A program made the position numbers and the translations under genes. From the NCBI GenBank assembly GCA_016841605.1, contig JAENYV010000008.1, positions 100,138-164,137 on the forward strand: a stretch of 64,000 nt of DNA. The letters run 5' to 3'. A model generated the notes under the pieces. That model made no database searches, was not told the DNA's origin, and was given only the letters and a program-made list of their open reading frames with translations. Each line of letters opens with the position of its first letter. Position 1 is the stretch's first letter. This document shows positions 1-64,000 of this stretch, piece by piece. This DNA comes from Dethiobacter alkaliphilus (GTDB lineage Bacteria; Bacillota; Dethiobacteria; DTU022; UBA8154).

Positions 1-1170
1 AATATGAAACAATTTCCCTTTTTAACTAAAAGTGAACTTCGTGAAGCGCAGTTGAACAGTTCTAGAGAGTTTCCGTTGGGAGAAATACAGACAGCTAAAA
101 CCGAGGATATTGTACAAGTTATCTCCTCCTCGGGAACCTCCGGTCGGCCGGTGTACTACGGGGTAACTTCAAAAGACGTCGAAATTTGGAAAGATGCTAT
201 TGCCACTTTATACTATACTGCGGGAATTAGAAAGAATGATATCGTTGCCCACACCACTGGCGTACCTTTGTTTGCCGGTGGTGAACCTTACTTTGAAGGG
301 ATCCGAAATATTGGAGCTATGACAGTTTGGCCCGGCAATTTGTCTACTTCCAGAATGCTGGAAACAATCAGGAATCTTAACTGTACAGTTATTCAGGCCA
401 CCGCATCTTTTAATCTCTACTTGGCAGAACATTGTCCGGAAGCATTAGGTATTGATCCCAAAGAATTGGGGATAACCAAAATATTAGGAGGTGGTGAGCC
501 CGGCTTAGGAGAGGAAGCGATCAGGCAAAAATTAAAAGATGCCTGGAATGCGGAAACGGTACGTGAAATTATGGGGTTGGCGGATGTAATGCCCGGCATG
601 TGGGCAGAATGTGAAGATGAATCCGGTATGCATTTCAATGCACAAAAGTATGTCATGGTTGAACTGTTGGATAAGGAAACAGGGGAGTGCTTGCCATGGG
701 AAACCGGAGTTGTAGGAGAGTTGGTTTACACCAACTTTAGTAGGTCGGCTACGCCGGTATTAAGGTACCGTTCAGCTGATCTTGTCCGTGTAGAGGGCAC
801 ATCATGTTCATGCGGCAGAAAATCACCCAAGATTCGCTGTATTGGCAGAGTAGACGATCTGCTTATTTTTAAGGCTATGAATGTTTATCCATCTGCAATA
901 CGCGATGTAGTTCTCAAACATTTTGAACAGTTTCTCACTGGTCAAATGCAGGTAGTAAAGGATTCTGCAGAACAAGTTCGCTTTGACTCGGCAATACCTG
1001 TAGACATAGAGGTTAATCCAGCCGAATATGATCTTGCCGATTTAAAAAAGAAAATTGAAAAAGTAGTAAGAGATACATTAAATATTCGTATTAAAGCAGA
1101 ACTTGTTCCAGCTAATACTATTCAGAGAACACAATATAAATCACCTTTGATTCGCATACGTGAGCAGTAA
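1..1170 (+). CDS. Phenylacetate-CoA ligase-like AMP-forming enzyme (5' end outside window)
   Basis: The protein resembles the PaaK branch of adenylate-forming enzymes, which activate a carboxylic acid to its CoA thioester via an acyl-AMP. The ATP-binding P-loop is SSSGTSGRPVYYG (about residues 41-53 from the first ATG at position 4), and the PaaK-type C-terminal signature GRVDDLLIFKAMNVYPS is near residue 285. A CSCG motif before it suggests a small metal site. PaaK proteins usually have about 50 more N-terminal residues before the KLPFTTK-like segment, here FPFLTKSEL. The frame is open to position 1, so the gene very probably starts upstream of the window. It is followed by TRAP transporter genes, which fits activation of an imported organic acid. 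The substrate cannot be read from the sequence. Confidence 0.85.
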   Translation, partial: NMKQFPFLTKSELREAQLNSSREFPLGEIQTAKTEDIVQVISSSGTSGRPVYYGVTSKDVEIWKDAIATLYYTAGIRKNDIVAHTTGVPLFAGGEPYFEGIRNIGAMTVWPGNLSTSRMLETIRNLNCTVIQATASFNLYLAEHCPEALGIDPKELGITKILGGGEPGLGEEAIRQKLKDAWNAETVREIMGLADVMPGMWAECEDESGMHFNAQKYVMVELLDKETGECLPWETGVVGELVYTNFSRSATPVLRYRSADLVRVEGTSCSCGRKSPKIRCIGRVDDLLIFKAMNVYPSAIRDVVLKHFEQFLTGQMQVVKDSAEQVRFDSAIPVDIEVNPAEYDLADLKKKIEKVVRDTLNIRIKAELVPANTIQRTQYKSPLIRIREQ

Positions 1171-1241
1171 GAAAGCGGGGAGGATAGAAAGAAAGCGTAA
1201 CAAATAAATTTTAAATGTTCCAAAGAATCCATAAATACCAG

Positions 1242-1287
1242 GTTGTGGTTATGTAGACACGATTTGTTTTGTTTACATAACCACAAC
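1242..1287. other. Long inverted repeat between ligase and TRAP genes
   Basis: The arm GTTGTGGTTATGTAGAC (1242-1258) pairs with GTTTACATAACCACAAC (1271-1287), with one G-T pair among 17 and a 12-base loop. Only a short TTT follows, so it is not a typical intrinsic terminator. It could be an mRNA-processing or stabilising hairpin, or an operator controlling the TRAP and downstream genes. Confidence 0.6.
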
Positions 1288-1370
1288 TTTACAAAAAGGA
1301 GTAATAAAAATAGTAAATGAAAGAATGAGAGCGCCTTTAATTTTAACTATCTTAGACAAGGAGAAAAATT

Positions 1371-2441
1371 ATGAGAAAACATAAAAATATTTTAGCCGTT
1401 GGCTTACTGGTAGTTTTGATAGCTATTTTACTGACAGGATGTGGAAATGGCACTCCTGCGGGGGAAGAGGCGAAAGATAAGGATGTCAAGGTTATAACTC
1501 TTGTAGGTGCTGATATGACTCCGGCAAGTTCTTCTACAGCTCAAATTTTCGAATGGTGGGGCTCAGAGATCGAAAAAAGGACTAATGGACAGGTAAAGTT
1601 CAATTATTTCTGGTCCGGCAGCTTAATAGGAGCTTATGAACAACTTGAGGCTGTTAAAAAAGGAAATATTGATTTTACTCCTTATTATTCCGGTTATCAT
1701 CCTGACATAGCTCCACTTCCGTTAATTGCATTAATGCCTATGATGAATATTGGTCCTTTAGAGCAGTCATTATATGCGGCCGATGAACTTTATCGGACAC
1801 ACCCCGCCCTGGAAGCGGAATTTAAAGGAAATAATGTGAAATATCTATACCCTGTTTTTGTCCCTGATGCTTATGTCTGGTCAACAAAGAAACCGATAAA
1901 CACGAAAGAAGACTTAAAAGGTTTAAATTTTAGGGCTTTTGGCCCATGGCTGACTTTTTTTAACGAACTAGGAGCCAGTCCTGTCAGCCTGCCTGTTCCT
2001 GAGATATATGATGCACTGGATCGAGGGGCATTAGATGCAGACATTATGTTTCTGCCTAATGCTGCCGGTAATAGCTACTGGGAAGTAACAAAATATGTGA
2101 ATACAACGAATTTGGGCGCTAACCTTGGTGCTCCTGCGGTTATGAATATTGATACGTGGAACAGTTTGCCTGCCGATATTCAAGAAATTATTGAACAAGT
2201 TAGCATTGAGGCCGTTGACAAGAGTGTTGAGGTAAATGAAGAGTTATATGCTAGGGATAGTAAGGCTATTCAAGATCAAGGAATGACTGTTTCTGAATTT
2301 TCAGCTGATGACATTAATACAATGCAGCAGATTGCCCAAGAGAAGGTGTGGAACCCCTATATAGAGGAACTTGAGAATAAGGGTATACCGGCAAAGGATG
2401 TGCTTAATACCTACCTTCAGTTGTTAGACAAGTTTAAATAA
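1371..2441 (+). CDS. dctP: TRAP transporter solute-binding lipoprotein (DctP family)
   Basis: This is the extracytoplasmic substrate-binding subunit of a tripartite ATP-independent periplasmic (TRAP) transporter. The first 24 residues are a lipoprotein signal with the lipobox LTGC, so Cys24 would carry the lipid anchor. The mature part has the usual DctP elements, including the segment LKGLNFRAFGPWLTFFNELGAS (the organic-acid-contacting region near residue 185) and the total length of 356 residues is normal. An AAGGAG ribosome site precedes the ATG. It is followed by dctQ and dctM, which together make a complete importer driven by an ion gradient. DctP proteins typically bind carboxylates, consistent with the CoA ligase upstream and decarboxylases downstream. 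Confidence 0.92.
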   Translation: MRKHKNILAVGLLVVLIAILLTGCGNGTPAGEEAKDKDVKVITLVGADMTPASSSTAQIFEWWGSEIEKRTNGQVKFNYFWSGSLIGAYEQLEAVKKGNIDFTPYYSGYHPDIAPLPLIALMPMMNIGPLEQSLYAADELYRTHPALEAEFKGNNVKYLYPVFVPDAYVWSTKKPINTKEDLKGLNFRAFGPWLTFFNELGASPVSLPVPEIYDALDRGALDADIMFLPNAAGNSYWEVTKYVNTTNLGANLGAPAVMNIDTWNSLPADIQEIIEQVSIEAVDKSVEVNEELYARDSKAIQDQGMTVSEFSADDINTMQQIAQEKVWNPYIEELENKGIPAKDVLNTYLQLLDKFK

Positions 2442-2545
2442 AGTAAATAAATAAGAAAGTAACAAAGAAACAAAATTATTTACATCTTGGACAAGTTGGC
2501 TTGGAGCAGGCTGCAGTGGTTAAATACTAATGGGGGACCAATAAC

Positions 2546-3052
2546 ATGGAAAAAAGTAATATGCAGTGGGAAAAAGTGATTAGGCAAATTTCTTTTTGGG
2601 CAAATTTGATTAGTTCGTGGGGTCTCTTTGTGCTAATGTGCATGGGAATAGTATCAATTGGTTTGCGCTGGGCAGGTTTTCCTTTGGGCGGTGCCATCAA
2701 TCTGTCTGTCTACTTACTTGTAGCAGTGATATATTTCTCTCTAGCTTATGCGCAATCACAGGGACAGCACGTGGCAGTAGAGTTTGTTGTTTCCCGGATT
2801 CGGGGTAACTTCCGCATGCTTATCATAATAATCGGATTATTTATATCACTTGTGGCCTGCGCCTTTTTGGTGTGGAGTGGTTGTGAAAGTGCCTGGATGT
2901 CGTGGGCAATCAGGGAAAGAATGGACGGTGCTCCATTTTATCCGATTTATCCATCAAAGATTGCCCTTGGTATTGGGTTAATTGTTTTATGGATACAATT
3001 GTTAGCTGATTTTATAAAAGAGATTAGAAAATATAAATGTTTGGGCAGATAG
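2546..3052 (+). CDS. dctQ: TRAP transporter small membrane subunit (DctQ family)
   Basis: A 168-residue membrane protein with about four hydrophobic segments (near residues 20-42, 50-70, 90-112 and 132-155). It has the DctQ-type pattern SLAYAQSQGQHVAVEFV between segments two and three. DctQ subunits hold the large permease and the binding protein together. The gene lies between dctP and dctM with a 13-base gap to dctM, so the three are surely one operon. A GGGGGACC ribosome site precedes the ATG. Confidence 0.9.
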   Translation: MEKSNMQWEKVIRQISFWANLISSWGLFVLMCMGIVSIGLRWAGFPLGGAINLSVYLLVAVIYFSLAYAQSQGQHVAVEFVVSRIRGNFRMLIIIIGLFISLVACAFLVWSGCESAWMSWAIRERMDGAPFYPIYPSKIALGIGLIVLWIQLLADFIKEIRKYKCLGR

Positions 3053-3065
3053 GGAGTGTGAACAA

Positions 3066-4361
3066 GTGAACCCGCTCATACTGGGTACTATTGGTTTGAT
3101 CGCCCTGTTTTTTTTAATAGCATTAAGGATACCTATTGCCTTTGCTATGTTTCTGGTCGGATTTGGCGGTTTAGCCATGACAAGAGGCTTGGAGCAGGCG
3201 ATTTCAATGGCCGGATCTACATCATATTACGCCATTGCTAATTGGCTGTATCTAGTGATACCAATGTTTATTTTGATGGGTGAATTTGCCGGTGCAAGTA
3301 ATATCATTTCTGACCTGTTCTACTGTTTTAAGGTCTGGTTTGGAAGAATTAAAGGTGCGCTAGCCGTTGTTACTATCTTTACTTCAATGATTTTTGCTTT
3401 TGCCACCGGTTCAACCCTCGCAGCGACTGCAGTAATGGGTAAAGTTGCCTTACCTGAAATGTCCGCTGCGGGATATAAACCAAAACTTTCGCTGGCAACT
3501 GTATTGGGCGGTGGTACGCTGGGGAATATAATTCCGCCGAGCATTGGCCTATCTCTTTTCGGCATCCTTACGGAGCAATCTATAGGCAAACTTTTAATTG
3601 CCGGTATAATACCCGGGGTAATGGTAACAGCGCTGTTATTAATGCTCATATTTTTGTGGATTGTTCGTGATAAAGATGCCGCACCTTTGACACCTTCCAG
3701 TTCATGGAAAGAAAGATGGCGCAGTTTGAAAAATACGATTGGAATGATTTTAGTCCTTATCGCCGTCCTGGGAGGTATTTATTCAGGTATTGTTACCATA
3801 ACCGAGGCTGCTACGGTCGGTGCTTTTGGTGCTTTTCTTGTTGGCCTTTTTTTACGCCGCTTGAACTTGGCAAAAGTTCAGCAAAGCTTGATGAATACCA
3901 TGGCATTGTCTGCTGTAATCTTTTTCTTATTGTTTTCAGTTGCACTTTTTACACGATTTTTAGCCTTTACCGGTTTTACAGGGCAGTTGACAAATTTGGT
4001 AACTGTTTCAGGCATTTCACCGATGCTGACACTATTTTTAATTATCGCAGTTTTCATATTTATGGGTTGCATTATGGATGCCACTTCGATGATGCTGTTG
4101 GTAGTACCGGTTACTTTCCCCATAATAACGGCACTTGGATTTGATCCTATCTGGTACGGCATTCTTTCAGTTGCAATGGTTCAAATCGGACAGATAACAC
4201 CGCCGATCGGAATGTGTATCTATGTCCTCAAGGGTGTTTCGGGTGTGTCTTTGGAAGAATGTTTCGGTGCATCCTGGGCTATTTTGAGTGTCTGGATTAT
4301 TGCGATAGCTTTGCTTATCAAATGGCCAAGTATTGCTCTTTGGCTTGCGAGTACAATGTAG
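3066..4361 (+). CDS. dctM: TRAP transporter large permease (DctM family)
   Basis: A 431-residue polytopic membrane protein of the DctM family, the ion-coupled translocation subunit of TRAP transporters. Family features include the N-terminal LRIPIAFAM, the conserved GGGTLGNIIPPSI in the middle and the GQITPPIGMCIYVLKG near the C-terminus. It starts with GTG after a GGGAGTG ribosome site. The downstream decarboxylase gene begins 45 bases after its stop, so transcription probably continues into it. Confidence 0.93.
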   Translation: MNPLILGTIGLIALFFLIALRIPIAFAMFLVGFGGLAMTRGLEQAISMAGSTSYYAIANWLYLVIPMFILMGEFAGASNIISDLFYCFKVWFGRIKGALAVVTIFTSMIFAFATGSTLAATAVMGKVALPEMSAAGYKPKLSLATVLGGGTLGNIIPPSIGLSLFGILTEQSIGKLLIAGIIPGVMVTALLLMLIFLWIVRDKDAAPLTPSSSWKERWRSLKNTIGMILVLIAVLGGIYSGIVTITEAATVGAFGAFLVGLFLRRLNLAKVQQSLMNTMALSAVIFFLLFSVALFTRFLAFTGFTGQLTNLVTVSGISPMLTLFLIIAVFIFMGCIMDATSMMLLVVPVTFPIITALGFDPIWYGILSVAMVQIGQITPPIGMCIYVLKGVSGVSLEECFGASWAILSVWIIAIALLIKWPSIALWLASTM

Positions 4362-4405
4362 AATTTTTTAAAAAATTGAAAATACTCAATGGGAAGGAAA
4401 ATAAA

Positions 4406-5887
4406 ATGGCTTTTCAAGATCTTAGGGACTGGCTTGATGCTTTAAAAAAACGGGACGAATTAAAGGAAGTCAATGTTGAAGTTGATTGGAATGAAGAGAT
4501 AGGTGCCATAACCCGAAAAGTTTTGGACAAAGAGAAAGAGGCAATTCTTTTCAATAAAATAAAAGGATATCATAAAACGGCTTGCCGCCAGGTACATACA
4601 AACTCTTTAACTACTTATCATAGAGTGGCTATGATGCTTGGCTTGCCGGCTGATATTCCTGTTAGAGATATAATTCAAAATGTTCGCAAAAGAACGCGAG
4701 CTCCCTTTTGTTTTCAACATAAACCGGTGTTTGTTCATGATGGGCCGGTTAGAGAGGTAATAATCAGCAATAAGGATGTTAATCTCTATGATTTACCTGT
4801 GCCCAAATGGAATCCGAGAGATGGGGGACGATATATATCTACTTTTTGTGCTGTCGTTACAAAAGATCCTGAAACCGGTTGGATAAATGCGGGTCTTTAC
4901 AGAGGGATGATCGTTGATGAACAAACGATTGCTATGTTAGTATGGCCGGATAAGCATTATGGGCAGCATTTCTTTAAATATCAAAAAAGAAGAGAGGCAA
5001 TGCCTCTAGCCTTGGTCATCGGCTGGGATCCGATTTTGCCTTTTTGTGCTGCCGCTCCATACCCACCACAAGTAAGTGAATACGATATGATGGGAGCTTT
5101 AAGAGAGGAGCCGGTACCGCTCGTAAAGTGTGAGACGATAGACCTGGAAGTACCCGCTTCAGCGGAAATTGTTATTGAAGGGCTTATGTCTACAAATCCA
5201 AGTGATTTTTTTCCGGAAGGTCCCTTTGGAGAATTCCCGGGATATTACGGCGGTGAAAAATCTCCTAAGCCTGCTATGAAAGTACAGTGTATAACCCACC
5301 GCAAAGATCCGATATTTGTGGGCACATTGGAAGGGAAGCCAATTGTTGAGGATTGTGTCGTTTGTTCTATTAATATGTCAGCTTATGCCTGGAATGGGCT
5401 TGAATCCATGGGCGTACCGTATGTAACAGATGTCTTTTGTCCACCTGCGACCGGATTTGGCACAAATATCAGAGTTCAAATCAAGAAAAAATACCAGGGT
5501 CATGCAAAACAAGTAGCTGCCGGACTTTTTGCCTTACAACCCGGGGCTTTTAAAAACGTGATTGTCGTTGAGGATGATATTGATATCCATGATAACCTTC
5601 AGACTGAATGGGCCTTTGCCTATCGGGTTGATGCCAAAGAAGACGGGATCGTCATCTTTCCGGGATTTCCCGGTTCCGGTTTAGACCCCAGTACGCCTCC
5701 GCAATGGAAAGATCCGGAGATTCATGGAAGAGCACGCTGGAACCGCCTTTTAATAGATGCAACCAGAGATTGGCGTTTTCCGAAAAGAGAAGTTTGGGGT
5801 GGGGAGAATTTTCCGCCGGTTGTTGAAATGAGTAAAGATATGGATGTGTTGACGAGGAAGCGTTGGAAAGAGTACGGTTTTGATTAA
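4406..5887 (+). CDS. UbiD-family (de)carboxylase, canonical active site
   Basis: A 493-residue UbiD-family enzyme; these use prenylated FMN and Mn/K for reversible decarboxylation of aromatic or unsaturated acids. The metal and catalytic positions known from the fungal enzyme Fdc1 are recognisable: INAGLYRGM has the Asn and Arg (N168/R173 equivalents), and PEGPFGEFPGYYG has the Glu pair five residues apart (E277/E282 equivalents). The start is the ATG after AAGGAAAATAAA; the frame is open further upstream but that part overlaps dctM. No UbiX gene for making prenyl-FMN is in the window. It lies in a cluster with a second UbiD gene, a CoA ligase and a biotin-dependent carboxylase. The substrate is unknown. 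Confidence 0.9.
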   Translation: MAFQDLRDWLDALKKRDELKEVNVEVDWNEEIGAITRKVLDKEKEAILFNKIKGYHKTACRQVHTNSLTTYHRVAMMLGLPADIPVRDIIQNVRKRTRAPFCFQHKPVFVHDGPVREVIISNKDVNLYDLPVPKWNPRDGGRYISTFCAVVTKDPETGWINAGLYRGMIVDEQTIAMLVWPDKHYGQHFFKYQKRREAMPLALVIGWDPILPFCAAAPYPPQVSEYDMMGALREEPVPLVKCETIDLEVPASAEIVIEGLMSTNPSDFFPEGPFGEFPGYYGGEKSPKPAMKVQCITHRKDPIFVGTLEGKPIVEDCVVCSINMSAYAWNGLESMGVPYVTDVFCPPATGFGTNIRVQIKKKYQGHAKQVAAGLFALQPGAFKNVIVVEDDIDIHDNLQTEWAFAYRVDAKEDGIVIFPGFPGSGLDPSTPPQWKDPEIHGRARWNRLLIDATRDWRFPKREVWGGENFPPVVEMSKDMDVLTRKRWKEYGFD

Positions 5888-5925
5888 ACCCTATCTGTTT
5901 AATAGATATAGGAAGGGGGTTATTG

Positions 5926-6609
5926 ATGGTGCTATCAATAAAAGCATTGCAACGAATAAAGGCACGGAGAAAGAATTTGTACGTAAATATCCCGCTTGTC
6001 ACTGATAAATTAGCTCTTCTGGTCATTGACATGCAAAATGTGTTTTGCGCCCAGGGGGCACTGCTAGAAACTTCTGAGGCCCGAGAAATTGTTCCAAATA
6101 TTAACCTTATTGCAGAAATATGCCGCTCATTGTCTATACCGGTAATTTTTATTCGACATGTTACTATGGCCAAAGGAGGGGATATAAAAAACCAGTTATT
6201 GTTTTTTGATCAAGAAAAACATGCGGATATTATTGAACAGCTAACCCCCGGACATTGGGGATGTGCAATCTGGGATGATCTGGAAGTAAAAGAAAAAGAC
6301 TTGATTCTTGAGAAATGCAGGTTTAGTGCTTTTTTACCCGGATCGTCCCAGTTGGAAAGATTATTACGGTCACTAGAAAAAGATACTATTATCGTAACTG
6401 GTACAAGAACAAATATTTGTTGTGAGTCAACCGTAAGAGATGCCATGATGTTAGATTTCAAAGTAATAGTGGTCGGTGATGCAACTGCTGCCTTGGATAA
6501 AATAGATCATCAGAATAGTTTAGATATGATGGGAGAAATATTTGCAGATGTAGTCAGCGCCGGATATCTTGTTGAAGAACTAATATTACGAAGGAGAGAA
6601 AAAAATTGA
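5926..6609 (+). CDS. Isochorismatase-fold cysteine hydrolase
   Basis: A 227-residue member of the isochorismatase-like (cysteine hydrolase) superfamily, which includes nicotinamidases, N-carbamoyl hydrolases and ureidoacrylate hydrolases. The catalytic triad is visible: Asp35 in ALLVIDMQNVF, Lys130 in LEKCRFSAF and Cys165 in GTRTNICCEST, where the Cys of the family pattern is followed by a second Cys. GGAAGGGGG precedes the ATG at 5926; a TTG three bases upstream is also possible. It lies between the two UbiD genes and its stop overlaps the next start. The substrate is unknown; context suggests hydrolysis of an amide or carbamoyl group in the same pathway. Confidence 0.87.
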   Translation: MVLSIKALQRIKARRKNLYVNIPLVTDKLALLVIDMQNVFCAQGALLETSEAREIVPNINLIAEICRSLSIPVIFIRHVTMAKGGDIKNQLLFFDQEKHADIIEQLTPGHWGCAIWDDLEVKEKDLILEKCRFSAFLPGSSQLERLLRSLEKDTIIVTGTRTNICCESTVRDAMMLDFKVIVVGDATAALDKIDHQNSLDMMGEIFADVVSAGYLVEELILRRREKN

Positions 6610-7988
6610 AGAGCATGCGAAGCTACCTTGAGAAAAGAAAAAAGGCCTTTCCTGAAGATTTTATCATAGTTAAAGAACAGGTCGATCCCGTTTACGAAAT
6701 AACGGCAATTGTAAAAAAGCTGGATATGAATGGTTATAATCCAATTTTATTATTTGAGAATGTAAAAGGTTTCCAAAATCCAGTGATCTGCAATGTCCAG
6801 GCAACATCCGATCAACTTGCTTTTGCTTTAGACGTAAAGGCTGAACAGCTTGAGGAGCATTATGAAAAAGTTGAAGCAAGCATAATGACGGGGCAAGAAA
6901 AATGCGAACTTGTATCTGTGCCGCATGAGCAGAGCCCGGTTAAGGAAGAAAAGTTTTTTGGAGAAGACATTAACCTTTATCACTATCCTTTTATTACACA
7001 TCATTTGGGTGAAAAGCCTTATATTACACGTGCGGTTGGTATTACCCGCGATCCTGAAAACGGACTTCTACATGCAGGTCATTACAGGTTGATGATAAGC
7101 GGCAAAGATCGAATGGTTACGCATATGACACCTGGACGCCATCTTTGGGATATCTATAATAAAGCATCTAAAATGGGTAAAGATTTACCCATAGCTTTTT
7201 GTCTCGGTTGTCATCCTGCATGGCATATGGCAGCGCAATCGAGAATAACTCACCCCCCAACAGAATTGGAGATAGCCGGTGCTTTGGCCAAAGAGCCGCT
7301 TCTAGTGACGTCATGTGAAATGAGTGATTTACAGGTTCCCGCAGAGTCGGAGATTGTATTTGAAGGTGTACTTAAGCCCGGGGCGCTTGAAGGAGAAGGG
7401 CCATGGTCCGATTTTACACGTTATTCCCAGGTTGCTGATAGGCACCCGGTTTTTGTTAATGCTATTACCCAACGCAAGGATTATATTTATGAAGATGCCG
7501 GTGCCTGGTTGAAGGCAGGTTTAAGTTTTGCACGTATTCCACAGTTGATCAATGCCAGGAGATCGATTATTAAGACAGTTCCTAATGTAAAAGATTTTCG
7601 ATTCGGTTTTTATCCGGCGCAAATGTTTGGGCTTATTTCCATAGATAAGCACCATGTTTCAGAACCCAGACAGGCAATATTAGCTGCTTTTGCTTCCGAG
7701 ATATATCTGAAATATGTGGCTGTTTTCGACACTGATATAGATTTATCCAATCCGAATGAGATTACCTGGGCTCTGGCTACAAGAGTTCAAGCGGAAAATG
7801 ATTTTCTAATACTTCCGAAAATACTTGGTACTGACCTGGATATTTCCGCTCCAATAGAAGGCATGGTTACCAAGGTTGGGATTGATGCAACTGCCAAGCC
7901 TTTTAGAAAAGATTTACCGGAAATAGGAAAGATAGATGAAGATATGTTAAGTAAAATCGATATTAAAAAGTTTATGAGTGCTAGATAG
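6606..7988 (+). CDS. UbiD-family protein with altered active site
   Basis: A 460-residue UbiD-family protein, clearly related to but diverged from the one at 4406. The Arg of the catalytic site is kept (LHAGHYRLM), but the Asn metal ligand is replaced by His. The second Glu of the EGPFGE motif is Asp here (EGPWSDF). The other metal-ligand Glu in the SEIVFEG motif and the His in GRHLWDIY are present. TTG at 6606 overlaps the hydrolase stop as TTGA and is well placed 9 bases after AAGGAG; the ATG at 6615 would be too far. It may act on a different substrate, or be the non-catalytic partner of a hetero-oligomer with the first UbiD. That is inference. Confidence 0.88.
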   Translation: MKSMRSYLEKRKKAFPEDFIIVKEQVDPVYEITAIVKKLDMNGYNPILLFENVKGFQNPVICNVQATSDQLAFALDVKAEQLEEHYEKVEASIMTGQEKCELVSVPHEQSPVKEEKFFGEDINLYHYPFITHHLGEKPYITRAVGITRDPENGLLHAGHYRLMISGKDRMVTHMTPGRHLWDIYNKASKMGKDLPIAFCLGCHPAWHMAAQSRITHPPTELEIAGALAKEPLLVTSCEMSDLQVPAESEIVFEGVLKPGALEGEGPWSDFTRYSQVADRHPVFVNAITQRKDYIYEDAGAWLKAGLSFARIPQLINARRSIIKTVPNVKDFRFGFYPAQMFGLISIDKHHVSEPRQAILAAFASEIYLKYVAVFDTDIDLSNPNEITWALATRVQAENDFLILPKILGTDLDISAPIEGMVTKVGIDATAKPFRKDLPEIGKIDEDMLSKIDIKKFMSAR

Positions 7989-8036
7989 GGTTTAATTATT
8001 TAAGCATGATTACATAAATAAGGGAGGATAAAAGAT

Positions 8037-8531
8037 ATGCCGTTCACAGAAGATGAAATTATCCAAATATTAAAGATAGTAGAACAGTCAAATTTTGATG
8101 AATTACATTTAGAATCAAACGACCTCAAATTAGTAATCAGAAAAGGGGCCAGTGGCCTGGAAGCTGCCAAGGAAAATGGCGTTTTGACGCTCCAATCAAG
8201 CTTAGAAACAAATGGCGATAAACCGCTGGATAGATCTGCAGACCAAGAAGTGAAAGATAACCACCGGGAAAAAGAAGAATTAGAGGAAGGCCATCTCACG
8301 ATCAAAGCGCCTTTACTGGGAACTTTCTATAGAAGGTCCGAGCCCGGGAAACCGGTTTTTGTCGATGTAGGTACTCTCGTTGACGAAGATACAACAGTAT
8401 GCATTATTGAAGTAATGAAAGTTTTCAGCACAATCAAAGCCGGGGTGAAAGGTTATATCAGCAAAGTTTGTGCAGAAAACGGGGAATTAGTTGAGTATGG
8501 ACAACCGCTTTTCTTGGTTAAACCTCTTTAA
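8037..8531 (+). CDS. accB: Biotin carboxyl carrier protein (AccB type)
   Basis: A 164-residue carrier protein. The N-terminal part (1-35) matches acetyl-CoA carboxylase BCCPs, then a charged linker (50-85), then the biotinyl domain (86-164). The biotin site is EVMKV, with Lys128 as the attachment residue; the more usual form is EAMKM. The gene has a good AGGGAGG site. It is followed by biotin carboxylase and an HMGL-type carboxyltransferase rather than accA/accD. It is therefore probably the carrier of a catabolic or anaplerotic carboxylase, not of fatty acid synthesis. Confidence 0.88.
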   Translation: MPFTEDEIIQILKIVEQSNFDELHLESNDLKLVIRKGASGLEAAKENGVLTLQSSLETNGDKPLDRSADQEVKDNHREKEELEEGHLTIKAPLLGTFYRRSEPGKPVFVDVGTLVDEDTTVCIIEVMKVFSTIKAGVKGYISKVCAENGELVEYGQPLFLVKPL

Positions 8532-8606
8532 AGAGCAACTATTTCGCAGTTTCTTTTGCCTATTAATAACCAATTAATTAAAAAGAAGGGATGACGAATT
8601 TATCTT

Positions 8607-9962
8607 ATGAACAATATTTCCAGAGTTTTGGTTGCTAATAGAGGTGAAATTGCTGTTCGTATTATCAAAGCTTGTCGGGATTTGGGGTTGGAGACAGTTG
8701 CAGCACTTTCTGAAGCTGATTTAAAGAGTTACCCGGCTGAGATTGCAGACCGTGTAATATGTATCGGGCCTTCATATTCTTCCCAAAGTTATTTAAATAT
8801 GCAAGCAATTATTACTGCAGCCATCGGGACTTCATCTGACGCAATACACCCCGGATATGGTTTTCTCGCTGAGCAACCGGAACTGCCGGGTCTATGTGAA
8901 AAGCATAATTTAATTTTTATTGGACCGCAAGCAAACAAGATAAAACAAATGGGAAACAAACTTTTAGCTAGAAAGATCGTTCAGGATTTAGGTATAAATG
9001 TAATTCCAGGTTCAGAAAAAGTTAATAATCTGAATAATGCCATAGCCCTGGCTGAAAGTATCGGCTTTCCTGTTCTATTGAAGGCTGCTGCGGGAGGCGG
9101 GGGGCGGGGAATGAGAGTTGCCATGAATGCCGATGAATTAAAAAGTGCTTTTGAAGCGGCAGCAGGTGAGGCACAAGCGGCTTTTGGTGATGACACAATT
9201 TATATTGAAAAGTATATTCCTAATGCCCGGCACATTGAGGTGCAAATTCTTGCCGACTTTTTGGGTAATGTCGTTCATCTGGGAGAGCGTGATTGTTCAT
9301 TACAGCGCCGCTACCAGAAAGTTATCGAGGAAGCGCCTGCTTTTTTCTTACCATCGGAATTGAGGAAAAAAATCTGCGAAGCAGGTGTGTTAATCGCCAA
9401 AAATATTCAATATGAAAGTGCAGGAACAGTTGAATTTATTTTGGACCAGGATACCGAAAAATTTTATTTTTTAGAAATGAATACTAGAATACAGGTTGAA
9501 CATCCTGTTACTGAAATGATTACAGGTATAGATATTGTACAAGAGCAGATCAAAATAGCTGATAAAAATCCGATTAGTTTTTCGCAATCAGACGTAAAAT
9601 TTAACGGTCATGCGATCGAGTGTCGTATTAATGCCGAATCTCCTAAAACGGATTTTCTGCCTAACCCCGGTAAGATAACTGCTTGGCTGTCTCCGCAAGG
9701 TAAAAAAGTGAGAGTGGATACGCATTGTTTTTCAGGTTATTTTATTCCCCCTTATTATGATTCATTGCTAGCAAAGATTATTACAACGGGTAATAACCGC
9801 TTAGAAGCTATCAATGAAATGCAAGATAGTCTGAAAGAGTTTGTAATTTCCGGTGTTGAAACTACTATTCCGTTTCTTCAATTTTTAATTAAGCAAACGG
9901 ATTATTATGAAGGAAGAATAAATACACGCTGGGTAGAAAAGGTATTAAGCTTTTTTCAATAA
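8607..9962 (+). CDS. accC: Biotin carboxylase subunit (AccC type)
   Basis: A 451-residue biotin carboxylase, which uses ATP and bicarbonate to carboxylate biotin on the carrier protein. It has the N-terminal ANRGEIAVRII segment, the ATP-grasp glycine-rich loop AAAGGGGRGMRV (near residue 165) and the catalytic NTRIQVEHPVTEM (near residue 292). The length is typical for a stand-alone subunit. It lies between the carrier and the carboxyltransferase genes, with gaps of about 75 and 105 bases. Confidence 0.95.
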   Translation: MNNISRVLVANRGEIAVRIIKACRDLGLETVAALSEADLKSYPAEIADRVICIGPSYSSQSYLNMQAIITAAIGTSSDAIHPGYGFLAEQPELPGLCEKHNLIFIGPQANKIKQMGNKLLARKIVQDLGINVIPGSEKVNNLNNAIALAESIGFPVLLKAAAGGGGRGMRVAMNADELKSAFEAAAGEAQAAFGDDTIYIEKYIPNARHIEVQILADFLGNVVHLGERDCSLQRRYQKVIEEAPAFFLPSELRKKICEAGVLIAKNIQYESAGTVEFILDQDTEKFYFLEMNTRIQVEHPVTEMITGIDIVQEQIKIADKNPISFSQSDVKFNGHAIECRINAESPKTDFLPNPGKITAWLSPQGKKVRVDTHCFSGYFIPPYYDSLLAKIITTGNNRLEAINEMQDSLKEFVISGVETTIPFLQFLIKQTDYYEGRINTRWVEKVLSFFQ

Positions 9963-10068
9963 CATTAACATTTATTTAGCAAAAATTAACAGACAACCAT
10001 GAAATATTTTGAAATTAGGAAGCTTGTGAATACGATACACATTACGACACACATAAGGAAGTGAAAAA

Positions 10069-11535
10069 ATGAATCAAATAAATTTTGTTGATACAACTTT
10101 TCGAGATGGTCATGCCAGTTTATGGGCTGAAGGAATGACAACCGATATGATGCTTCCTGTAGCTGAACAGATGGATAGGGTTGGCTTTAAATCTATGGAG
10201 CTTACAGCATTGAGTCATTTTAAAAAGTGTGTACGTGAACTGTATGACGATCCTTGGGAAAGAATCAGGCTTATTTCCCAAAAAATAACTAATACTCCTT
10301 TAAACCTGATGATGCATTGCAGTATTACAGCATTTGATGTTACACCACTTCCTATCCTCAAACTCTGGCTGGAGAGAATAGCGGCTAACGGAATAAAATG
10401 TATTCAACTTATGGAACCTTCAAATGATATGAGTTTTCGGGTTCCGGAAACTATAGAATTTGCTAAGAATGCCGGTCTTAAAGTTACCATGGCACTGGTG
10501 TATTCTTTATCACCAAAACATACGGACGAGTATTATGCGCAAAAAGCCCGGGATGTGGCAGAACTAAATATAGATGCGATCTATTTAAAAGATCCGGGCG
10601 GCCTTTTGACCCCTGAACGTACCCGTACATTGATACCAATTCTCTTAGAGAATATAAAGGGGATACCCCTGGAACTCCATTCACATTGTACCACAGGATT
10701 AGCTCCGCTCTGCTACCTTGAAGCCTTAAAACTTGGAGTTTCAACTTTTCATACGGCAATTCCGCCGCTTGCCAATGGCTCATCACAGCCGTCTATTTTT
10801 AATATTGCCGGCAATGCTCGTTATTTTGGTTATACTTCCACAATAGACGAGGGAGCAATTAAATGTATATCCGATCACTTCAGATTTATTGCCAAAAGAG
10901 AAAATCTTCCCATAGGAACTCCGCTTGAGTATGATTATTACCAGTACATTCATCAAGTACCCGGAGGTGTGATTTCCAATCTCAGGCATCAACTCTCTAC
11001 ATTAAAGGCAGAAAATCGTTTAGAAGAAGTTTTTGAAGAAATAGTCAGGGTCCGCAAAGATCTAGGTTATCCAATAATGGTGACGCCTTTCTCACAGTTT
11101 GTTGTCAGCCAGGCTTTTATAAATGTAATGCTCAAAGAACGATATAAAGAGGTCACAGATGAAATAATACAATATACTCTGGGATATTGGGGAAAAGAAG
11201 CCAGTTCTTCCATTGACACCAATATTATGGATAAAATAATTAGTCGAACCAGGGCAAGGGAGCTTTCGGCAATGCCTCCTTCCGAAATAACTATAGCTGA
11301 AGTACGTAAGAATTTTGGAGGGGAAAACATTTCTGATGATGATTTATTACTTCTTTATATCATCGGGGAAGAGGATGATATAAAGAAAATGCGTACCGCT
11401 AGTTTGGAGAAGAAAAACTATACTGCAAAAACACCGGTAATGGTATTGATAGAAGAACTTGCCAAACAGAAAGATGCTAATTATATTAATGTGCAAAAAG
11501 AAGACTTTTCATTAACTCTTAAGAAAATATTATAA
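10069..11535 (+). CDS. HMGL-type carboxyltransferase (pyruvate carboxylase B / OAD alpha-like)
   Basis: A 488-residue TIM-barrel carboxyltransferase of the family that includes pyruvate carboxylase subunit B, oxaloacetate decarboxylase alpha and transcarboxylase 5S. Metal and catalytic motifs are present: VDTTFRDGH at the N-terminus, the Lys in YLKDPGG (about residue 174, normally carbamylated) and the HSHC motif (about residue 205). No biotinyl domain is at the C-terminus, so it must use the carrier encoded at 8037. QAS/RWAS-like substrate residues are replaced by GHASLWAEG near residue 10-18, so the acceptor may not be pyruvate. With accB and accC it forms a complete biotin-dependent carboxylase. 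Confidence 0.88.
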   Translation: MNQINFVDTTFRDGHASLWAEGMTTDMMLPVAEQMDRVGFKSMELTALSHFKKCVRELYDDPWERIRLISQKITNTPLNLMMHCSITAFDVTPLPILKLWLERIAANGIKCIQLMEPSNDMSFRVPETIEFAKNAGLKVTMALVYSLSPKHTDEYYAQKARDVAELNIDAIYLKDPGGLLTPERTRTLIPILLENIKGIPLELHSHCTTGLAPLCYLEALKLGVSTFHTAIPPLANGSSQPSIFNIAGNARYFGYTSTIDEGAIKCISDHFRFIAKRENLPIGTPLEYDYYQYIHQVPGGVISNLRHQLSTLKAENRLEEVFEEIVRVRKDLGYPIMVTPFSQFVVSQAFINVMLKERYKEVTDEIIQYTLGYWGKEASSSIDTNIMDKIISRTRARELSAMPPSEITIAEVRKNFGGENISDDDLLLLYIIGEEDDIKKMRTASLEKKNYTAKTPVMVLIEELAKQKDANYINVQKEDFSLTLKKIL

Positions 11536-11591
11536 ATATTCACAATTATATAAAAATTAATCTAATATTATTAATTAGTTTGGAGGAGATA

Positions 11592-12785
11592 ATGATGTTC
11601 AAAAAAGCCTATATTCCATATAGAGGATACTACAGCACCCCTTTTTGTAAATGGCAGGGTAGCTTAGCCAATGAAAATGCCATAGCGTTGGGAGCTAAAA
11701 CCAGCAAACGCTGGTTTGCGGCGAGGGGATTGGACCCGGCCCAACTTGACTACCTCTATTTAGGCATAACTATAGGTCAGCACCGTATCTTTTTTGCTTC
11801 AACATGGGCTGCTGCGATGTTGGGTGCGCCGGATATTCCCGGTGTCACTTTAATGCAGGCTTGTGCCACCTCTACTACCGCTGTTTTTAACGCCGGCATG
11901 GCAGTGGAAATGGGGAATATCAATACCGCATACTGTCTCATGGTTGACCGTACATCAAACGGCCCCCATACGATATGGCCAAATCCATTCGGTCCGGGAG
12001 CGGAAGTTATTTCCGAAAACTGGAATATGGACAATATGCGAGTGGACCCCTCTACAGGTTTGGGAACGATTAACACCGCTGAAAATGTTGCCGGAGAAGC
12101 AGGATTTACCCGTGATCAAGCAGATGAACTGGTATTGATCCGTTATGAGCAGTATAAACAAGCCTTGGTAAATGACCGGGCCTTTCAAAGGCGGTACATG
12201 TTTCCGGTGGAAGTTAAGATATCACGAAAGGAAAAAAAGCTGATTGAAGTCGATGAAGGTGTATCGAGTACTTCGAAAGAAGCTCTGGGGCGTTTAAATC
12301 CGGTAATGGAAGGCGGTATTCATACTTATGGTGCGCAGACGCATCCGGCTGACGGTAATGTCGGTATTATTGTCACCACTGAAGAGAACGCGAGGGCAAT
12401 GAGCGCAGACCCCGGTATTCCCATCCGGATCATTTCCTACGGATTTGCCCGGGCCAAAAAAGCGTTTATGCCGGCGGCTCCGGTTCCTGCTGCCAAAATG
12501 GCCCTGGAGCGGGCAGGACTTTCGGTTAACGAGATAGTTGCCATTAAGAACCACAACCCGTTTATCGTCAACGACCTGTTTCTCGCCAAGGGGTTAGGTA
12601 TTGACGGGTCCTCTTTTAATAATTACGGCAGTTCAATGGTCTTCGGCCATCCACAGGCTCCCACCGCAGGGAGGCTCTTAATTGAAGCAATCGAAGAGAC
12701 GGTAATAAAGGGAGGAGGATACGCCATGGTAACCGGTTGCGCTGCCGGCGATATGGCTGCTGCGCTAGTGGTAAAAGTCGGTTAA
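11592..12785 (+). CDS. Thiolase-family protein
   Basis: A 397-residue thiolase-superfamily protein. The nucleophilic Cys is in MQACATSTTAVFNAG (about residue 92), the His of the oxyanion site in VFGHPQAPTAG and the second Cys in TGCAAGDMAAALV near the C-terminus. This pattern fits acetyl-CoA acetyltransferase-like enzymes. GGAGGAG precedes tandem ATGs at 11592 and 11595. By eye the gene is clearly richer in G+C than its neighbours on both sides, so it may have joined the cluster separately. It might cleave a 3-oxoacyl-CoA produced by the carboxylase/ligase genes. The substrate is unknown. Confidence 0.88.
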   Translation: MMFKKAYIPYRGYYSTPFCKWQGSLANENAIALGAKTSKRWFAARGLDPAQLDYLYLGITIGQHRIFFASTWAAAMLGAPDIPGVTLMQACATSTTAVFNAGMAVEMGNINTAYCLMVDRTSNGPHTIWPNPFGPGAEVISENWNMDNMRVDPSTGLGTINTAENVAGEAGFTRDQADELVLIRYEQYKQALVNDRAFQRRYMFPVEVKISRKEKKLIEVDEGVSSTSKEALGRLNPVMEGGIHTYGAQTHPADGNVGIIVTTEENARAMSADPGIPIRIISYGFARAKKAFMPAAPVPAAKMALERAGLSVNEIVAIKNHNPFIVNDLFLAKGLGIDGSSFNNYGSSMVFGHPQAPTAGRLLIEAIEETVIKGGGYAMVTGCAAGDMAAALVVKVG

Positions 12786-12883
12786 GTAAAACAGAAAGTG
12801 TACTGAGAAGGAGTTATCGATGCTTTTATAAAATCCATTTAATACCGGCAGAAAGAACGTAAATTTTTCGGAGGTAGAAAATA

Positions 12884-13558
12884 ATGGAAGTAAGATCGGT
12901 AAAAAAAGACATATCGTTAACCCAGTTAAAAGAAGATCTTGACAGGTATGAAAAAATTGCAAGGGATAACGGATGTACCCATGTGAAAATTATGGAGATT
13001 AAAGAAGTAGTGCTTGATTATCGTGCAAAATTTAAATGTTCAGTCCCTAAATGTCCTTACTATAATACCAATATTAATTGTCCGCCTTATACCCCTTCCT
13101 ATGAAAGTATAGAAAGATTTATTAAACAATTCCAGTTTTCTCTCTTGGTTGGTGTTGAAATGCCCTCCTCTTTTTTAACAAGGTCAAAAAAAGGACAAAA
13201 TATTCATAACACGTTTGCTTATGAACATTCTTCTGAAGTAATGGCCGGACGTAAAAAAATACCTGAAATAATCTCAAAGATAGAATCTAAAGCTTTTTAT
13301 GATGGTTATTATTTTGCTACAGCTTTTAGTGCAGGTCCATGTAAGGCATTATGGTGTATGGATGTAGAGTGTCAGGCTCTGGTTAAAGGAAAATCCTGTC
13401 GGTATCCCCTTCGTAGCCGACCAAGCATGGAAGGTTGCGGCATCGATGTTTTCGGAACTGTAACCAATGCGGGGTGGGAAATCTACCCAATTGGCGACCA
13501 ATGTCAGAGCAACGATATCCCTTATGGATTAAGAGTGGGTATTGTTTTTATCTACTAA
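12884..13558 (+). CDS. DUF2284 cysteine-rich metal-binding protein
   Basis: A 224-residue protein matching the DUF2284 family of predicted metal-binding proteins. It has an N-terminal set of cysteines (CSVPKCPYY, then INCPPY, about residues 45-67) and a C-terminal set (AGPCKALWC, ECQALV, KSCRYPLRSRPSMEGCG). DUF2284 proteins occur in anaerobes next to corrinoid and iron-sulfur enzymes, but their role is not established. The gene is the last of the catabolic cluster, with a GGAGG site before ATG and a 98-base gap after the thiolase gene. Confidence 0.75.
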   Translation: MEVRSVKKDISLTQLKEDLDRYEKIARDNGCTHVKIMEIKEVVLDYRAKFKCSVPKCPYYNTNINCPPYTPSYESIERFIKQFQFSLLVGVEMPSSFLTRSKKGQNIHNTFAYEHSSEVMAGRKKIPEIISKIESKAFYDGYYFATAFSAGPCKALWCMDVECQALVKGKSCRYPLRSRPSMEGCGIDVFGTVTNAGWEIYPIGDQCQSNDIPYGLRVGIVFIY

Positions 13559-13626
13559 CTAACTTTTTGGAATCACTGTATTCGACATCTGAATAAGTAA
13601 CGAAGATAGATAAATAACTAAGATAG

Positions 13627-13655
13627 TTGACAAACATATTCCTTTGTATTATGAT
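13627..13655 (+). promoter_or_regulatory. SigA promoter of metK
   Basis: TTGACA (13627-13632) and TATGAT (13650-13655) are separated by 17 bases. The predicted start lies about 25 bases before the SAM aptamer, which is the expected arrangement. Confidence 0.7.
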
Positions 13656-13687
13656 GCTTGCAGTGGAAAAATATTTTTAATTTTGAA

Positions 13688-13865
13688 CTCTTATCCAGAG
13701 CGGGGGAGAGATGGGCTCTATGAACCCCGGCAACCGGATCGGTTCAAGGGGAGTCTTGTTGCTACTCAAGGAGCAGTAAGCCTGCCTGAAGACCCGGTCG
13801 GCCGGTGCCAAATCCTACAGGGTCGGCGTTTTTCTTCTTTAACGGCTGTCCTTGGGAGATAAGAG
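13688..13865 (+). promoter_or_regulatory. SAM-I (S-box) riboswitch aptamer
   Basis: Conserved S-box segments are present in order: CTCTTATCCAGAG at the 5' side of P1, ATGAACCCCGGCAACC and GGTGCCAAATCCTACAG. The 5' strand CTCTTATC (13688-13695) pairs with GATAAGAG (13858-13865) to close P1. S-box RNAs bind S-adenosylmethionine and turn off methionine/SAM genes. Here the next gene is metK, so excess SAM should stop its own synthesis. Confidence 0.95.
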
Positions 13866-13880
13866 GTTTAGTTTTCATAT

Positions 13881-13917
13881 GACCTCTGCCTTCCGGGCGC
13901 GAGGTCTTTTCATTTTT
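13881..13917 (+). terminator. SAM riboswitch expression platform (terminator/antiterminator)
   Basis: GACCTC (13881-13886) pairs with GAGGTC (13901-13906), followed by TTTTCATTTTT. The segment AGAGGT at 13862-13867, part of which belongs to P1 of the aptamer, can instead pair with ACCTCT (13882-13887) to form an antiterminator. SAM binding stabilises P1 and so favours termination before metK. Confidence 0.9.
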
Positions 13918-13950
13918 GAGGGTATGTATTTATTAGGGGAGGTATGTACT

Positions 13951-15168
13951 GTGCAAAAAAACAGCGGTGTTATTTTATTCTCTTCGGAATCAGTTACTGA
14001 GGGTCATCCCGACAAGATTTCAGACCGCATCTCCGATGCTGTTCTTGATGCTATTATGAAGGATGATCCCCAGGGGAGGGTGGCCGTGGAGACTCTGGTA
14101 ACGACGGGATTGGTTTTAGTAGCCGGTGAGATTACTACTGCCTGCTATGTGGATATTCCGCAAATTGCCCGCAAGACCATCAAGGAAATCGGGTATACCC
14201 GGGCAAAGTATGGTTTTGACGGGGATACATGTGCTGTCCTGACTTCTATTGACGAACAATCTTCGGATATCGCTTTAGGTGTTGACAGGGCCATGGAGGT
14301 TAAAACCGGTGAAGAAAAAGAAGATAGCTATAATCTGATCGGAGCCGGGGATCAGGGGATTATTTTCGGTTTCGCCTGTAACGAGACGCCCCAACTGATG
14401 CCCTTACCAATCTATTTGGCTCACAAGCTGGTTTGGACCTTGACCCAGGTTCGCAAAGAAAAGATCATTCCTTATCTGCGTCCGGATGGTAAGTCTCAGG
14501 TTACGGTGGAGTACCGTGACGGAAAGCCTTCCCGTATTGCCGCTGTCATTCTTTCCTCCCAGCACAGGAGCGATGTTCCCCTCTCCCGTTTGCGGGATGA
14601 TTTAATAGAGCAGGTCGCGAAAAAAGTTCTTCCTGCAGAGTTGCTGGACAGCAAGACAAAATATTTTGTTAACCCCACGGGCCGTTTTGTCATTGGGGGT
14701 CCTCAAGGGGATACCGGTGTAACGGGACGGAAGATTATCGTGGACACTTACGGAGGGTATTCACGCCACGGTGGCGGTGCCTTTTCCGGAAAAGATCCTA
14801 CCAAGGTGGACAGGTCGGCAAGTTATGCGGCACGTTATGTGGCCAAAAATGTGGTTGCCGCAGGACTGGCCGATAAATGTGAGCTTGAGCTGGCTTATGC
14901 CATCGGTGTTGCCCGTCCTGTTTCCGTCTTTATTGAAACCTTTGGCACGGAGAAGGTTCCAGTATCCCTGATTGAAAGCCTTGTTCAGAAGCATTTTGAT
15001 CTGAGGCCTGCGGCTATTATCGATCAACTGGAACTTCGCCGGCCTATCTATACTTCCTTGTCGGCTTATGGACATTTTGGCAGGGACGATCTGGATCTGA
15101 CCTGGGAGCGGACGGATAAAGCGGGCATTTTACGTCAGGAAGCCGGTTTGCCGCCTGTCAAGGCGTAG
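13951..15168 (+). CDS. metK: S-adenosylmethionine synthase
   Basis: A 405-residue MetK, which makes SAM from methionine and ATP. Signatures are [17 protein letters not shown] near the N-terminus, [10 protein letters not shown] (about residue 130) and the phosphate-binding loop [15 protein letters not shown] (about residue 270). The start is GTG after AGGGGAGG. An upstream in-frame extension to 13852 is excluded because it would lie inside the riboswitch terminator. It is controlled by the SAM-I riboswitch. The anaerobic homocysteine cluster 9 kb downstream belongs to the same metabolism. Confidence 0.97.
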
Positions 15169-15215
15169 ATAAATAATCGAGCGAGTTTGCTTGTTTTCAG
15201 GAGGGAATTTTCAGT

Positions 15216-17480
15216 TTGGAGATCGTGGAAGGGATCCTGGAGCACATTACTTTTTACAGCGAGAGAACTTCCTATCTGGTTGGGCGCCTGAAACAGGACG
15301 GGGAAAAAGAGGTAACTTTTGTGGGTTATTTCCCTACCCTGCAGGAAGGAGAAATGCTCTGTCTGAAGGGGGAATGGAAGGTGCATCCCCGATACGGCAA
15401 ACAGCTTCAAGTTAAAGAGTGGGAAGCTGTTATACCGACAACAGTCAAAGGATTGGAGCGTTTTCTCGCCTCCGGGATGATTAAGGGTGTAGGGCCTTAT
15501 CTGGCCACTCTGCTGGTGAAACGATTTCAAATGGAGACGCTGGAGGTTATTGAGCATACTCCGCAGAGGCTGCTGGAGGTCTCCGGAATCGGTGCCAAAA
15601 AAGCAGCCTTTATTCACCGGAGTTACCTGCAAAACAAAGAGATCAAAGATGTTATGCTTTTTCTGCAGGCGCATAATGTCAGCCCGGCCATTGCTGTGCG
15701 GCTTTTCAAATATTACGGATCCCGGACTATCTCCCTGCTGAAGGAAAACCCTTATCGCCCGGCAGACGAAGTCTTTGGCATGGGCTTTCTTACTGCCGAT
15801 AAAATTGCCCGAAAGTTAGGACTTGCCAACAATTCTCCTCAACGGATCAGCGCGGCAATTTTATACTTGTTGAATCGGGCTGCCGACGATGGTCATGTCT
15901 ATCTTCCGGAAAAGGAGCTTTCCGCAAAAGTGGACGCCCTTCTGCAAGAGGATGATAAAAAAGAATCTTTTTCGACCGAAGGAAACTTAGCTGTCGATGT
16001 TCCGGCAAGCGGGTCTTTTGCCGGATTGACCGAGGAGCTGCTTGACGAAATGGCCGAGCAGCGGCGCCTTTTCTATCAAGATGATAACCATGGTGAACGG
16101 GTGGTTTATGCGGCACCTTATTATCATGCGGAAAGGGGTGCCGCGGAAAAACTTCTAATTTTAGCTAAGAGTCCGCTTTTTCTTTATTCTCCCGGAGAAG
16201 AGTTTTTAAACGGGGAGATCCTGCGGGGGGAAAAACCGGAACTGGCCGGGGAACAACTTCTGGCAGTCAAGAGTGCGTTTCACAATGGTGTTACGGTGAT
16301 CACCGGCGGCCCGGGAACGGGTAAAACCACCACGATCAGGGCTCTGATCAAGCTTTTCAGACGGTTCGGATTAAAAATTCTCCAGGCTGCTCCGACAGGA
16401 AGGGCCGCCAAACGCATGTCCGAGGCTACCGGAATGGAAGCGCGGACTATCCATCGCCTTCTGGAGTACAGCTATGTTGAAGGCCAGGGACCAAGTTTTC
16501 AAAAAAATGAAAAGAACCTTCTTGAGGCTCAGGTTTTAATTATTGACGAAGTTTCCATGGTTGATCTAATTCTTTTTTATAATCTGCTCAAGGCAGTCCC
16601 ACCAGGATGTCGTCTCATCCTGGTGGGAGATGTTGATCAGCTTCCTTCGGTGGGGGCAGGTAATGTGCTCCGGGATGTAATCGCTTCCGAGGCCGTTCCC
16701 TGTGTGCGGCTGCAAACCATTTTCAGACAAGCCTCTGAAAGCATGATTATTGTTAATGCTCACCGTATCAACCGGGGAGAGTTCCCGCTTTATAACCGCA
16801 AGCAGAAGGATTTTTTCTTTATCTCCGAGGATGATCCGGAAAAAGTAGCCCAGCTAATTGTGGAACTATGTCTGGAAAGAGTTCCCGGTTTTGGTTCCTT
16901 TGATCCTGTGGAAGATATACAGGTCCTCACGCCGATGCGCAGAACCCCGGTGGGGGTTGAGAGGCTAAACCAACTTCTGCAGTTGAAGCTCAATCCCCCC
17001 TCCAAACAGAAAAATGAGCTGAGTTTCGGGGGCACGGTTTTTCGTCTTGGAGATAAGGTGATGCAGATTCGCAACAATTACCGGAAAGAAGTTTTTAACG
17101 GGGATATAGGCCGTATTACTTATCTTGACGCACAGGAAGGGGAAATTATTGTTTCCTATCCGGATGTTAAAATGTCCCGGGATGTTTCCTATGACCCGGC
17201 AGAACTGGACGAATTGGTTCTATCTTATGCCGTTTCTATTCATAAAAGCCAGGGTAGCGAATATCCTGTAGTGGTTATGCCTGTGGTTACACAACATTTT
17301 ATCCTGCTGCAGCGTAATCTTCTCTACACGGGGATAACCCGTGCTAAAAAGCTGGTTATCCTGGTCGGCACTTCCAAAGCGATCGGCATTGCTATTCATA
17401 ATAACAAGGTGGAAAAACGTTACAGCGGTTTAGCCGGCCGTCTGAAAAGAAAAGTCGGCGAAGATCACGAAGTTCTATAA
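15216..17480 (+). CDS. recD2: RecD2-type ATP-dependent DNA helicase
   Basis: A 754-residue RecD2 helicase, the stand-alone RecD form found in bacteria without RecBCD, which unwinds 5' to 3'. An N-terminal OB/HhH region (1-300) has GVGPYLATLLVKRF and SGIGAKKAAFI motifs. The helicase core has Walker A GGPGTGKTTTIRAL (about residue 363), Walker B LIIDEVSMVD and the C-terminal motif SYAVSIHKSQGSEYPVVVMP. TTG is the start, nine bases after AGGAGGG. It is 47 bases from the metK stop, so it may be cotranscribed. Confidence 0.95.
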   Translation: MEIVEGILEHITFYSERTSYLVGRLKQDGEKEVTFVGYFPTLQEGEMLCLKGEWKVHPRYGKQLQVKEWEAVIPTTVKGLERFLASGMIKGVGPYLATLLVKRFQMETLEVIEHTPQRLLEVSGIGAKKAAFIHRSYLQNKEIKDVMLFLQAHNVSPAIAVRLFKYYGSRTISLLKENPYRPADEVFGMGFLTADKIARKLGLANNSPQRISAAILYLLNRAADDGHVYLPEKELSAKVDALLQEDDKKESFSTEGNLAVDVPASGSFAGLTEELLDEMAEQRRLFYQDDNHGERVVYAAPYYHAERGAAEKLLILAKSPLFLYSPGEEFLNGEILRGEKPELAGEQLLAVKSAFHNGVTVITGGPGTGKTTTIRALIKLFRRFGLKILQAAPTGRAAKRMSEATGMEARTIHRLLEYSYVEGQGPSFQKNEKNLLEAQVLIIDEVSMVDLILFYNLLKAVPPGCRLILVGDVDQLPSVGAGNVLRDVIASEAVPCVRLQTIFRQASESMIIVNAHRINRGEFPLYNRKQKDFFFISEDDPEKVAQLIVELCLERVPGFGSFDPVEDIQVLTPMRRTPVGVERLNQLLQLKLNPPSKQKNELSFGGTVFRLGDKVMQIRNNYRKEVFNGDIGRITYLDAQEGEIIVSYPDVKMSRDVSYDPAELDELVLSYAVSIHKSQGSEYPVVVMPVVTQHFILLQRNLLYTGITRAKKLVILVGTSKAIGIAIHNNKVEKRYSGLAGRLKRKVGEDHEVL

Positions 17481-17489
17481 CGGTTTGTC

Positions 17490-17539
17490 TGATGGTGCTG
17501 TCTTGGCAGCCTTCTTGGCAGCATGATCATCAGTTTTAT
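17490..17539 (+). terminator. Probable intrinsic terminator after recD2
   Basis: TGATGGTGCTG (17490-17500) pairs imperfectly with CAGCATGATCATCA (17519-17532), followed by GTTTTATTATT. The bulged stem makes the call moderate. It separates recD2 from the convergent spo0E-like gene. Confidence 0.55.
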
Positions 17540-17554
17540 TATTAGATTAACACA

Positions 17555-17746
17555 TTATCTTTTTACTCCGGAAAGCTGTTGACTTTTGTTCAATTTTAGG
17601 TACAGGTTAATCTTCCGATCCAGTTGCACGGATACCTCGAGCAACTTATCGTTAATTTGGTTATCTTCATTATATATTTGGTTTAACTGTTCTTTTAGCT
17701 GTGCTATCTCTGCTAAAATATCCGATATCTTTTTATTCTGTCTCAT
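17555..17746 (-). CDS. Spo0E-like aspartyl-phosphate phosphatase
   Basis: A 63-residue protein with the Spo0E-family helical hairpin. The signature is VSVQLDRKINLYL, matching the family pattern SxxLDxLIxxY around residues 39-51, although the usual Leu-Ile after Asp-x is Lys-Ile. Spo0E proteins dephosphorylate Spo0A~P and so delay sporulation. It is a monocistronic gene on the opposite strand to its neighbours, as is common for this family. It supports a spore-forming host. Confidence 0.8.
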   Translation of the reverse strand: MRQNKKISDILAEIAQLKEQLNQIYNEDNQINDKLLEVSVQLDRKINLYLKLNKSQQLSGVKR

Positions 17747-17953
17747 TGCCCTTTCCTTTCAAAGGATAAATGTACCTGTAAGTGATCGATGACCGGTAGA
17801 AAATTGCAAAAAATAGGCTATGGTGTTTAAAAATATTTACTTAAAGAGATATATTCAACAAAAAGGTTCACTTATCCTTTCTTTTATGTAATTTTTTTCT
17901 TGTTTTTTGAAAAAAAATTGTCATTTTACTATGTATCATGGAGGCTGCCTAAA

Positions 17954-18688
17954 GTGTCTGTGGGAAAATTATTTCTAAACTTGCTTTTCCCGCCGCGTTG
18001 TCCCTTTTGCCGGGAGATCCTCAGGGAATTTACTCCGCAAAAAGGGGCTTTTCCTTCCTGGGCAAAAGAGAAAAGTATTCCGAAGGTGCTTTGCAGGAAA
18101 TGTGCAGAAGAACTGCCCTGGCTTCAAAAAAGCTGTCCCAGGTGTGCCTGCGGGCTGAGCGAGGGGAAAGCTTGCTTTTGTCGAAGATATGAATATGCTT
18201 TTGACAGCTGTTGTGCACTAGGGCGCTATACGGGAAAGATGAGGGAAACCTTGCACTCCTTGAAATACCACAACAAGCGGTGGTTGTCGGAACCCCTGGG
18301 GAAGCTTCTTTCCTGGAAGCTGGCTTCTCTGAGCTGGATTTCCTCCGTTGATGCCGTTGTCCCTGTTCCGCTTGCTCCCCAGCGCCGGACCGTGCGGGGT
18401 TATAATCAGGCTGCCCTGCTGGCCCGGGTGGTGGGTAGAGAACTTTGTGTGCCGGTTGTGGATATATTGGAGAGGGTAAGAGAGACGGAAAGTCAGACAG
18501 TCTTGAGCCGGGAGAAGAGATGGGAAAATTTGCAGGGAGCATTTCGCTGTCAAAAGGAATGGGAAGGAGGCGGGCATCTGCTCCTTGTTGACGATGTTTT
18601 AACGACCGGTGCTACTGCCCATGAGGCAGCGCGAGCTTTAAAAGCAGGAGCTGCGCAAAGGGTGAGTGTGGCTGTCCTGGCCCGCTAG
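17954..18688 (+). CDS. comF: ComF family phosphoribosyltransferase-like protein
   Basis: A 244-residue ComF/ComFC-like protein involved in DNA uptake or recombination. The N-terminus has zinc-binding cysteine pairs (FPPRCPFC, LCRKC, CPRC, CFC), and the C-terminus has a PRPP-binding loop LLVDDVLTTGAT. GTG at 17954, nine bases after GGAGG, is chosen over upstream in-frame codons. ComFC proteins work with the ComFA helicase, which is not in the window. Confidence 0.9.
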   Translation: MSVGKLFLNLLFPPRCPFCREILREFTPQKGAFPSWAKEKSIPKVLCRKCAEELPWLQKSCPRCACGLSEGKACFCRRYEYAFDSCCALGRYTGKMRETLHSLKYHNKRWLSEPLGKLLSWKLASLSWISSVDAVVPVPLAPQRRTVRGYNQAALLARVVGRELCVPVVDILERVRETESQTVLSREKRWENLQGAFRCQKEWEGGGHLLLVDDVLTTGATAHEAARALKAGAAQRVSVAVLAR

Positions 18689-18709
18689 TTTGTCGATGCG
18701 ACAAGCACT

Positions 18710-19387
18710 TCAGATAGAAATTGTTTTTTTCCAGAGCAGCACCAGAATACCTGTTCCCGCTCCGAAAAGAAAACCCCCGATATGTGCCCACCACGCGACG
18801 GACTGGGCGTTACCCCCGGTCAGGATAAAAACATTAAAAACCTGCAGGAAAAACCAGAAGATGAGGAAAAACTTGGCTGAAATACGAGCGGTTGTTATTA
18901 GAAAACCGATGGGAATGAGGGTAAGTACCTGCGCCCGCGGGAATAAAATAAAGTATATCCCCAGGACTCCGGCAATGGCTCCGCTAGCTCCGATAACCGG
19001 CACTGAAGATGTGGGGTCGGCAAAAATATGCGCCAGACTTGCCGTGACCCCCGCTGCCAGATAAAAGAGCAGATATCCTGCGTGTCCGAGCCGGTCTTCC
19101 ACGTTATCGCCAAAAACCCAGAGATAAAGCATGTTGCTGAGAAGGTGAAACCAGCTTCCATGAAGAAAGATTGCGGTAAGAAAAGGAAACCATGTTTCCG
19201 GAAGATTGATGCTGATGGGCGTGGCAAAAATTTGTTGGGGAATAACCCCATAACGAAAAAAAAGTTGCAGCAATCCTTCCTGATTCATCGTTGTCTGGTA
19301 ACAAAAGATAACCGCATTAATGACGATCAAAGAAATATTAATCAAAGGAAATTTTTTGGGGCGGACATAGTCCCGGAGTGGAATCAT
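18710..19387 (-). CDS. Rhomboid family intramembrane serine protease
   Basis: A 225-residue membrane protein with about six transmembrane segments. The catalytic Ser is in IGASGAIAGVLG (about residue 135) and the His in WWAHIGGFLFGAG (about residue 195), the GxSG and HxxG signature of rhomboids. The conserved HGSWFHLLSNMLYLWVFG segment is also present. It is convergent with comF (21-base gap). The substrate is unknown. Confidence 0.93.
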   Translation of the reverse strand: MIPLRDYVRPKKFPLINISLIVINAVIFCYQTTMNQEGLLQLFFRYGVIPQQIFATPISINLPETWFPFLTAIFLHGSWFHLLSNMLYLWVFGDNVEDRLGHAGYLLFYLAAGVTASLAHIFADPTSSVPVIGASGAIAGVLGIYFILFPRAQVLTLIPIGFLITTARISAKFFLIFWFFLQVFNVFILTGGNAQSVAWWAHIGGFLFGAGTGILVLLWKKTISI

Positions 19388-19485
19388 GCGGCGGCAAGCT
19401 CCTTGTTTTTTTAATCCATTATATCATGCCCCATTCGGTGGAAGAATAAAATTAAGGCGAATGTTTTTATAGGAGGGTATTAATA

Positions 19486-20430
19486 TTGGAGACGGGAGAA
19501 AGCGATAGAGAAAGAGCAAACATTGTCCCGCATCAGAAGATCACTTCACCTGCTTACCTGGCAAAAATTTTGCGGGAAAGAGGGCTTGCCCCTCGCCGCT
19601 CACAGGGGCAGCACTTTCTTGTGGATGAAAATATTCAGGCCATGATTCTTACAGCGGCTTCTCTGGAGGACAGTGATTACGTGCTGGATATCGGGGCCGG
19701 TCCCGGCGCTCTCTCCCTGAACATGGCTGAAAAAGTTGCCGGAGTGATTGCTATTGAGCAGGATCGAGGCCTGATAGAGCTGTTGAAGGACCAGGCTGCC
19801 CTGCGGGGCCTGGACTCTCTGCAGATTGTTGAAGGAGATGTCCGGCGTCTGGATCTGGTCGAGATCTGCCGGAAATACTGGGGTCAGACCTTTTGTCAGG
19901 GAGGAGGAGAAAAGCGCAACGTTAAGGTTGTGGCAAATCTGCCCTATTACCTGACGACCCCGCTGCTTTTTCAGCTTTTACAAGGGGCATTACCGCTTAA
20001 ATCACTGGTTTTGATGGTGCAGTTGGAGGTAGCCCGCCGGATGAACGCGGAAGCCGGCCAAAAGGATTACGGTTTGCTTACTATCTTATGCAGGTACTAT
20101 ACAAACCCCCGGTTTCTTTTTAAAGTATCCCGGGGTGTTTTTTATCCCCGCCCGGCAGTGGATTCAGCCGTGGTTTTGCTGGAGGTTCTTTCACAACCGG
20201 CTGTGCAAGTTTCCCGGGAGGATCTTTTTTGGAGAATTGTCAGGGCTGCTTTTCAAAAGCGGCGCAAAACGATTCTCAATGCCCTGGAGGGAATCGAAAC
20301 ACTGGGGAAAGCTTACTGGACTGAGCTTTTGAAAAAGGCGGATATCATGCCGGCGCGCCGGGGGGAAACCCTATCTTTAGTTGAATTTGCAAAGTTAAGC
20401 GAGATACTTTATAATAAAAGTGTTCCTTAA
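19486..20430 (+). CDS. rsmA: 16S rRNA dimethyladenosine transferase
   Basis: A 314-residue RsmA/KsgA, which dimethylates two adjacent adenines near the 3' end of 16S rRNA during ribosome assembly. Signatures are QHFLVDENIQAMI, the SAM-binding VLDIGAGPGALSL (about residue 65) and the catalytic NLPYYLTTPLL (about residue 155). TTG start after AGGAGGG. The segment LCQGGGEKRN before the catalytic motif is a small insertion. Confidence 0.96.
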   Translation: METGESDRERANIVPHQKITSPAYLAKILRERGLAPRRSQGQHFLVDENIQAMILTAASLEDSDYVLDIGAGPGALSLNMAEKVAGVIAIEQDRGLIELLKDQAALRGLDSLQIVEGDVRRLDLVEICRKYWGQTFCQGGGEKRNVKVVANLPYYLTTPLLFQLLQGALPLKSLVLMVQLEVARRMNAEAGQKDYGLLTILCRYYTNPRFLFKVSRGVFYPRPAVDSAVVLLEVLSQPAVQVSREDLFWRIVRAAFQKRRKTILNALEGIETLGKAYWTELLKKADIMPARRGETLSLVEFAKLSEILYNKSVP

Positions 20431-20476
20431 TAATTATGTCGACCCGTGTAGGATTAAATGGAAAGAAGGTCGTTCA

Positions 20477-20959
20477 ATGCTCTTTAACAGCCCTACTCGT
20501 GGAAAGATGACACTGGAGGAGACGTTCAAGGAGATCGTTGATTATGTCAGGGAACAACCGGGGGAGCAATACAAACTTATTATCGGAACTGATTCACAGC
20601 CCCATTATGGGTCTGAAGTCAGTTTCGTCACTGCTGTCATTATCCATAGAGTCGGTAAGGGAGGCCGCTATTTTTACCGTCGGGAAAAGCAGCGCTTTCT
20701 GCAGAGTCTGCGGCAGAGGATTTTTTATGAAACATCCCTGAGTCTGGATATTGCGGGTCGCTTTTCTTCACTGCTTTCGGAAAACGGCTGTGCAAAGCTT
20801 AATGTGGAGATTCACATGGACGTGGGTACTCGAGGAGATACCAGGGGACTAATTCGGGAAGTGGTAGGAATGGTTACAGGCAGCGGTTTTGATGCCCGAA
20901 TTAAGCCTGAATCGTATGGTGCATCAAAAGTTGCCGATAAGTATACAAAAATAAACTAA
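20477..20959 (+). CDS. YkuK/DUF458 family RNase H-like protein
   Basis: A 160-residue protein of the DUF458 (YkuK) family with a ribonuclease H-like fold. The acidic positions are in YKLIIGTDSQ (about residue 35) and in IHMDVGTRGDTRG (about residue 115); the C-terminus has a conserved AYGASKVADKYTK-like segment (here ESYGASKVADKYT). The ATG follows GAAGG. Function is not established. It lies between rsmA and veg, with 46 bases between the rsmA stop and its start. Confidence 0.85.
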   Translation: MLFNSPTRGKMTLEETFKEIVDYVREQPGEQYKLIIGTDSQPHYGSEVSFVTAVIIHRVGKGGRYFYRREKQRFLQSLRQRIFYETSLSLDIAGRFSSLLSENGCAKLNVEIHMDVGTRGDTRGLIREVVGMVTGSGFDARIKPESYGASKVADKYTKIN

Positions 20960-20986
20960 AAAAATAAAAGAAAAAAAGAAAAATCC

Positions 20987-21015
20987 TTGACACTGGCCCA
21001 AATAACTGGTAAAAT
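20987..21015 (+). promoter_or_regulatory. veg promoter P1 (SigA)
   Basis: TTGACA (20987-20992) and TAAAAT (21010-21015) with a 17-base spacer. Confidence 0.75.
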
Positions 21016-21026
21016 TCAGGGTTTAC

Positions 21027-21055
21027 TTGACAAATTCACAGATTTATGTTAGAAT
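21027..21055 (+). promoter_or_regulatory. veg promoter P2 (SigA, extended -10)
   Basis: TTGACA (21027-21032) and TAGAAT (21050-21055) with a 17-base spacer and an upstream TG extension (21047-21048). It lies 40 bases after the first promoter. Strong veg promoters are well known in Bacillus. Confidence 0.8.
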
Positions 21056-21072
21056 TTCTGTGAGGTGATGCC

Positions 21073-21351
21073 ATGATGGTCGCAAAAAACACCCTGTTGC
21101 AGATCCGCAAAGAACTTGAATCTCATGTGGGAGAAAAGATAAAGTTGCGGGCTAACAGGGGGCGTAGGAAGTCCTATGAAAAAGTAGGGGTTCTTGAAAA
21201 CACATACCCTTCCATTTTTGTCGTCAGAGTCGAAGAAGAACATTATTATCAGAGATTTTCGTTTAGTTATGCCGATGTCCTTACCGAAACAGTTGAATTA
21301 AGCCTTTGGGGCGGGGACAACAGAATGATTGCTCTTTGCGCGGAAAAGTAA
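21073..21351 (+). CDS. veg: Veg family protein
   Basis: A 92-residue protein matching Veg, which in Bacillus subtilis promotes biofilm formation by countering SinR. The core NRGRRKSYEKVGVLENTYPS followed by a SYADVLTETVELS end is diagnostic. The start is ATG at 21073 or 21076, after GAGGTG. Tandem near-consensus SigA promoters imply strong vegetative expression. Confidence 0.93.
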   Translation: MMVAKNTLLQIRKELESHVGEKIKLRANRGRRKSYEKVGVLENTYPSIFVVRVEEEHYYQRFSFSYADVLTETVELSLWGGDNRMIALCAEK

Positions 21352-21394
21352 CTTTAAATTTTTAATGTATATATAAGAATAGTAAATAGACTGT

Positions 21395-21438
21395 ATTCCC
21401 GTAATTTCTCTACAGCAGATAAGCGGGAATTTTATTTT
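21395..21438 (+). terminator. Intrinsic terminator after veg
   Basis: ATTCCCG (21395-21401) pairs with CGGGAAT (21424-21430), followed by TTTTATTTT. Confidence 0.7.
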
Positions 21439-21533
21439 GTACAGACTTTTTCGTCGTGTCATAACTTTACCTCCCGGTTAATAACTATAATATGTGAAGG
21501 CGTATATTTGTTATAAAGGAGGGATGAGATACC

Positions 21534-23102
21534 GTGGGACGAAAAAGTTTAAAAGAGGGAAAAACAGAGTTACTTACCACAAAGCTTGATTTTACATCGC
21601 TGGTAGGAGAAACTGTTTTACGTTTCTTTTTAACAAAAGATTTAATAATCCAGGAAGAACCGGCCAGGGATAAGGACCGGCCTATTCCACTGGGTGATCT
21701 GGCAGCATGGGTTAGTTTACTGGAAGTTGGAATAGAAGAAAAAAACAAGGTTATTATTCGGGGGAAGGTGGAGGGGAAAGCTGTTTTCTACTCCACTGCC
21801 GGGCCTAAAGAGGTAGGATGGGGTGCGGATGAATTTTCCCGGGAAGCCGATGTTCCCGGTGCATTACCCGGGATGACGGTTAATGGTCATGGACGTATTT
21901 CTTTCCTTGAAGACAACAGAGAACCACTGGAAATGGATGGAAAATGGTTATACCGGCTCCAGGTAGAGATTGAAATATTGCTGGCGGTTTCGGATCCCCA
22001 GCAAATGGAGATTGGCGTTGGGGTGAAGAATGTTCCGCCCGAACAGGTTATCCGGGGCGTGATTTCAGCCGAGGAGTTGGTCGGAGAAAAAAATGTTCCT
22101 CTCACCCAGACAAGGGAACTGGATTTTCCTGAACAAATCGATTATATCAAAACATTATCCTGCAGCCTTGTAGATTACTCTTATGAAAAGGAGAAAGAAG
22201 GGCTTCTTTTTAAGGGTGAACTGGTTACAGTGATCCATTTTATTGCCGGAAAAGAAAGAGGTTTTAAGGAGAACAGGCAGACTTTTTCTCAGCAAATATC
22301 CTTTCCATTAAAAAAAGGAGTGGAAGTTTCTCTTTTCCCGCGAGTTGAGTATGCAGCGCATGACCTATTGGGAAAAAAAGCCCGTCAAAGAATATACCTG
22401 GATCTATTTGTAAGGGCTACCCGCGTGGTCCAACAGGAGGTTCTTACCGCTATACGTGAGAGTGAGGTAAAGAAGGAATACCTTGTGTTTCCCAGGACGA
22501 CTGGAATTGCCAAGGAGACCCTCGAGCTTGTTCAGAGATTAGCCTTTCCTTATCCCAGGGAGATCACCGCCGGTCCCTGCCGGATTTTGGAACTCGAAGC
22601 CGATGTCCAGGAAAATAAAGTGGTTGTCAGTGGGGTCCTGGAGAAAACAATTTTTTATCTTCCTGCACCGGAAAGGGAGTCGGCCGGGGGTGAAGAAGAG
22701 GAGCAGTGGCCGCTGGCTATCAAGTTGGAGGAAGATTTTAATCGGTCCCTGCAGTTGCCTGGCCTGGAGCCCGGTTCCAGTGTAGCCGTTTATTTAAGTC
22801 CGGGCAGGACGGAATTTGCTCCGGCTGAAGCTGCAACCCTGCAGGTTACCCATGCCCTGTTGGAAGTGAAAGCATGGGAAACGGATGAATACCCTGTGGT
22901 GGTGCCTTTTCGCGTGCCTCCGGAAACAAGTCTGGTTATTTATGCCGTTCGTCCGGGAGATACACTCTTAAAGATTGCCCGTATGTACGGAGTACAAACA
23001 TCCACAATTATTGAGGCCAATAATCTTATTGATGAGTCTGCTCCGCAGGCAGGTAGTAAGCTTTTGATTCCTCTATTTTTTAAAGAAAGCAAGGCGCAGT
23101 GA
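21534..23102 (+). CDS. sipL: SipL-like spore coat protein (DUF3794 repeats plus LysM)
   Basis: A 522-residue protein with DUF3794-type domains (about residues 30-450) and a C-terminal LysM domain (VRPGDTLLKIARMYGV to KLLIPLFF, about 470-518). This is the architecture of SipL, which in Clostridioides binds SpoIVA through LysM and anchors the spore coat to the forespore. The start is GTG. A terminator follows directly. Its role here is inferred from the architecture. Confidence 0.9.
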   Translation: MGRKSLKEGKTELLTTKLDFTSLVGETVLRFFLTKDLIIQEEPARDKDRPIPLGDLAAWVSLLEVGIEEKNKVIIRGKVEGKAVFYSTAGPKEVGWGADEFSREADVPGALPGMTVNGHGRISFLEDNREPLEMDGKWLYRLQVEIEILLAVSDPQQMEIGVGVKNVPPEQVIRGVISAEELVGEKNVPLTQTRELDFPEQIDYIKTLSCSLVDYSYEKEKEGLLFKGELVTVIHFIAGKERGFKENRQTFSQQISFPLKKGVEVSLFPRVEYAAHDLLGKKARQRIYLDLFVRATRVVQQEVLTAIRESEVKKEYLVFPRTTGIAKETLELVQRLAFPYPREITAGPCRILELEADVQENKVVVSGVLEKTIFYLPAPERESAGGEEEEQWPLAIKLEEDFNRSLQLPGLEPGSSVAVYLSPGRTEFAPAEAATLQVTHALLEVKAWETDEYPVVVPFRVPPETSLVIYAVRPGDTLLKIARMYGVQTSTIIEANNLIDESAPQAGSKLLIPLFFKESKAQ

Positions 23103-23125
23103 AAACCTGGGAAGATTTCATTGGG

Positions 23126-23163
23126 GGCACACGTCTGAGCAAGGGTGTGCCTCTGTTTTTTTT
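23126..23163 (+). terminator. Intrinsic terminator after sipL
   Basis: GGCACAC (23126-23132) pairs with GTGTGCC (23145-23151), followed by TCTG and a run of eight Ts. Confidence 0.85.
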
Positions 23164-23200
23164 GTGAAAATACAGAGGTCAAAGTTCAGGAGTGCCGGCA

Positions 23201-23249
23201 GGCCGGAAAAATCCCTCACCGGTCCGGCGCTTTGCCCGAGCGCCCGCTA
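23201..23249. repeat. Dispersed intergenic repeat, copy 1
   Basis: GGCCGGAAAAATCCCTCACC followed by GGTCCGGCGCTTTGCCCGAG aligns with 46056-46104 across about 49 bases. Its inverse also resembles 32453-32485 (CTCGGGCAAAGCACCGGACC). It lies in the 180-base gap between sipL and queT. Confidence 0.6.
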
Positions 23250-23283
23250 AACCATCCCAATGATATAAATTTTTGCTGTTGTG

Positions 23284-23778
23284 TTAGAGCCTAAAACGAT
23301 TTTTTTGCTGCCTTCTGAGCAGGTGGAGAAGGGGGATACCCAGTCCTAGGACCGCTACACTCTGGCCGAGGCCGATGGTTAAAACGGTCGGCCAGTAAGG
23401 GACGGCAAATAACAAGTACAAATAAAGGCTGACCAGGAAAGCATTGAAGAGGATAGGGCTCAAATAGGCAATGAAACTATGCTGACGAAAGCGGTATGTA
23501 ACATAAGCTGCCAAGAGGGTTGTAAGGCTGCCGAAAACAATATCGGCAGCTCCGTAAGGGCCGAGCAGGTTGGCCAGAAGGCATCCCAGAAACAGCCCAA
23601 TGATTGCCTCGGGAAATAAAATGGGAAGCAGTGTTAGCCCTTCGGCAACCCGTACCTGAACGGGGCCGAAGCTTATGGCGGAGAGCAGAAAGGTGACCGC
23701 GACATAGAGTGCGGCAATAATTCCTGTTCGGGTTATGTGCGCCGTGGTAATCTTCCATGTGCGTTTTTCTCTGTACAT
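23284..23778 (-). CDS. queT: Queuosine precursor transporter QueT family
   Basis: A 164-residue membrane protein with five or six hydrophobic segments, matching QueT (the S component of an ECF transporter for queuosine precursors). Family features are ALYVAVTFLLSAISFGPVQVR near the N-terminus (read as two adjoining parts) and GPYGAADIVFGSLTTLLAAY in the middle. The ATG at 23778 follows GAAAGGCAGG; an in-frame ATG 18 bases upstream has no ribosome site. No preQ1 riboswitch was seen before it. Confidence 0.87.
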   Translation of the reverse strand: MYREKRTWKITTAHITRTGIIAALYVAVTFLLSAISFGPVQVRVAEGLTLLPILFPEAIIGLFLGCLLANLLGPYGAADIVFGSLTTLLAAYVTYRFRQHSFIAYLSPILFNAFLVSLYLYLLFAVPYWPTVLTIGLGQSVAVLGLGIPLLHLLRRQQKNRFRL

Positions 23779-23824
23779 ATTATGCCTGCCTTTCATAGAA
23801 TGTCTTCCAAGTCTTTTCCCAATA

Positions 23825-23833
23825 TGTTATACT
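23825..23833 (+). promoter_or_regulatory. Possible extended -10 promoter of homocysteine cluster
   Basis: TG followed by one base and TATACT (23828-23833). No good -35 element is visible. A short inverted repeat TTGTCT/GGACAA lies downstream at about 23877-23892. Confidence 0.35.
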
Positions 23834-23919
23834 AAATACTATAGCAAAAATATTTTTTGGAAACAAGCGACTTTTTTTGTCTGAGCGGACAAGAAATTCG
23901 GAAAGGCAGGTGCCCTTGA

Positions 23920-25122
23920 TTGACAAAAAAAACATATGAAGAGATTAATGAAAAAATCCGGGCCGGAGAAGCAGTTGTCGTTACTGCGGAAGAAGTCATT
24001 TCTCTGGTCAAGGAAAGGGGAACAGCGGAAACTGCATCTTATGTTGATGTAGTGACTACGGGCACCTTTGGGCCGATGTGTTCATCCGGCGCATTTCTTA
24101 ATCTGGGTCATCCCAAACCGCGCATGAGAATGAGCAAGGTTCTTCTTAACGGGGTAGAGGCTTACGCGGGGATAGCGGCTGTCGATGCCTATCTGGGGGC
24201 TACCCAGATACCGGAGACAGACCCAGCCAACAAGTCCTTTCCCGGTCATTTCAACTACGGCGGCGGTCATGTCCTGGAGGACCTTGTCGCGGGTAAAGAA
24301 GTTTTTCTGGATGCTTACAGCTATGGCACGGATTGTTATCCGCGGAAGACCTATCAAAAAACCATTACACTAAAAGATATTCCCTATGCAGTTCTTTATA
24401 ATACACGCAATGCCTATCAGAACTATAATGTGGCTGTTAATCTTTCCGATCGCACCCTTTATACGTACATGGGTTTGTTAAAACCGAACCTGGGGAATGC
24501 CAATTATAGTACAGCCGGGCAGCTTTCCCCTCTTTTTAATGATCCTTGCTATCGCACCCTTGGGTTGGGAACGAAGATTTTTCTGGGGGGCGGTGTGGGC
24601 TATGTCAGTTGGTTCGGGACGCAACATTCTCCGGGAGCACCCCGGGGTGAGAACGGAGTTCCTCTTTCTCCGGCCGGAACTCTGGCTGTAATCGGTGACT
24701 TAAAGCAGATGTCCGCAAGGTGGCTCCGGGGAGTCAGTTTCCTCGGTTATGGGGCCTCTCTCATGGTGGGCATAGGTATTCCCATTCCTATCCTGGACGA
24801 GGAGATGTTGAAATATACTGCGGTGAGCGATGAGGAAATTTTTACTCCCGTCGTTGATTACAGCGAGGCTTATCCCCAGGGGACGGGTGAGGTGTTGGGA
24901 AGGGTCAGTTATGCTCAGTTAAAAAGTGGGCAGATAACGCTGGGAGAAAAGGCTATCCCCACGGCTCCCCTTTCAAGTTATGCCGGGGCCAGACAAATTG
25001 CCGGGATATTGAAGGAGTGGATCCAAAAAGGGGAGTTTCTTTTAACCAAACCGGCTTTTAACCTTCCTCTTACGGGCGAAGGGGTCGATTATAAAGGAAG
25101 CGTTGGGGGGGAGATTTCTTGA
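23920..25122 (+). CDS. Homocysteine biosynthesis protein (COG1900/DUF39, HcyBio)
   Basis: A 400-residue DUF39 protein. In Methanosarcina its homologue makes homocysteine from aspartate semialdehyde and a sulfur donor, bypassing homoserine activation. Conserved parts include DVVTTGTFGPMCSSGAFLN near residue 45 with a Cys, the GHFNYGGGHVLEDLVAG segment, TDCYPRKTY and the C-terminal FLGYGASLMVGIGIPIPIL. TTG start nine bases after GGAAAGGCAGG. Its stop overlaps the start of the NIL-ferredoxin gene, as in other organisms that use this route. Confidence 0.9.
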   Translation: MTKKTYEEINEKIRAGEAVVVTAEEVISLVKERGTAETASYVDVVTTGTFGPMCSSGAFLNLGHPKPRMRMSKVLLNGVEAYAGIAAVDAYLGATQIPETDPANKSFPGHFNYGGGHVLEDLVAGKEVFLDAYSYGTDCYPRKTYQKTITLKDIPYAVLYNTRNAYQNYNVAVNLSDRTLYTYMGLLKPNLGNANYSTAGQLSPLFNDPCYRTLGLGTKIFLGGGVGYVSWFGTQHSPGAPRGENGVPLSPAGTLAVIGDLKQMSARWLRGVSFLGYGASLMVGIGIPIPILDEEMLKYTAVSDEEIFTPVVDYSEAYPQGTGEVLGRVSYAQLKSGQITLGEKAIPTAPLSSYAGARQIAGILKEWIQKGEFLLTKPAFNLPLTGEGVDYKGSVGGEIS

Positions 25123-25523
25123 GAGAAAAAATGGTGTTGTATTTTCCGGCGACTGTCGTGGAGCAGCCTTTGACTTATTCTCTGATCAAGGATTATAATT
25201 TGATGATCAATATTTTAAAAGCGAATATTAATCCGAAGATGGAAGGGCGTATCGTGGCGGAGATCAGCGGGGAGAAGAAAGATTTCCATGCCGGACTGGA
25301 GTTCCTGCAGTCCCGGGGAGTAAGGGTCTTCCCCCTCGAACAGGAAATTGTCTGGGTAGAGGAACGCTGCACTCACTGTGGAGCCTGCACCGTTATCTGC
25401 CCCGCAGGTGCGCTGGTGCTGGAACGCCCGGAAATGATAGTGCGGTTTAAGGGTGATAAATGCATTATATGTGAGCATTGTATTACTGCCTGTCCATCCA
25501 GGGCCATGGAGGTCCGCTACTGA
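25119..25523 (+). CDS. NIL domain-4Fe4S ferredoxin (homocysteine synthesis partner)
   Basis: A 134-residue protein with an N-terminal NIL domain (about 1-75) and two 4Fe-4S motifs, CTHCGACTVIC and CIICEHCITAC. It matches the ferredoxin partner of the COG1900 homocysteine enzyme, thought to supply electrons or sulfur. TTG overlaps the upstream stop as TTGA, which indicates translational coupling. A run of G residues ending six bases before TTG is the ribosome site. Confidence 0.9.
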   Translation: MREKMVLYFPATVVEQPLTYSLIKDYNLMINILKANINPKMEGRIVAEISGEKKDFHAGLEFLQSRGVRVFPLEQEIVWVEERCTHCGACTVICPAGALVLERPEMIVRFKGDKCIICEHCITACPSRAMEVRY

Positions 25524-25524
25524 G

Positions 25525-26265
25525 TTGGAACATTCCCTGAGAAATTATCGCCGGCAACTCTGCCCTTCCGGGATGAATTCTTTCTCTGTAGCCGTCAAGG
25601 AGACGGATCTATGGGTGGCGGTGGGAGAGCAGCCAATAGATACCGGTCTGCCGAAGGAATTAGAGCAATTTATTTGGCGGCAAAGGAGGCTTCTGGAAGG
25701 ATATATTGCGGAGGATCCTTTTTTCCGGGAGACCCTTGATCCCTATGCGGTCAGCGTGACGGCTCCTGAGATAGCGCGTGAGATGGCACGGGCGGGGAAC
25801 ATCGCCGGGGTAGGTCCGATGGCTGCTGTAGCCGGAGCTTTTGCCCATTATGCAGGTATGTGGCTTCTGCAAAATTTTTCTCAGGTTATTGTGGAAAACG
25901 GTGGCGACCTGTTCCTTTTTTGTCCGCAAGCTTTAAAGGTGGGTATTTACGCCGGTGATTCACCATTTAGCGGTAAACTGGCTGTGCGAGTAGAGCCGGG
26001 GCAGGGTCCCCGGGGGCTCTGTACCTCTTCCGGGAAGGTCGGGCCCTCTTTAAGTCGGGGGAGGGCCGATGCGGCCGTGATTCTGGCCCAAAGCGCTCTT
26101 TTAGCCGATGCCGTAGCTACTGCTACAGGTAACCTTGTCCAATCGGCCGGGGACCTGGAGCGGGCCGTTGAATTTGCCGGAAAGCTGCCGGGTGTGGAAG
26201 GAGTGCTGATTATTTTGGGTGATAAAATGGCGGCCTGGGGCAGAATACGTCTGGAAGAGGTTTGA
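25525..26265 (+). CDS. UPF0280/COG2122 family protein (ApbE-like fold)
   Basis: A 246-residue UPF0280 protein, distantly related to the FAD-binding ApbE family. Conserved parts are IAGVGPMAAVAGAFA (about residue 90), VIVENGGDLFLF and DAVATATGNLV. COG2122 proteins are linked by genome context and genetics to COG1900 homocysteine synthesis, and the gene follows that pair by one base. TTG at 25525 is chosen because GGAGG ends 12 bases before it. Confidence 0.85.
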   Translation: MEHSLRNYRRQLCPSGMNSFSVAVKETDLWVAVGEQPIDTGLPKELEQFIWRQRRLLEGYIAEDPFFRETLDPYAVSVTAPEIAREMARAGNIAGVGPMAAVAGAFAHYAGMWLLQNFSQVIVENGGDLFLFCPQALKVGIYAGDSPFSGKLAVRVEPGQGPRGLCTSSGKVGPSLSRGRADAAVILAQSALLADAVATATGNLVQSAGDLERAVEFAGKLPGVEGVLIILGDKMAAWGRIRLEEV

Positions 26266-26269
26266 TCAT

Positions 26270-26923
26270 TTAATTGAGATCGGATATTTTCTCAATGAGG
26301 GGGACAAAACGGCAATCACAGAGCCTCTGTTCTCTGATGCCTGTTTTTTCTTTGATAATCAGCCGCAGTTCCTGTAAAAATTTATCTCCCACGGGGATAA
26401 CGAGACGACCTCCCGGGGACAGTTGTTTTATAAGGGGTGAGGGAACGCCCGCTGCGGCCGCGGCGGTAACCAGTATACCGTTAAAGGGGCCTTTATCAGA
26501 CCAGCCTGCCGCGCCGTTGCCGGTTTTAAAGCTGATATTTTTATATCCGAGATTATGTAGTACTTTTTGGGCCTGCAAAGAAAGTTTCTGAATTCTTTCC
26601 ACAGTATAGACATGGTCTGTCAACTCGGCCAGAACGGCCGTCTGGTAGCCCGATCCCGTGCCTATTTCCAATACATTTTCATCTCCCTGCAGTTCAAGGA
26701 ATTGGGTCATCAGGGCAACGATGTAAGGCTGGGAGATGGTCTGATCTTCCCCGATGGGAAGAGGATGATCCCGGTAAGCAAGGTGTCGGTGCTCCTCTTG
26801 AATAAAGAGATGCCGGGGCACTTTGCGGAAAGCTTGCAGGACCCTTGGATCGTCTATGTTCCTGGGTTCCAACTGTTCCCGTAGCATTTGTTCCCGAAGC
26901 AGAGTATATTTTTCTTCATCCAT
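26270..26923 (-). CDS. pcm: Protein-L-isoaspartate O-methyltransferase
   Basis: A 217-residue PCMT that methylates L-isoaspartyl residues in damaged proteins so they can be repaired. It has the family segment HRHLAYRDHPLPIGEDQTIS (residues 45-64), SQPYIVALM, the SAM-binding LEIGTGSGYQTAVLAEL (about 84) and the C-terminal LVIPVGD. Convergent with the UPF0280 gene, four bases apart. Confidence 0.95.
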   Translation of the reverse strand: MDEEKYTLLREQMLREQLEPRNIDDPRVLQAFRKVPRHLFIQEEHRHLAYRDHPLPIGEDQTISQPYIVALMTQFLELQGDENVLEIGTGSGYQTAVLAELTDHVYTVERIQKLSLQAQKVLHNLGYKNISFKTGNGAAGWSDKGPFNGILVTAAAAAGVPSPLIKQLSPGGRLVIPVGDKFLQELRLIIKEKTGIREQRLCDCRFVPLIEKISDLN

Positions 26924-26982
26924 GGGTTTACCCTCCTGCCCGAACAGATTATATCATGAAACAGGAGGGGAGCGCAAATTGA

Positions 26983-27027
26983 GGAACATGGGGACATTCC
27001 CCGGTATATGGGGAGAATGGGGATATT
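26983..27027. repeat. Possible REP-like repeat fragment
   Basis: GGGGACATTCCCC (26990-27002) is palindromic and resembles the core of the repeats at 56276 and 63571. Further GGGGA units follow (27010-27022). The resemblance is limited to about 13 bases. Confidence 0.35.
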
Positions 27028-27120
27028 TTTTGAGACCTTACCTGGGGTATTCCCCGACGTCTTATCAGGCGTTGTCTCCCCAAACTTTCAAGAAAATGGG
27101 GTGTCCCGAAACCTTATTGT

Positions 27121-28257
27121 TTGGTGGTGAAAAACGTGAATTTTGAACAAGGGCCGATTAGGCCTCCTAGTGAGGCGGAAAGTTTGCTTGTGAGGCTTAC
27201 CCGCAACTGTCCATGGAATAAATGCCTCTTTTGTCCGGTCTTTAAAGGCGGGAAATTTTCCTGGCGGACAGTAGAGGAAATTAAAAATGATATTCTGGCC
27301 ATGAAAGAGGCCGAGGAAAAGGTGATGATGTTTGCCCTCAGTATGGGAGGGGAAGAGGTGACCCGTGAGGTCCTCCAGTTGGTTTATGAACAGGAACCCG
27401 ACCTGCTTCAAATTGCCTTCTGGCTTTTCAGGGGAGGAAAGAATGTTTTTCTACAGGATGCGGACTGTATGGTGGTACCCCCGGACGAACTTGCCGAGGT
27501 GATTTATTTTATCAAAGAGCAGTTTCCTTCTGTAGAGCGAGTTACAACATATGGACGCTCCAAGACTATCTCCAGGCGTAATGTGGAGCAGCTACGGATG
27601 TTAAAAGAGGCCGGCCTGAGCAGGGTGCATACCGGTCTGGAAACAGGATACGATTTTCTCCTCGATTTTATTTGTAAGGGCGTTACCGCGGAAGAACATA
27701 TTCAGGCAGGTCTTATGGTTAAGGAGGCCGGTCTAAGCCTCTGCGAATATATTCTCATGGGAATTGGGGGACGGAGATACTGGAGGGAGCATGCCCTTGA
27801 TACAGCCATGGTTCTTTCGGCCATTGATCCGCATTTTATCCGCGTCCGGACCCTAGTTGCCCGCAAGGGTAGTTTATTGATTAAGCATATTGAAAACGGC
27901 GACTTTCAAATTCAGAATGATGACGGATTAGCCCTGGAGGAACGTTTGCTGCTGCAAAATTTGGAGGGGACCGGAAATATCGTCAGCGATCACATTTTAA
28001 ATCTCCTGGAGGAAGTCCAGGGCCGGCTTCCTGATGATATGGAAAAAATAATCGGTGTTGTCAACAGTTATCTTGCCCTCCCCCCGGAGGAAAGGGCGAA
28101 CTTTAGTCTGGGAAGAAGATTGGGGTTGTACAGAGGTTTGGGAGACATGAAAGACCCGGGACTTTATCAACAGGTTGAAGGAGTCAAAATGAGCCTGAAG
28201 AAACGCGGAAAAGATTTGGATGAGTTTGTCGCCGAATACATGAATAACTATATTTAA
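27121..28257 (+). CDS. Radical SAM family protein
   Basis: A 378-residue radical SAM protein. The cluster motif is TRNCPWNKCLFCP, in which the three cysteines are spaced C-x4-C-x2-C rather than the usual C-x3-C-x2-C. Later parts (HTGLETGYDFLLDFICKG; GLSLCEYILMGIGG) resemble B12-less radical SAM oxidoreductases of clostridia. The start region has TTG, GTG and GTG codons in a row at 27121-27129 with no clear ribosome site, so the exact start is uncertain. Function is unknown. Confidence 0.85.
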   Translation: MVVKNVNFEQGPIRPPSEAESLLVRLTRNCPWNKCLFCPVFKGGKFSWRTVEEIKNDILAMKEAEEKVMMFALSMGGEEVTREVLQLVYEQEPDLLQIAFWLFRGGKNVFLQDADCMVVPPDELAEVIYFIKEQFPSVERVTTYGRSKTISRRNVEQLRMLKEAGLSRVHTGLETGYDFLLDFICKGVTAEEHIQAGLMVKEAGLSLCEYILMGIGGRRYWREHALDTAMVLSAIDPHFIRVRTLVARKGSLLIKHIENGDFQIQNDDGLALEERLLLQNLEGTGNIVSDHILNLLEEVQGRLPDDMEKIIGVVNSYLALPPEERANFSLGRRLGLYRGLGDMKDPGLYQQVEGVKMSLKKRGKDLDEFVAEYMNNYI

Positions 28258-28302
28258 TTAGTCGGAAATTTAATTAGTTGAAAATTAGTCGGAGGTGGCT
28301 GG

Positions 28303-28908
28303 ATGACAGGCCAAACTGGTGAAGAAGATAAAGGCCGTTTACCTGGACGGAAGCATTTTGGGAAAAATTGGAAGTTTTCTTTGGCTTTGGCCTTTCTTTT
28401 TTTGGCGGCAGGTTTTTTCCTGGGCCAGGTTGCCGGAGCGGATACCGGTGTTCTCCCCGGTTCGGAAGGAGACCCTCTGGTTACGGCCGGATGGGTGGAA
28501 GCCAGGCTGACCGCTTTTGCCCAGGCTTTAAAAACCGGACAAAGTGAATGGGAGAACCTTGATGACCGTATGCAATCTCCGGAAGGCAGCGGTGTTGAAC
28601 AGCCTGTTCCCGGGGAGGCCGTTATCATAACCAGCCCGGCTTCCGTTTACGAGGTTGTCGTTCTGCAGTCCGGAACTCAACTCTTAACCGGATCAGGGAC
28701 AGAATTTATCCTGCGCAGCGGAAAGGCAAAGGCTATCGCTGCTTCCGGCGGAGGAATTGCCGATCTGACGTCCGGAAAAGACCTGGAAAACGGGGAGGCG
28801 ATCTCTGCAGATCATCTTTTGCTTTCACCCAAAGATGACGGTCGCGGTGCCCTGACGGAAACCGACGCCATTTTTATGGTTCGCGGAAAATTCAGCACAG
28901 TACAATAA
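28303..28908 (+). CDS. Membrane-anchored protein of unknown function
   Basis: A 201-residue protein with a basic N-terminus, one membrane segment (about residues 24-43) and an extracytoplasmic remainder. The segment GDPLVTAGWVEARL after the membrane helix and the alternating short strands later (VVVLQSGTQLLTGSGTEFIL) suggest a beta-rich domain exposed at the cell surface. GGAGG precedes ATG. It is 21 bases from csaB, and may therefore concern surface attachment. I do not recognise a named family. Confidence 0.6.
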   Translation: MTGQTGEEDKGRLPGRKHFGKNWKFSLALAFLFLAAGFFLGQVAGADTGVLPGSEGDPLVTAGWVEARLTAFAQALKTGQSEWENLDDRMQSPEGSGVEQPVPGEAVIITSPASVYEVVVLQSGTQLLTGSGTEFILRSGKAKAIAASGGGIADLTSGKDLENGEAISADHLLLSPKDDGRGALTETDAIFMVRGKFSTVQ

Positions 28909-28929
28909 TTTTACGGAAGGAGAAAACTT

Positions 28930-30042
28930 TTGACCTGTATTGCTCTTTCGGGTTATTATGGTTTTTACAATGCCGGTGACGAAGCGATCCTGGAAGTAAT
29001 TATCGGTATTTTACGCCGTCACCTTCCGGAGGTGGAGCTGGTTGTCTTTTCTGCAGACCCCGGGCATACCCGCAGAACATATGGTGTTGAGGCTGTTTCC
29101 CGAACCCATCTGCCCTCCATTGTCCGTACACTGCGGCGTACCGACCTGTTGATCAGCGGTGGAGGCGGTTTACTCCAGGATACGACCAGTTTTCGTTCTG
29201 TAGCCTATTATCTGGGTATTATAGAACTAACCATGTTAATGGGCAAAAAGGTTGCCGTCTTTGCTCAGGGGATGGGGCCTTTACATCACCCCTTTGCCCG
29301 GCAATGGGTCAAAAGAGTGCTGGCCAGGGTTGACCTGGTCAGTGTCCGGGATTCTCAATCCGCCCGTTTTTTAACGGAATTGGGATTAAAAAAAGAAATT
29401 AGGGTAACGGCAGACCCGGTTTTCTCCCTCACGCCTCCTTCACAGGAAGAGATTGAAGCTTTCTGGAGAGCGAAGGGGAACTGGAAAGAAAAAAAACAGC
29501 CGCTGGTGGGGCTTGCTTTGCGCCCTTTTCCCCAGGAAACAAGCTATGGGACAGAGGTTTTGGAAACGATTGCCAAAGCATGCGCCTATCTGGAAGAAAA
29601 ACATAATGCCCGGCTGGTTTTCATTCCTTGTCACCTGCAAAAAGATTTGCCTTTAGCCAGGCAGATCGCCTCCGGACTTGCCCGGCAAAGCATGATTATC
29701 GACCGTGATCTTTCAACCAGGGAATTTATGTGCCTGATGGGAGGACTTGATCTCCTTGTGGGGATGCGGCTTCATGCCCTTATTTTTGCTGTGGTGAGCG
29801 GACTCTCTTTTTTGGCACTTCCTTATGATCCCAAAATTAATGCTTTTCTCTCCCGTATTGGGAAAGAGCCTCTGCCTCCTTTGCAAGAGCTGACTCCGGA
29901 CCGGCTGAGGCGAGACATGGATATAGCTCTTTCTCCAAAGGAAAGAAAAGGGGAAGAATTGGGAAATAAGATTCAGGACTTAAAAAATGAGGTAGATAAA
30001 GCGGTCCTGGATTTGCTTGCCCTGATTTCCCGTTCAAGGTAA
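28930..30042 (+). CDS. csaB: Polysaccharide pyruvyl transferase (CsaB family)
   Basis: A 370-residue CsaB-type enzyme that adds pyruvate ketals to a secondary cell-wall polymer, to which SLH-domain surface proteins bind. Family features are GYYGFYNAGDEAIL at the N-terminus, LISGGGGLLQD (about residue 75), VAVFAQGMGPL and the C-terminal MRLHALIFAV with the catalytic His. TTG start after GGAAGGAG. No SLH-domain gene is in the window. Confidence 0.9.
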   Translation: MTCIALSGYYGFYNAGDEAILEVIIGILRRHLPEVELVVFSADPGHTRRTYGVEAVSRTHLPSIVRTLRRTDLLISGGGGLLQDTTSFRSVAYYLGIIELTMLMGKKVAVFAQGMGPLHHPFARQWVKRVLARVDLVSVRDSQSARFLTELGLKKEIRVTADPVFSLTPPSQEEIEAFWRAKGNWKEKKQPLVGLALRPFPQETSYGTEVLETIAKACAYLEEKHNARLVFIPCHLQKDLPLARQIASGLARQSMIIDRDLSTREFMCLMGGLDLLVGMRLHALIFAVVSGLSFLALPYDPKINAFLSRIGKEPLPPLQELTPDRLRRDMDIALSPKERKGEELGNKIQDLKNEVDKAVLDLLALISRSR

Positions 30043-30050
30043 GATGGAAA

Positions 30051-30079
30051 TTGATTTTGTCAGTAAAAGGCAGTATAAT
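30051..30079 (+). promoter_or_regulatory. SigA promoter of the bifunctional nuclease-family gene
   Basis: TTGATT (30051-30056) and TATAAT (30074-30079) with a 17-base spacer. Confidence 0.7.
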
Positions 30080-30089
30080 ATTAAAAACC

Positions 30090-30113
30090 TTTATGCAAAA
30101 AATTCTGCATAAA
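30090..30113. other. Inverted repeat at predicted transcription start
   Basis: TTTATGCA (30090-30097) and TGCATAAA (30106-30113) are perfect inverse copies eight bases apart. They lie just after the -10 element at 30074-30079, a typical operator position. It could also be a 5' UTR hairpin. Confidence 0.5.
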
Positions 30114-30158
30114 TTTTAAGGGAAAAGGGAGGCCGCCGGCTTTACTGCCGGGGATAGT

Positions 30159-30623
30159 ATGATTTCTGTCAAAGTGAAAGGGATAGGTTTGGATCCTGCA
30201 GAGAATCCTGTACTTCTTTTAAGTGACCAGGATGAAACCATCATTTTGCCCATTGGTATCGGTTTAACTGAAGCTCAGGCTATTTCTTTAAAACTGGAAG
30301 GACATTCCCTTTCCCGCCCTTTAATATATGATTTGCTTATCTCTATTTGCGAAAATTTGGGAGGATTAATTGATAAAATTGTTGTCAACGATATGCGACA
30401 GGGGACTTATTATGCGCAGCTTTACTTGCAAAACGCAGGGAAAGAAATTATTATTGATACAAGACCAAGTGATGCTGTCGTTCTCGCCCTGACCACCGGT
30501 TGCCCTCTTTACATTACGCCTGAAGTGGCGAAGCATTCTCTCCCGCTGGAAGAGGTTATGCGGGAAAGTATTGAAGATATTATCAGCAGGGAAGATGATG
30601 GGAGCAGTAATCTTTTACATTAG
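30159..30623 (+). CDS. Bifunctional nuclease family protein (BFN/DUF151)
   Basis: A 154-residue protein of the DUF151/bifunctional nuclease family. Conserved parts are VLLLSDQDETIILPIGIG, EAQAISLKLEG, RPLIYDLL and DTRPSDAVVLAL. The start is ATG at 30159, 30 bases downstream of GGGAGG, with a closer weak site GGGGAT. The gene has its own promoter. Its cellular role is not established. Confidence 0.87.
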   Translation: MISVKVKGIGLDPAENPVLLLSDQDETIILPIGIGLTEAQAISLKLEGHSLSRPLIYDLLISICENLGGLIDKIVVNDMRQGTYYAQLYLQNAGKEIIIDTRPSDAVVLALTTGCPLYITPEVAKHSLPLEEVMRESIEDIISREDDGSSNLLH

Positions 30624-30713
30624 TATTCCAAATTGGAAAGGGGGAAATCCTGGTTGCGGATATGTGCTCGGGGTAAATAATAACTTCGGGGCCTATCAGA
30701 CCGGGAATTTTTT

Positions 30714-32438
30714 TTGACGCGTAAAGTTAAGAAAAATGAACTTTGTCCCTGCGGGAGTGGTAAAAAATATCAGTATTGTTGCGGTGCCCTCAAAAATGTC
30801 CTTCCATTTCGGAGACGGAGTGATTTTGCCCAGGTCCGTCAACTGTGGGGGATGTTGAGAGATTTTGCGGAAAGCAGGGAACTGGCTGCTCAGAGAGCGC
30901 GCGCCTGGGATTTTTTCCAGAGGGAATGTCTTTGTGGAGTTGAGCCGACTCGTGAAAGCATACAGTCATTTCTGGATTGGTTTTCTCTGGAGTTTTCTTT
31001 GGGAAAAGAAACTGTTCTGAGCTTTTTTATAAAAAAAATGCAAAGCGACCTTTTGCCTGAACAACTGAAGATACTTGAAACGTGGTCCGATACGGCTATT
31101 TCTTTTTACCGCATAAGAGAAATAAGGCCGGGGCGAGGCCTTTTAGTGGAAGATATTCTGCGGGGGGGGATTACAGAAATTTTAAATAAAAGTGTTTCTT
31201 CAGGAATTCGGCCGGACTCCCTGATAATGACCCGTTTAATTCCTGTGGGAAATAGTTATGATTATTTCGGGGCTTTATTCATTATCCCATCTTTTTATGA
31301 AGAAGAACTTAAAAAGATATTTTCCAGAGAGATCAGGTCCTGGAGCAAGAGAAAAAAAACCCCTCCCTTTGGTGATCCGTTATGGAAGTCTTTTTTATTG
31401 CGCAGGGGCCATTTTCTTCTTTCTTTTCTGCACTCCCTCTACTTAAAAAGTCCTTCGGAAGATAATGAGGATAGAACTTCTTCAGAGGAAATAGATTCCC
31501 TTGTTGCCATAACCATTTTTTATTTAAACGATCGGGATGAAGCTGTTCGACGTCTTCAAAAAGCCCCTTTCCTGCGCCTTGTTCAGAAAAAGGAAACTCT
31601 GAAGAGTATTAATACATACACCTGGGAATGGATTGAAAAACCCGCTTACCGGGAAAAACATATGGGAAATTTTCTTTTGGTGGAAGATCGCCTCTTATTA
31701 CATAGTTTTAAACAGGATGACCTGTCGGAAGGGAAAGAGAAGGTCTTATCTTCCTTAGAGGGTTTGATTATTTCCCAGGAAGACAACTTTCTGGAATTGT
31801 CGCTGCAAAACATTTATCCGGGAACTATTTCACCTGAAGAAGATCATGCCCTTCAGGAAAATTTTCTACATCATTATTGCCGGGCCTGGATTCACTCTCC
31901 TCTTCCGGGATTTCAGGGTGAAACTCCTTTTCAGCTAAGGAAAAAGAAAAACGGTGAAGCAATTTTGGAGAGGGTCCTTCTGGCGATGGAAGAAAAGCAG
32001 GATAACCAGGGAGGGGAAACCGCGATTAACCTGGATTTGGATCTCCTGAGGGAAAAGCTTTTACTCTGCGGAGAGTTAAGCCAGTGGAAGGCGCAGGAGT
32101 GGAACTGGGAAGAACCCGTTTATCGAGAGATAGCTTTGCTGGTTGAAAAAATTGCCGAGCCCATGGAACTGACTCCACAGCAGCTCGCCAGTACTTTCCA
32201 GCTTTGGCACGATTTTGTTGCGCAGGAAAAGCCGGTTATTCGTAAACCCAGGGCCTGGGCCGGAGCACTTGCCTATCTGATTTCAGATCTGGATTATGAA
32301 GGTTTTTCACAAAAAGAAATTGCCGGCTTTTTTGATATTTCGGGAGGATCAATATCTGCCATTAGCGGGCGTATCAGACATTCGCTGGACCTGGAAGACA
32401 AAGCCGCTTTTTACAGAACTCGCAAAAACCTTGATTAG
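30714..32438 (+). CDS. SEC-C motif protein of unknown function
   Basis: A 574-residue protein. The N-terminus has a SEC-C zinc-binding motif (LCPCGSGKKYQYCCG, residues 9-23), as in the tail of SecA. The long middle part is leucine-rich and mostly helical, without a family I recognise. The C-terminus (about 520-565) looks like a helix-turn-helix (FSQKEIAGFFDISGGSISAIS). TTG is the likely start; no strong ribosome site precedes it, so initiation is uncertain. The combination suggests a nucleic-acid or ribosome-associated protein, which is inference. Confidence 0.7.
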   Translation: MTRKVKKNELCPCGSGKKYQYCCGALKNVLPFRRRSDFAQVRQLWGMLRDFAESRELAAQRARAWDFFQRECLCGVEPTRESIQSFLDWFSLEFSLGKETVLSFFIKKMQSDLLPEQLKILETWSDTAISFYRIREIRPGRGLLVEDILRGGITEILNKSVSSGIRPDSLIMTRLIPVGNSYDYFGALFIIPSFYEEELKKIFSREIRSWSKRKKTPPFGDPLWKSFLLRRGHFLLSFLHSLYLKSPSEDNEDRTSSEEIDSLVAITIFYLNDRDEAVRRLQKAPFLRLVQKKETLKSINTYTWEWIEKPAYREKHMGNFLLVEDRLLLHSFKQDDLSEGKEKVLSSLEGLIISQEDNFLELSLQNIYPGTISPEEDHALQENFLHHYCRAWIHSPLPGFQGETPFQLRKKKNGEAILERVLLAMEEKQDNQGGETAINLDLDLLREKLLLCGELSQWKAQEWNWEEPVYREIALLVEKIAEPMELTPQQLASTFQLWHDFVAQEKPVIRKPRAWAGALAYLISDLDYEGFSQKEIAGFFDISGGSISAISGRIRHSLDLEDKAAFYRTRKNLD

Positions 32439-32452
32439 AGAGAGTTTGGCGG

Positions 32453-32617
32453 TCACTCGGGCAAAGCACCGGACCGGTGCTCCCCGTTTCCTGCCTGCAA
32501 GTCCTGCGGCTCTTCTTAACCCTTCACCCTACCTACCACCGGGCAAGCTGCCATGGAGGGCAGCTTGCCCGGCGTTTCACCCGAGCTCCTAGGCGTATAC
32601 AAGAGGAAAGCGATTTT
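32453..32617. repeat. Dispersed intergenic repeat, copy 2, with strong hairpin
   Basis: Bases 32564-32617 align with 46074-46133 (about six differences in the first 37 bases, both ending AAAGCGATTT). Bases 32453-32485 are the inverse of part of 23201-23249. Inside, GGGCAAGCTGCC (32541-32552) and GGCAGCTTGCCC (32559-32570) form a perfect 12-pair hairpin. Since the flanking genes converge, it may serve as a bidirectional terminator. Confidence 0.7.
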
Positions 32618-32628
32618 TTTGTTGAGTA

Positions 32629-34578
32629 CTAGAACTTAAACTGTTTAAGTTCTTCGGCCAGGGCACCGGCGGCTTCTTCCATTTCATGGATTGTTGCTGT
32701 AATCTCCTGGACAGCAGCCGATTGTTCCTCTGTTGAGGCGGCAACTTCTTCACTGGAGGCGCTAAGTTCCTGTGAAGAAGCGGCCACTTCTTCGATGGTG
32801 CCCATTAAGGCCTGACAAGAGCGGGAGATTTCGCCAAATACTTCTGCGGCGCGGGACATAACTTTTGCTCCTGTTTTTATGGAAGAAGCATTTTTTTCCA
32901 TTTCATCCACAGCAGAGCCTGCATCTTTCTGTGTTGCCGCGATAAGAGCAGCGATTTCTTCGGTTGATTCCGACGAACGCTCGGCAAGTTTGCGAATTTC
33001 GTCGGCAACGACCGCGAATCCCCGACCGTATTCTCCCGCCCGGGCGGCTTCAATGGCGGCATTTAAGGCCAGCAAATTGGTTTGTTCCGAGATCTCGTTT
33101 ATAACCTGGATAATTTCTCCTATTTCTACGGATCGTTTTCCCAGTACATCGATTATTGTTTTTAGATCCAGAAAGCCGGTTTCAATAGATTTCATCTGCT
33201 CGAATGTTTCGTTCATTCTCATTTCGCCCCTGGTCGCTTTTTGGACAACCTTTTCCGACTCCTCTGCCATACTTTGGGAACTGTTGCTAAGCAAACCGGT
33301 AGATGATGCTACTTCATTGGTAGCTCCGGCCACATCCTGGATGGAAGTACTGATATTTTCCGCAGTTTCGGTAATTCCCTGTGAGAATTGGTCCACTTTT
33401 TGCGATAACTCCAAAATTCGGGTGAAGAATTTCTTAAGATTCTCGACGGTATTTCTGACGGCTCCGGCGATAATTCCTATTTCGTCCCGTGTATACTCCT
33501 TAATATCAACGGTAAAATCTCCCGCGGCTACTTTACCCAGCGCAGCGGAAAGATCGGTAAGAGGTCCGACGATGTACCTTGTCAGCAACAAAGAAAAGGC
33601 TGCCGTAATGCCGATGGAGACCAGTAGCATGATAACGGCAATAAGCCTGTCCTCTTTCTGCCTGGCATCGGAGTTTGCCGAGGATCGCCCGGCAAAGAGC
33701 ATGCCGATAACGTTTCCATCCATATCATTAATGGCTGTGTATGCTCCAAAGATATCTCCGCTGACAATTTTCAATCTTCCTGCCCAGCGTCCTCCCCCTT
33801 CGAGAACAAGGCTTAATACTTCAGGATTATCTATTTTTGTTCCAACAGCACGGTTTCCCTCTGTGTCAATTATTGTGGTGGCAAGGCGTTCATCATGGGA
33901 AAAGATGGTCAGATCAGCCCCAATCCGCTCCTTGATAGCATCCAGATTGTCGTTATCCAAATACTTGCCGACCTCCAGGATTCCTAAAAAAGTCCCGTTT
34001 TCGTCAAAAAGAGGTCCGGCAGTGCGGATAGCCATGCCGATACGGCCGATATCAAAACCCGCCATAACTTTTTTATTGTTTGCAACGGAGCGGAGCAAAG
34101 CTCTGCCGCTTAAATCCACATCAAATGCTTCCGGCTCATGGGCACGGAAAAGAGCGGTTAACCCGGGAGTTATGCATTGCAATGTTTTGATTCCGAAATT
34201 TTTCTCCAAATCTTGATACAAAGGGAGCAGAATGTCGGCAACGGCCTGACGATCTCCCGCGGAAAGCGCTTCAGTGAACCCGGGGTAACCGGCAATAACC
34301 TGGTAAGCCATGCCGAGTTTATCTTCTTCTTCCTCAATTAAGAGCTCAAAAGCGGCAAGGCTTTGATCAATATCCTGAATGGCTTGTTCCTCCTCAAAGC
34401 CGACACCTCGCTGATAAAGCACTACAACAATAATAATGGAGAAAAATGCTACCAGTCCGATGAGGCTGAGTAGCATCTTTGTTTTTAAGCTAAAAGAGGC
34501 CTTTCTTCCCAAATTTTCGAATTTTTCCACTTGATTTGCGGCATTTTTTGCTTTTTGTTTTCCTCCGTCACTAAACAT
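32629..34578 (-). CDS. Methyl-accepting chemotaxis protein with Cache sensor
   Basis: A 649-residue chemoreceptor. A membrane segment near residues 38-58 is followed by an extracellular Cache-type sensor (about 60-310), a second membrane segment (about 318-340), a HAMP domain (about 342-395) and the signalling domain. The hairpin tip [19 protein letters not shown] is fully conserved. ATG at 34578 is preferred because AAAGG is then nine bases away; the upstream ATG overlaps that site. The ligand is unknown. It would signal to the flagellar motor whose filament genes lie in this window. Confidence 0.93.
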
Positions 34579-34634
34579 GAAATTCATCCTTTCTAGATTT
34601 CCTGTCTGAAATATTAATTTTTTTATTTTAGCAG

Positions 34635-35153
34635 TTAGACAAAAACAATAAGTTCTTCCAGCGGTCGCTTGACAGGTACACTGGTTTCTTCCGCCGGGTA
34701 GCCTATAGGGATCATCGCTACCGGACGAATTTTCTGCGTATCTAATCCGAGAACCCGGGCAACTATTTCCTCACGAAAAGCTCCAACCCAGCAGCAGGCA
34801 AGCCCTTTTTCCACCGCGCAAAGGAGAATATTTTCCACCGCGGCTGCCGTATCCTGAAGTGCATAAAGTGTAGAGCCTCGCTTCCCGTAGGACGCTGCGG
34901 ATCTGGCCGGTTCAGCACAGACGACAATAATAACCGGGGGTGTTGTCATCCAGGATTGCCCCAGAGCGGCCTCCGCCAGTTTGCCTTGAACTTCTTTATT
35001 TCGGACTAGAAAAAACTTCCAGGGCTGGACATTTCCCGCGGTTGGAGCAAAACGGGCTGCCTCCAGCAACTGAAAAAGGAGTTCATCCGGAAAGGGATCC
35101 TCTTTAAAATTTCTTACACTGCGCCTTTTTTTTATAGCTTCATAGACTTCCAT
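34635..35153 (-). CDS. Nitroreductase family flavoprotein
   Basis: A 172-residue nitroreductase-family protein that would bind FMN and use NAD(P)[18 protein letters not shown] at the N-terminus and [20 protein letters not shown] (residues 30-49) form the FMN site; [10 protein letters not shown] lies near residue 115. It is short but within range for this family. An inverted repeat CTGGAG/CTCCAG (35161-35178) lies in its 5' leader. The physiological substrate is unknown. Confidence 0.88.
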
Positions 35154-35370
35154 TCTTTACCTGGAGCAATTACTCCAGTATGCTCACCTCCTCACTTTTA
35201 AAAACAGTATAAATAAAATTTATTTTACCACATCTGTTTATTCAAAGAAAGAATTACCAACAAAATATCCAAAAAAATCAAAGAAATTGTTTTTTTTTAA
35301 GAGGTTTTTTAGGGCGGATTTCAAAATTGTCGAAGCCGGTCGAAGATGGAGTTTTTAAAGGCAGGTTTGC

Positions 35371-35817
35371 TCAGGTATTGAATAAGAGCCGGGTTCCCGC
35401 TGCCAGGAGGGCAAGCCCTACAAGTTTCCACCAGGAAAAGGGAACAGGATCCATGCCGAAAAGGCCAAAATGATCAATCAGGACAGCAGCAGCAACCTGT
35501 GTGGCCACGATGACTGTGGTAGCATTGGCGACTCCCAGTTTGGGAATACCGGCAGCTACCGCGTAGGTAATGACGACAATCAGCAAACCTCCCAGCAGGT
35601 AGTACCAGGGAGCACTGTTTATACGCGCCATATTTCCTTTTCCCAAACCCAGGAGATATAAGGCCAGAAGGACGGTTAATGTTCCTGTGATCATGACTAT
35701 AAGCGTAGTTTCCAGCACGCCGATTATTTTCCCAAGGGCTGCATTAAGTGTTCCCTGTACTGCCATAGTCGCACCGGCCAGGGCCGCCAGGAGAAGGGCA
35801 AAGAGATTAAATTTCAT
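35371..35817 (-). CDS. DMT superfamily YdcZ-type transporter
   Basis: A 148-residue hydrophobic protein with about five membrane segments, matching DUF606/YdcZ of the drug/metabolite transporter superfamily. The diagnostic start is ALAGATMAVQGTLNAALGKI, with VATQVAAAVLIDHFGL later. Such half-size proteins usually work as dimers. The substrate is unknown. Monocistronic on the minus strand. Confidence 0.85.
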   Translation of the reverse strand: MKFNLFALLLAALAGATMAVQGTLNAALGKIIGVLETTLIVMITGTLTVLLALYLLGLGKGNMARINSAPWYYLLGGLLIVVITYAVAAGIPKLGVANATTVIVATQVAAAVLIDHFGLFGMDPVPFSWWKLVGLALLAAGTRLLFNT

Positions 35818-35899
35818 ATTAAGAGAGGCTCCTTTATGCTAAATAACAAATTCAGTTTGCCCCTGTTTAATAATAAATAATCACAAGAGTTCCGGTTAA

Positions 35900-36337
35900 T
35901 TATTTTTTTTCCGGTGGAAGATCTTTTTTGCGAAGTTCCCGCTGGAGTTTAATCGCTTTCAAAAAGACAAGAAGTCCTTCTTTTTCATTCCTGGAAAGTT
36001 GTCCAATTTCCCGGACAGCGGAGTCCAGGGCAGGGTCCCGAATAATTTCCTGCCAGTGGGAATCTGCGGATGTATCGTAGTTGGTCAGGGAATAATCTTT
36101 GACGGGCTTCCGATTAAGATAGCCGGCAGCGATCAATAATTCCTCGGGAGTGAGGCCAAGGTGGGGGGCCAGCCTTTTTAAAATGCGCGCATGGGGAATG
36201 TTTCTTTCTCCCCTTTCAATGCGGGAGAGGTAGGAGGGACTTAAACCCGCCTGAGCAGCCAATTTTACCAGGGAAATGTTTTTTCCCTGACGCAGTTTTT
36301 TAATAAATGAGCCGAAAGATGATTGCTTAATAGACAT
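35900..36337 (-). CDS. XRE family transcriptional regulator
   Basis: A 145-residue regulator with an N-terminal helix-turn-helix (KLAAQAGLSPSYLSRIERGE, residues 25-44) and a charged C-terminal part. The start at 36337 is an ATG after GTGATATTGG; an upstream open frame has no ribosome site and lies in the promoter. It is divergent from a second small XRE gene, and the region between them holds likely operators. Confidence 0.87.
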   Translation of the reverse strand: MSIKQSSFGSFIKKLRQGKNISLVKLAAQAGLSPSYLSRIERGERNIPHARILKRLAPHLGLTPEELLIAAGYLNRKPVKDYSLTNYDTSADSHWQEIIRDPALDSAVREIGQLSRNEKEGLLVFLKAIKLQRELRKKDLPPEKK

Positions 36338-36362
36338 TTCCAATATCACCCTCACTTCACTT

Positions 36363-36391
36363 ATTTTAAAGGAAAAATTGCCTCCTGGCAA
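36363..36391 (-). promoter_or_regulatory. Promoter of minus-strand XRE gene with small inverted repeat
   Basis: On the minus strand, TTGCCA (36386-36391) and TAAAAT (36363-36368) are separated by 17 bases. TTGCC/GGCAA inverted repeats (arms around AGGA) overlap the -35 element and may be an operator. Confidence 0.65.
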
Positions 36392-36395
36392 CATT

Positions 36396-36423
36396 AAAAA
36401 ACGAAACCCGCCAAAAAACGAAA
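36396..36423. repeat. 11-base direct repeat pair between divergent regulators
   Basis: AAAAAACGAAA occurs at 36396-36406 and at 36413-36423, 17 bases apart start to start. It lies upstream of both promoters and could be an operator for one of the two XRE proteins. Confidence 0.55.
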
Positions 36424-36449
36424 TTGTTAAAAAAAGGGACCTTCTAATG

Positions 36450-36479
36450 TTGACATTTGTCAATTATTTCTGTTATATT
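36450..36479 (+). promoter_or_regulatory. Promoter of plus-strand XRE gene with palindromic operator
   Basis: TTGACA (36450-36455) and the extended -10 TG-T-TATATT (36471-36479) have an 18-base spacer. TTGACATTTGTCAA (36450-36463) is an inverted repeat covering the -35 element. A related half-site TGACAGATGGCAA follows at 36480-36492. Confidence 0.7.
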
Positions 36480-36516
36480 GTGACAGATGGCAATTATGGA
36501 ATAAGGAGGGAAAAGC

Positions 36517-36744
36517 GTGCAGCTAGATATAAGAAGGGACCTGCTGATAAAAATTATGGAGGAAAAAGGGTGGAGCAAAAAGAAGTTTGCCCGGGAATTG
36601 GAAATTGATTATTCATATTTTTACCGCATTCTGAAGGGTGAAAGAAATCCCGGAAGCAAGTTTATCAGCGGTTTTTTAAGGTTTTGTAAGAAAAACAATC
36701 TCTCTTTTGAGGACTTTATCTATATTAACTTGGCAAAGAAATAA
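36517..36744 (+). CDS. Small XRE-type DNA-binding protein
   Basis: A 75-residue protein made almost only of a helix-turn-helix domain (WSKKKFARELEIDYSYFYRI, residues 19-38). The start is GTG after AAGGAGG. It faces the other XRE gene across a shared operator region. Such pairs often repress each other, but nothing in the sequence shows the target. Confidence 0.82.
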   Translation: MQLDIRRDLLIKIMEEKGWSKKKFARELEIDYSYFYRILKGERNPGSKFISGFLRFCKKNNLSFEDFIYINLAKK

Positions 36745-36813
36745 AATAAGATTATGATAGAAATAACCTTAATTATTACTTGATCATTAATGCTGACAGG
36801 AGGAAGGGAACCG

Positions 36814-37596
36814 GTGAAAGAAGAAGAAATTAAAATTCAAGTTGATAATCTGACTCTGCGAGGCCGGGCCTACTGGCCGGAGGATATTTGTTGCCCGGGA
36901 AAAAGCAGGCCTTTCTTGATTCTCTGTCATGGTATTCCCCGGGCGGGAGCAGTTTCAGAAAAAAATGCCGAGAGTGAAGAAGAGGACGGCGGTTATCCGG
37001 CCCTGGCCCGTCTATGTGCGAGCCGTGGTATGCCGGTTTTCCATTTTAATTTTCGGGGGGCGGGAGAGAGCGAAGGAGACTTTGATTTGCTGGGATGGAC
37101 CCGGGATCTGACCGCGTTCCTGGATTACTGGGAAAAAAGGGGAGCAGAACGCGGTTTTTCCCTCTGGGGTTTCAGCGCGGGAGCAGCGGTATCAGCTTAT
37201 GTAGCTTCCATAGATGCGCGAGTTCAAAAATTGCTTCTCGCCGCCTGTCCGGCAAGTTTTCGGGAACTGTTTCCGCCGGAGGGACTGGACCAGCTTATCC
37301 TCCGTTTCCGTAAGACGGGGATAATTCATAACACGGCTTTTCCTTCCGATCCCGAGCAGTGGCTGGAGAATATTTATGCGGTTGAACCCCTTGAGTGCAT
37401 AGCTTTTCTTACTCCCAGACCTTTGCTCCTAGTGCATGGGACAGGTGACGAACTAATCCCTTTCAGTCATGCTTTCAGGTTATACCGCCGGGCGGGCCAG
37501 GGAAGGCAACTAATAATTCTGCCCGGCGCGCCTCACCAGTTGCGCAGGGAGAAGAAGGCCGTGGAAATTTGTCTGCACTGGTTGGAGACAGAGTAG
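36814..37596 (+). CDS. Alpha/beta hydrolase
   Basis: A 260-residue serine hydrolase. The oxyanion segment FLILCHGIPR (about residue 33), the nucleophile WGFSAGAAVS (about residue 120), an acid in GTGDELIPFSHA and the His in GAPHQLRRE make the triad. GTG at 36814 is chosen because AGGAGG is ten bases upstream. The closest general class is S33/dienelactone hydrolase-like. The substrate is unknown. Confidence 0.87.
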   Translation: MKEEEIKIQVDNLTLRGRAYWPEDICCPGKSRPFLILCHGIPRAGAVSEKNAESEEEDGGYPALARLCASRGMPVFHFNFRGAGESEGDFDLLGWTRDLTAFLDYWEKRGAERGFSLWGFSAGAAVSAYVASIDARVQKLLLAACPASFRELFPPEGLDQLILRFRKTGIIHNTAFPSDPEQWLENIYAVEPLECIAFLTPRPLLLVHGTGDELIPFSHAFRLYRRAGQGRQLIILPGAPHQLRREKKAVEICLHWLETE

Positions 37597-37659
37597 AGAA
37601 AGCCGAAAGTTAAAAGTCAAGAGTTGAAAGTCGAGAATCAAAAGCCGTTAGAGTCCATT

Positions 37660-38259
37660 TTACCCGGGGAAAAAGTTGTTTTCCCAGAAAGAATGCTTAA
37701 GACTTTGTCCGTCCAAAGCAGCGATACAGGATTCAGTAAGAAGATCCAGCCGGCTGAACAAGGAGAGAGTTTGCGCTTTCCCTTCTTTTTTACCGGCCAG
37801 TGGTCCAAAGGGGACGAAATATATGCCCTGAATCTCCAGGAGAAGAGAGATATCACTCAAAGGGGGATGGGGATCTTTCTCCAGGAGTGGTGCCACGACC
37901 AGAGGGAGGCCGTTATAGTCCCGCGGGATTATTTCCGTTAATATGCTCAATTGTGTCCCTGTGCAAGGGATAAAAACGAGCAAATCAAAGAAAGGCTCTT
38001 CTTCTGTCCCCGGACCGGTTTTATCCAGGTGCTTTTCCGAGTTCTGTCCCTTTCTTTTCTCCGTCACAGTCTGGAAGATTGCTAATTTGTGGAAAAGAGC
38101 CGGGAAACTTTTTGTTTCCTGTTCTTTGTTTTCCCCCAGTAAAATTATGAGGACTTCTGCCCCTTCAAAAATCATGCGATTGATTTCATTTAAAATCCGG
38201 GTGTCGCTGAGTTGTTTAATTTTCAGCATCATACCCACTTTTTTACTTTGTAAACGCAT
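37660..38259 (-). CDS. Diverged DpaB-like protein (dipicolinate synthase B family)
   Basis: A 199-residue protein whose C-terminal half matches the dipicolinate synthase flavoprotein DpaB (SpoVFB): FIPCTGTQLSIL, LLEIQGIYFVPFG and the SRLDLLTESCIAALDGQSLK end. DpaB normally begins with a FMN-binding segment of the type IGFALTGSxC. Here the corresponding part is KKVGMMLKIKQLSDTR, which lacks the TGS motif, and the middle has an acidic/charged insertion. ATG at 38259 follows GGGAGGTG. It lies directly downstream of dapB, as dpa genes often do. It may be a degenerate paralogue or have taken another role. Confidence 0.65.
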   Translation of the reverse strand: MRLQSKKVGMMLKIKQLSDTRILNEINRMIFEGAEVLIILLGENKEQETKSFPALFHKLAIFQTVTEKRKGQNSEKHLDKTGPGTEEEPFFDLLVFIPCTGTQLSILTEIIPRDYNGLPLVVAPLLEKDPHPPLSDISLLLEIQGIYFVPFGPLAGKKEGKAQTLSLFSRLDLLTESCIAALDGQSLKHSFWENNFFPG

Positions 38260-38334
38260 TGTAGAAACACCTCCCGGTGCTAATCTATGGTATGCTTCAA
38301 CCGGGGAAGGTGCCAATGAAAAAACTAAGCAATA

Positions 38335-39138
38335 TTAAAGATCGAGGAGATTTTCCAAACCGTAAACCATTCCCCGGAAACCGGTAATTTTTTTAATTGC
38401 CAAAATAACTCCGGGCATAAATGATTTACGGTCGTAAGAATCATGGCGGATGCTCAGTGTTTGCCCCAATCCGCCGAATAGAACCTCCTGGTGGGCGATG
38501 AGTCCTTCCAGCCTGACACTATGGATGTGAACATTTTCCGCTGTTGCGCCTCTTGCCCCGGGCAGTTTTAAAAGCTCATCCCGTTTCCGGGGTTCTGCCC
38601 CGCGACCTGCAGCGATCATTTCGGCAGTCTTTAATGCTGTTCCCGAAGGAGCGTCAATCTTCTGATCATGGTGCAGTTCAATAATCTCGGCCTGATTTAA
38701 ATAGCGGGCAGCCAGGGAGGCAAATTTCATCATCAGAACTGCTCCGAGAGCAAAATTAGGAGCAATTACGGCGCTTAAACCTGCTTGCTCAACCCATTCA
38801 TTAATAAGTTTCAGATCGACCTGAGTAATCCCGGTGGTTCCCACAATGGGGCGAATCCCGCAATTCAAAGAGAGCTGAATATTGTTCATCACAGCCATAG
38901 GAGTCGTGAAATCCACGATAACCTGGGTTTTCCCCTCTGCCAAGACCTCCCGGTTTAATTCCTGAATTAAAATTCCCAATTTTTGCTTTCCCAGTACCTC
39001 GCCAATATCTTCTCCATGGCCATGGAGATCAAAAGCACCCGCCAGTTCGAGCCCTTCTTCCTCCAGAATAGCTCGACAAACTTCTCGTCCCATTCGTCCA
39101 TAAGATCCGTTAACGGCAACGTTAATTTTTTCCACCAC
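38335..39138 (-). CDS. dapB: 4-hydroxy-tetrahydrodipicolinate reductase
   Basis: A 267-residue DapB, the second enzyme of the lysine/diaminopimelate route. The nucleotide-binding GSYGRMGREVCRAI is at residues 10-23, VDFTTPMAVMNN near 85, and the catalytic ELHHDQKIDAPSGTAL near 150. It uses NAD(P)H. It heads an operon with the DpaB-like gene, 75 bases downstream. Dihydrodipicolinate is the common precursor for cell-wall DAP and for spore dipicolinic acid. Confidence 0.96.
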   Translation of the reverse strand: MVEKINVAVNGSYGRMGREVCRAILEEEGLELAGAFDLHGHGEDIGEVLGKQKLGILIQELNREVLAEGKTQVIVDFTTPMAVMNNIQLSLNCGIRPIVGTTGITQVDLKLINEWVEQAGLSAVIAPNFALGAVLMMKFASLAARYLNQAEIIELHHDQKIDAPSGTALKTAEMIAAGRGAEPRKRDELLKLPGARGATAENVHIHSVRLEGLIAHQEVLFGGLGQTLSIRHDSYDRKSFMPGVILAIKKITGFRGMVYGLENLLDL

Positions 39139-39266
39139 GAATACCCCCTGTTTTCAACTGCGCTTCTTTAACTCTTTCGATTGTCCTAGAAAAACCAGAA
39201 GATGTCAAGAATTCATCTGCCTTTGACGGGGAAACTTAAGATTATAGAGGAAAAGGGGGTACATAG

Positions 39267-40304
39267 ATGGTTTTAAAAATTGGAATTAACGGTTTTGGCC
39301 GCATCGGGCGCTTAACATTCCGCGCTCTTTTGGAAAAAGGGGGTGCCGAAGTGGTAGCCATAAACGATCTCGGCGATACAAAGACGCTTGCCCACCTGTT
39401 AAATTACGATTCCCTTTATGGAAAACTTCCTTTTGAAGTTAAGGCGGAAGAGAAGATGCTTAGAGTTAACGGGAGAGTTATCCGGACAATGCAGGAGAAA
39501 GAGCCGGAAAAAATTTCCTGGGGGGAGCTTGGCGTGGAGACTATTATAGAGTCCACGGGGCATTTCCGCAGCCGGGAGGAAGCATCACGCCATTTAAAGG
39601 GAGGGGCATCGCGGGTTATCGTTACCGCGCCGATGAAAGATCCCGATATAACGATTGTTATGGGTGTCAATCAGGAACAATTTAAACCGGCTAAGCACAA
39701 AGTTGTCTCCAACGCTTCGTGCACAACGAATGCACTGGCGCCTGTTGTCAAAGTACTGCACGATTCTTTCGGGATAAAAAAGGGATTTATCAATACCACC
39801 CATGCTTACACCAACGATCAGAGTCTGCTCGACTTTCCGCACAGTGACCTGCGCCGTGCCAGAGCTGCTTTTCTTTCCTTGATTCCCACTTCTACGGGAG
39901 CGGCACGGGCAATTGGGGATGTAATTCCTGAATTAAAGGGACGAATTGACGGTTTTGCTGTGCGTGTTCCCACGCCGACTGTTTCTCTCCTGGATATTGT
40001 CGTCTTGTTGGAGAGGGACACGACGACGGAGGAGGTTAATGAAGCGCTGCAACAAGGTGCGGATGAAGTGCCGGAAGTCCTGTCGTTCAGCATGGAGCCG
40101 CTGGTTTCGGCAGATTATCGTCGCAGTCCTTATTCCAGTGTTATTGATGGACTTAGCACCATGGTAACCGGAGATAATCTGGCCAGGGTTGTCACCTGGT
40201 ACGATAATGAGTGGAGCTATTCCTGCAGAGTTGTTGATCTTGCCCTTTATATGGGAAAGAGAGAGAGAGAAGAAAAAGAAGCAGTTCTGGCCGGGCGGAC
40301 TTAA
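39267..40304 (+). CDS. gap: Glyceraldehyde-3-phosphate dehydrogenase
   Basis: A 345-residue class I GAPDH. GINGFGRIGRLTFRAL is the NAD-binding start, and SNASCTTNALAPV has the catalytic Cys (about residue 153). The end of the active-site region is TWYDNEWSYSCRV. Monocistronic, with a clear terminator downstream. GGGGG precedes ATG. Confidence 0.97.
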   Translation: MVLKIGINGFGRIGRLTFRALLEKGGAEVVAINDLGDTKTLAHLLNYDSLYGKLPFEVKAEEKMLRVNGRVIRTMQEKEPEKISWGELGVETIIESTGHFRSREEASRHLKGGASRVIVTAPMKDPDITIVMGVNQEQFKPAKHKVVSNASCTTNALAPVVKVLHDSFGIKKGFINTTHAYTNDQSLLDFPHSDLRRARAAFLSLIPTSTGAARAIGDVIPELKGRIDGFAVRVPTPTVSLLDIVVLLERDTTTEEVNEALQQGADEVPEVLSFSMEPLVSADYRRSPYSSVIDGLSTMVTGDNLARVVTWYDNEWSYSCRVVDLALYMGKREREEKEAVLAGRT

Positions 40305-40343
40305 AAGCCGCTTATCTTCCTTTAACAAAATTATATGCGGAAT

Positions 40344-40368
40344 CCGGCGTATTTCGCCGGTTTTTTTT
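40344..40368 (+). terminator. Intrinsic terminator after gap
   Basis: CCGGCG (40344-40349) and CGCCGG (40355-40360) with a TATTT loop, followed by eight Ts. Confidence 0.9.
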
Positions 40369-40409
40369 ACGTTTATTTTCCGTTCCCCCTTTATTTTTAG
40401 ATTTATTAA

Positions 40410-40417
40410 GACGATAA
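40410..40417 (+). promoter_or_regulatory. Possible SigD -10 element for flgM
   Basis: GACGATAA equals the -10 element before csrA at 55009. The -35 position (TTTA at 40390-40393) is poor compared with TAAA. flgM is under SigD control in other Firmicutes. Confidence 0.4.
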
Positions 40418-40481
40418 GATTTATAGATGATTAAAACACTCTCCAAGTTTGAGATATTTTGTGCAGGCGAAGGTGGAAAAA

Positions 40482-40775
40482 ATGAAAGTAAATCGACCCG
40501 AGATTATGTCTTTAATTAACAAAATTTACAAGCAGGAATATGCGGGGGAAAAGACCCGCTCTGTTCCGTCCGGCAACAGCAGAAAGGACAGGGTTGAGTT
40601 TTCCGCTACTATGGAGTCGATGAAAAAAGAACTGGCCCGTCTGGATGAGATGGACGCCGCCCGGACGGAAAAGCTCAGTCAGCTTACCCGCCGGATTGAA
40701 GCGGGAGAGTACGAGGTGGACGCCCGGGAACTGGCTGATATTCTTGCAGGGATAATCAGGGAAGGCCGTTTTTAA
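40482..40775 (+). CDS. flgM: Anti-sigma factor FlgM
   Basis: A 97-residue FlgM, which holds SigD (sigma-28) inactive until the hook is complete. The C-terminal region KDRVEFSATMESMKKELARL to EVDARELADILAGII is the sigma-binding part of the family. ATG at 40482 follows AAGGTGG; an upstream in-frame start at 40449 has no such site. It opens the filament operon flgM-flgN-flgK-flgL-fliW, the standard order in Firmicutes. Confidence 0.92.
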   Translation: MKVNRPEIMSLINKIYKQEYAGEKTRSVPSGNSRKDRVEFSATMESMKKELARLDEMDAARTEKLSQLTRRIEAGEYEVDARELADILAGIIREGRF

Positions 40776-40854
40776 GCATATAAAAACCAATATTTACAAG
40801 GAGGTGCCCTGGTTTTCCGGAAGGTAAGTTAGATCCGGGGAAGCCGGGATTTTT

Positions 40855-41325
40855 ATGGTTGATGGAGCAATTTTGGAGGATATACTGCAAAAAGAAGGCG
40901 GTCTTTTGGAGCAGATGATTGGTCTGGAAGAGGAAACCCAGTATCTGCTTGTACGGGGTGATGCCGGAAAGCTTAAGCTGTTGAATACGGAGAAAGAAAA
41001 ACTGGTTCTCCATATGGCAGAGCTGGAGGAGCAGCGTAAAAAGTTATTTTCTTCCGGGATTACCCTGGAAGAATACCTGGTTGCGGAAGAACCGCAAAAC
41101 CGGCGGGAGTTGGAAGATGTGCGCAAGCTTTTATTGCAGCTGCATGCTTCTTTGCAAAAAAAACTTAAAATAAACCGCTACCTGTTGCGGCATAACTTGC
41201 AATTTACTCGTCTGGCTCTAAACTTCCTCTTCCCGGGGGAAAAAAATGCCGCTCTTTATGCCTCCAGTGGAAGAAAAAATGAACGGAAAGTATTTCCTGC
41301 AGGCCTTATTGACTCCAACGCTTAA
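40855..41325 (+). CDS. flgN: FlgN-like flagellar export chaperone
   Basis: A 156-residue, largely coiled-coil protein in the FlgN position between flgM and flgK. FlgN chaperones FlgK and FlgL to the export apparatus. Heptad-like regions are at about residues 10-65 and 85-125. No good ribosome site directly precedes the ATG; the strong AAGGAGGTG at 40798-40806 is about 50 bases upstream and an in-frame stop lies between. Initiation may be unusual. Confidence 0.8.
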   Translation: MVDGAILEDILQKEGGLLEQMIGLEEETQYLLVRGDAGKLKLLNTEKEKLVLHMAELEEQRKKLFSSGITLEEYLVAEEPQNRRELEDVRKLLLQLHASLQKKLKINRYLLRHNLQFTRLALNFLFPGEKNAALYASSGRKNERKVFPAGLIDSNA

Positions 41326-41410
41326 GGGAGAAGTTGAACCGGCACCTGAGCATAATGCTCAGGGATTTCGAAGGAGCGAAGAAGCCGGTTCTAAAAAGGA
41401 GGAGCCGAGA

Positions 41411-43597
41411 ATGAGCAGTACCTTTGGGAGTTTTGAGATAGGCCGTCGGGCCATCCATGTGATGCAAAAAGGAGCACAGGTTACAGGGCAGAATATTGCC
41501 AACGCCAACACAGAGGGGTATTCACGCCAGCTTATGAATTTGAAAGCCCTGGTTCCTCCTGCAGTTGCGGGTGTGGAAACCCCGCCGGGCTATGGGGTGG
41601 ATGTTTCAGCGATCAATCGCATCAAGAGCGAATTTTATAACGATCAGATCAGGCAATCTTTGACCGCGGAAAGTTACTGGAGCCAATTGGGAGAAACCCT
41701 GACAACGATTGAAGTAATCTTTCTGGAACCCGGGGAAACGGGAATTAATACTTACCTGGGTGAATTTTTTGATGCCTGGCAGGAAGTTAGTGTTAACCCG
41801 GAGGCAGAGGAGGGTTATGCTACACGGGTCAGCCTGGTAGAACAGGCGGAAACCCTTACGGGCGTAATCCAGGAAATGTATAACGGGATGGAAGATTTGA
41901 ACCGAGATCTGGAAAAAGAAATTGATAACAGTATTTCCGAAATCAATGTTCTATCCGAGGAGATTGCCGATTTAAATAAAAAAATTATTTTTCTCCGGAC
42001 AACGGGTAAAAATTCCAATGAACTTCTTGACGAGAGGGATCTCCGCTTGCAAGAGTTGAGTGAAATTATCGACATTACGGTCTGGGAGAAGTCCAACGGT
42101 GCTGTGGAAGTATTGGCCGGAGAGCGTATTCTTCTCCATGACGAAGTTTATTTCCCACTGGAAAAAGTAGTGAGCCTTAATGAAGCAACTCAGGAGATGG
42201 AAATTTCGCTTCAAAACAGTTTGGGATTCCAGTTGAATCTCCAGGGAGGGGAACTCCAGGGGGTAATGGAATCCTTTAATTCTGTCCTACCATTTTACAG
42301 GGCTGCCCTGGATGATTTGGTTTACAATTTGGTGCAGGAAGTTAATACTATTCACCGGGAGGGCTACGGCCTTGACGGGATTACAGGACTTAATTTTTTT
42401 GAGACCTGGGAAGAACCTATGCCCGGGGATATTATTATCGGAACCGATTCACTCGATTCGGAAGATTTGGTCCTTGGTGCGGACCCGCAAACCAATATTA
42501 CGGGAATATCTTTTTCTTCAGGAACTAAGGACAGCCAAAAACTTTTAAATGGGGATTACAGCATCGAAACAGCGCTCAATTATACCGAAGGTTCATCAGC
42601 TGAGATAATTTCATCATACAGTACTAACAACCAGGTGCTTGCCGGCGGAATTGGTGTGGCGGATGACAATGATCTTAATTCGTCTGTTCTTTTTGAGGTA
42701 ACCAAGCTTGATGGAGATCAAATTTACCTGCAGTACAGCTACACCCATACAAAAGTAAATACCGAAGGAGCGTTGGAAACCGTCGCAGGGGAAGGGGTAA
42801 AGATATTATCAGCCGGGGAACTCAACGAAGATATATCATTCGGTTCCGATGCCGACTGGACGCTGGAACTGGATCTTGAACTCGAAGATATTTTAAACTT
42901 TTCTGTTGGGGATAAATTTATTGTCCAGGTTGCGGCAGCAGGAGGAACCGGATCGGAGCATATTAAGCTTGCCGGCATTGCTGAAGAAGCAGCGAAAACT
43001 GTTTATGAAATAACTGCTCAAACCGGGGCCTTCGAAGGGGAACAGAAGTGGGAGTTCTTTCAGCTTGACGAGTTAACCGGGGAGCACCGGAAAGTAACTC
43101 TTCTTGTGGAGGTGAACGGCCTGATGAACGAATCGGTTGCCGCTTCTTTTGCCGTCGGACCATTTACACCGGAAAATATTAGGGAGTACATCTACCAGGC
43201 AGCTGCCAAATTTGAGGTGAACCCGTATCTTCTGGAAAATAAAGAGGCAGTTGCCGCGGCAAAAACCGCCGAAACTCCGGGTGACGGAACATGTGCCCTG
43301 GAGATTGCCCGCCTGCGGGAAAAGATCGTTGAAAAAATTGGAAATACAACTTTTGAAAATTTTTTCAGGGGCCTGATGGCCGACCTAGGTGTCCAGGGAA
43401 GAGAAGCCGAGCGCCTGGAGGCGAATATGCACGCTATTTATGAAAATATGTCGGAGCAGGCGGAAGCTGTGGCCGGGGTATCCCTGGACGATGAGATGCT
43501 CAACCTGGTCCAGTATCAACAAGCTTATAACGCGGCAGCACAATTCTTAAGTATTTTTGATGAGATGCTGGAGACTTTAATAAACGAAATAAGGTAG
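41411..43597 (+). CDS. flgK: Flagellar hook-associated protein 1 (large)
   Basis: A 728-residue FlgK, the first hook-filament junction protein. The N-terminus GAQVTGQNIANANTEGYSRQ (residues 22-41) and the C-terminus NLVQYQQAYNAAAQFLSIFD are typical. The family usually has 450-650 residues; the extra length is a central beta-rich insertion (about 300-620). ATG at 41411 follows AAGGAGG. The site lies in a weak hairpin (GGTTC/GAGCC). Confidence 0.95.
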   Translation: MSSTFGSFEIGRRAIHVMQKGAQVTGQNIANANTEGYSRQLMNLKALVPPAVAGVETPPGYGVDVSAINRIKSEFYNDQIRQSLTAESYWSQLGETLTTIEVIFLEPGETGINTYLGEFFDAWQEVSVNPEAEEGYATRVSLVEQAETLTGVIQEMYNGMEDLNRDLEKEIDNSISEINVLSEEIADLNKKIIFLRTTGKNSNELLDERDLRLQELSEIIDITVWEKSNGAVEVLAGERILLHDEVYFPLEKVVSLNEATQEMEISLQNSLGFQLNLQGGELQGVMESFNSVLPFYRAALDDLVYNLVQEVNTIHREGYGLDGITGLNFFETWEEPMPGDIIIGTDSLDSEDLVLGADPQTNITGISFSSGTKDSQKLLNGDYSIETALNYTEGSSAEIISSYSTNNQVLAGGIGVADDNDLNSSVLFEVTKLDGDQIYLQYSYTHTKVNTEGALETVAGEGVKILSAGELNEDISFGSDADWTLELDLELEDILNFSVGDKFIVQVAAAGGTGSEHIKLAGIAEEAAKTVYEITAQTGAFEGEQKWEFFQLDELTGEHRKVTLLVEVNGLMNESVAASFAVGPFTPENIREYIYQAAAKFEVNPYLLENKEAVAAAKTAETPGDGTCALEIARLREKIVEKIGNTTFENFFRGLMADLGVQGREAERLEANMHAIYENMSEQAEAVAGVSLDDEMLNLVQYQQAYNAAAQFLSIFDEMLETLINEIR

Positions 43598-43612
43598 AAG
43601 GGAGGCCTTACG

Positions 43613-45481
43613 ATGCGTGTTACCCACCGCATGCTGGCCCAATCGGTCACGCGTAATCTGCAGCGCAATCTACGTTCACTGAATAAACGGTCCAACCAGC
43701 TTTCTACCGGGCGTGTTTTCACCAGTCCTTCGGAAGACCCTGTCGGAACCTATAAAGTTATGAAAATATCGGGGACCGGCCTTGCCCGCAACGAACAGTA
43801 TGTCCGCAATATCGGAGAAGGGATTTCCTGGCTGACCATGACGGATGATGCTTTGTCCGAAGCTATTGATTCCGTCCAGAGATTACGGGAATTGGCGGTT
43901 TACAGTGCCAACGGCATTCATACTGAAGAAGAACGTCAGGCTATCGTTCCCGAAGTAACACAGCTTCTGGAGCACCTGATCTCCATTGCAAATACGGAGT
44001 TGACAGGCCTGTATATTTTTGGCGGAGGCCAAACCCAGGAACCGCCGTACAAAATAGCCGGCTCTCAAGGAGAAATTCTTAACTCCTGGCTCAACGAAAA
44101 TTCTGGTCTGGTCGGCGGTCAAAGCAGTATCGGGATAGAAATGGACAACCTGGCGGGTGGTAACTACGCAGTGAGCACTGCCGTCTTAAGTGCGGAGGAA
44201 CTGAGTTATGACCCTGATGCAGGAGGCGTTGACGCCACTGTAGTCGCCGAGTTTCTGAATGGTGACCGGGCCGGTTTTTTCGGTACAGATGATATTTCCA
44301 TCAGTACCGCGGGCAGTTCCGACGATTTAAGCGGCTCCCTGGCTTTGGAAGTAGTGGAGGATATGCGTTACCAGGACCTTTCCGAGGAACAGCAGGCAGC
44401 AATTACAGGAGAGGAAGACGACCGCATTATTCGGCTGGGAGCGCGTTATTATCTTTATGACCTGGAAGGAAAAGAGTATGAAGGGGCAGTTGGCTTTAAT
44501 GCCGGCGAGGATATTTACCTTAATTTAAACAGTTTACAGACGGGAGACGGGCAGATCTCCCTGAATATCAACCATGATGGTACTGAGAAAGCAATAAATT
44601 TGCAGATCGCTACGCCGGAGAGTTTGACTTTTGAACAGGATACCTCCCTGGAAGGAGACAAACTGGTCCTGCAGCTTCAAGCATCGGCCCCCTTTGTTTC
44701 CGATTCCGACAGCGATATTTATAACCGTTTTACCCTTCACAAGGATTACGGGAGTGCGGACGAAAACGGCCGGCCTTCGACCGGAATTCACCTGGACTGG
44801 TATTTTAATTCTGGGGCACTTGACTCAACACTCCCGCAGGAAACCAATACTATTAACCTGAAATTTTTTGATATTGACAGGACAACCGGAGAACTGTTTA
44901 CCAGCACCATTGCACCGACGTTTTCCCAATTTGCTGATGCGGACACCAAAGATGTCTGCTGGGAGGCGGATATTCTGCAGGACGGCGTTCCGGACGGATA
45001 CTTTTCCGAACGTCCTGCCGCTGTTTTTACCTTTCTCCCCGCGGGAGAGCCCTATTATGTTGGTGACAGCACGAAAAGGGTAGTAGAGATTTCCTCTCAG
45101 ATTGTTGTACCGACCAGTATTACCGGTGCGGAAGCCTTTGGGGGCGATGAGCTTTTCCAGGCTGTTCTGAAGATGGAAAATGCCCTGTTGAGCAATGATC
45201 AGTTTGCCCTGGGAGATGCTGTCCTTAACGACTTGCAAAATAACCTTGACCGCTTATTAAAATGCCGTTCTGAAGTTGGAGCGAGGATGGAGCGTTTGCT
45301 TGTCACGGAAGATAAAATTGAAAGTGAACAGATTTATCTGCGAGAACTGCGCAGTCAAGTGGAGGATATCGATATGGCTGAGGCGATTACCGAGTTTATG
45401 ATGCAGGAAAACGCGTACCAGGCTGCCCTTTCCACAGGAGCCCGGATCATTTACCCCAGCCTGATCGATTTCCTGCGGTAA
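43613..45481 (+). CDS. flgL: Flagellar hook-associated protein 3, about twice normal size
   Basis: A 622-residue FlgL. The N-terminal 150 residues (MRVTHRMLAQSVTRNLQRNL; SSGR-like LSTGRVFTSPSEDP) and the C-terminal 110 (VGARMERLLVTEDKIESEQI to YQAALSTGARI) are conserved. FlgL in Firmicutes usually has about 300 residues, so about 300 residues are inserted in the middle (about 180-500), acidic and beta-rich. The enlargement parallels that of FlgK and of the two flagellins. The ribosome site GGGAGG lies in the loop of a TAAGG/CCTTA hairpin (43590-43610). Confidence 0.93.
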   Translation: MRVTHRMLAQSVTRNLQRNLRSLNKRSNQLSTGRVFTSPSEDPVGTYKVMKISGTGLARNEQYVRNIGEGISWLTMTDDALSEAIDSVQRLRELAVYSANGIHTEEERQAIVPEVTQLLEHLISIANTELTGLYIFGGGQTQEPPYKIAGSQGEILNSWLNENSGLVGGQSSIGIEMDNLAGGNYAVSTAVLSAEELSYDPDAGGVDATVVAEFLNGDRAGFFGTDDISISTAGSSDDLSGSLALEVVEDMRYQDLSEEQQAAITGEEDDRIIRLGARYYLYDLEGKEYEGAVGFNAGEDIYLNLNSLQTGDGQISLNINHDGTEKAINLQIATPESLTFEQDTSLEGDKLVLQLQASAPFVSDSDSDIYNRFTLHKDYGSADENGRPSTGIHLDWYFNSGALDSTLPQETNTINLKFFDIDRTTGELFTSTIAPTFSQFADADTKDVCWEADILQDGVPDGYFSERPAAVFTFLPAGEPYYVGDSTKRVVEISSQIVVPTSITGAEAFGGDELFQAVLKMENALLSNDQFALGDAVLNDLQNNLDRLLKCRSEVGARMERLLVTEDKIESEQIYLRELRSQVEDIDMAEAITEFMMQENAYQAALSTGARIIYPSLIDFLR

Positions 45482-45499
45482 AAAGGACGGAAATAGCTT

Positions 45500-45949
45500 A
45501 TGAACAGGAAAACAGAGCATACTATCTTTAAGCGCGAGGCCGGCAATCCGGGTGAGAATTCCTCATCCAATTCAATTTTTTTTAAACGGGGACTTCCAGG
45601 CCTGGGAAAAAGCCGGTGTTTTATCCTCCAACTCATTGAGAGCAATCCTTTTTTTTATTATTTGAAGTCAATGGAAGAGGAAGAGGTGGGCCTTATTCTG
45701 GTCGACCCCTTTCCCTGTTTTTCCGGGTATGATTTAGAGATACCCGAAGCGGACCAAAAAGAGCTGGAGCTGGAAAAAGAGGAAGATGTTTTGGTCCTTA
45801 CGACGGTAACAGTCTTGGGAGAAAACAAAATGACAACGAATCTGGCCGCGCCCATTATCATTAATGCCCGAAAAAGACTGGCCAAACAAATTATCCTCCC
45901 TGAGAGGATTGAACAAATGCGTACTCCTCTACCGCTAGATGAGGAGTAG
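45500..45949 (+). CDS. fliW: Flagellar assembly factor FliW
   Basis: A 149-residue FliW. Recognisable parts are IFFKRGLPGLG, FILQLIE, FYYLKSMEEEEVGLILVDPF and TTNLAAPIIINARKRLAKQI (residues 110-129). In Bacillus FliW binds CsrA and blocks it, and is itself bound by unassembled flagellin; this couples flagellin translation to export. Here it ends the flgM operon and precedes the first of three csrA genes. Confidence 0.95.
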   Translation: MNRKTEHTIFKREAGNPGENSSSNSIFFKRGLPGLGKSRCFILQLIESNPFFYYLKSMEEEEVGLILVDPFPCFSGYDLEIPEADQKELELEKEEDVLVLTTVTVLGENKMTTNLAAPIIINARKRLAKQIILPERIEQMRTPLPLDEE

Positions 45950-45952
45950 GGT

Positions 45953-46133
45953 TCGCTTACCTACCCGGCAAGCTGCCCTCCATGGCAGCGAGCCGGCTGC
46001 AGACGTCCTGTCTGCAGGGTAAGCTTGCGGTCTGCGTTTCGCCGGGACATTGCACGGCCGGAAAAAGTCGCACCTTGCCCGGCACTTCACCCAAGCGCCT
46101 AGACGCATACGAAAGCCAAGTGGAAAGCGATTT
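45953..46133. repeat. Dispersed intergenic repeat, copy 3
   Basis: Bases 46074-46133 align with 32564-32617, and 46056-46104 with 23201-23249. The left part CGGCAAGCTGCCCTCCATGG is the inverse arrangement of the hairpin in copy 2. It separates fliW from the csrA promoter. Confidence 0.65.
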
Positions 46134-46142
46134 AGTATATTA

Positions 46143-46171
46143 TTGACTTATTTTTACATGTAACATATAAT
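46143..46171 (+). promoter_or_regulatory. SigA promoter of first csrA
   Basis: TTGACT (46143-46148) and TATAAT (46166-46171) with a 17-base spacer. The first csrA would thus be made in vegetative cells independently of SigD, unlike the other two. Confidence 0.85.
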
Positions 46172-46202
46172 GAACGTAAGTCCGGGGAAAGGTGGGGCAA
46201 GG

Positions 46203-46484
46203 ATGCTTGTACTGACCCGCAAAAAGGGACAGAGTATTATGTTGGGAGACGGGATCGAGATCAGCGTGGTTGAAGTGAACGGAGACGCTGTTCGCATCGG
46301 TATTAAGGCTCCCAGGGAACTGACCATCTATCGCCGGGAAATTTATGAAGCTATCCAGGAAGAAAATATTCGCGCCTCAAGGGCTGCTTTGGAGATGGCG
46401 GGTAAATTGAAGAATATCCGCACCTCAAGTTTAAAGGGGGAGAGAGTCCGGAGAGGAAGAAAAACTCCAAAAAATAGTAATTAG
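46203..46484 (+). CDS. csrA: CsrA, paralogue 1 (vegetative)
   Basis: A 93-residue CsrA, an RNA-binding homodimer that recognises GGA in hairpin loops. [17 protein letters not shown] and the RNA-contacting Leu4 and Arg44 (LTIYRREI) are conserved. The C-terminus has a basic extension of about 25 residues. ATG at 46203 is used, since an upstream in-frame ATG lies at the -10 element. It has its own SigA promoter and no GGA hairpin at its ribosome site, in contrast to paralogues 2 and 3. Confidence 0.94.
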
Positions 46485-46506
46485 CTAGGATGTGAGGTGT
46501 TTTTTT

Positions 46507-46854
46507 ATGCGGATTTCGGCACTTCATAATATATGCCGGCCGGGATTTATTCCTAATGGTTTTCAGAGGGAAGAGGCTCCCGCGCCGGCTCCGGACCAGG
46601 CCTGGCAACCGGAGATGCGCAACCGGACCGAGGCAATGACGGATACGCGTCATGCCGTGGAGTTTCTAAATCCGCTTGTGCACCTGGAGGTCAATGCTGC
46701 CAACAGGACATCAATAACGGACCGTTCTTCCATGGAAATGGGACGGGAAGGAGAAAGGTTCAGGAATGAGGCTGTACAGGACGGGGAGTTTGAGCGGTGC
46801 ATCGCGCAGTACGAACGGGTGTTGAAATTATTTATGGCGGCCACATTGCGGTAA
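46507..46854 (+). CDS. Small protein of unknown function in flagellar locus
   Basis: A 115-residue protein, start ATG after GAGGTG, 22 bases from the csrA stop. The N-terminus is proline-rich, and the C-terminal third is helical (FRNEAVQDGEFERCIAQYER). No family was recognised. The last 23 bases overlap the end of the convergent HD-GYP gene. Confidence 0.55.
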   Translation: MRISALHNICRPGFIPNGFQREEAPAPAPDQAWQPEMRNRTEAMTDTRHAVEFLNPLVHLEVNAANRTSITDRSSMEMGREGERFRNEAVQDGEFERCIAQYERVLKLFMAATLR

Positions 46855-48001
46855 TAAAAACCGTCAGGTCTTTCTCCAGTTCAATTTTTTTGTTCGCGGG
46901 GGTGGAAAGCTTGCCCTGTTTGGCTTTTCCAATTTTTTGAAGAGAGGTTGGGGAGATTATTTCGATTGTCGGCCGGACAGGTACTTGCCAAGGATAATCT
47001 ACAACCGTGCCTTTTTCTCCCGTGTTAAGAAGAACCTTGCAACCGGGCGGGTAAAAAGACGTGTTTTGAACAAAAAGTTCAATTAGTTCCCGGTCAAGGC
47101 TTCCCTGGCTGCAGAGACTCAAAAGATATTCTACTGTTTCATGGGGAAGAAAGGCCTCGCGGTAACAGCGGTCGGAGGTCATGGCGTCGTAAATATCGGC
47201 GATGGAGAGGATGCGAGCCCAGAGATGAATAAACGATCCCTGCAGGCCGTTGGGATAGCCGCTGCCGTCCAATTTTTCATGATGCTGCAAGACGGCATTG
47301 ATCGTTTCTCTGGGGAGATCCTTTGTTTTTGTAGTGAGCCGCAGATAACCTTTGATGGAGTGCGATTTTATCTGTTCAAATTCTTGTGGTGTGAGCTTCT
47401 CCGGTTTTTCGATGATTTCGGGAGGAATACTCATTTTCCCGATATCGTGAAGCAATCCCGCCATAGCGAGACCTTTCAGGGACTCTTCGTTTAAACCCAG
47501 CAACCTGCCCAGATTGATTGCATAAATGGCCACATTGACAGAATGAGAGAAGGTATATTCACTGATTGCTTTGAGCGCGGCCATTTGCAGCATGACGTTG
47601 TTGTTTTCCAGGATCCGGTTAACCAAAACAGAAGAGACATTGTTTACTTTGCTTAAGGTGAGCGGGCGGTTTTCCCTGGCCTCTTCGTTCAGTGATTCAA
47701 GGGCAAGATAGGTGGCAGCCAATGTCTTTTTTACGGTAGTTTCCCGAATGGACCGGATGACATCACTGCGGAAATTGTTTGCCATAATTCTTTCTTCTTC
47801 GGGAAGCAGCATGTCCATCATGGCAGATTCATCCATAATGAAACATTCAAGATCCGTAAGCTCGTATTTCTCAAGATATCTAAGATGAACAGGCGTAATC
47901 ACCGTTCCTCCTTTAATCAGAGGAAGGCCGGTGTTGGGGAGGAAAATGTGTTGGGCAAGAATATCCCCGACTTGAATTTCACGGATCAGGATTTTTTTCA
48001 T
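46832..48001 (-). CDS. HD-GYP domain c-di-GMP phosphodiesterase
   Basis: A 389-residue protein. The first 120 residues are a DUF3391-like or unclassified domain; the HD-GYP domain follows (about 130-310). Catalytic motifs are HSVNVAIYA, LLHDIGKMSIP, HHEKLDGSGYP and ADIYDAMTSDR. HD-GYP proteins hydrolyse cyclic di-GMP, which controls motility. Its position inside the flagellar locus fits a role in the swim/attach decision. Confidence 0.93.
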   Translation of the reverse strand: MKKILIREIQVGDILAQHIFLPNTGLPLIKGGTVITPVHLRYLEKYELTDLECFIMDESAMMDMLLPEEERIMANNFRSDVIRSIRETTVKKTLAATYLALESLNEEARENRPLTLSKVNNVSSVLVNRILENNNVMLQMAALKAISEYTFSHSVNVAIYAINLGRLLGLNEESLKGLAMAGLLHDIGKMSIPPEIIEKPEKLTPQEFEQIKSHSIKGYLRLTTKTKDLPRETINAVLQHHEKLDGSGYPNGLQGSFIHLWARILSIADIYDAMTSDRCYREAFLPHETVEYLLSLCSQGSLDRELIELFVQNTSFYPPGCKVLLNTGEKGTVVDYPWQVPVRPTIEIISPTSLQKIGKAKQGKLSTPANKKIELEKDLTVFITAMWPP

Positions 48002-48063
48002 TAATTTTCACCGATTTTTCATATTCGCCGGAAACGCGGCAAATCCTTCTTTGTTCCTACATC

Positions 48064-48576
48064 TTATTCTCCAGTACCGTAGAGCAAGTGCAGCACTCTT
48101 TGTTGTTGAACATTTTGTTGGACCAGCAAAGCTGTGGATGTCTCCCGACTGATGCAGGTTTTGACCCCTCGAAGGGAACTTTGTATAAAATCGGCATAAA
48201 GGGCTGCCGCTTCTCCCTCCAAAGATTTATCCCCGGCTTTCGAGAGTTCTTCGATTCTCTTTTTTTGTCCGTTAACCTTATTTTCGAGTTGTGCGCGGCG
48301 GGAGGAAATTCGGTTTATAGTCGTTTCCACTTGCCTGAGAGAATGGTTTACCCGCAACGAGTCCTGTACATGACAATCTGCCCGGTTCTTGCTGAGTAAC
48401 AGCGCTTTGCTTTTTTCCGGGCTTTCCGCTTCTCTTCCATGGGCAATATCTTCCCTCTCTGCGCAGCTGCTCTGCTGCAGACAGTGCCCTTCTTTTCCCG
48501 GGACGATCTTTTCCTGTTCCGTCCCCTCACAGCCCCAGACCGCAGGCCCGGGGATACCGGTAGTATTATGGAGCAT
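48064..48576 (-). CDS. Orphan flagellin C-domain-like protein
   Basis: A 170-residue protein. The C-terminal 85 residues resemble the C-terminal D1/D0 helix of the flagellins next door: TALLVQQNVQQQRVLHLLYG against [20 protein letters not shown], and an upstream INRISSRRAQLENKVN-like helix against [16 protein letters not shown]. There is no N-terminal flagellin domain; the first 70 residues are variable and contain four cysteines. ATG at 48576 follows GGAGG, which lies in the loop of a 8-pair hairpin. It may cap or regulate flagellin, bind FliW/FliS, or be a remnant. The homology is by eye. Confidence 0.55.
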   Translation of the reverse strand: MLHNTTGIPGPAVWGCEGTEQEKIVPGKEGHCLQQSSCAEREDIAHGREAESPEKSKALLLSKNRADCHVQDSLRVNHSLRQVETTINRISSRRAQLENKVNGQKKRIEELSKAGDKSLEGEAAALYADFIQSSLRGVKTCISRETSTALLVQQNVQQQRVLHLLYGTGE

Positions 48577-48577
48577 A

Positions 48578-48599
48578 TTTCTTCCCTCCTTAGAAGAAA
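48578..48599 (-). promoter_or_regulatory. SD-containing hairpin, loop AAGGAG (orphan flagellin-like gene)
   Basis: On the minus strand TTTCTTCT and GGAAGAAA pair over eight positions (the innermost is T-G) and leave the six-base loop AAGGAG, which is the ribosome-binding site of the gene starting at 48576. This is the same design as before the flagellins. Confidence 0.75.
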
Positions 48600-48632
48600 A
48601 AACTCTTTTCATAAAAGTTGCTCTTTTGTCAA

Positions 48633-48663
48633 GCCGCTCCATCCGGCCGAGTCTCCTACTCGG
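48633..48663 (-). promoter_or_regulatory. Two GGA-loop hairpins in minus-strand leader
   Basis: On the minus strand CCGAGT/ACTCGG holds the loop AGGAG (48647-48663), and the adjoining GCCG/CGGC holds GATGGAG (48633-48647). They lie between the predicted promoter and the SD hairpin at 48578 and resemble CsrA sites. Confidence 0.6.
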
Positions 48664-48732
48664 CAGATTTTTTTTTACTATTGCTCACCCCCTCCAGATT
48701 TTTTTTTAAGCGAGTTTTTCGATGATGAAAAA

Positions 48733-48741
48733 ATTATACCA
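48733..48741 (-). promoter_or_regulatory. Extended -10 promoter for orphan flagellin-like gene
   Basis: The minus strand reads TGGTATAAT. There is no clear -35 box. It gives a leader of about 150 bases that contains three GGA-loop hairpins. Confidence 0.55.
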
Positions 48742-48805
48742 CAGAGTAAAAAAAATACATAAAAATTAAAAAAACTTAATATTCTTTTTTTTATAGTCTA
48801 TCTCT

Positions 48806-48831
48806 TAACCGAATGTTTTTTATGCCGATAA
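48806..48831 (+). promoter_or_regulatory. SigD promoter of flagellin 1
   Basis: TAAC (48806-48809) and GCCGATAA (48824-48831) with a 14-base spacer fit the SigD consensus. Transcription would begin near 48838 and give a leader of about 400 bases, far longer than in Bacillus hag. Confidence 0.85.
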
Positions 48832-48879
48832 CATATACGAAAGAGAGAAGAAAAATATTTAACTTTTTCTCTCTATAAA

Positions 48880-48918
48880 GGCATGGAGGCCGCAACGCTT
48901 TCACCATGGAGGGTGAAA
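48880..48918 (+). promoter_or_regulatory. Two ATGGAG-loop hairpins in flagellin 1 leader
   Basis: GGC/GCC holds ATGGAG at 48880-48891 (short stem). TTTCACC (48899-48905) and GGTGAAA (48912-48918) hold ATGGAG (48906-48911) on a perfect seven-pair stem. Both display GGA as in CsrA-binding RNAs. Confidence 0.75.
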
Positions 48919-49041
48919 ACAACGTAAATAAGGCGGATAAATAGTATCTTACCTCAAGAAGTCTCTGTCCGGGGGACTACATGAGGAGGAAAATATTGTC
49001 TGCTTATTATTGAATCGTCGCGTTCCGGCCTTTCCGGAAAT

Positions 49042-49112
49042 GCCGTTTTGGGATTATGGCAATCCAAACGGCTGCCTCCGGATAGTTCCAAACAGCGGCG
49101 TTTTTTATTTTT
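49042..49112 (+). terminator. Attenuator-like structure in flagellin 1 leader
   Basis: AACGGCTG (49067-49074) can pair with CAGC and CGTT (49093-49102, GG bulged), followed by a T-rich run to 49112. The competing hairpin GCCGTTT (49042-49048) with AAACGGC (49066-49072), extended by GGATT/AATCC, takes away the terminator's 5' arm. This leaves an on/off choice before the flagellin. What decides it is not shown by the sequence. Confidence 0.55.
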
Positions 49113-49193
49113 CAGGTTTCAGAAGTTGTCCCACAGGAAATAAATAAAGAAAGGAGACAGTTTCCCCACATCATCAAAAGTTTTTTTCTCCAA

Positions 49194-49232
49194 CGGCATG
49201 GATGCCGATTTTTTACTCATCAAGGAGGATGA
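49194..49232 (+). promoter_or_regulatory. Paired hairpins at flagellin 1 ribosome site
   Basis: CGGC/GCCG with loop ATGGAT (49194-49207) is followed by TCATC/GATGA with loop AAGGAG (49217-49232). The second loop is the ribosome-binding site, seven bases from the start ATG. The GGA cores are 24 bases apart, suitable for one CsrA dimer bridging both. Confidence 0.85.
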
Positions 49233-49238
49233 AGAAAT

Positions 49239-52200
49239 ATGAGAATCAATCAGAACATTTCCGCACTGAACGCCTACCGCAACCTCAGCAATACAGATAA
49301 CCGCCTCAACCGCTCCCTGGAAAGACTCTCCTCGGGTTTGCGCATTAACCGCGCCGCGGACGACGCGGCCGGCCTTTCCATCAGCGAAAAAATGCGTGCC
49401 CAGATTCGCGGCCTCAACCAGGCCATGCGCAACGCGCAGGACGGCATCTCACTCATTCAGACGGCAGAGGGCGCCTTAAATGAGACCCACTCCATCCTGC
49501 AGCGCATGCGGGAACTGGCTGTGCAGGCTGCCAACGACACCCTTACCATGTCCGATCGCCAGGAAATCCAGAAGGAGATCGACCAGCTTACTCTGGAGAT
49601 CAACCGCATCAGCAGCACCACCGAATTCAACAACAAACAGCTTTTAGACGGGACTACCTCTGCCCTGGTCTCCACAGATCGGCTTTCCACCAGGGTATTC
49701 ATGCGCGACGGCTTGCGCGTCATCGACGAGTTCGGCCAAAAAGCCTCCGGCGGCGGTAACTACAAGCTGTCCATTACCGCCAACCCGGGGACCGCTCAGG
49801 TGCAGAAGAGCGATATCTTTAAAGTCAAGCATGCTCAGGATATCAAGGTTGCCGCTGATGAGCACGTAGGGCATGCCGTATTCCAGGGTGCAGTAGCGGC
49901 TTTTACATCAGCCGGTGGAGCAGGCACAGCGGACTATGAACTTAATTTCAAAGTTGGTGACACGGATTTTAGCGTTACAGAGAGCTTTACAGGTGCACAG
50001 ACGGCAGAGGAGCTTGCTGACGTGCTTGCTGCGGCTATCAATACGGAGATCAGCCGGCAAGAGGGCATGTCGTCCCTGTTGAGGGCTGAGTCCGTAGACC
50101 TGGGAAGCGGAAGCTTCGGGCTTCGTGTCATGCGCATCGATGATCCCGCTGCACTTAGTTCAGCATTCCAAATGGGCGGGACAGTAACCCTGGGCGGAGA
50201 CGGTGCCGGCGGAGGCATAACGGGCCTGCAAGGGTCATTGACGGAATACCGGGCCACCGGCCGGAATGTAACCGCCATGGGCGATATCGACGCTACTACT
50301 TATCTTGCGGGTGATTACCGTGTTCGGACCGAAGACGCTGTGCTGGGAACGGATACGGCAGCTTCTTATGTGCTGGAGGCTGCATCAGGAGCACAGGTAA
50401 CAATCACAGCTAATGATGAAGGCACCGTGGGAAATATGTATACAGTCGAGGTGGTCGATACCGGCAGCGGAAGCGGCGGCCTTAACGTTTCTTTTGCCAA
50501 TGACAAGCTGACGATCGATTTCGGCGGGGACGCCTCGGCCACTGCAGAGGATATTGCAGATGCCATAAACCTTGACGCAAATGCTTCAGCAGTATTCACA
50601 GCAGCGGATACAACGGCAGGCACCTTTGAGGGAGCTGATGGAATCCGGGAGGCTACAGAGCTGGGGGCTGCGGATGGCGGAACGGATGCGAGTGCTGCTA
50701 CGATAACTTTAACAGATGTTGGAGGAGCCGGAAACAGTTTAACTTTTACTGCTGAGGATATAGGTGCACTGGGGAACGACCTTACCATTGAAGTTTCCGA
50801 TGTTGCAGCCGTTGGAGCCGACCCAACCGCTTCCTGGGATTCCGCTACCAAGACAATTACCTTGAATATGGGAACAACTCAAGGAAACAATATAGAAACT
50901 AACTTTGAGAGTGCGATACAGGGCCTAGGAGTGGCCGGAGTCGTTACAGCCGACGACGGTAGCACTTATGATCTCAGTGCTTTTGAAGTTAGCGGGACTG
51001 GTGAATTTGCAGCTGCAGGTAGTGGTGTGCTAGCAGCTGGAATAACTACCGATACAGCTCAGTTGGAAGATGGTGCTGAGGCTGTTAACACTTTTACTGC
51101 AGCGAGCGGAGGTTCGTTTACTGTTGCCGGCATTGATGGGACAGGTTCCGCGGGTGACGCATATACAGTTGAAATATCCAACAGCGGTGCAGGAGGCTTG
51201 GCGATTATCCATGTTGCAGGCGTGTTGGAGATTGACCTGGGGGGAGCCGAGGCAACGACTCAAGAAATCGTAGATGCTATCAACAATGATGCCGGGGCTG
51301 GGGCCGAGTTCTTTGCCGAACTGGTTACAGAAGGCGACTGGGGAGAGTTAACTGACGGACTCGATCTCACAAACCTGGCCGGGGGCCGGAATGCCGTAGT
51401 CGCCGAAGCCAGAACCCAGCAGTATGCACAGAGCGGCAGCGACATCCTAGGTGCTGTTACAGTCAACTCCAGCAACCAGATCAACTCCTCCATCTCCATG
51501 GTTGTGGAGAGTATTGATGAAACCGCAGGAACCGTGACCTTTTCTTATGAATATACAAGCATGACCAAAGACGGTACTGTAACCTCCCTGGAAAATCAGA
51601 CGATTACACTGAATACGGACGATGCCAATGCCAACATGACTGTGGGCGGTGTGACGTTCACGGCCTTTAACCTGACCGCGGCATACAATTTTACAGCCGC
51701 CGACAGGATTGTGCTGAATGTAAACGCCACAGCAAACGCGGCTGATATAGACGACGGTCTAACCGTGTGGCACACCGGTGCCAACGGTCAGACCGCAGAA
51801 GCTGCCGGCTTTGTAGTCGACAACGGAGCCCTGGACGGTTTACAGTCTTCTTTTACTTATTACCAGCTTAATCTCGCCGATGAAACCGCTGACAATTACG
51901 GAGAAGCCGTCAAGTCCGTCCTGGATCTGACCTTTGCCGCCGCCTCTGCGGGGGGGTTGACGGCCAGTGTAACGGAACAGGCGGCTGTTACATTAAACAA
52001 TGCCGCAGGAGATGCCGGCTTTACTGTGTCTGCCCATCAGGACGGCGACTACAGCGGTCCGGCCGGCAACCGGATATCCGTAAAAATAGCGGGTGGCGGT
52101 GCAGGCGGGACAGGAGCAGTAGCTACATTTGCCGATAATACCATTACAATAACAGTTGAAGACGGTGTAGCGGACACTGAAGATATCGTCTATGCCATCA

Positions 52201-53396
52201 ATTCTACTCTTGGCGAGGATTTCACCGCCACAATCGCTAGCGGAGCGGGTGAGACATGGGCTGCTGCCGACGCTGTCACTCAACAGCTTTCCGGCGGTAA
52301 CGTTTACGCCGCAGCCGGCTTTAGTATCGAAGAACAAGCAACATTCGGACACATTGCCGCCCTTGGCACCTCCATCAGTGACATTGACCGCTTCTGGGAT
52401 GCCAACGGTAATTTCCTGGTAGATACTCCCCAGACCATCACACTGATTCAGGGAGATGGCACGAAAGCTTCTTTCACTATTTTTGCTGATGATACCATTG
52501 GGGATATTGTCGATAAAATCGATGAAGCTATCCGTAACGAAAAAACCAGCAACCCCGGCACTATTGAGGTGGGCAAGGGGCTCGGCCAGGGCGAATTTGC
52601 TCCGGAGGGTTCCCAGTTTGCCTATTATGTGACTGATCCTGTTGAATCGGGTTTTGGCTCCGTGCAAGGCACTATGGTCATTAACTCCGCCATCAACGGT
52701 AAAGCCGGGGAGATCAATTTTGTGGGAAATGAGGATATTATTAAGGCGCTAAGCCTCACCACGGTTAATCAAGCAACAGAAAACAAATTTACAGTGAATA
52801 TAACCGATGCCCACAGCGGAGAAACGATTAACGAGAATGTGCAGGTCACCGGTAATATGCTGGTCGGCGCTGTGCATACCAATGTGGATGTGGAGTTTGA
52901 TGTCATGGCCAATATTGATATTGGCTGGGACGAAGAAAACAAGTGTTTTACTTCCGAAACCAGTACTACGGCTTATGACACCTATGTCCACCTGGTGGAC
53001 AGCACCATGGTTTTCCATGTAGGCGCTAATCCGTTGCAGGATGTTTCCGCTGCTATGGGAGATATGAGTGCCCGTGCTCTGGGAATCTATAACATCGTCG
53101 TCCTGGATAATGAGTCCGCCAACGAGGCTATTACCAAGATTGATAATGCCCTCTCCCTGGTCTCAAACGAGCGAGGCAAATTAGGGGCTGTCCAAAACAG
53201 GCTGGAACATACCATCTCCAACCTTGGGGTAGCCTCCGAAAACCTCACAGCCGCGGAATCCCGTATCCGCGATCTGGACTTTGCCCAGGAGATGATGGAG
53301 TTTACCCGTAATCAGGTCCTTATGCAGGCCGGCACGGCCATGCTGGCCCAGGCCAACCAAAAACCGCAGAATGTCCTGCAGCTGCTGGGGGGGTAA
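49239..53396 (+). CDS. fliC: Giant flagellin 1 (1385 aa)
   Basis: The N-terminal 170 residues ([40 protein letters not shown]) and the last 105 ([20 protein letters not shown]) are standard flagellin D0/D1. Common flagellins have 270-500 residues, so about 1100 residues are inserted. The insert contains a domain repeated about four times (near residues 376-455, 487-575, 615-695 and 914-1000). Each copy has a GN-x-YTVEV-like strand, a GGLxVxF-like strand and a TxxxIxxAIN helix. Residues about 1045-1245 are shared with flagellin 2. The insert is rich in Ala, Gly, Asp and Thr and has one Cys. It would form a thick or decorated filament. Controlled by SigD and a GGA-hairpin leader. Confidence 0.95.
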
Positions 53397-53426
53397 GCTA
53401 AATACTTAATTTAAAATGCTTGACAA

Positions 53427-53475
53427 AAAGGAAGGCAGGGATGCCGTTACCTTAATATCATCAGGGAGGATGATA
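53427..53475 (+). promoter_or_regulatory. Paired GGA-loop hairpins before small ORF/csrA 2
   Basis: GGC/GCC with loop AGGGAT (53434-53445), with outer AAGG/CCTT pairing, is followed by TATCATC/GATGATA with loop AGGGAG (53456-53475). The second loop is the ribosome site of the small ORF at 53478. No terminator is seen between the flagellin 1 stop and this point, so it may be cotranscribed with the flagellin. Confidence 0.8.
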
Positions 53476-53477
53476 AA

Positions 53478-53612
53478 ATGCACGACACATTAATCTCTTT
53501 CGGATCGAACGGAAAAATTGCCGGTTTTCATAACTTTCTTTACTGCTGCTCTTATGAATTGTTCTTCAACACCCCGCTTCGTGTGGGAGGTGAATTTTGT
53601 GCTGGTACTTAA
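53478..53612 (+). CDS. Small leader ORF overlapping csrA 2
   Basis: A 44-codon frame beginning MHDTLISFGSNGKIAG. It starts three bases after an SD-containing hairpin with loop AGGGAG and ends 14 bases inside the csrA 2 frame. The same layout occurs before csrA 3. It could be a leader peptide that couples csrA translation to the hairpin. The two leader peptides are not alike in sequence, which suggests that translation itself matters rather than the product. Confidence 0.55.
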   Translation: MHDTLISFGSNGKIAGFHNFLYCCSYELFFNTPLRVGGEFCAGT

Positions 53613-53871
53613 AAGAAAGGTAGAGGAATGTATTACCATTGCCGACAAAATCAAGATCAAAGTTCTCTCCATCACCGGTGAAAGCGTCAACCTCGGCGTT
53701 GATGCCCCCAGAGAGGTACAGGTTCTGCGCACGGAAAATCTGAACGAAAACGGCAACGGCAACGGAAATGGCATCAGCATCATTAATGGAAACGGTAAAA
53801 AGAACGGGAAAAGAAATTCCTACAATGGTAGTAAAGGTTCAGGTGGAAACGGCAAAAAAACGATCCGATAA
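53599..53871 (+). CDS. csrA: CsrA, paralogue 2 with Asn/Gly-rich tail
   Basis: A 90-residue CsrA-like protein. The CsrA core (1-48) starts MLVLKRKVEECITIADKIKI and keeps Leu4 and Arg44 (VQVLRTE). The C-terminal half is an unusual low-complexity tail of Asn, Gly, Lys and Ser (GNGNGNG; NGKKNGKRN). GTG start after GGGAGGTG; it overlaps the upstream small ORF by 14 bases, so translation is probably coupled. The RxxE/REE end of the helix typical of CsrA 1 is replaced, and the protein may differ in FliW binding. Confidence 0.85.
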   Translation: MLVLKRKVEECITIADKIKIKVLSITGESVNLGVDAPREVQVLRTENLNENGNGNGNGISIINGNGKKNGKRNSYNGSKGSGGNGKKTIR

Positions 53872-53917
53872 ATGTTCCGACACAGGCGGTTAAGCATTTG
53901 ACGGGCATTAACGGACG

Positions 53918-53958
53918 GGCGTTTCCGGTGCTTTTTGACAAGCACCGGAAACGCCTTT
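53918..53958 (+). terminator. Strong intrinsic terminator after csrA 2
   Basis: GGCGTTTCCGGTGCTT (53918-53933) pairs perfectly with AAGCACCGGAAACGCC (53940-53955) around a six-base loop, followed by TTT. It ends the flagellin 1-csrA 2 unit. Confidence 0.85.
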
Positions 53959-54003
53959 GCTTTGGGATGCAGTGTTTTGTAAGGGCGGAAGAATTTCATT
54001 ATG

Positions 54004-54032
54004 TTGTCTAAGAAGTAAAAAAAGGGTAAAAT
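54004..54032 (+). promoter_or_regulatory. SigA promoter of AbiE-like module
   Basis: TTGTCT (54004-54009) and TAAAAT (54027-54032) with a 17-base spacer, 37 bases before the antitoxin ATG. Confidence 0.6.
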
Positions 54033-54068
54033 AAAAATTAACAAATATCCGCAAGGGAAGAAGTAAAA

Positions 54069-54347
54069 ATGTATAAAGACCAAAGAATTCCATCCTGGCT
54101 GGACCCCCTTTTCTGGGATCTTGATCCCCAAGAATTAAATCTTAATCAGCACTATATTTATATTGTGGAAAGGATCCTGAACTTTGGTGATCTTCCTGCA
54201 CTGCGGTGGCTTTTCATTACTTATGAAAAAGAAACCATTCGCGAAGCTGTGACCCTCAGCCGGGGGTTAACGATGAAGACGGCCCTCTGCTGGCAGAACT
54301 ATTTTGGCCTTAAAAAGGAGGATATGCGGTGTACTGGTCGGTTTTAG
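54069..54347 (+). CDS. DUF6922-like antitoxin partner of AbiEii
   Basis: A 92-residue protein of the type that precedes AbiEii nucleotidyltransferases: LFWDLDPQELNLNQHYIYIV, then ERILNFGDLPALRWLF and a C-terminal helix. Such proteins are presumed antitoxins. The start is ATG at 54069 after AAGGGAAGAAG. Its end overlaps the toxin start by 19 bases. Confidence 0.7.
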   Translation: MYKDQRIPSWLDPLFWDLDPQELNLNQHYIYIVERILNFGDLPALRWLFITYEKETIREAVTLSRGLTMKTALCWQNYFGLKKEDMRCTGRF

Positions 54348-54967
54348 ATGAGAAAAGGATAACCTTATTAAAAAAAATTTTGAAAAATATACCTCTTGCT
54401 GAAAGCTACTTGGCCGGTGGTACGGCGCTGGCGCTTATGTTGGGCCATCGGGTATCCTATGATTTTGACTGGTTTGCTCCTGTTTCCTTTGATCCGGAAG
54501 ATGTTTCCCGCACACTTTCGCACGCAGGAAAAATTGTTATTACTGAAACAACCAGAGGTTCTTTTCATGGTTTTGTCGATGGTATCCAGGTAACCTGGCT
54601 GTTTTATCCCAATCCCCTTTTGTTCGACAAAGTCATGGTTAAAGAACTGCCAAACTTCTATCTTTCCTCACTACCGGATATCGGTCTCATGAAGTGGGCT
54701 GCAATCAGTCATCGAGGGGCCAGAAGGGATTTTATTGACCTCTACTATATTTGCCGGCAAGGATATGAACTGAAAAAGCTTTTTCTCCTATTGGATAAAA
54801 AATTCCCCGGAGCGGAGATTAATCATTATCATATGGTAAAAAGCCTATCCTATTTTTTTGATGCGGAAAGAGAGGCTCATCCTCAAATGATTAAGGAAGT
54901 AAGCTGGAAGACGGTAAAAGCATTTTTTATAGAAGAACAAAAAAAACTTTTAACAAAACTTTTATAA
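54329..54967 (+). CDS. AbiEii/AbiGii-type nucleotidyltransferase toxin
   Basis: A 212-residue nucleotidyltransferase-fold protein. The nucleotide-binding start YLAGGTALALMLGHRVSYDF (residues 28-47) has the GGT and the DxD pair (DFDWF). The segment DIGLMKWAAISHRGARRDFI matches motif III of the AbiE family. AbiE toxins transfer nucleotides, and in one case to tRNA 3' ends; the antitoxin gene precedes it. GTG start with AAGGAGG seven bases upstream. Confidence 0.85.
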   Translation: MYWSVLDEKRITLLKKILKNIPLAESYLAGGTALALMLGHRVSYDFDWFAPVSFDPEDVSRTLSHAGKIVITETTRGSFHGFVDGIQVTWLFYPNPLLFDKVMVKELPNFYLSSLPDIGLMKWAAISHRGARRDFIDLYYICRQGYELKKLFLLLDKKFPGAEINHYHMVKSLSYFFDAEREAHPQMIKEVSWKTVKAFFIEEQKKLLTKLL

Positions 54968-54989
54968 GCTCTTTTCTTTTTTCCTCCCT

Positions 54990-55016
54990 TAACTTTTTCT
55001 TTAAACAGGACGATAA
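54990..55016 (+). promoter_or_regulatory. SigD promoter of csrA 3 leader
   Basis: TAAC (54990-54993) and GACGATAA (55009-55016) with a 15-base spacer. The -35 form TAAC is the same as for flagellin 1. Confidence 0.75.
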
Positions 55017-55085
55017 TAAATATGGGAAAGGTACTTACTTTACAACACTGTTTTCTCTCCGGCGGAAGTCTTTCAGCAGCAGTAT

Positions 55086-55249
55086 GAGCGCCGAGGATCG
55101 GCGACTCAGGCTTGCTTGAGAGCTTCCCCAAAGCCGGAAGAAAAAGTGGACATCTTTTCTGCACAGGTGATGGAGCACCTGAGAATTTTCTTACGGATGG
55201 AGCCGTCTGGGGTAAAAGGGAGTTTACCCTCGCGGCTCTTTATTTTTTG
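55086..55249 (+). ncRNA. Possible CsrB-like sponge RNA / csrA 3 attenuated leader
   Basis: A SigD-initiated RNA of about 225 bases ending at an internal terminator. GGA loops are: AGGAT on CGCCG/CGGCG plus GAG/CTC (55086-55107), TGGACAT on AAAAG/CTTTT (55142-55158), ATGGAG on CAGGTG/CACCTG (55164-55181), ATGGAG on ACGG/CCGT (55193-55206) and AGGGAG at the terminator tip (55217-55222). Five GGA hairpins in 140 bases is like the CsrB/RsmZ family of CsrA-sequestering RNAs of proteobacteria. Readthrough would lead to csrA 3. Confidence 0.6.
55200..55249 (+). terminator. Terminator in csrA 3 leader, overlapping an ATGGAG hairpin
   Basis: GAGCCG (55200-55205) pairs with CGGCTC (55233-55238), followed by TTTATTTTTT. 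The inner stem GGGTAAA/TTTACCC carries the loop AGGGAG (55217-55222). The 5' arm lies inside the hairpin ACGG-loop ATGGAG-CCGT (55193-55206), so both cannot form at once. Confidence 0.75.
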
Positions 55250-55261
55250 TATTTTTTAAAA

Positions 55262-55297
55262 CTGGCAGGGAAGCCAGAGTCAATCAAGGAGGATTGA
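55262..55297 (+). promoter_or_regulatory. Paired GGA-loop hairpins before small ORF/csrA 3
   Basis: CTGGC/GCCAG with loop AGGGAA (55262-55277) is followed by TCAATC/GATTGA with loop AAGGAG (55280-55297). The second is the ribosome-binding site of the small ORF at 55303. The GGA cores are 19 bases apart. Confidence 0.85.
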
Positions 55298-55302
55298 GAC
55301 AA

Positions 55303-55419
55303 ATGAATAGGATGTATGTTTCGGACAGGTGCTCCTCCAGGATCGCAGGCGGCAACTGTGGCCGGCCATTTACCTTTTCTGCAGAGCTTGTGGGTAAAGG
55401 AGATGAGTTGCCATGTTAG
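55303..55419 (+). CDS. Small leader ORF overlapping csrA 3
   Basis: A 38-codon frame beginning MNRMYVSDRCSSRIAGG. It starts five bases after the SD hairpin with loop AAGGAG and its stop overlaps the csrA 3 start (ATGTTAG). It mirrors the small ORF before csrA 2. The weak AAAGGAG site before csrA 3 lies within this ORF, so csrA 3 translation probably depends on it. Confidence 0.55.
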   Translation: MNRMYVSDRCSSRIAGGNCGRPFTFSAELVGKGDELPC

Positions 55420-55610
55420 TACTGCGCCGCAAACTTGAAGAAGGTCTGCTTATCGACGGAAAGATCAGGGTGAGGATCCTGGGAATCGAGGGGGATAACG
55501 TTAAGATCGGCATAGAAGCACCCAGAGACATTTCTATTCTCCGCACGGAAGTCGGTGAAATGCTGGAACAGAGCCGCTCTGTCCACAAAAAATCAGGTTG
55601 CGGAGCCTGA
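55413..55610 (+). CDS. csrA: CsrA, paralogue 3 (SigD-driven)
   Basis: A 65-residue CsrA of standard length. MLVLRRKLEEGLLIDGKIRV (1-20) and the RNA-binding Leu4 and Arg44 (ISILRTEV) are conserved. Overlaps the stop of an upstream small ORF. It is controlled by SigD, an attenuator and GGA hairpins, all predicted. It lies just before the flagellin 2 unit. Confidence 0.9.
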   Translation: MLVLRRKLEEGLLIDGKIRVRILGIEGDNVKIGIEAPRDISILRTEVGEMLEQSRSVHKKSGCGA

Positions 55611-55642
55611 ACCGGAAAATGTGAGTTTTCTGCGAATAAAAA

Positions 55643-55691
55643 CATAAGCGAAAAGGCCCTCTGTTTTTGACAAAGGGCCTTTTCGCTTATG
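55643..55691. terminator. 18-base perfect inverted repeat after csrA 3
   Basis: CATAAGCGAAAAGGCCCT (55643-55660) and its exact inverse (55674-55691) surround a 13-base loop. The part AAAAGGCCCT/AGGGCCTTTT makes a strong bidirectional intrinsic terminator. Confidence 0.9.
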
Positions 55692-55733
55692 CATTATCTT
55701 AATTAATTTTTTAAAAACAATCCCCTGGCCCCT

Positions 55734-55759
55734 TAAAAAGTATTTTTTGCGGACGATAT
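55734..55759 (+). promoter_or_regulatory. SigD promoter of flagellin 2 unit
   Basis: TAAA (55734-55737) and GACGATAT (55752-55759) with a 14-base spacer, a near-consensus SigD promoter. Transcription would begin near 55766. Confidence 0.85.
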
Positions 55760-55794
55760 AATAAACAAGGAAGTCACTATAACTGAATATAACA

Positions 55795-55846
55795 GGGGTC
55801 ACGGACGACCCCGACCCGAAACGCAAGGATAAGCGGATGGAGCCGT
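55795..55846 (+). promoter_or_regulatory. GGA-loop hairpins in flagellin 2 leader
   Basis: GGGGTC/GACCCC holds ACGGAC (55795-55812). CGC/GCG holds AAGGATAA (55822-55835, weak). GCGG/CCGT holds ATGGAG (55833-55846), with one G-T pair. They are the first structures of the transcript. Confidence 0.7.
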
Positions 55847-55872
55847 ACTGTTACAGTACGGTTTTGTTATTT
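55843..55872 (+). terminator. Leader terminator T1, overlapping an ATGGAG hairpin
   Basis: CCGTACTG (55843-55850) and CAGTACGG (55854-55861) pair perfectly, followed by TTTTGTTATTT. Its first four bases CCGT are also the 3' arm of the ATGGAG hairpin at 55833-55846, so the two exclude each other, just as in the csrA 3 leader. Confidence 0.75.
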
Positions 55873-55884
55873 ATGGGATTTTAA

Positions 55885-55937
55885 GGACGGAGCCCGGAGC
55901 GGCTTTTTTAGCGCTCTCTGCTCCGTCCTTTTTGTTT
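55885..55937 (+). terminator. Leader terminator T2
   Basis: GGACGGAGC (55885-55893) and GCTCCGTCC (55920-55928) pair perfectly, followed by TTTTTGTTT. It makes a second stop before the first gene of the unit. Flagellin 2 must be expressed by readthrough of both terminators or from a promoter that I did not find. Confidence 0.8.
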
Positions 55938-56016
55938 CGGGTTCTTTCCAGGCGAGGGAAGACTCCCGTAAAGGGGCGCTTTACCCCGTAACTTCCAGGG
56001 AAGGAGCTGTTATTTT

Positions 56017-56271
56017 ATGGAGATGAAAACGCAAACTTTGCACCTACAGCAGCTAATGCACCAGACCGGATACGGAACAGTTTTTTACGGAGCAATAAAC
56101 TCCGGTCCCTCCGGAGATATGGGCAGCAAAGCCGCCGGCAAGGCTGCCGGCGACCAGCTCAGCTTCAGCGAGGTTTTGGCCGGCGAAAATGAAAAGCAGC
56201 GGAAGATGCAGCACTTAAGAACAGGATACCAGGAAGAGTTGAAAAAAGTGCAGACCATTTATCCGTGGTAA
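56017..56271 (+). CDS. Small protein of unknown function before flagellin 2
   Basis: An 84-residue protein, hydrophilic and partly helical, starting MEMKTQTLHLQQLMHQTGYG. GGAAGGAG precedes ATG; part of this site pairs in a CTTC/GAAG hairpin. It is inside the SigD flagellin 2 transcript, so a flagellar role is likely. The pattern of a Ser/Gly/Ala linker and a helical end recalls rod/hook-basal FliE-like proteins, but I cannot support that identity. Confidence 0.55.
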   Translation: MEMKTQTLHLQQLMHQTGYGTVFYGAINSGPSGDMGSKAAGKAAGDQLSFSEVLAGENEKQRKMQHLRTGYQEELKKVQTIYPW

Positions 56272-56275
56272 GCTT

Positions 56276-56305
56276 GGGAACATTCCTCTGCAAGAGGTGT
56301 TCCCC
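56276..56305. repeat. REP-like palindromic repeat
   Basis: GGGAACATTCCTCTGCAAGA then GGTGTTCCCC. The inverse of 63571-63601 is the same sequence with two or three differences. The element folds on itself (CCTCT/AGAGG and outer GGGAACA/TGTTCCC). It resembles REP-type repeats of spore-forming anaerobes. Confidence 0.75.
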
Positions 56306-56384
56306 GCACCTTAAGAAGATAAGCTTTTTGAAGGAGCTTGATAATACAAGCACGAGGCTTTAATGGAGGTGGTAGCAGGCGCAG

Positions 56385-56504
56385 ATGTACGGCTCGTTCA
56401 AGCTTGACGGAAAGGTTTCAAGTCTTAGGGATTATTTTCCGGATGGAGATTCCGGAACAGACAAAACGGCAGGGATGCCAGAACAATCAAGGAGGATTGA
56501 ATAA
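56385..56504 (+). CDS. Possible small ORF upstream of flagellin 2
   Basis: A 39-codon frame starting MYGSFKLDGKVSSLRD and ending two bases before the flagellin 2 ATG. It covers all three GGA hairpins of this leader segment, so translating ribosomes would melt them. GGAGGTGG lies 15 bases before the ATG, a poor spacing, so translation is uncertain. Confidence 0.35.
   Translation: MYGSFKLDGKVSSLRDYFPDGDSGTDKTAGMPEQSRRIE
56437..56499 (+). promoter_or_regulatory. Three GGA-loop hairpins at flagellin 2 ribosome site
   Basis: TTCCGG/CCGGAA holds ATGGAGATT (56437-56457). GGC/GCC holds AGGGAT (56468-56479). CAATC/GATTG holds AAGGAG (56484-56499), which is the ribosome-binding site eight bases before the ATG. 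The last two GGA cores are 18 bases apart. Confidence 0.85.
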
Positions 56505-56506
56505 AA

Positions 56507-59500
56507 ATGAGAATTAACCAGAACATTTCCTCTCTTAACGCTTATCGTAACCTCATGCAGACGGATAACCGCATCAGCAAGTCACTGGAGCGCCTCTCCT
56601 CGGGACTAAGGATCAACAGGGCCGCGGACGACGCAGCTGGGCTGGCCATTTCCGAGAAAATGCGCGCCCAGGTTGCCGGCCTCAACCAGGCCATGCGCAA
56701 CGCGCAGGACGGTATTTCCCTTATTCAAACTGCTGAGGGCGCCCTCAACGAGACCCATTCTATCCTGCAGAGGATGCGCGAACTCTCCGTGCAGGCGGCC
56801 AACGACACCTTGACCCTCTCCGACCGCCAGGAGATCCAAAAAGAGATCGACCAGCTCACCGAGGAGATCGACCGTATCGGCAATACAACGGAATTCAACA
56901 CCAAGAAGCTGCTGGACGGCACAACTTCAGCCCTGGTTTCCACCGATAAGCTGACCACCAAGGTCTCCATGCGCGACGGGCTCCGTGTCATGGACCAGTT
57001 CGGCCAGAAGGCTTCCGGCGGCGGCAACTACAAGCTGAGCATCGATGCCACACCCGGCACGGCCCAGATCCAGAAGACGGATATCATGAAAATTAAGCAC
57101 GCGGGTGCTGACGCTGTGTCGGAGGTTGCCCGGGACCAACAGGGTGTAACACCGCAGAATGCTTCTTACCAGCTTGATTTTACAGATGTTAACTCAGGTA
57201 CTTTTAAACTTCAGTTCACTCCTGAAGGCGGAGAAGCACAAACAACGGCTGATATCACCTTTGATACGACAGCTGCTAATCTCGTAACGAATATCGAAAA
57301 TGCTCTTGCAGCAGTTGATGGCTATGAAGCAAGTGATTTTACAGTCAGCGGAGATTCCCTCGACAATATTACTATTGAGTTTACCGGTAATCTTGCTGAA
57401 ACGCCATTAAGCCTTGAAATAACTGACAGCGCACTTCTTGATGTCGGCGCGGTAAGTATCGAAGCCTCAGTTGAAGAGTCGACGGAAGGCATAGCAAGCC
57501 AGGATGAGGTTCAGTCCGTTTCTTTCGAGAACGTCACTGGAGGCACATTTACCCTGACCTTTGCCTCAACCGAAAAACAAAACCTGGATCTCGGTGGTGC
57601 AACCGGCGGAACATATACCCTGGGTGACGGAACAAGTACAGTAACACTGGACTATGATGCAACAGCAGCGGAAGTTCAGGACGCATTGGAAACCCTGTAC
57701 GGTGAGGGCAATGTTGAAGTATCCGACGAGATGATGATTAGCTTCTACGATCTGGGTGAAGCATCGGGATTGGAATTTGACGGAACGGAGCTTACCGGAG
57801 CTACAGATGCATCTTTATCATCGGTTGTAGTAACCCAGGAAGCGGGTGTTGAGGATATAAGCAACCTCCGTTCGGCTGCGGGTATCACCTTCGACAATTC
57901 AGTGGGAGGCGGACTTGAACCGACCCTGGTCTATAATGATACGGAGGGACAAATCGGCATAGAAGAATATGCCGGCTTTGACTGGGATAATGTTAATACA
58001 ACCGAGACCTCCACAATAACTTTAACCAAGACCGAAGTAGGCAGCGAAGAAAAACTCAAGGTGGAGATTCAAGCTACAGACGGAATGGGCAACACTCTGG
58101 ATATCACCGATGAATACGCTGAGTTGGATGCCGACGGTAATTATGTCTATAGCGGTCATGGCGTCAACTTTCAGATTTCCGGCGATGATTTCGATGCCAT
58201 GGGGGTTGGCGATTTCGTCGAGATCGACCTTGAGCAAGCCGTGAGCTCGGGAACCAACGTTGATGTTCTCGGTGCCGTTTCGACGCAGAACGACTGGACG
58301 ACAAATACTGCTGCCGGCGTGAAGGGCGTCTATTCGTTTGACATTACCGCCAATGCGATTGCTGATGATACTATTGAAATCGGTGGGGTGACCTTCACGT
58401 CAGTTGCCGCTGCTCCGGGTGCGGATGATTTTGTGGTAGGAGACACGATAAACGACACCGCTGCAAACTTGCGGCAGGCGATCCGTGACTCTGCTCTCGG
58501 CGCTGATTACGAGGTGACAGGAACGGGCGCTACTATTACTCTCACGCAGAACACAGCTGATGGGGAGGATATTCACGATGACGGCGATGCGCTGGTCATA
58601 GTACAAACCGGAGGTGCATTAACCGCCAGTAACTGGTCCGTTACCGGAAGCGAAGAAGCAGCGGCGATCTCGGATGCGGCCTTTGCCAACAACACTATCG
58701 AACTGGACTACGACAATTTGCTCGAAGGCGCCGATTCCGTACAGGTTGAGGGGGCTAATCTCGCTTCTGCCGAAAAGTCCAGTCTTGTTATCGAGGAACT
58801 GGGATCAACCAATGAAACCTTAAAAATAAGCGCGGATAACTATGGTGAAGATTTAAACGGCTATACGATTACCTTTACTCAAAACGTCGGAGCATTTACT
58901 GTTGCTGTTGATACCGGTCTCAAGACCATTGAGGCAACAGGCGACTTTACGGGTGGTACTCTTGGCGTACCCTCAAACCTGACTGACTTGGAGACGGCCA
59001 TCAATGATGAGTTGACAAGTGAAGGCGTAACCACCGGCATTGTGTTGGAGAACGACGAAGGTCTTCTTGTGATGGCTGACCTGGCCGGTGCAACCGGTGC
59101 GCTGGCTGGGGGAACGGAAGCTGCTTCGTATACGGTCAGTATCCTTGACGGTGCGACTGTCCTTTCCGACGATGTCCAGACATTCAACTTGGATACTGAA
59201 GAGCACCTGGGCCAAGCGAGATTTCAGGCGACCCTAACTGGTACAGGTGCCCTTGAAACTGACGATGTAGATATGACCTTCAGAATTGATGGCGAGGAGT
59301 TTTCTATAGCGCAAGTTAACGTAGCTGGGGGAACAGCTGCAGCAGATGTTGCCACCGCTATTGCAGACGAGATTAACGGCACGGATGGTCTAAAAGATCT
59401 GGTCACAGCGACGGTAGTAAACAACGACCTCCGCATAGAACTTAATGAAGCCGGGAAGTCTTTTGCGTTTGATTGGGCAGTAACCGGTGGTGATGGCGTT

Positions 59501-61582
59501 GTCACTATTGATGGAGATCTGGCCCGTGACATGACCGCACATTTTGCCAAGGAGACAAACCTCACGGCAATGGATTATGAAGGTACCAACTTTGTCGACG
59601 GGGTATACACGGTTGCCACGGGTGACTCGGAAGCTGCAGCAACAGCTTCGGTCGTAAATTACTCCTCCTATGCTCAGGCCGACGGGGTGACCGATCTGAC
59701 AACAGGGGCGGTAGGTGCTGTAACAGCAGACTCGGAAGCCCTAAATATCTCTCTTGCTTTGGAAGTAACCGGCATTAATACAGACACCGGGGAGATCTCT
59801 TTCTCCTACAACTACACGACTATGGCTAAGGACGGGGCTCAGGCTACGGGAGAAGGCACACTGACCCTAGACGAAGGGGCTAATGCCGCTGTCGATATCG
59901 ACGGAGTTTTCACCTTTGATACACTCAATCTCGCCGCTGCAACCGATTTTACAACAGGCGACCGCCTGGTCATCAATGCCAGCGCCCAAGCAGTACTCAA
60001 TGATGACAGTGTCACTTTCTCCCGGGACGGAGCAGATGCTGCCAAGTTCGTCTTCAACAACGGCGCCCTCGGCGCGGCCACCGACTTTTCCTTCTATCAG
60101 TTGCAGGATGACGGTGTGTTGAAAGAATCGGAGATAAGCCTTGAATTTGATACACTCTACGAAGAAGCCTCCGCAGCCCAATTTGAAGTTAACGTCAATG
60201 CCATGCAAAACTTCCAATATGATAACCATGGTGTGAGTTTCACCCTTACGCAGACCGATGCCGATTCGCTCAGTCTCAGTAAAGATATCGAATACATTGA
60301 AGAGGAATCGGTTGATTATGCCTATGCCGAAGATACAACCGAGGCTCTTGCTTATGACGCCACAGCGGAAGAAATTCAGGCAGCCCTGGAAGGACTAACG
60401 ACAATCGGCGAAGGCAATGTTACAGTGACAGGCAGCGACGGTTCCTGGTCAACAACCTTTGCTGGTGATCTTGAGAGTCAGCGGGTTAATATGATGGAGA
60501 TCGACGGGACCGCGCTTGAGGGAACAGGAGAGATCGGCGATATTGCCAACTCCAGCACCAGAATATACGATATCGACCGTTTCTGGGACGCTTCGGGGAA
60601 CTTCCTGGTCACAGACCCGCAAACCATTACCCTGGTGCAGGGCGATGGAGCCAAAGCGGCCTTCACTATCTTTAAGGACGACACGCTTGAGGACGTAGTC
60701 AACAAGATTAATGATGCCATCGCCAATCCCAAGACCAACAACCCCGGTACCATTGAAGTGGGCAAGGGGCTGGGCCAGGGAGAAATTGCTCCTGAAGACG
60801 CCCAATTTGCCTACTATGTGAGTGATCCCAGCGAGGACGGCTTTGATTCTGTGGAAGGAACTATCGTCATCAATTCCGCCATCAACGGCAGTAAAGGCGA
60901 AATCAAGTTCGTGGGCGACGAGGAGGTTATCAAAGCCCTGAGTCTGACCACCATCCGCGAGTCTGTGGAGAACAATTATGAGGTTACCGTAACCGATGCT
61001 CACACCGGCGAAGCTGTAGCGGAGGATGTGCAAGTTACCGGCAATACGCTGGTGGGCACCGTGCATGCCAACGTGGATGTGGAGTTTGATTCCATGGCCA
61101 ATGTGGCTGTCTCTTGGGATGATGATACCAAAAGCTTCAGCTTTGCCAGCGAGGAGGAAGACTACGAAACCTTCGTCCACTTGTCAGATAACACCATGGT
61201 CTTCCACATCGGAGCCAACCCGCTGCAGGATGTGGGCGCTGCCATCGGCGATATGAGAGCCCATGCCCTCGGGGTGGATAATATTATGGTCACAGACCGG
61301 GAATCGGCCAACAGGGCGATTACCCAGATTGACGGCGCTATCTCCCGGGTTTCCGCGGAGCGTTCCAAGATGGGTGCCCTGCAGAACCGCCTAGATCACA
61401 CTATCTCCAACCTGGCGGTTTCTGCCGAGAACCTCACCGCAGCCGAGTCCCGCATCCGGGACCTGGACTTTGCCCAGGAAATGATGGAGTACACTCGCAA
61501 TCAGATCATGATGCAGGCGGGCACCGCTATGATGGCTAACGCGAACATGAAGTCACAGAGCGTTCTCCAGCTCCTCGGATAA
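56507..61582 (+). CDS. fliC: Giant flagellin 2 (1691 aa)
   Basis: The N-terminal 180 residues and last 110 are conserved flagellin D0/D1 and very similar to flagellin 1. The 1400-residue insert has several blocks: a repeat with the pattern DATAAEVQDALETL...GNVEVS (about residues 221-322, 335-447 and 1271-1345), a type also found in large adhesin-like surface proteins, a flagellin 1-like block near 790-920, and residues about 1355-1560 shared with flagellin 1 ([30 protein letters not shown]). No Cys was seen in the insert. It is among the longest flagellins. SD-hairpin control is as for flagellin 1. The last residues LQLLG match the export/assembly end. Confidence 0.95.
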   Translation: MRINQNISSLNAYRNLMQTDNRISKSLERLSSGLRINRAADDAAGLAISEKMRAQVAGLNQAMRNAQDGISLIQTAEGALNETHSILQRMRELSVQAANDTLTLSDRQEIQKEIDQLTEEIDRIGNTTEFNTKKLLDGTTSALVSTDKLTTKVSMRDGLRVMDQFGQKASGGGNYKLSIDATPGTAQIQKTDIMKIKHAGADAVSEVARDQQGVTPQNASYQLDFTDVNSGTFKLQFTPEGGEAQTTADITFDTTAANLVTNIENALAAVDGYEASDFTVSGDSLDNITIEFTGNLAETPLSLEITDSALLDVGAVSIEASVEESTEGIASQDEVQSVSFENVTGGTFTLTFASTEKQNLDLGGATGGTYTLGDGTSTVTLDYDATAAEVQDALETLYGEGNVEVSDEMMISFYDLGEASGLEFDGTELTGATDASLSSVVVTQEAGVEDISNLRSAAGITFDNSVGGGLEPTLVYNDTEGQIGIEEYAGFDWDNVNTTETSTITLTKTEVGSEEKLKVEIQATDGMGNTLDITDEYAELDADGNYVYSGHGVNFQISGDDFDAMGVGDFVEIDLEQAVSSGTNVDVLGAVSTQNDWTTNTAAGVKGVYSFDITANAIADDTIEIGGVTFTSVAAAPGADDFVVGDTINDTAANLRQAIRDSALGADYEVTGTGATITLTQNTADGEDIHDDGDALVIVQTGGALTASNWSVTGSEEAAAISDAAFANNTIELDYDNLLEGADSVQVEGANLASAEKSSLVIEELGSTNETLKISADNYGEDLNGYTITFTQNVGAFTVAVDTGLKTIEATGDFTGGTLGVPSNLTDLETAINDELTSEGVTTGIVLENDEGLLVMADLAGATGALAGGTEAASYTVSILDGATVLSDDVQTFNLDTEEHLGQARFQATLTGTGALETDDVDMTFRIDGEEFSIAQVNVAGGTAAADVATAIADEINGTDGLKDLVTATVVNNDLRIELNEAGKSFAFDWAVTGGDGVVTIDGDLARDMTAHFAKETNLTAMDYEGTNFVDGVYTVATGDSEAAATASVVNYSSYAQADGVTDLTTGAVGAVTADSEALNISLALEVTGINTDTGEISFSYNYTTMAKDGAQATGEGTLTLDEGANAAVDIDGVFTFDTLNLAAATDFTTGDRLVINASAQAVLNDDSVTFSRDGADAAKFVFNNGALGAATDFSFYQLQDDGVLKESEISLEFDTLYEEASAAQFEVNVNAMQNFQYDNHGVSFTLTQTDADSLSLSKDIEYIEEESVDYAYAEDTTEALAYDATAEEIQAALEGLTTIGEGNVTVTGSDGSWSTTFAGDLESQRVNMMEIDGTALEGTGEIGDIANSSTRIYDIDRFWDASGNFLVTDPQTITLVQGDGAKAAFTIFKDDTLEDVVNKINDAIANPKTNNPGTIEVGKGLGQGEIAPEDAQFAYYVSDPSEDGFDSVEGTIVINSAINGSKGEIKFVGDEEVIKALSLTTIRESVENNYEVTVTDAHTGEAVAEDVQVTGNTLVGTVHANVDVEFDSMANVAVSWDDDTKSFSFASEEEDYETFVHLSDNTMVFHIGANPLQDVGAAIGDMRAHALGVDNIMVTDRESANRAITQIDGAISRVSAERSKMGALQNRLDHTISNLAVSAENLTAAESRIRDLDFAQEMMEYTRNQIMMQAGTAMMANANMKSQSVLQLLG

Positions 61583-61639
61583 ATAATTTCGGGACACAAT
61601 GAAAATTTTACGGCATAATATCAAAACAACCAAACCAGC

Positions 61640-61656
61640 AGGCCTAAAGGAGGTCT
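61640..61656 (+). promoter_or_regulatory. Hairpin at yjfB ribosome site
   Basis: AGGCCT and AGGTCT pair (one G-T) around AAAGG. The site AAGGAGG is partly in the loop and partly in the stem. A variant of the SD hairpins at the flagellins. Confidence 0.5.
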
Positions 61657-61663
61657 TGCCGAT

Positions 61664-61852
61664 ATGATCCGCAGCATCGCCTCCCTCGCCTGCATGATGA
61701 AGCAGGAGCAGGTGCAGGCGGAAGTGGGAACCAAAGTAGCCAAAATGACCATGGATGCCGCCAAAGCTCAGGGTAACGCCATCACCGACATGATCAACAT
61801 GCAAAAAGAACTTTTCACTAACCTGGGCAGCAATGTCAACACCTGGGCTTAA
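61664..61852 (+). CDS. yjfB: YjfB family putative motility protein
   Basis: A 62-residue protein matching the YjfB family: an N-terminal helix SIASLACMMKQEQVQAEVGT and a helix VAKMTMDAAKAQGNAITDMI, then a short tail. These proteins are SigD-dependent in Bacillus and of unknown role. It lies 81 bases downstream of flagellin 2 and is likely cotranscribed. Confidence 0.8.
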   Translation: MIRSIASLACMMKQEQVQAEVGTKVAKMTMDAAKAQGNAITDMINMQKELFTNLGSNVNTWA

Positions 61853-61880
61853 AACGCCAGAAAACATGATATAGAATCAC

Positions 61881-61918
61881 AACGGCCCTCTGGGATTCGC
61901 TTCCCGGAGGGCCGTTTT
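61881..61918 (+). terminator. Intrinsic terminator of flagellin 2-yjfB unit
   Basis: AACGGCCCTC (61881-61890) and GAGGGCCGTT (61907-61916) pair perfectly. The T-run is short (TTTT). Confidence 0.85.
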
Positions 61919-61931
61919 CCCGAAAAAAAGC

Positions 61932-61961
61932 TTTACTTTAACCAGTAGGAAAGAATATAAT
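61932..61961 (+). promoter_or_regulatory. SigA promoter of Phd/VapC module
   Basis: TTTACT (61932-61937) and TATAAT (61956-61961) with an 18-base spacer. Confidence 0.5.
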
Positions 61962-62003
61962 AAAATTAAAGAGGTCAGACTAGTCATTATGGGAGGTGGT
62001 TTT

Positions 62004-62267
62004 ATGACTTATTCCAATAAAAATACGACATGGCAATTGCAAACGGCAAAAAGCAAATTTAGTGAGGTAGTAAGCTATGCTCTTAAAGGCTATCCACAGC
62101 TGATTACAAAAAACGGCAAACCTGCAGTTTACGTAATTTCATTTGAAGAATACGAGAAAATAACCAGGAAAGTAGCATTGAAAGATGTTTTGCTGAATTC
62201 CCCCCACAGAGATACCGAAATTTTTGTAAATAGACAAAAAGAGACTGGAAGGGGTTCTGTAATTTGA
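62004..62267 (+). CDS. Phd/YefM-type antitoxin
   Basis: An 87-residue antitoxin. The DNA-binding Phd/YefM fold is shown by WQLQTAKSKFSEVVSYALKG (residues 10-29) and PQLITKNGKPAVYVISFEEY (residues 31-50). The C-terminus would bind the toxin. ATG at 62004 after GGGAGGTGG. The stop overlaps the toxin start by four bases. Confidence 0.9.
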   Translation: MTYSNKNTTWQLQTAKSKFSEVVSYALKGYPQLITKNGKPAVYVISFEEYEKITRKVALKDVLLNSPHRDTEIFVNRQKETGRGSVI

Positions 62268-62683
62268 GCTTCCTGGTAGATACTTGTTTTATATCTGAAT
62301 TAAGAAAACCATCACCGCAACAATCTGTATTAAATTGGTTAAATGCAATTATTGAGAGCGAATTATATATCAGTTCTTTAAGTATTGGTGAACTGCAATA
62401 TGGTATTGCATTATTACCGGATGGAAATAAAAAAAAAGACCTTACCACCTGGCTGGATCTGGTTGTTAAGGGATTCGACAGTAGAGTCTTGCCTGTTCAC
62501 AATGATGTTTGCGTGGTTTGGGGAAAGATGAGAGCAAACGCGCAAAAAAAAGGGTTAAACCTTTCTGTAATAGACGGATTATTAGCTGCAACATGCGCTG
62601 TATATAAACTCACCTTTGTAACAAGAAATACGAAAGATGTTGATTTTACCGGGATAGGTATTGTTAGCCCGTGGGATGACTAA
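62264..62683 (+). CDS. vapC: VapC-type PIN domain toxin
   Basis: A 139-residue PIN-domain RNase. Acidic residues of the site are in FLVDTCFISEL (Asp6), SIGELQYGI, VIDGLLAATC and TRNTKDVDF. TTG start overlaps the antitoxin stop. VapC toxins cut tRNA or rRNA; the target here is unknown. Confidence 0.9.
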   Translation: MSFLVDTCFISELRKPSPQQSVLNWLNAIIESELYISSLSIGELQYGIALLPDGNKKKDLTTWLDLVVKGFDSRVLPVHNDVCVVWGKMRANAQKKGLNLSVIDGLLAATCAVYKLTFVTRNTKDVDFTGIGIVSPWDD

Positions 62684-62724
62684 TTTTTAAAATCATTGTT
62701 TAAAAAAGAAATATGTTGCCGGGA

Positions 62725-62751
62725 TAAAAAAGTTTCCTTTTTAGCCGATAG
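62725..62751 (+). promoter_or_regulatory. SigD promoter of the 62852 gene
   Basis: TAAA (62725-62728) and GCCGATAG (62744-62751) with a 15-base spacer. An open frame in phase with the downstream gene extends over this promoter, but the promoter makes the ATG at 62852 the real start. Confidence 0.75.
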
Positions 62752-62851
62752 ATGGTTAAAGGGAATTTTTTTTGCAGGAATAGGGTTTTGCACCCTGGCT
62801 TTTTATAGCGATCCTGACAAAGAACTAGCATCCGGCGGAGGGAGTAAAGAG

Positions 62852-63442
62852 ATGAAGATAATTCTGAACGGTCGGGAATTTCAGCTCAAAGAGAAAGGTG
62901 AAAACAGCAAGATAACGGTCTCACTGGAGGAGACATTAAAAAAAGATAATATGGTGGTAAGGTCGGTCGGTGTCAATGACGTGGAGATGGTTAACATGCC
63001 TCTGTCCGAAGTGCTGGGGGGTGCCTCGCCGGGACAGGTAATCCGTATTGAGGCTATTCCGGCCGGTGAGCTGACCGCGGAAGCCCTGCGGGATGCCGCG
63101 GATTATATCCCCCGCCTGCACAGCGGGCTGGGCAGGATGCGGGAGCGCTTGTTGGAAGGGGACACCGGGCAGGTTGGTGTAATGGTGGATCAGGCTTTGG
63201 AAGGATTGGATTGGTTGGGGCTGGCCTTCCAGGCGTATTTGGAACAGAATTCGCATCCTTCGGAGCAGGAGATCTTTTTCGAGGAATACAGCGCTCTGGC
63301 GCTTATCCTCAGAAACATGGAAAAAGCGTTGAAAGAACATAATTTTGAGCGGGTCTGCTCTCTCTTTGAAGAGGAAGTCGCGTCTTTTCTGGATAAGTTG
63401 CTTTCTCTTGCGGAGAAGCTGTTAGAAGAAAAGCAGCGTTAA
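62852..63442 (+). CDS. SigD-controlled protein of unknown function
   Basis: A 196-residue protein. The N-terminus (MKIILNGREFQLKEK and a VxxLLEETL-like helix) resembles a small beta-grasp domain; the rest is helical, with long acidic helices (residues 75-190). GGAGGGAG precedes ATG by eight bases. It has a SigD promoter and lies just before flaG, so it is a flagellar gene by context. I recognise no family. Confidence 0.65.
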   Translation: MKIILNGREFQLKEKGENSKITVSLEETLKKDNMVVRSVGVNDVEMVNMPLSEVLGGASPGQVIRIEAIPAGELTAEALRDAADYIPRLHSGLGRMRERLLEGDTGQVGVMVDQALEGLDWLGLAFQAYLEQNSHPSEQEIFFEEYSALALILRNMEKALKEHNFERVCSLFEEEVASFLDKLLSLAEKLLEEKQR

Positions 63443-63463
63443 CTTATTTTTAATTTTATCCTT

Positions 63464-63489
63464 TAATAAGTCTTTCCTGATGCCGATAT
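63464..63489 (+). promoter_or_regulatory. Likely SigD promoter of flaG unit
   Basis: TAAT (63464-63467) and GCCGATAT (63482-63489) with a 14-base spacer. The -10 is perfect, the -35 less so. The leader to flaG would be about 250 bases and contains a REP-like repeat. Confidence 0.6.
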
Positions 63490-63535
63490 AGTACTACAGC
63501 GAAAGATTGTTTATTTTGCTACACCGCTAAGCGAC

Positions 63536-63641
63536 GGGGACAGTTCCATCGTCTTTCTACTTTCTGGTATGGGGACACACCTCTTGCAGAGGAATGTCCC
63601 CAAGTCTTGCGCTACGCTCCGGTGACGCTCGAACCGTCCCC
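63536..63641. repeat. Compound REP-like repeat
   Basis: Outer arms GGGGACAGTTC (63536-63546) and GAACCGTCCCC (63631-63641) are inverse with one difference. Inside, 63571-63601 (GGGGACACACCTCTTGCAGA then GGAATGTCCCC) is itself palindromic and is the inverse copy of 56276-56305. No gene is visible in the 300 bases between 63443 and 63743 apart from this. Confidence 0.7.
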
Positions 63642-63743
63642 ATGGCACCGTTAATTACTATTTTCCCGCTGTAGAGATAGTAATGAGAAGGAATTTTTTT
63701 TAGGAGAAAAGCAGCCTAAAATGGGTAAAGGCTGGTGAAAAAA

Positions 63744-64000
63744 ATGAAGGTTGATGGAATTGATCCTACCCACCTTAATAAGATTCAGGAGTATTCCCAG
63801 AAAGCAGTAACCCGGGAGAGTGAAAAACAAAATCCGAAACAAAAACAGCAGGATCGGGTCTTAAACAAGGATCAGCAACTTTCTTTTTGGGATAGGACAA
63901 GTCTGGAGGAACTGGAAGAGTCCATCAAAAAGCTTAACACCACTGCAGAAGCGTTTAATGTGGAGTTGCGTTTCCGTATGGACGAGAAGACAAAAGATCA
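63744..64000 (+). CDS. flaG: FlaG family protein (3' end outside window)
   Basis: The frame starts at ATG 63744 (or GTG 63735) and is open to the window end, 85 codons. After a charged N-terminal region, LEELEESIKKLNTTAEAFNV is followed by ELRFRMDEKTKD, the beginning of the FlaG domain. FlaG proteins influence filament length and typically precede fliD and fliS, which would be expected just downstream of the window. Confidence 0.8.
   Translation, partial: MKVDGIDPTHLNKIQEYSQKAVTRESEKQNPKQKQQDRVLNKDQQLSFWDRTSLEELEESIKKLNTTAEAFNVELRFRMDEKTKD

Follow-up and report, generated by a model that had tools for sequence, protein, structure and literature searches.

A SigD-type leader upstream of a csrA paralog carries an intrinsic terminator that may sense CsrA in a FliW-bearing Bacillota

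The region upstream of csrA3, one of three csrA genes in the 64 kb stretch of Dethiobacter alkaliphilus DNA analysed here (the window; the genome containing it measures 4.07 Mb), may be a leader transcribed from a SigD promoter and closed by an intrinsic terminator that senses CsrA, with a sister version before flagellin 2; judged from sequence, we give this reading a probability of about 0.45. The leaders share a layout that is conserved between genomes, a hairpin of CsrA-site type and the terminator exclude one another, and terminators with two GGA motifs recur in other lineages. The most widely conserved part is this terminator, with one GGA at its foot and one at its apex, and not an array of many sites.

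Firmicute CsrA is thought to be controlled by FliW, and small RNA antagonists of CsrA are known from gammaproteobacteria. The flagellar locus of the window runs flgK, flgL, fliW, csrA1, flagellin 1, csrA2, csrA3, an 84-aa ORF and flagellin 2, and Pfam confirms the three csrA genes, fliW and both flagellins:

45500-45949, forward strand: fliW (Pfam PF02623, 9.7e-33)
46203-46484, forward strand: csrA1 (Pfam), with the IQEENIRA segment common to FliW-binding CsrA proteins
49239-53396, forward strand: flagellin 1 (Pfam)
53599-53871, forward strand: csrA2 (Pfam PF02599, 1.4e-16), an Asn/Gly/Lys-rich tail replacing the C-terminal segment
55413-55610, forward strand: csrA3, 65 aa (Pfam PF02599, 2e-19), without the FliW-binding C-terminal segment
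56507-61582, forward strand: flagellin 2 (Pfam)

The flagellins are unusually large (1385 and 1691 aa). The C-terminal segment of CsrA1 matches that of B. subtilis and Geobacillus-type CsrA; this segment, IQxENxxA, which B. subtilis CsrA and chain 5dmb_D both have, is missing from CsrA2 and CsrA3 in all five genomes that share the locus, and both paralogs thus lack the mark of a FliW-regulated CsrA. Both retain the RNA-binding residues L4 and R44. As neither has the FliW-binding segment, control of both paralogs at the RNA level would make sense. In the CsrA2 proteins of the five genomes, variable Asn/Gly/Lys-rich tails stand where the C-terminal helix would be.

The leader of csrA3 comprises the following elements:

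54989-55016, forward strand: SigD-like promoter, TTAA-N16-GACGATAA, 10/12 to the B. subtilis consensus
55022-55249, forward strand: predicted terminated leader RNA of ~225 nt, non-coding, with nine GGAs; the transcription start is predicted
55089-55103, forward strand: GGA hairpin cgccg[AGGAT]cggcg, with conserved loop and covarying closing pair
55164-55181, forward strand: GGA hexaloop hairpin caggtg[ATGGAG]cacctg, in 5/5 genomes
55193-55206, forward strand: putative antiterminator acgg[ATGGAG]ccgt, overlapping the terminator 5' arm; stem of 4 bp in the window's genus
55199-55239, with a U tract to 55249, forward strand: intrinsic terminator with a GGA at its 5' foot and an AGGGAG apical loop

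The apical hairpin of the terminator is ggggtaaa[AGGGAG]tttaccct, and its GGA lies 20 nt from that at the foot. The whole leader folds at -91.8 kcal/mol (z = -4.9 against shuffles) and contains nine GGAs (5.8 in shuffles), four of which lie in hairpin loops (0.48 in shuffles, P about 0.001) when a GGA hairpin is strictly defined by a GGA in a loop of 5-7 nt on a stem of 4 bp or more. By this measure it is the GGA-hairpin maximum of the entire 64 kb on both strands, and one of the four hairpins is the terminator's own loop. The original prediction had a SigD-made, terminated RNA of about 225 nt carrying five GGA hairpins and no gene. The promoter, terminator and U tract predict such an RNA, and the enrichment of GGA hairpins is real; by the strict rule the five become four. 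No Rfam family matched the csrA3 or flagellin leaders. Weak Rfam hits to Thr_leader at 55605-55773 correspond to a plain bidirectional terminator and were set aside.

Related elements lie before both flagellin genes and at the csrA2 and csrA3 ribosome binding sites (RBS):

48805-48831, forward strand: SigD-like promoter of the flagellin 1 leader, TTAA-N15-GCCGATAA, 11/12 to consensus
48880-49112, forward strand: flagellin 1 leader, with GGC[ATGGAG]GCC, TTTCACC[ATGGAG]GGTGAAA and a terminator; both hexaloop hairpins conserved
53458-53610, forward strand: RBS within a GGA hairpin, and a small ORF (53480-53610) that overlaps the start of csrA2
55262-55297, forward strand: two GGA hairpins at the csrA3 RBS, past the terminator and like BS1/BS2 of hag, ctggc[AGGGAA]gccag and tcaatc[AAGGAG]gattga
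55303-55419, forward strand: small ORF of 38 codons; it begins at the RBS within the hairpin and extends over the start codon of csrA3
55734-55759, forward strand: SigD-like promoter of the flagellin 2 leader, TAAA-N14-GACGATAT, 11/12 to consensus
55795-55870, forward strand: flagellin 2 leader core, ggggtc[ACGGAC]gacccc followed by gcgg[ATGGAG]ccgt
55887-55935, forward strand: second terminator of the flagellin 2 leader

The csrA3 leader and both flagellin leaders thus follow a common plan of SigD box, GGA hairpins, terminator and hag-like GGA hairpins at the RBS. The flagellin leaders fold with z of -7.1 (flagellin 1) and -6.1 (flagellin 2), and in the latter the first terminator (55843-55861) is overlapped at its 5' arm by gcgg[ATGGAG]ccgt. 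Three GGA hairpins had been claimed for the flagellin 2 leader, and three do precede its first terminator, one with a stem of 3 bp; the strict rule likewise gives three for the whole leader (P 0.003). Of the two claimed for flagellin 1, both are present in 5/5 genomes and one passes the strict rule, a number that by itself is not significant (P 0.32). Flagellin 1, csrA3 and flagellin 2 each carry the pair of GGA hairpins typical of hag, one over the Shine-Dalgarno sequence, and the csrA2 leader has a Shine-Dalgarno hairpin plus a shorter upstream GGA hairpin. We located ATCARGGAGGAT, the sequence of the RBS hairpin, at six places in the genome; four lie at these genes and two seem to fall within coding sequence. 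Since the small ORFs start at a GGA-hairpin RBS and overlap the csrA2 and csrA3 start codons, csrA translation may be coupled to theirs. Another small ORF lies at the equivalent place in one relative (G014); none precedes csrA3 in two others (G001 and G002).

In the csrA3 leader the hairpin at 55193-55206 shares bases with the terminator, and the two cannot coexist. Keeping the CsrA-site hairpin costs 5-13 kcal/mol across the leaders, so that the RNA alone should by default terminate and yield a short RNA. The exclusive hairpin has at least 4 bp in 9/11 leaders and the foot GGA is present in all; the csrA3 antiterminator stem is just 2-3 bp in G006 and G014. These leaders have the two marks of an attenuator, namely an intrinsic terminator between promoter and first gene and an alternative hairpin exclusive with it. 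Among the 41 terminator-like sites of the window, an ANGGAG hairpin lies across the 5' arm only at csrA3 and flagellin 2; one more overlap, on the minus strand at the window start, involves another loop.

One further strong copy in the genome was found with a covariance model of the leader's 3' part (C33, 58.8 bits, E 7.6e-13). This minimal copy (L033:1501-2396 of G000:C33) consists of a SigD box of its own, the 5' GGAAAAGG and the core of the terminator, without the middle hairpins. An 8-bp hairpin, TTTTGCGG[AAGGAG]CCGTGAAG, again exclusive with the terminator, holds its foot GGA. It precedes an orphan 255-aa gene with a plain RBS, for which we found no homolog in 22 relatives and no Pfam domain. 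A third match of the model (R1), on C35 (18.5 bits, E 0.27), was dropped as it has no SigD box or GGA layout, and of the other genomic occurrences of CGGANGGAGCCG, which include the minus-strand L045 and L047, the three that were read (L046, L050 and L051) are without the SigD-leader-terminator layout.

A csrA search of 40 relatives returned three csrA genes in G001 and G002, of the window's genus, and in G006 and G014, of another genus of the family; the rest have at most one. The order flagellin 1 - csrA2 - csrA3 - flagellin 2 and the three terminated leaders are kept in 5/5 genomes, spanning two Dethiobacteraceae-like genera, and the genomes with a matching csrA3 terminator are metagenome-assembled Bacillota. 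In the window, DUF6922 and AbiEii-like genes are interposed between csrA2 and csrA3 (54069-54967); this gap is short in G006, and in G001 just a fragment of the AbiEii-like gene is left. The 84-aa ORF that separates the leader of flagellin 2 from its gene (56017-56271) has no Pfam match, and homologs stand at the same position in G001, G002 and G014.

The csrA3 promoter pattern TAAM-N14-16-MCGATAW is retained in 5/5 genomes. The best-conserved parts of the leader are CAGGUG[ANGGAG]CRCCUG, GGAUGGAGCCGU and GGGUAAA[ANGGAG]UUURCCC..CGGCUCUUU, and essentially the N alone varies in the ANGGAG hexaloops among the five genomes. The variable middle of the leader retains the [AGGAU] loop with its covarying closing pair and a long-range helix in which the 5' GGAAAGG pairs with CCUUUUCC; the 3' helices and terminator are almost invariant, which makes covariation there uninformative. 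In 5/5 genomes RCGG[ANGGAG]CCGU overlaps the 5' arm of the flagellin 2 terminator, despite the different sequence of that terminator. No internal terminator was seen in the single-csrA relatives with readable flagellin leaders, and these leaders are short. When 84,980 genomes were searched with the csrA3 terminator pattern, only the four known relatives matched. As a sequence, the csrA3 leader is restricted to five genomes; terminators of the two-GGA design extend further.

In a sample of the phylum, 292 of 398 genomes have csrA and six of these carry three or more copies. Flagellin genes with adjoining csrA paralogs also occur in G344, of the same class, and in G429 and G153, of other families; upstream of both kinds of gene lie terminators that follow GGACGN...[AGGAC or AGGAG]...NCGUC-U. 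A pattern search added G468, G471 and G487, with terminators before a flagellin, a csrA or a csrA-like remnant. These far lineages were selected for extra csrA genes, and the copies inside G429 and inside G487 are related. The GGA-to-GGA spacing is 28-34 nt in the far lineages, against exactly 20 nt in the window's clade. We compared these GGACGA-type terminators by pattern and by ungapped apical hairpins: 95% of cells in the apical stems, which enclose a constant loop, are paired, and covariation is 0.607 (0.336 when shuffled, at most 0.20 in slid controls), which, the stem sequences being mutually related, is support and not proof. Among 488 terminator-like structures at the examined loci, 16 carry the pair of GGAs, one at the foot and one in the apical loop; 12 of the 16 are these csrA or flagellin terminators. 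Eight of the 14 phylum matches to the GGACGA-type pattern were without fold or context and appeared chance-like. The promoter serving each terminator of G344 and the G429 family is less clear than in the window, and some of these terminators may be intercistronic. Tandem csrA paralogs beside flagellins, with GGA-loop terminators between them, can be seen at L107 16700-17560, L108 11100-12200 and L109 4100-4900 (G344, G429 and G153). In the flagellin leaders of L107, L108, L109, L063, L067, L069 and L075 a separate conserved hairpin stands just 5' of the RBS, in the form AAUAAGCC...GGCUUGUUAUA or AGUAGGUCAA...UUGACUUAUUAUA.

In the mechanism that we infer, the terminator would form when CsrA is absent and a short GGA-bearing RNA would be released. 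With plentiful free CsrA, one dimer of whichever paralog acts would bridge the foot and apical GGAs, 20 nt apart; CsrA dimers bridge sites 10-63 nt apart (PMC7652899), a range that takes in both the 20 nt and the 28-34 nt spacings. In the window's genus the bridging protein would stabilise the hexaloop hairpin ACGG-AUGGAG-CCGU, and by holding the foot of the 5' arm outside the stem would allow read-through. CsrA would additionally cover the GGA hairpin at the RBS, so that the read-through mRNA may stay untranslated until CsrA is withdrawn. If the released leader is abundant, its extra conserved GGA hairpins may secondarily titrate CsrA in trans. CsrA usually represses flagellin. Read-through driven by CsrA would oppose this usual effect, and the sign of the control, which is not readable from sequence, could differ from the one given here.

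The nearest precedent is in Legionella pneumophila, where CsrA stabilises an anti-terminator with A(N)GGA in its loop (PMC5338858); the tkt/gap anti-terminator and the CsrA-tuned TPP riboswitch of that organism resemble the present leaders in that an A(N)GGA loop is exclusive with a terminator hairpin, and at tkt/gap CsrA favours read-through, as proposed here. The gap case, however, lies within coding sequence and is Rho-dependent, whereas the terminators here are intrinsic and stand in leaders of csrA paralogs and flagellins, with GGAs at foot and apex, in FliW-bearing Bacillota. The Bgl/Sac (RAT) antiterminators are likewise protein-bound hairpins that overlap an intrinsic terminator at its 5' arm, but protein, RNA motif and signal are unrelated. 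B. subtilis hag (BS1, BS2) is alike in its pair of GGA hairpins, of which the second lies at the Shine-Dalgarno sequence, in its SigD dependence and in its FliW background; it lacks an internal terminator and GGA hairpins further upstream, and here csrA2 and csrA3 also bear RBS hairpins. We file the csrA3 leader, on present evidence, as a putative protein-responsive attenuator with CsrA sites, outside the CsrB family.

The original prediction was that the terminated leaders are CsrB-like sponges, that is, stable SigD-dependent sRNAs that would mainly titrate CsrA, chiefly the FliW-insensitive paralogs, and so free flagellin translation in motile cells. Its descriptive part stands: a SigD-type terminated non-coding RNA with conserved GGA hairpins lies beside csrA in a FliW organism. 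The csrA3 leader has the multiple sites expected of a sponge (nine GGAs, four in hairpin loops, within some 225-230 nt), two conserved hairpins fall outside the terminator core, and like CsrB, CsrC and RsmZ it is non-coding, ends at an intrinsic terminator and presents GGAs in hairpin loops, with CAGGA(U/A/C)G-like loops of the kind found in those RNAs appearing in the far lineages. The C. jejuni flaA leader, which also belongs to a flagellar gene, has GGA hexaloops and comes from an organism with both CsrA and FliW, can titrate CsrA alongside FliW (PMC4894983), and EutX/Rli55 is a Firmicute sponge made from a terminated RNA with antiterminator-protein sites near the terminator (PMC5821096). 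These systems also differ from the present leaders: CsrB has 22 GGAs and CsrB/CsrC/RsmZ are under BarA-UvrY control, whereas the leaders here have far fewer sites, are SigD-type and stand as leaders of genes; the flaA RNA is a full mRNA that lacks any internal terminator; and EutX/Rli55 binds the ANTAR protein EutV, with an AdoCbl riboswitch as the switch. The comparisons between genomes favour a role in cis. Every copy found precedes an ORF, with the csrA3 terminator lying between promoter and csrA3, which does not fit an independent non-coding gene. Because the minimal copy and the far-lineage leaders are few-sited, with mostly the terminator pair, and because one site overlaps the terminator arm, where termination would bury it, we place the cis role first; a terminator-overlapping CsrA site is something that a sponge does not need. 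We regard a mainly trans-acting sponge as unlikely, although the extra conserved hairpins of the csrA3 leader may leave room for such a role on top of attenuation.

Two further readings concern the terminator itself. That its GGAs are inert, with CsrA acting only at the RBS hairpins as on hag, would account for the paired RBS hairpins by translational repression alone, and a GGA inside the terminator stem of E. coli CsrB was suspected of playing no part as a CsrA site (PMC5027483). Strong terminators after a SigD promoter would then block expression of csrA3 and flagellin 2 unless relieved, and the foot-and-apex pair is found again, with stems that covary, in separate lineages; we find this reading quite improbable. 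Still harder to sustain is the opposite sign, in which CsrA bound at the apical loop would stabilise the terminator, a further negative step on top of hag-type repression. All copies have the apical GGA loop, the sign would agree with repression at the RBS hairpins, and RsmA stabilises a weak hairpin in psl (PMC7652899), yet the terminator is by itself already very stable (-22 to -35 kcal/mol), no default antiterminator is evident and the foot GGA is left unexplained.

Across genomes, FliW is anticorrelated with BarA-UvrY, the driver of the Csr sRNAs (PMC4682653), and a review considers the joint action of FliW and sRNAs undetermined in any species (PMC7652899). In the open-access literature we found no description of a CsrA-site terminator design in Firmicutes. 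The attenuator, if real, would have CsrA acting on intrinsic terminators, would account for the restraint of extra csrA copies that have no FliW-binding segment, and as a conserved, recurrent RNA element would bring RNA-level CsrA control into FliW-bearing bacteria. A more speculative extension, which we consider doubtful, is that in several Bacillota the csrA paralogs that have escaped FliW and the neighbouring flagellins are run by foot-plus-apex-GGA terminators through both cis antitermination and trans sponge RNAs; FliW and RNA antagonists of CsrA would then operate side by side in one cell.

Elsewhere in the window, the sole Rfam match is a SAM riboswitch (RF00162) at 13688-13865, and two small neighbouring ORFs past flagellin 2 (61989-62683) have, by eye only, the look of an antitoxin and a PIN-type toxin.
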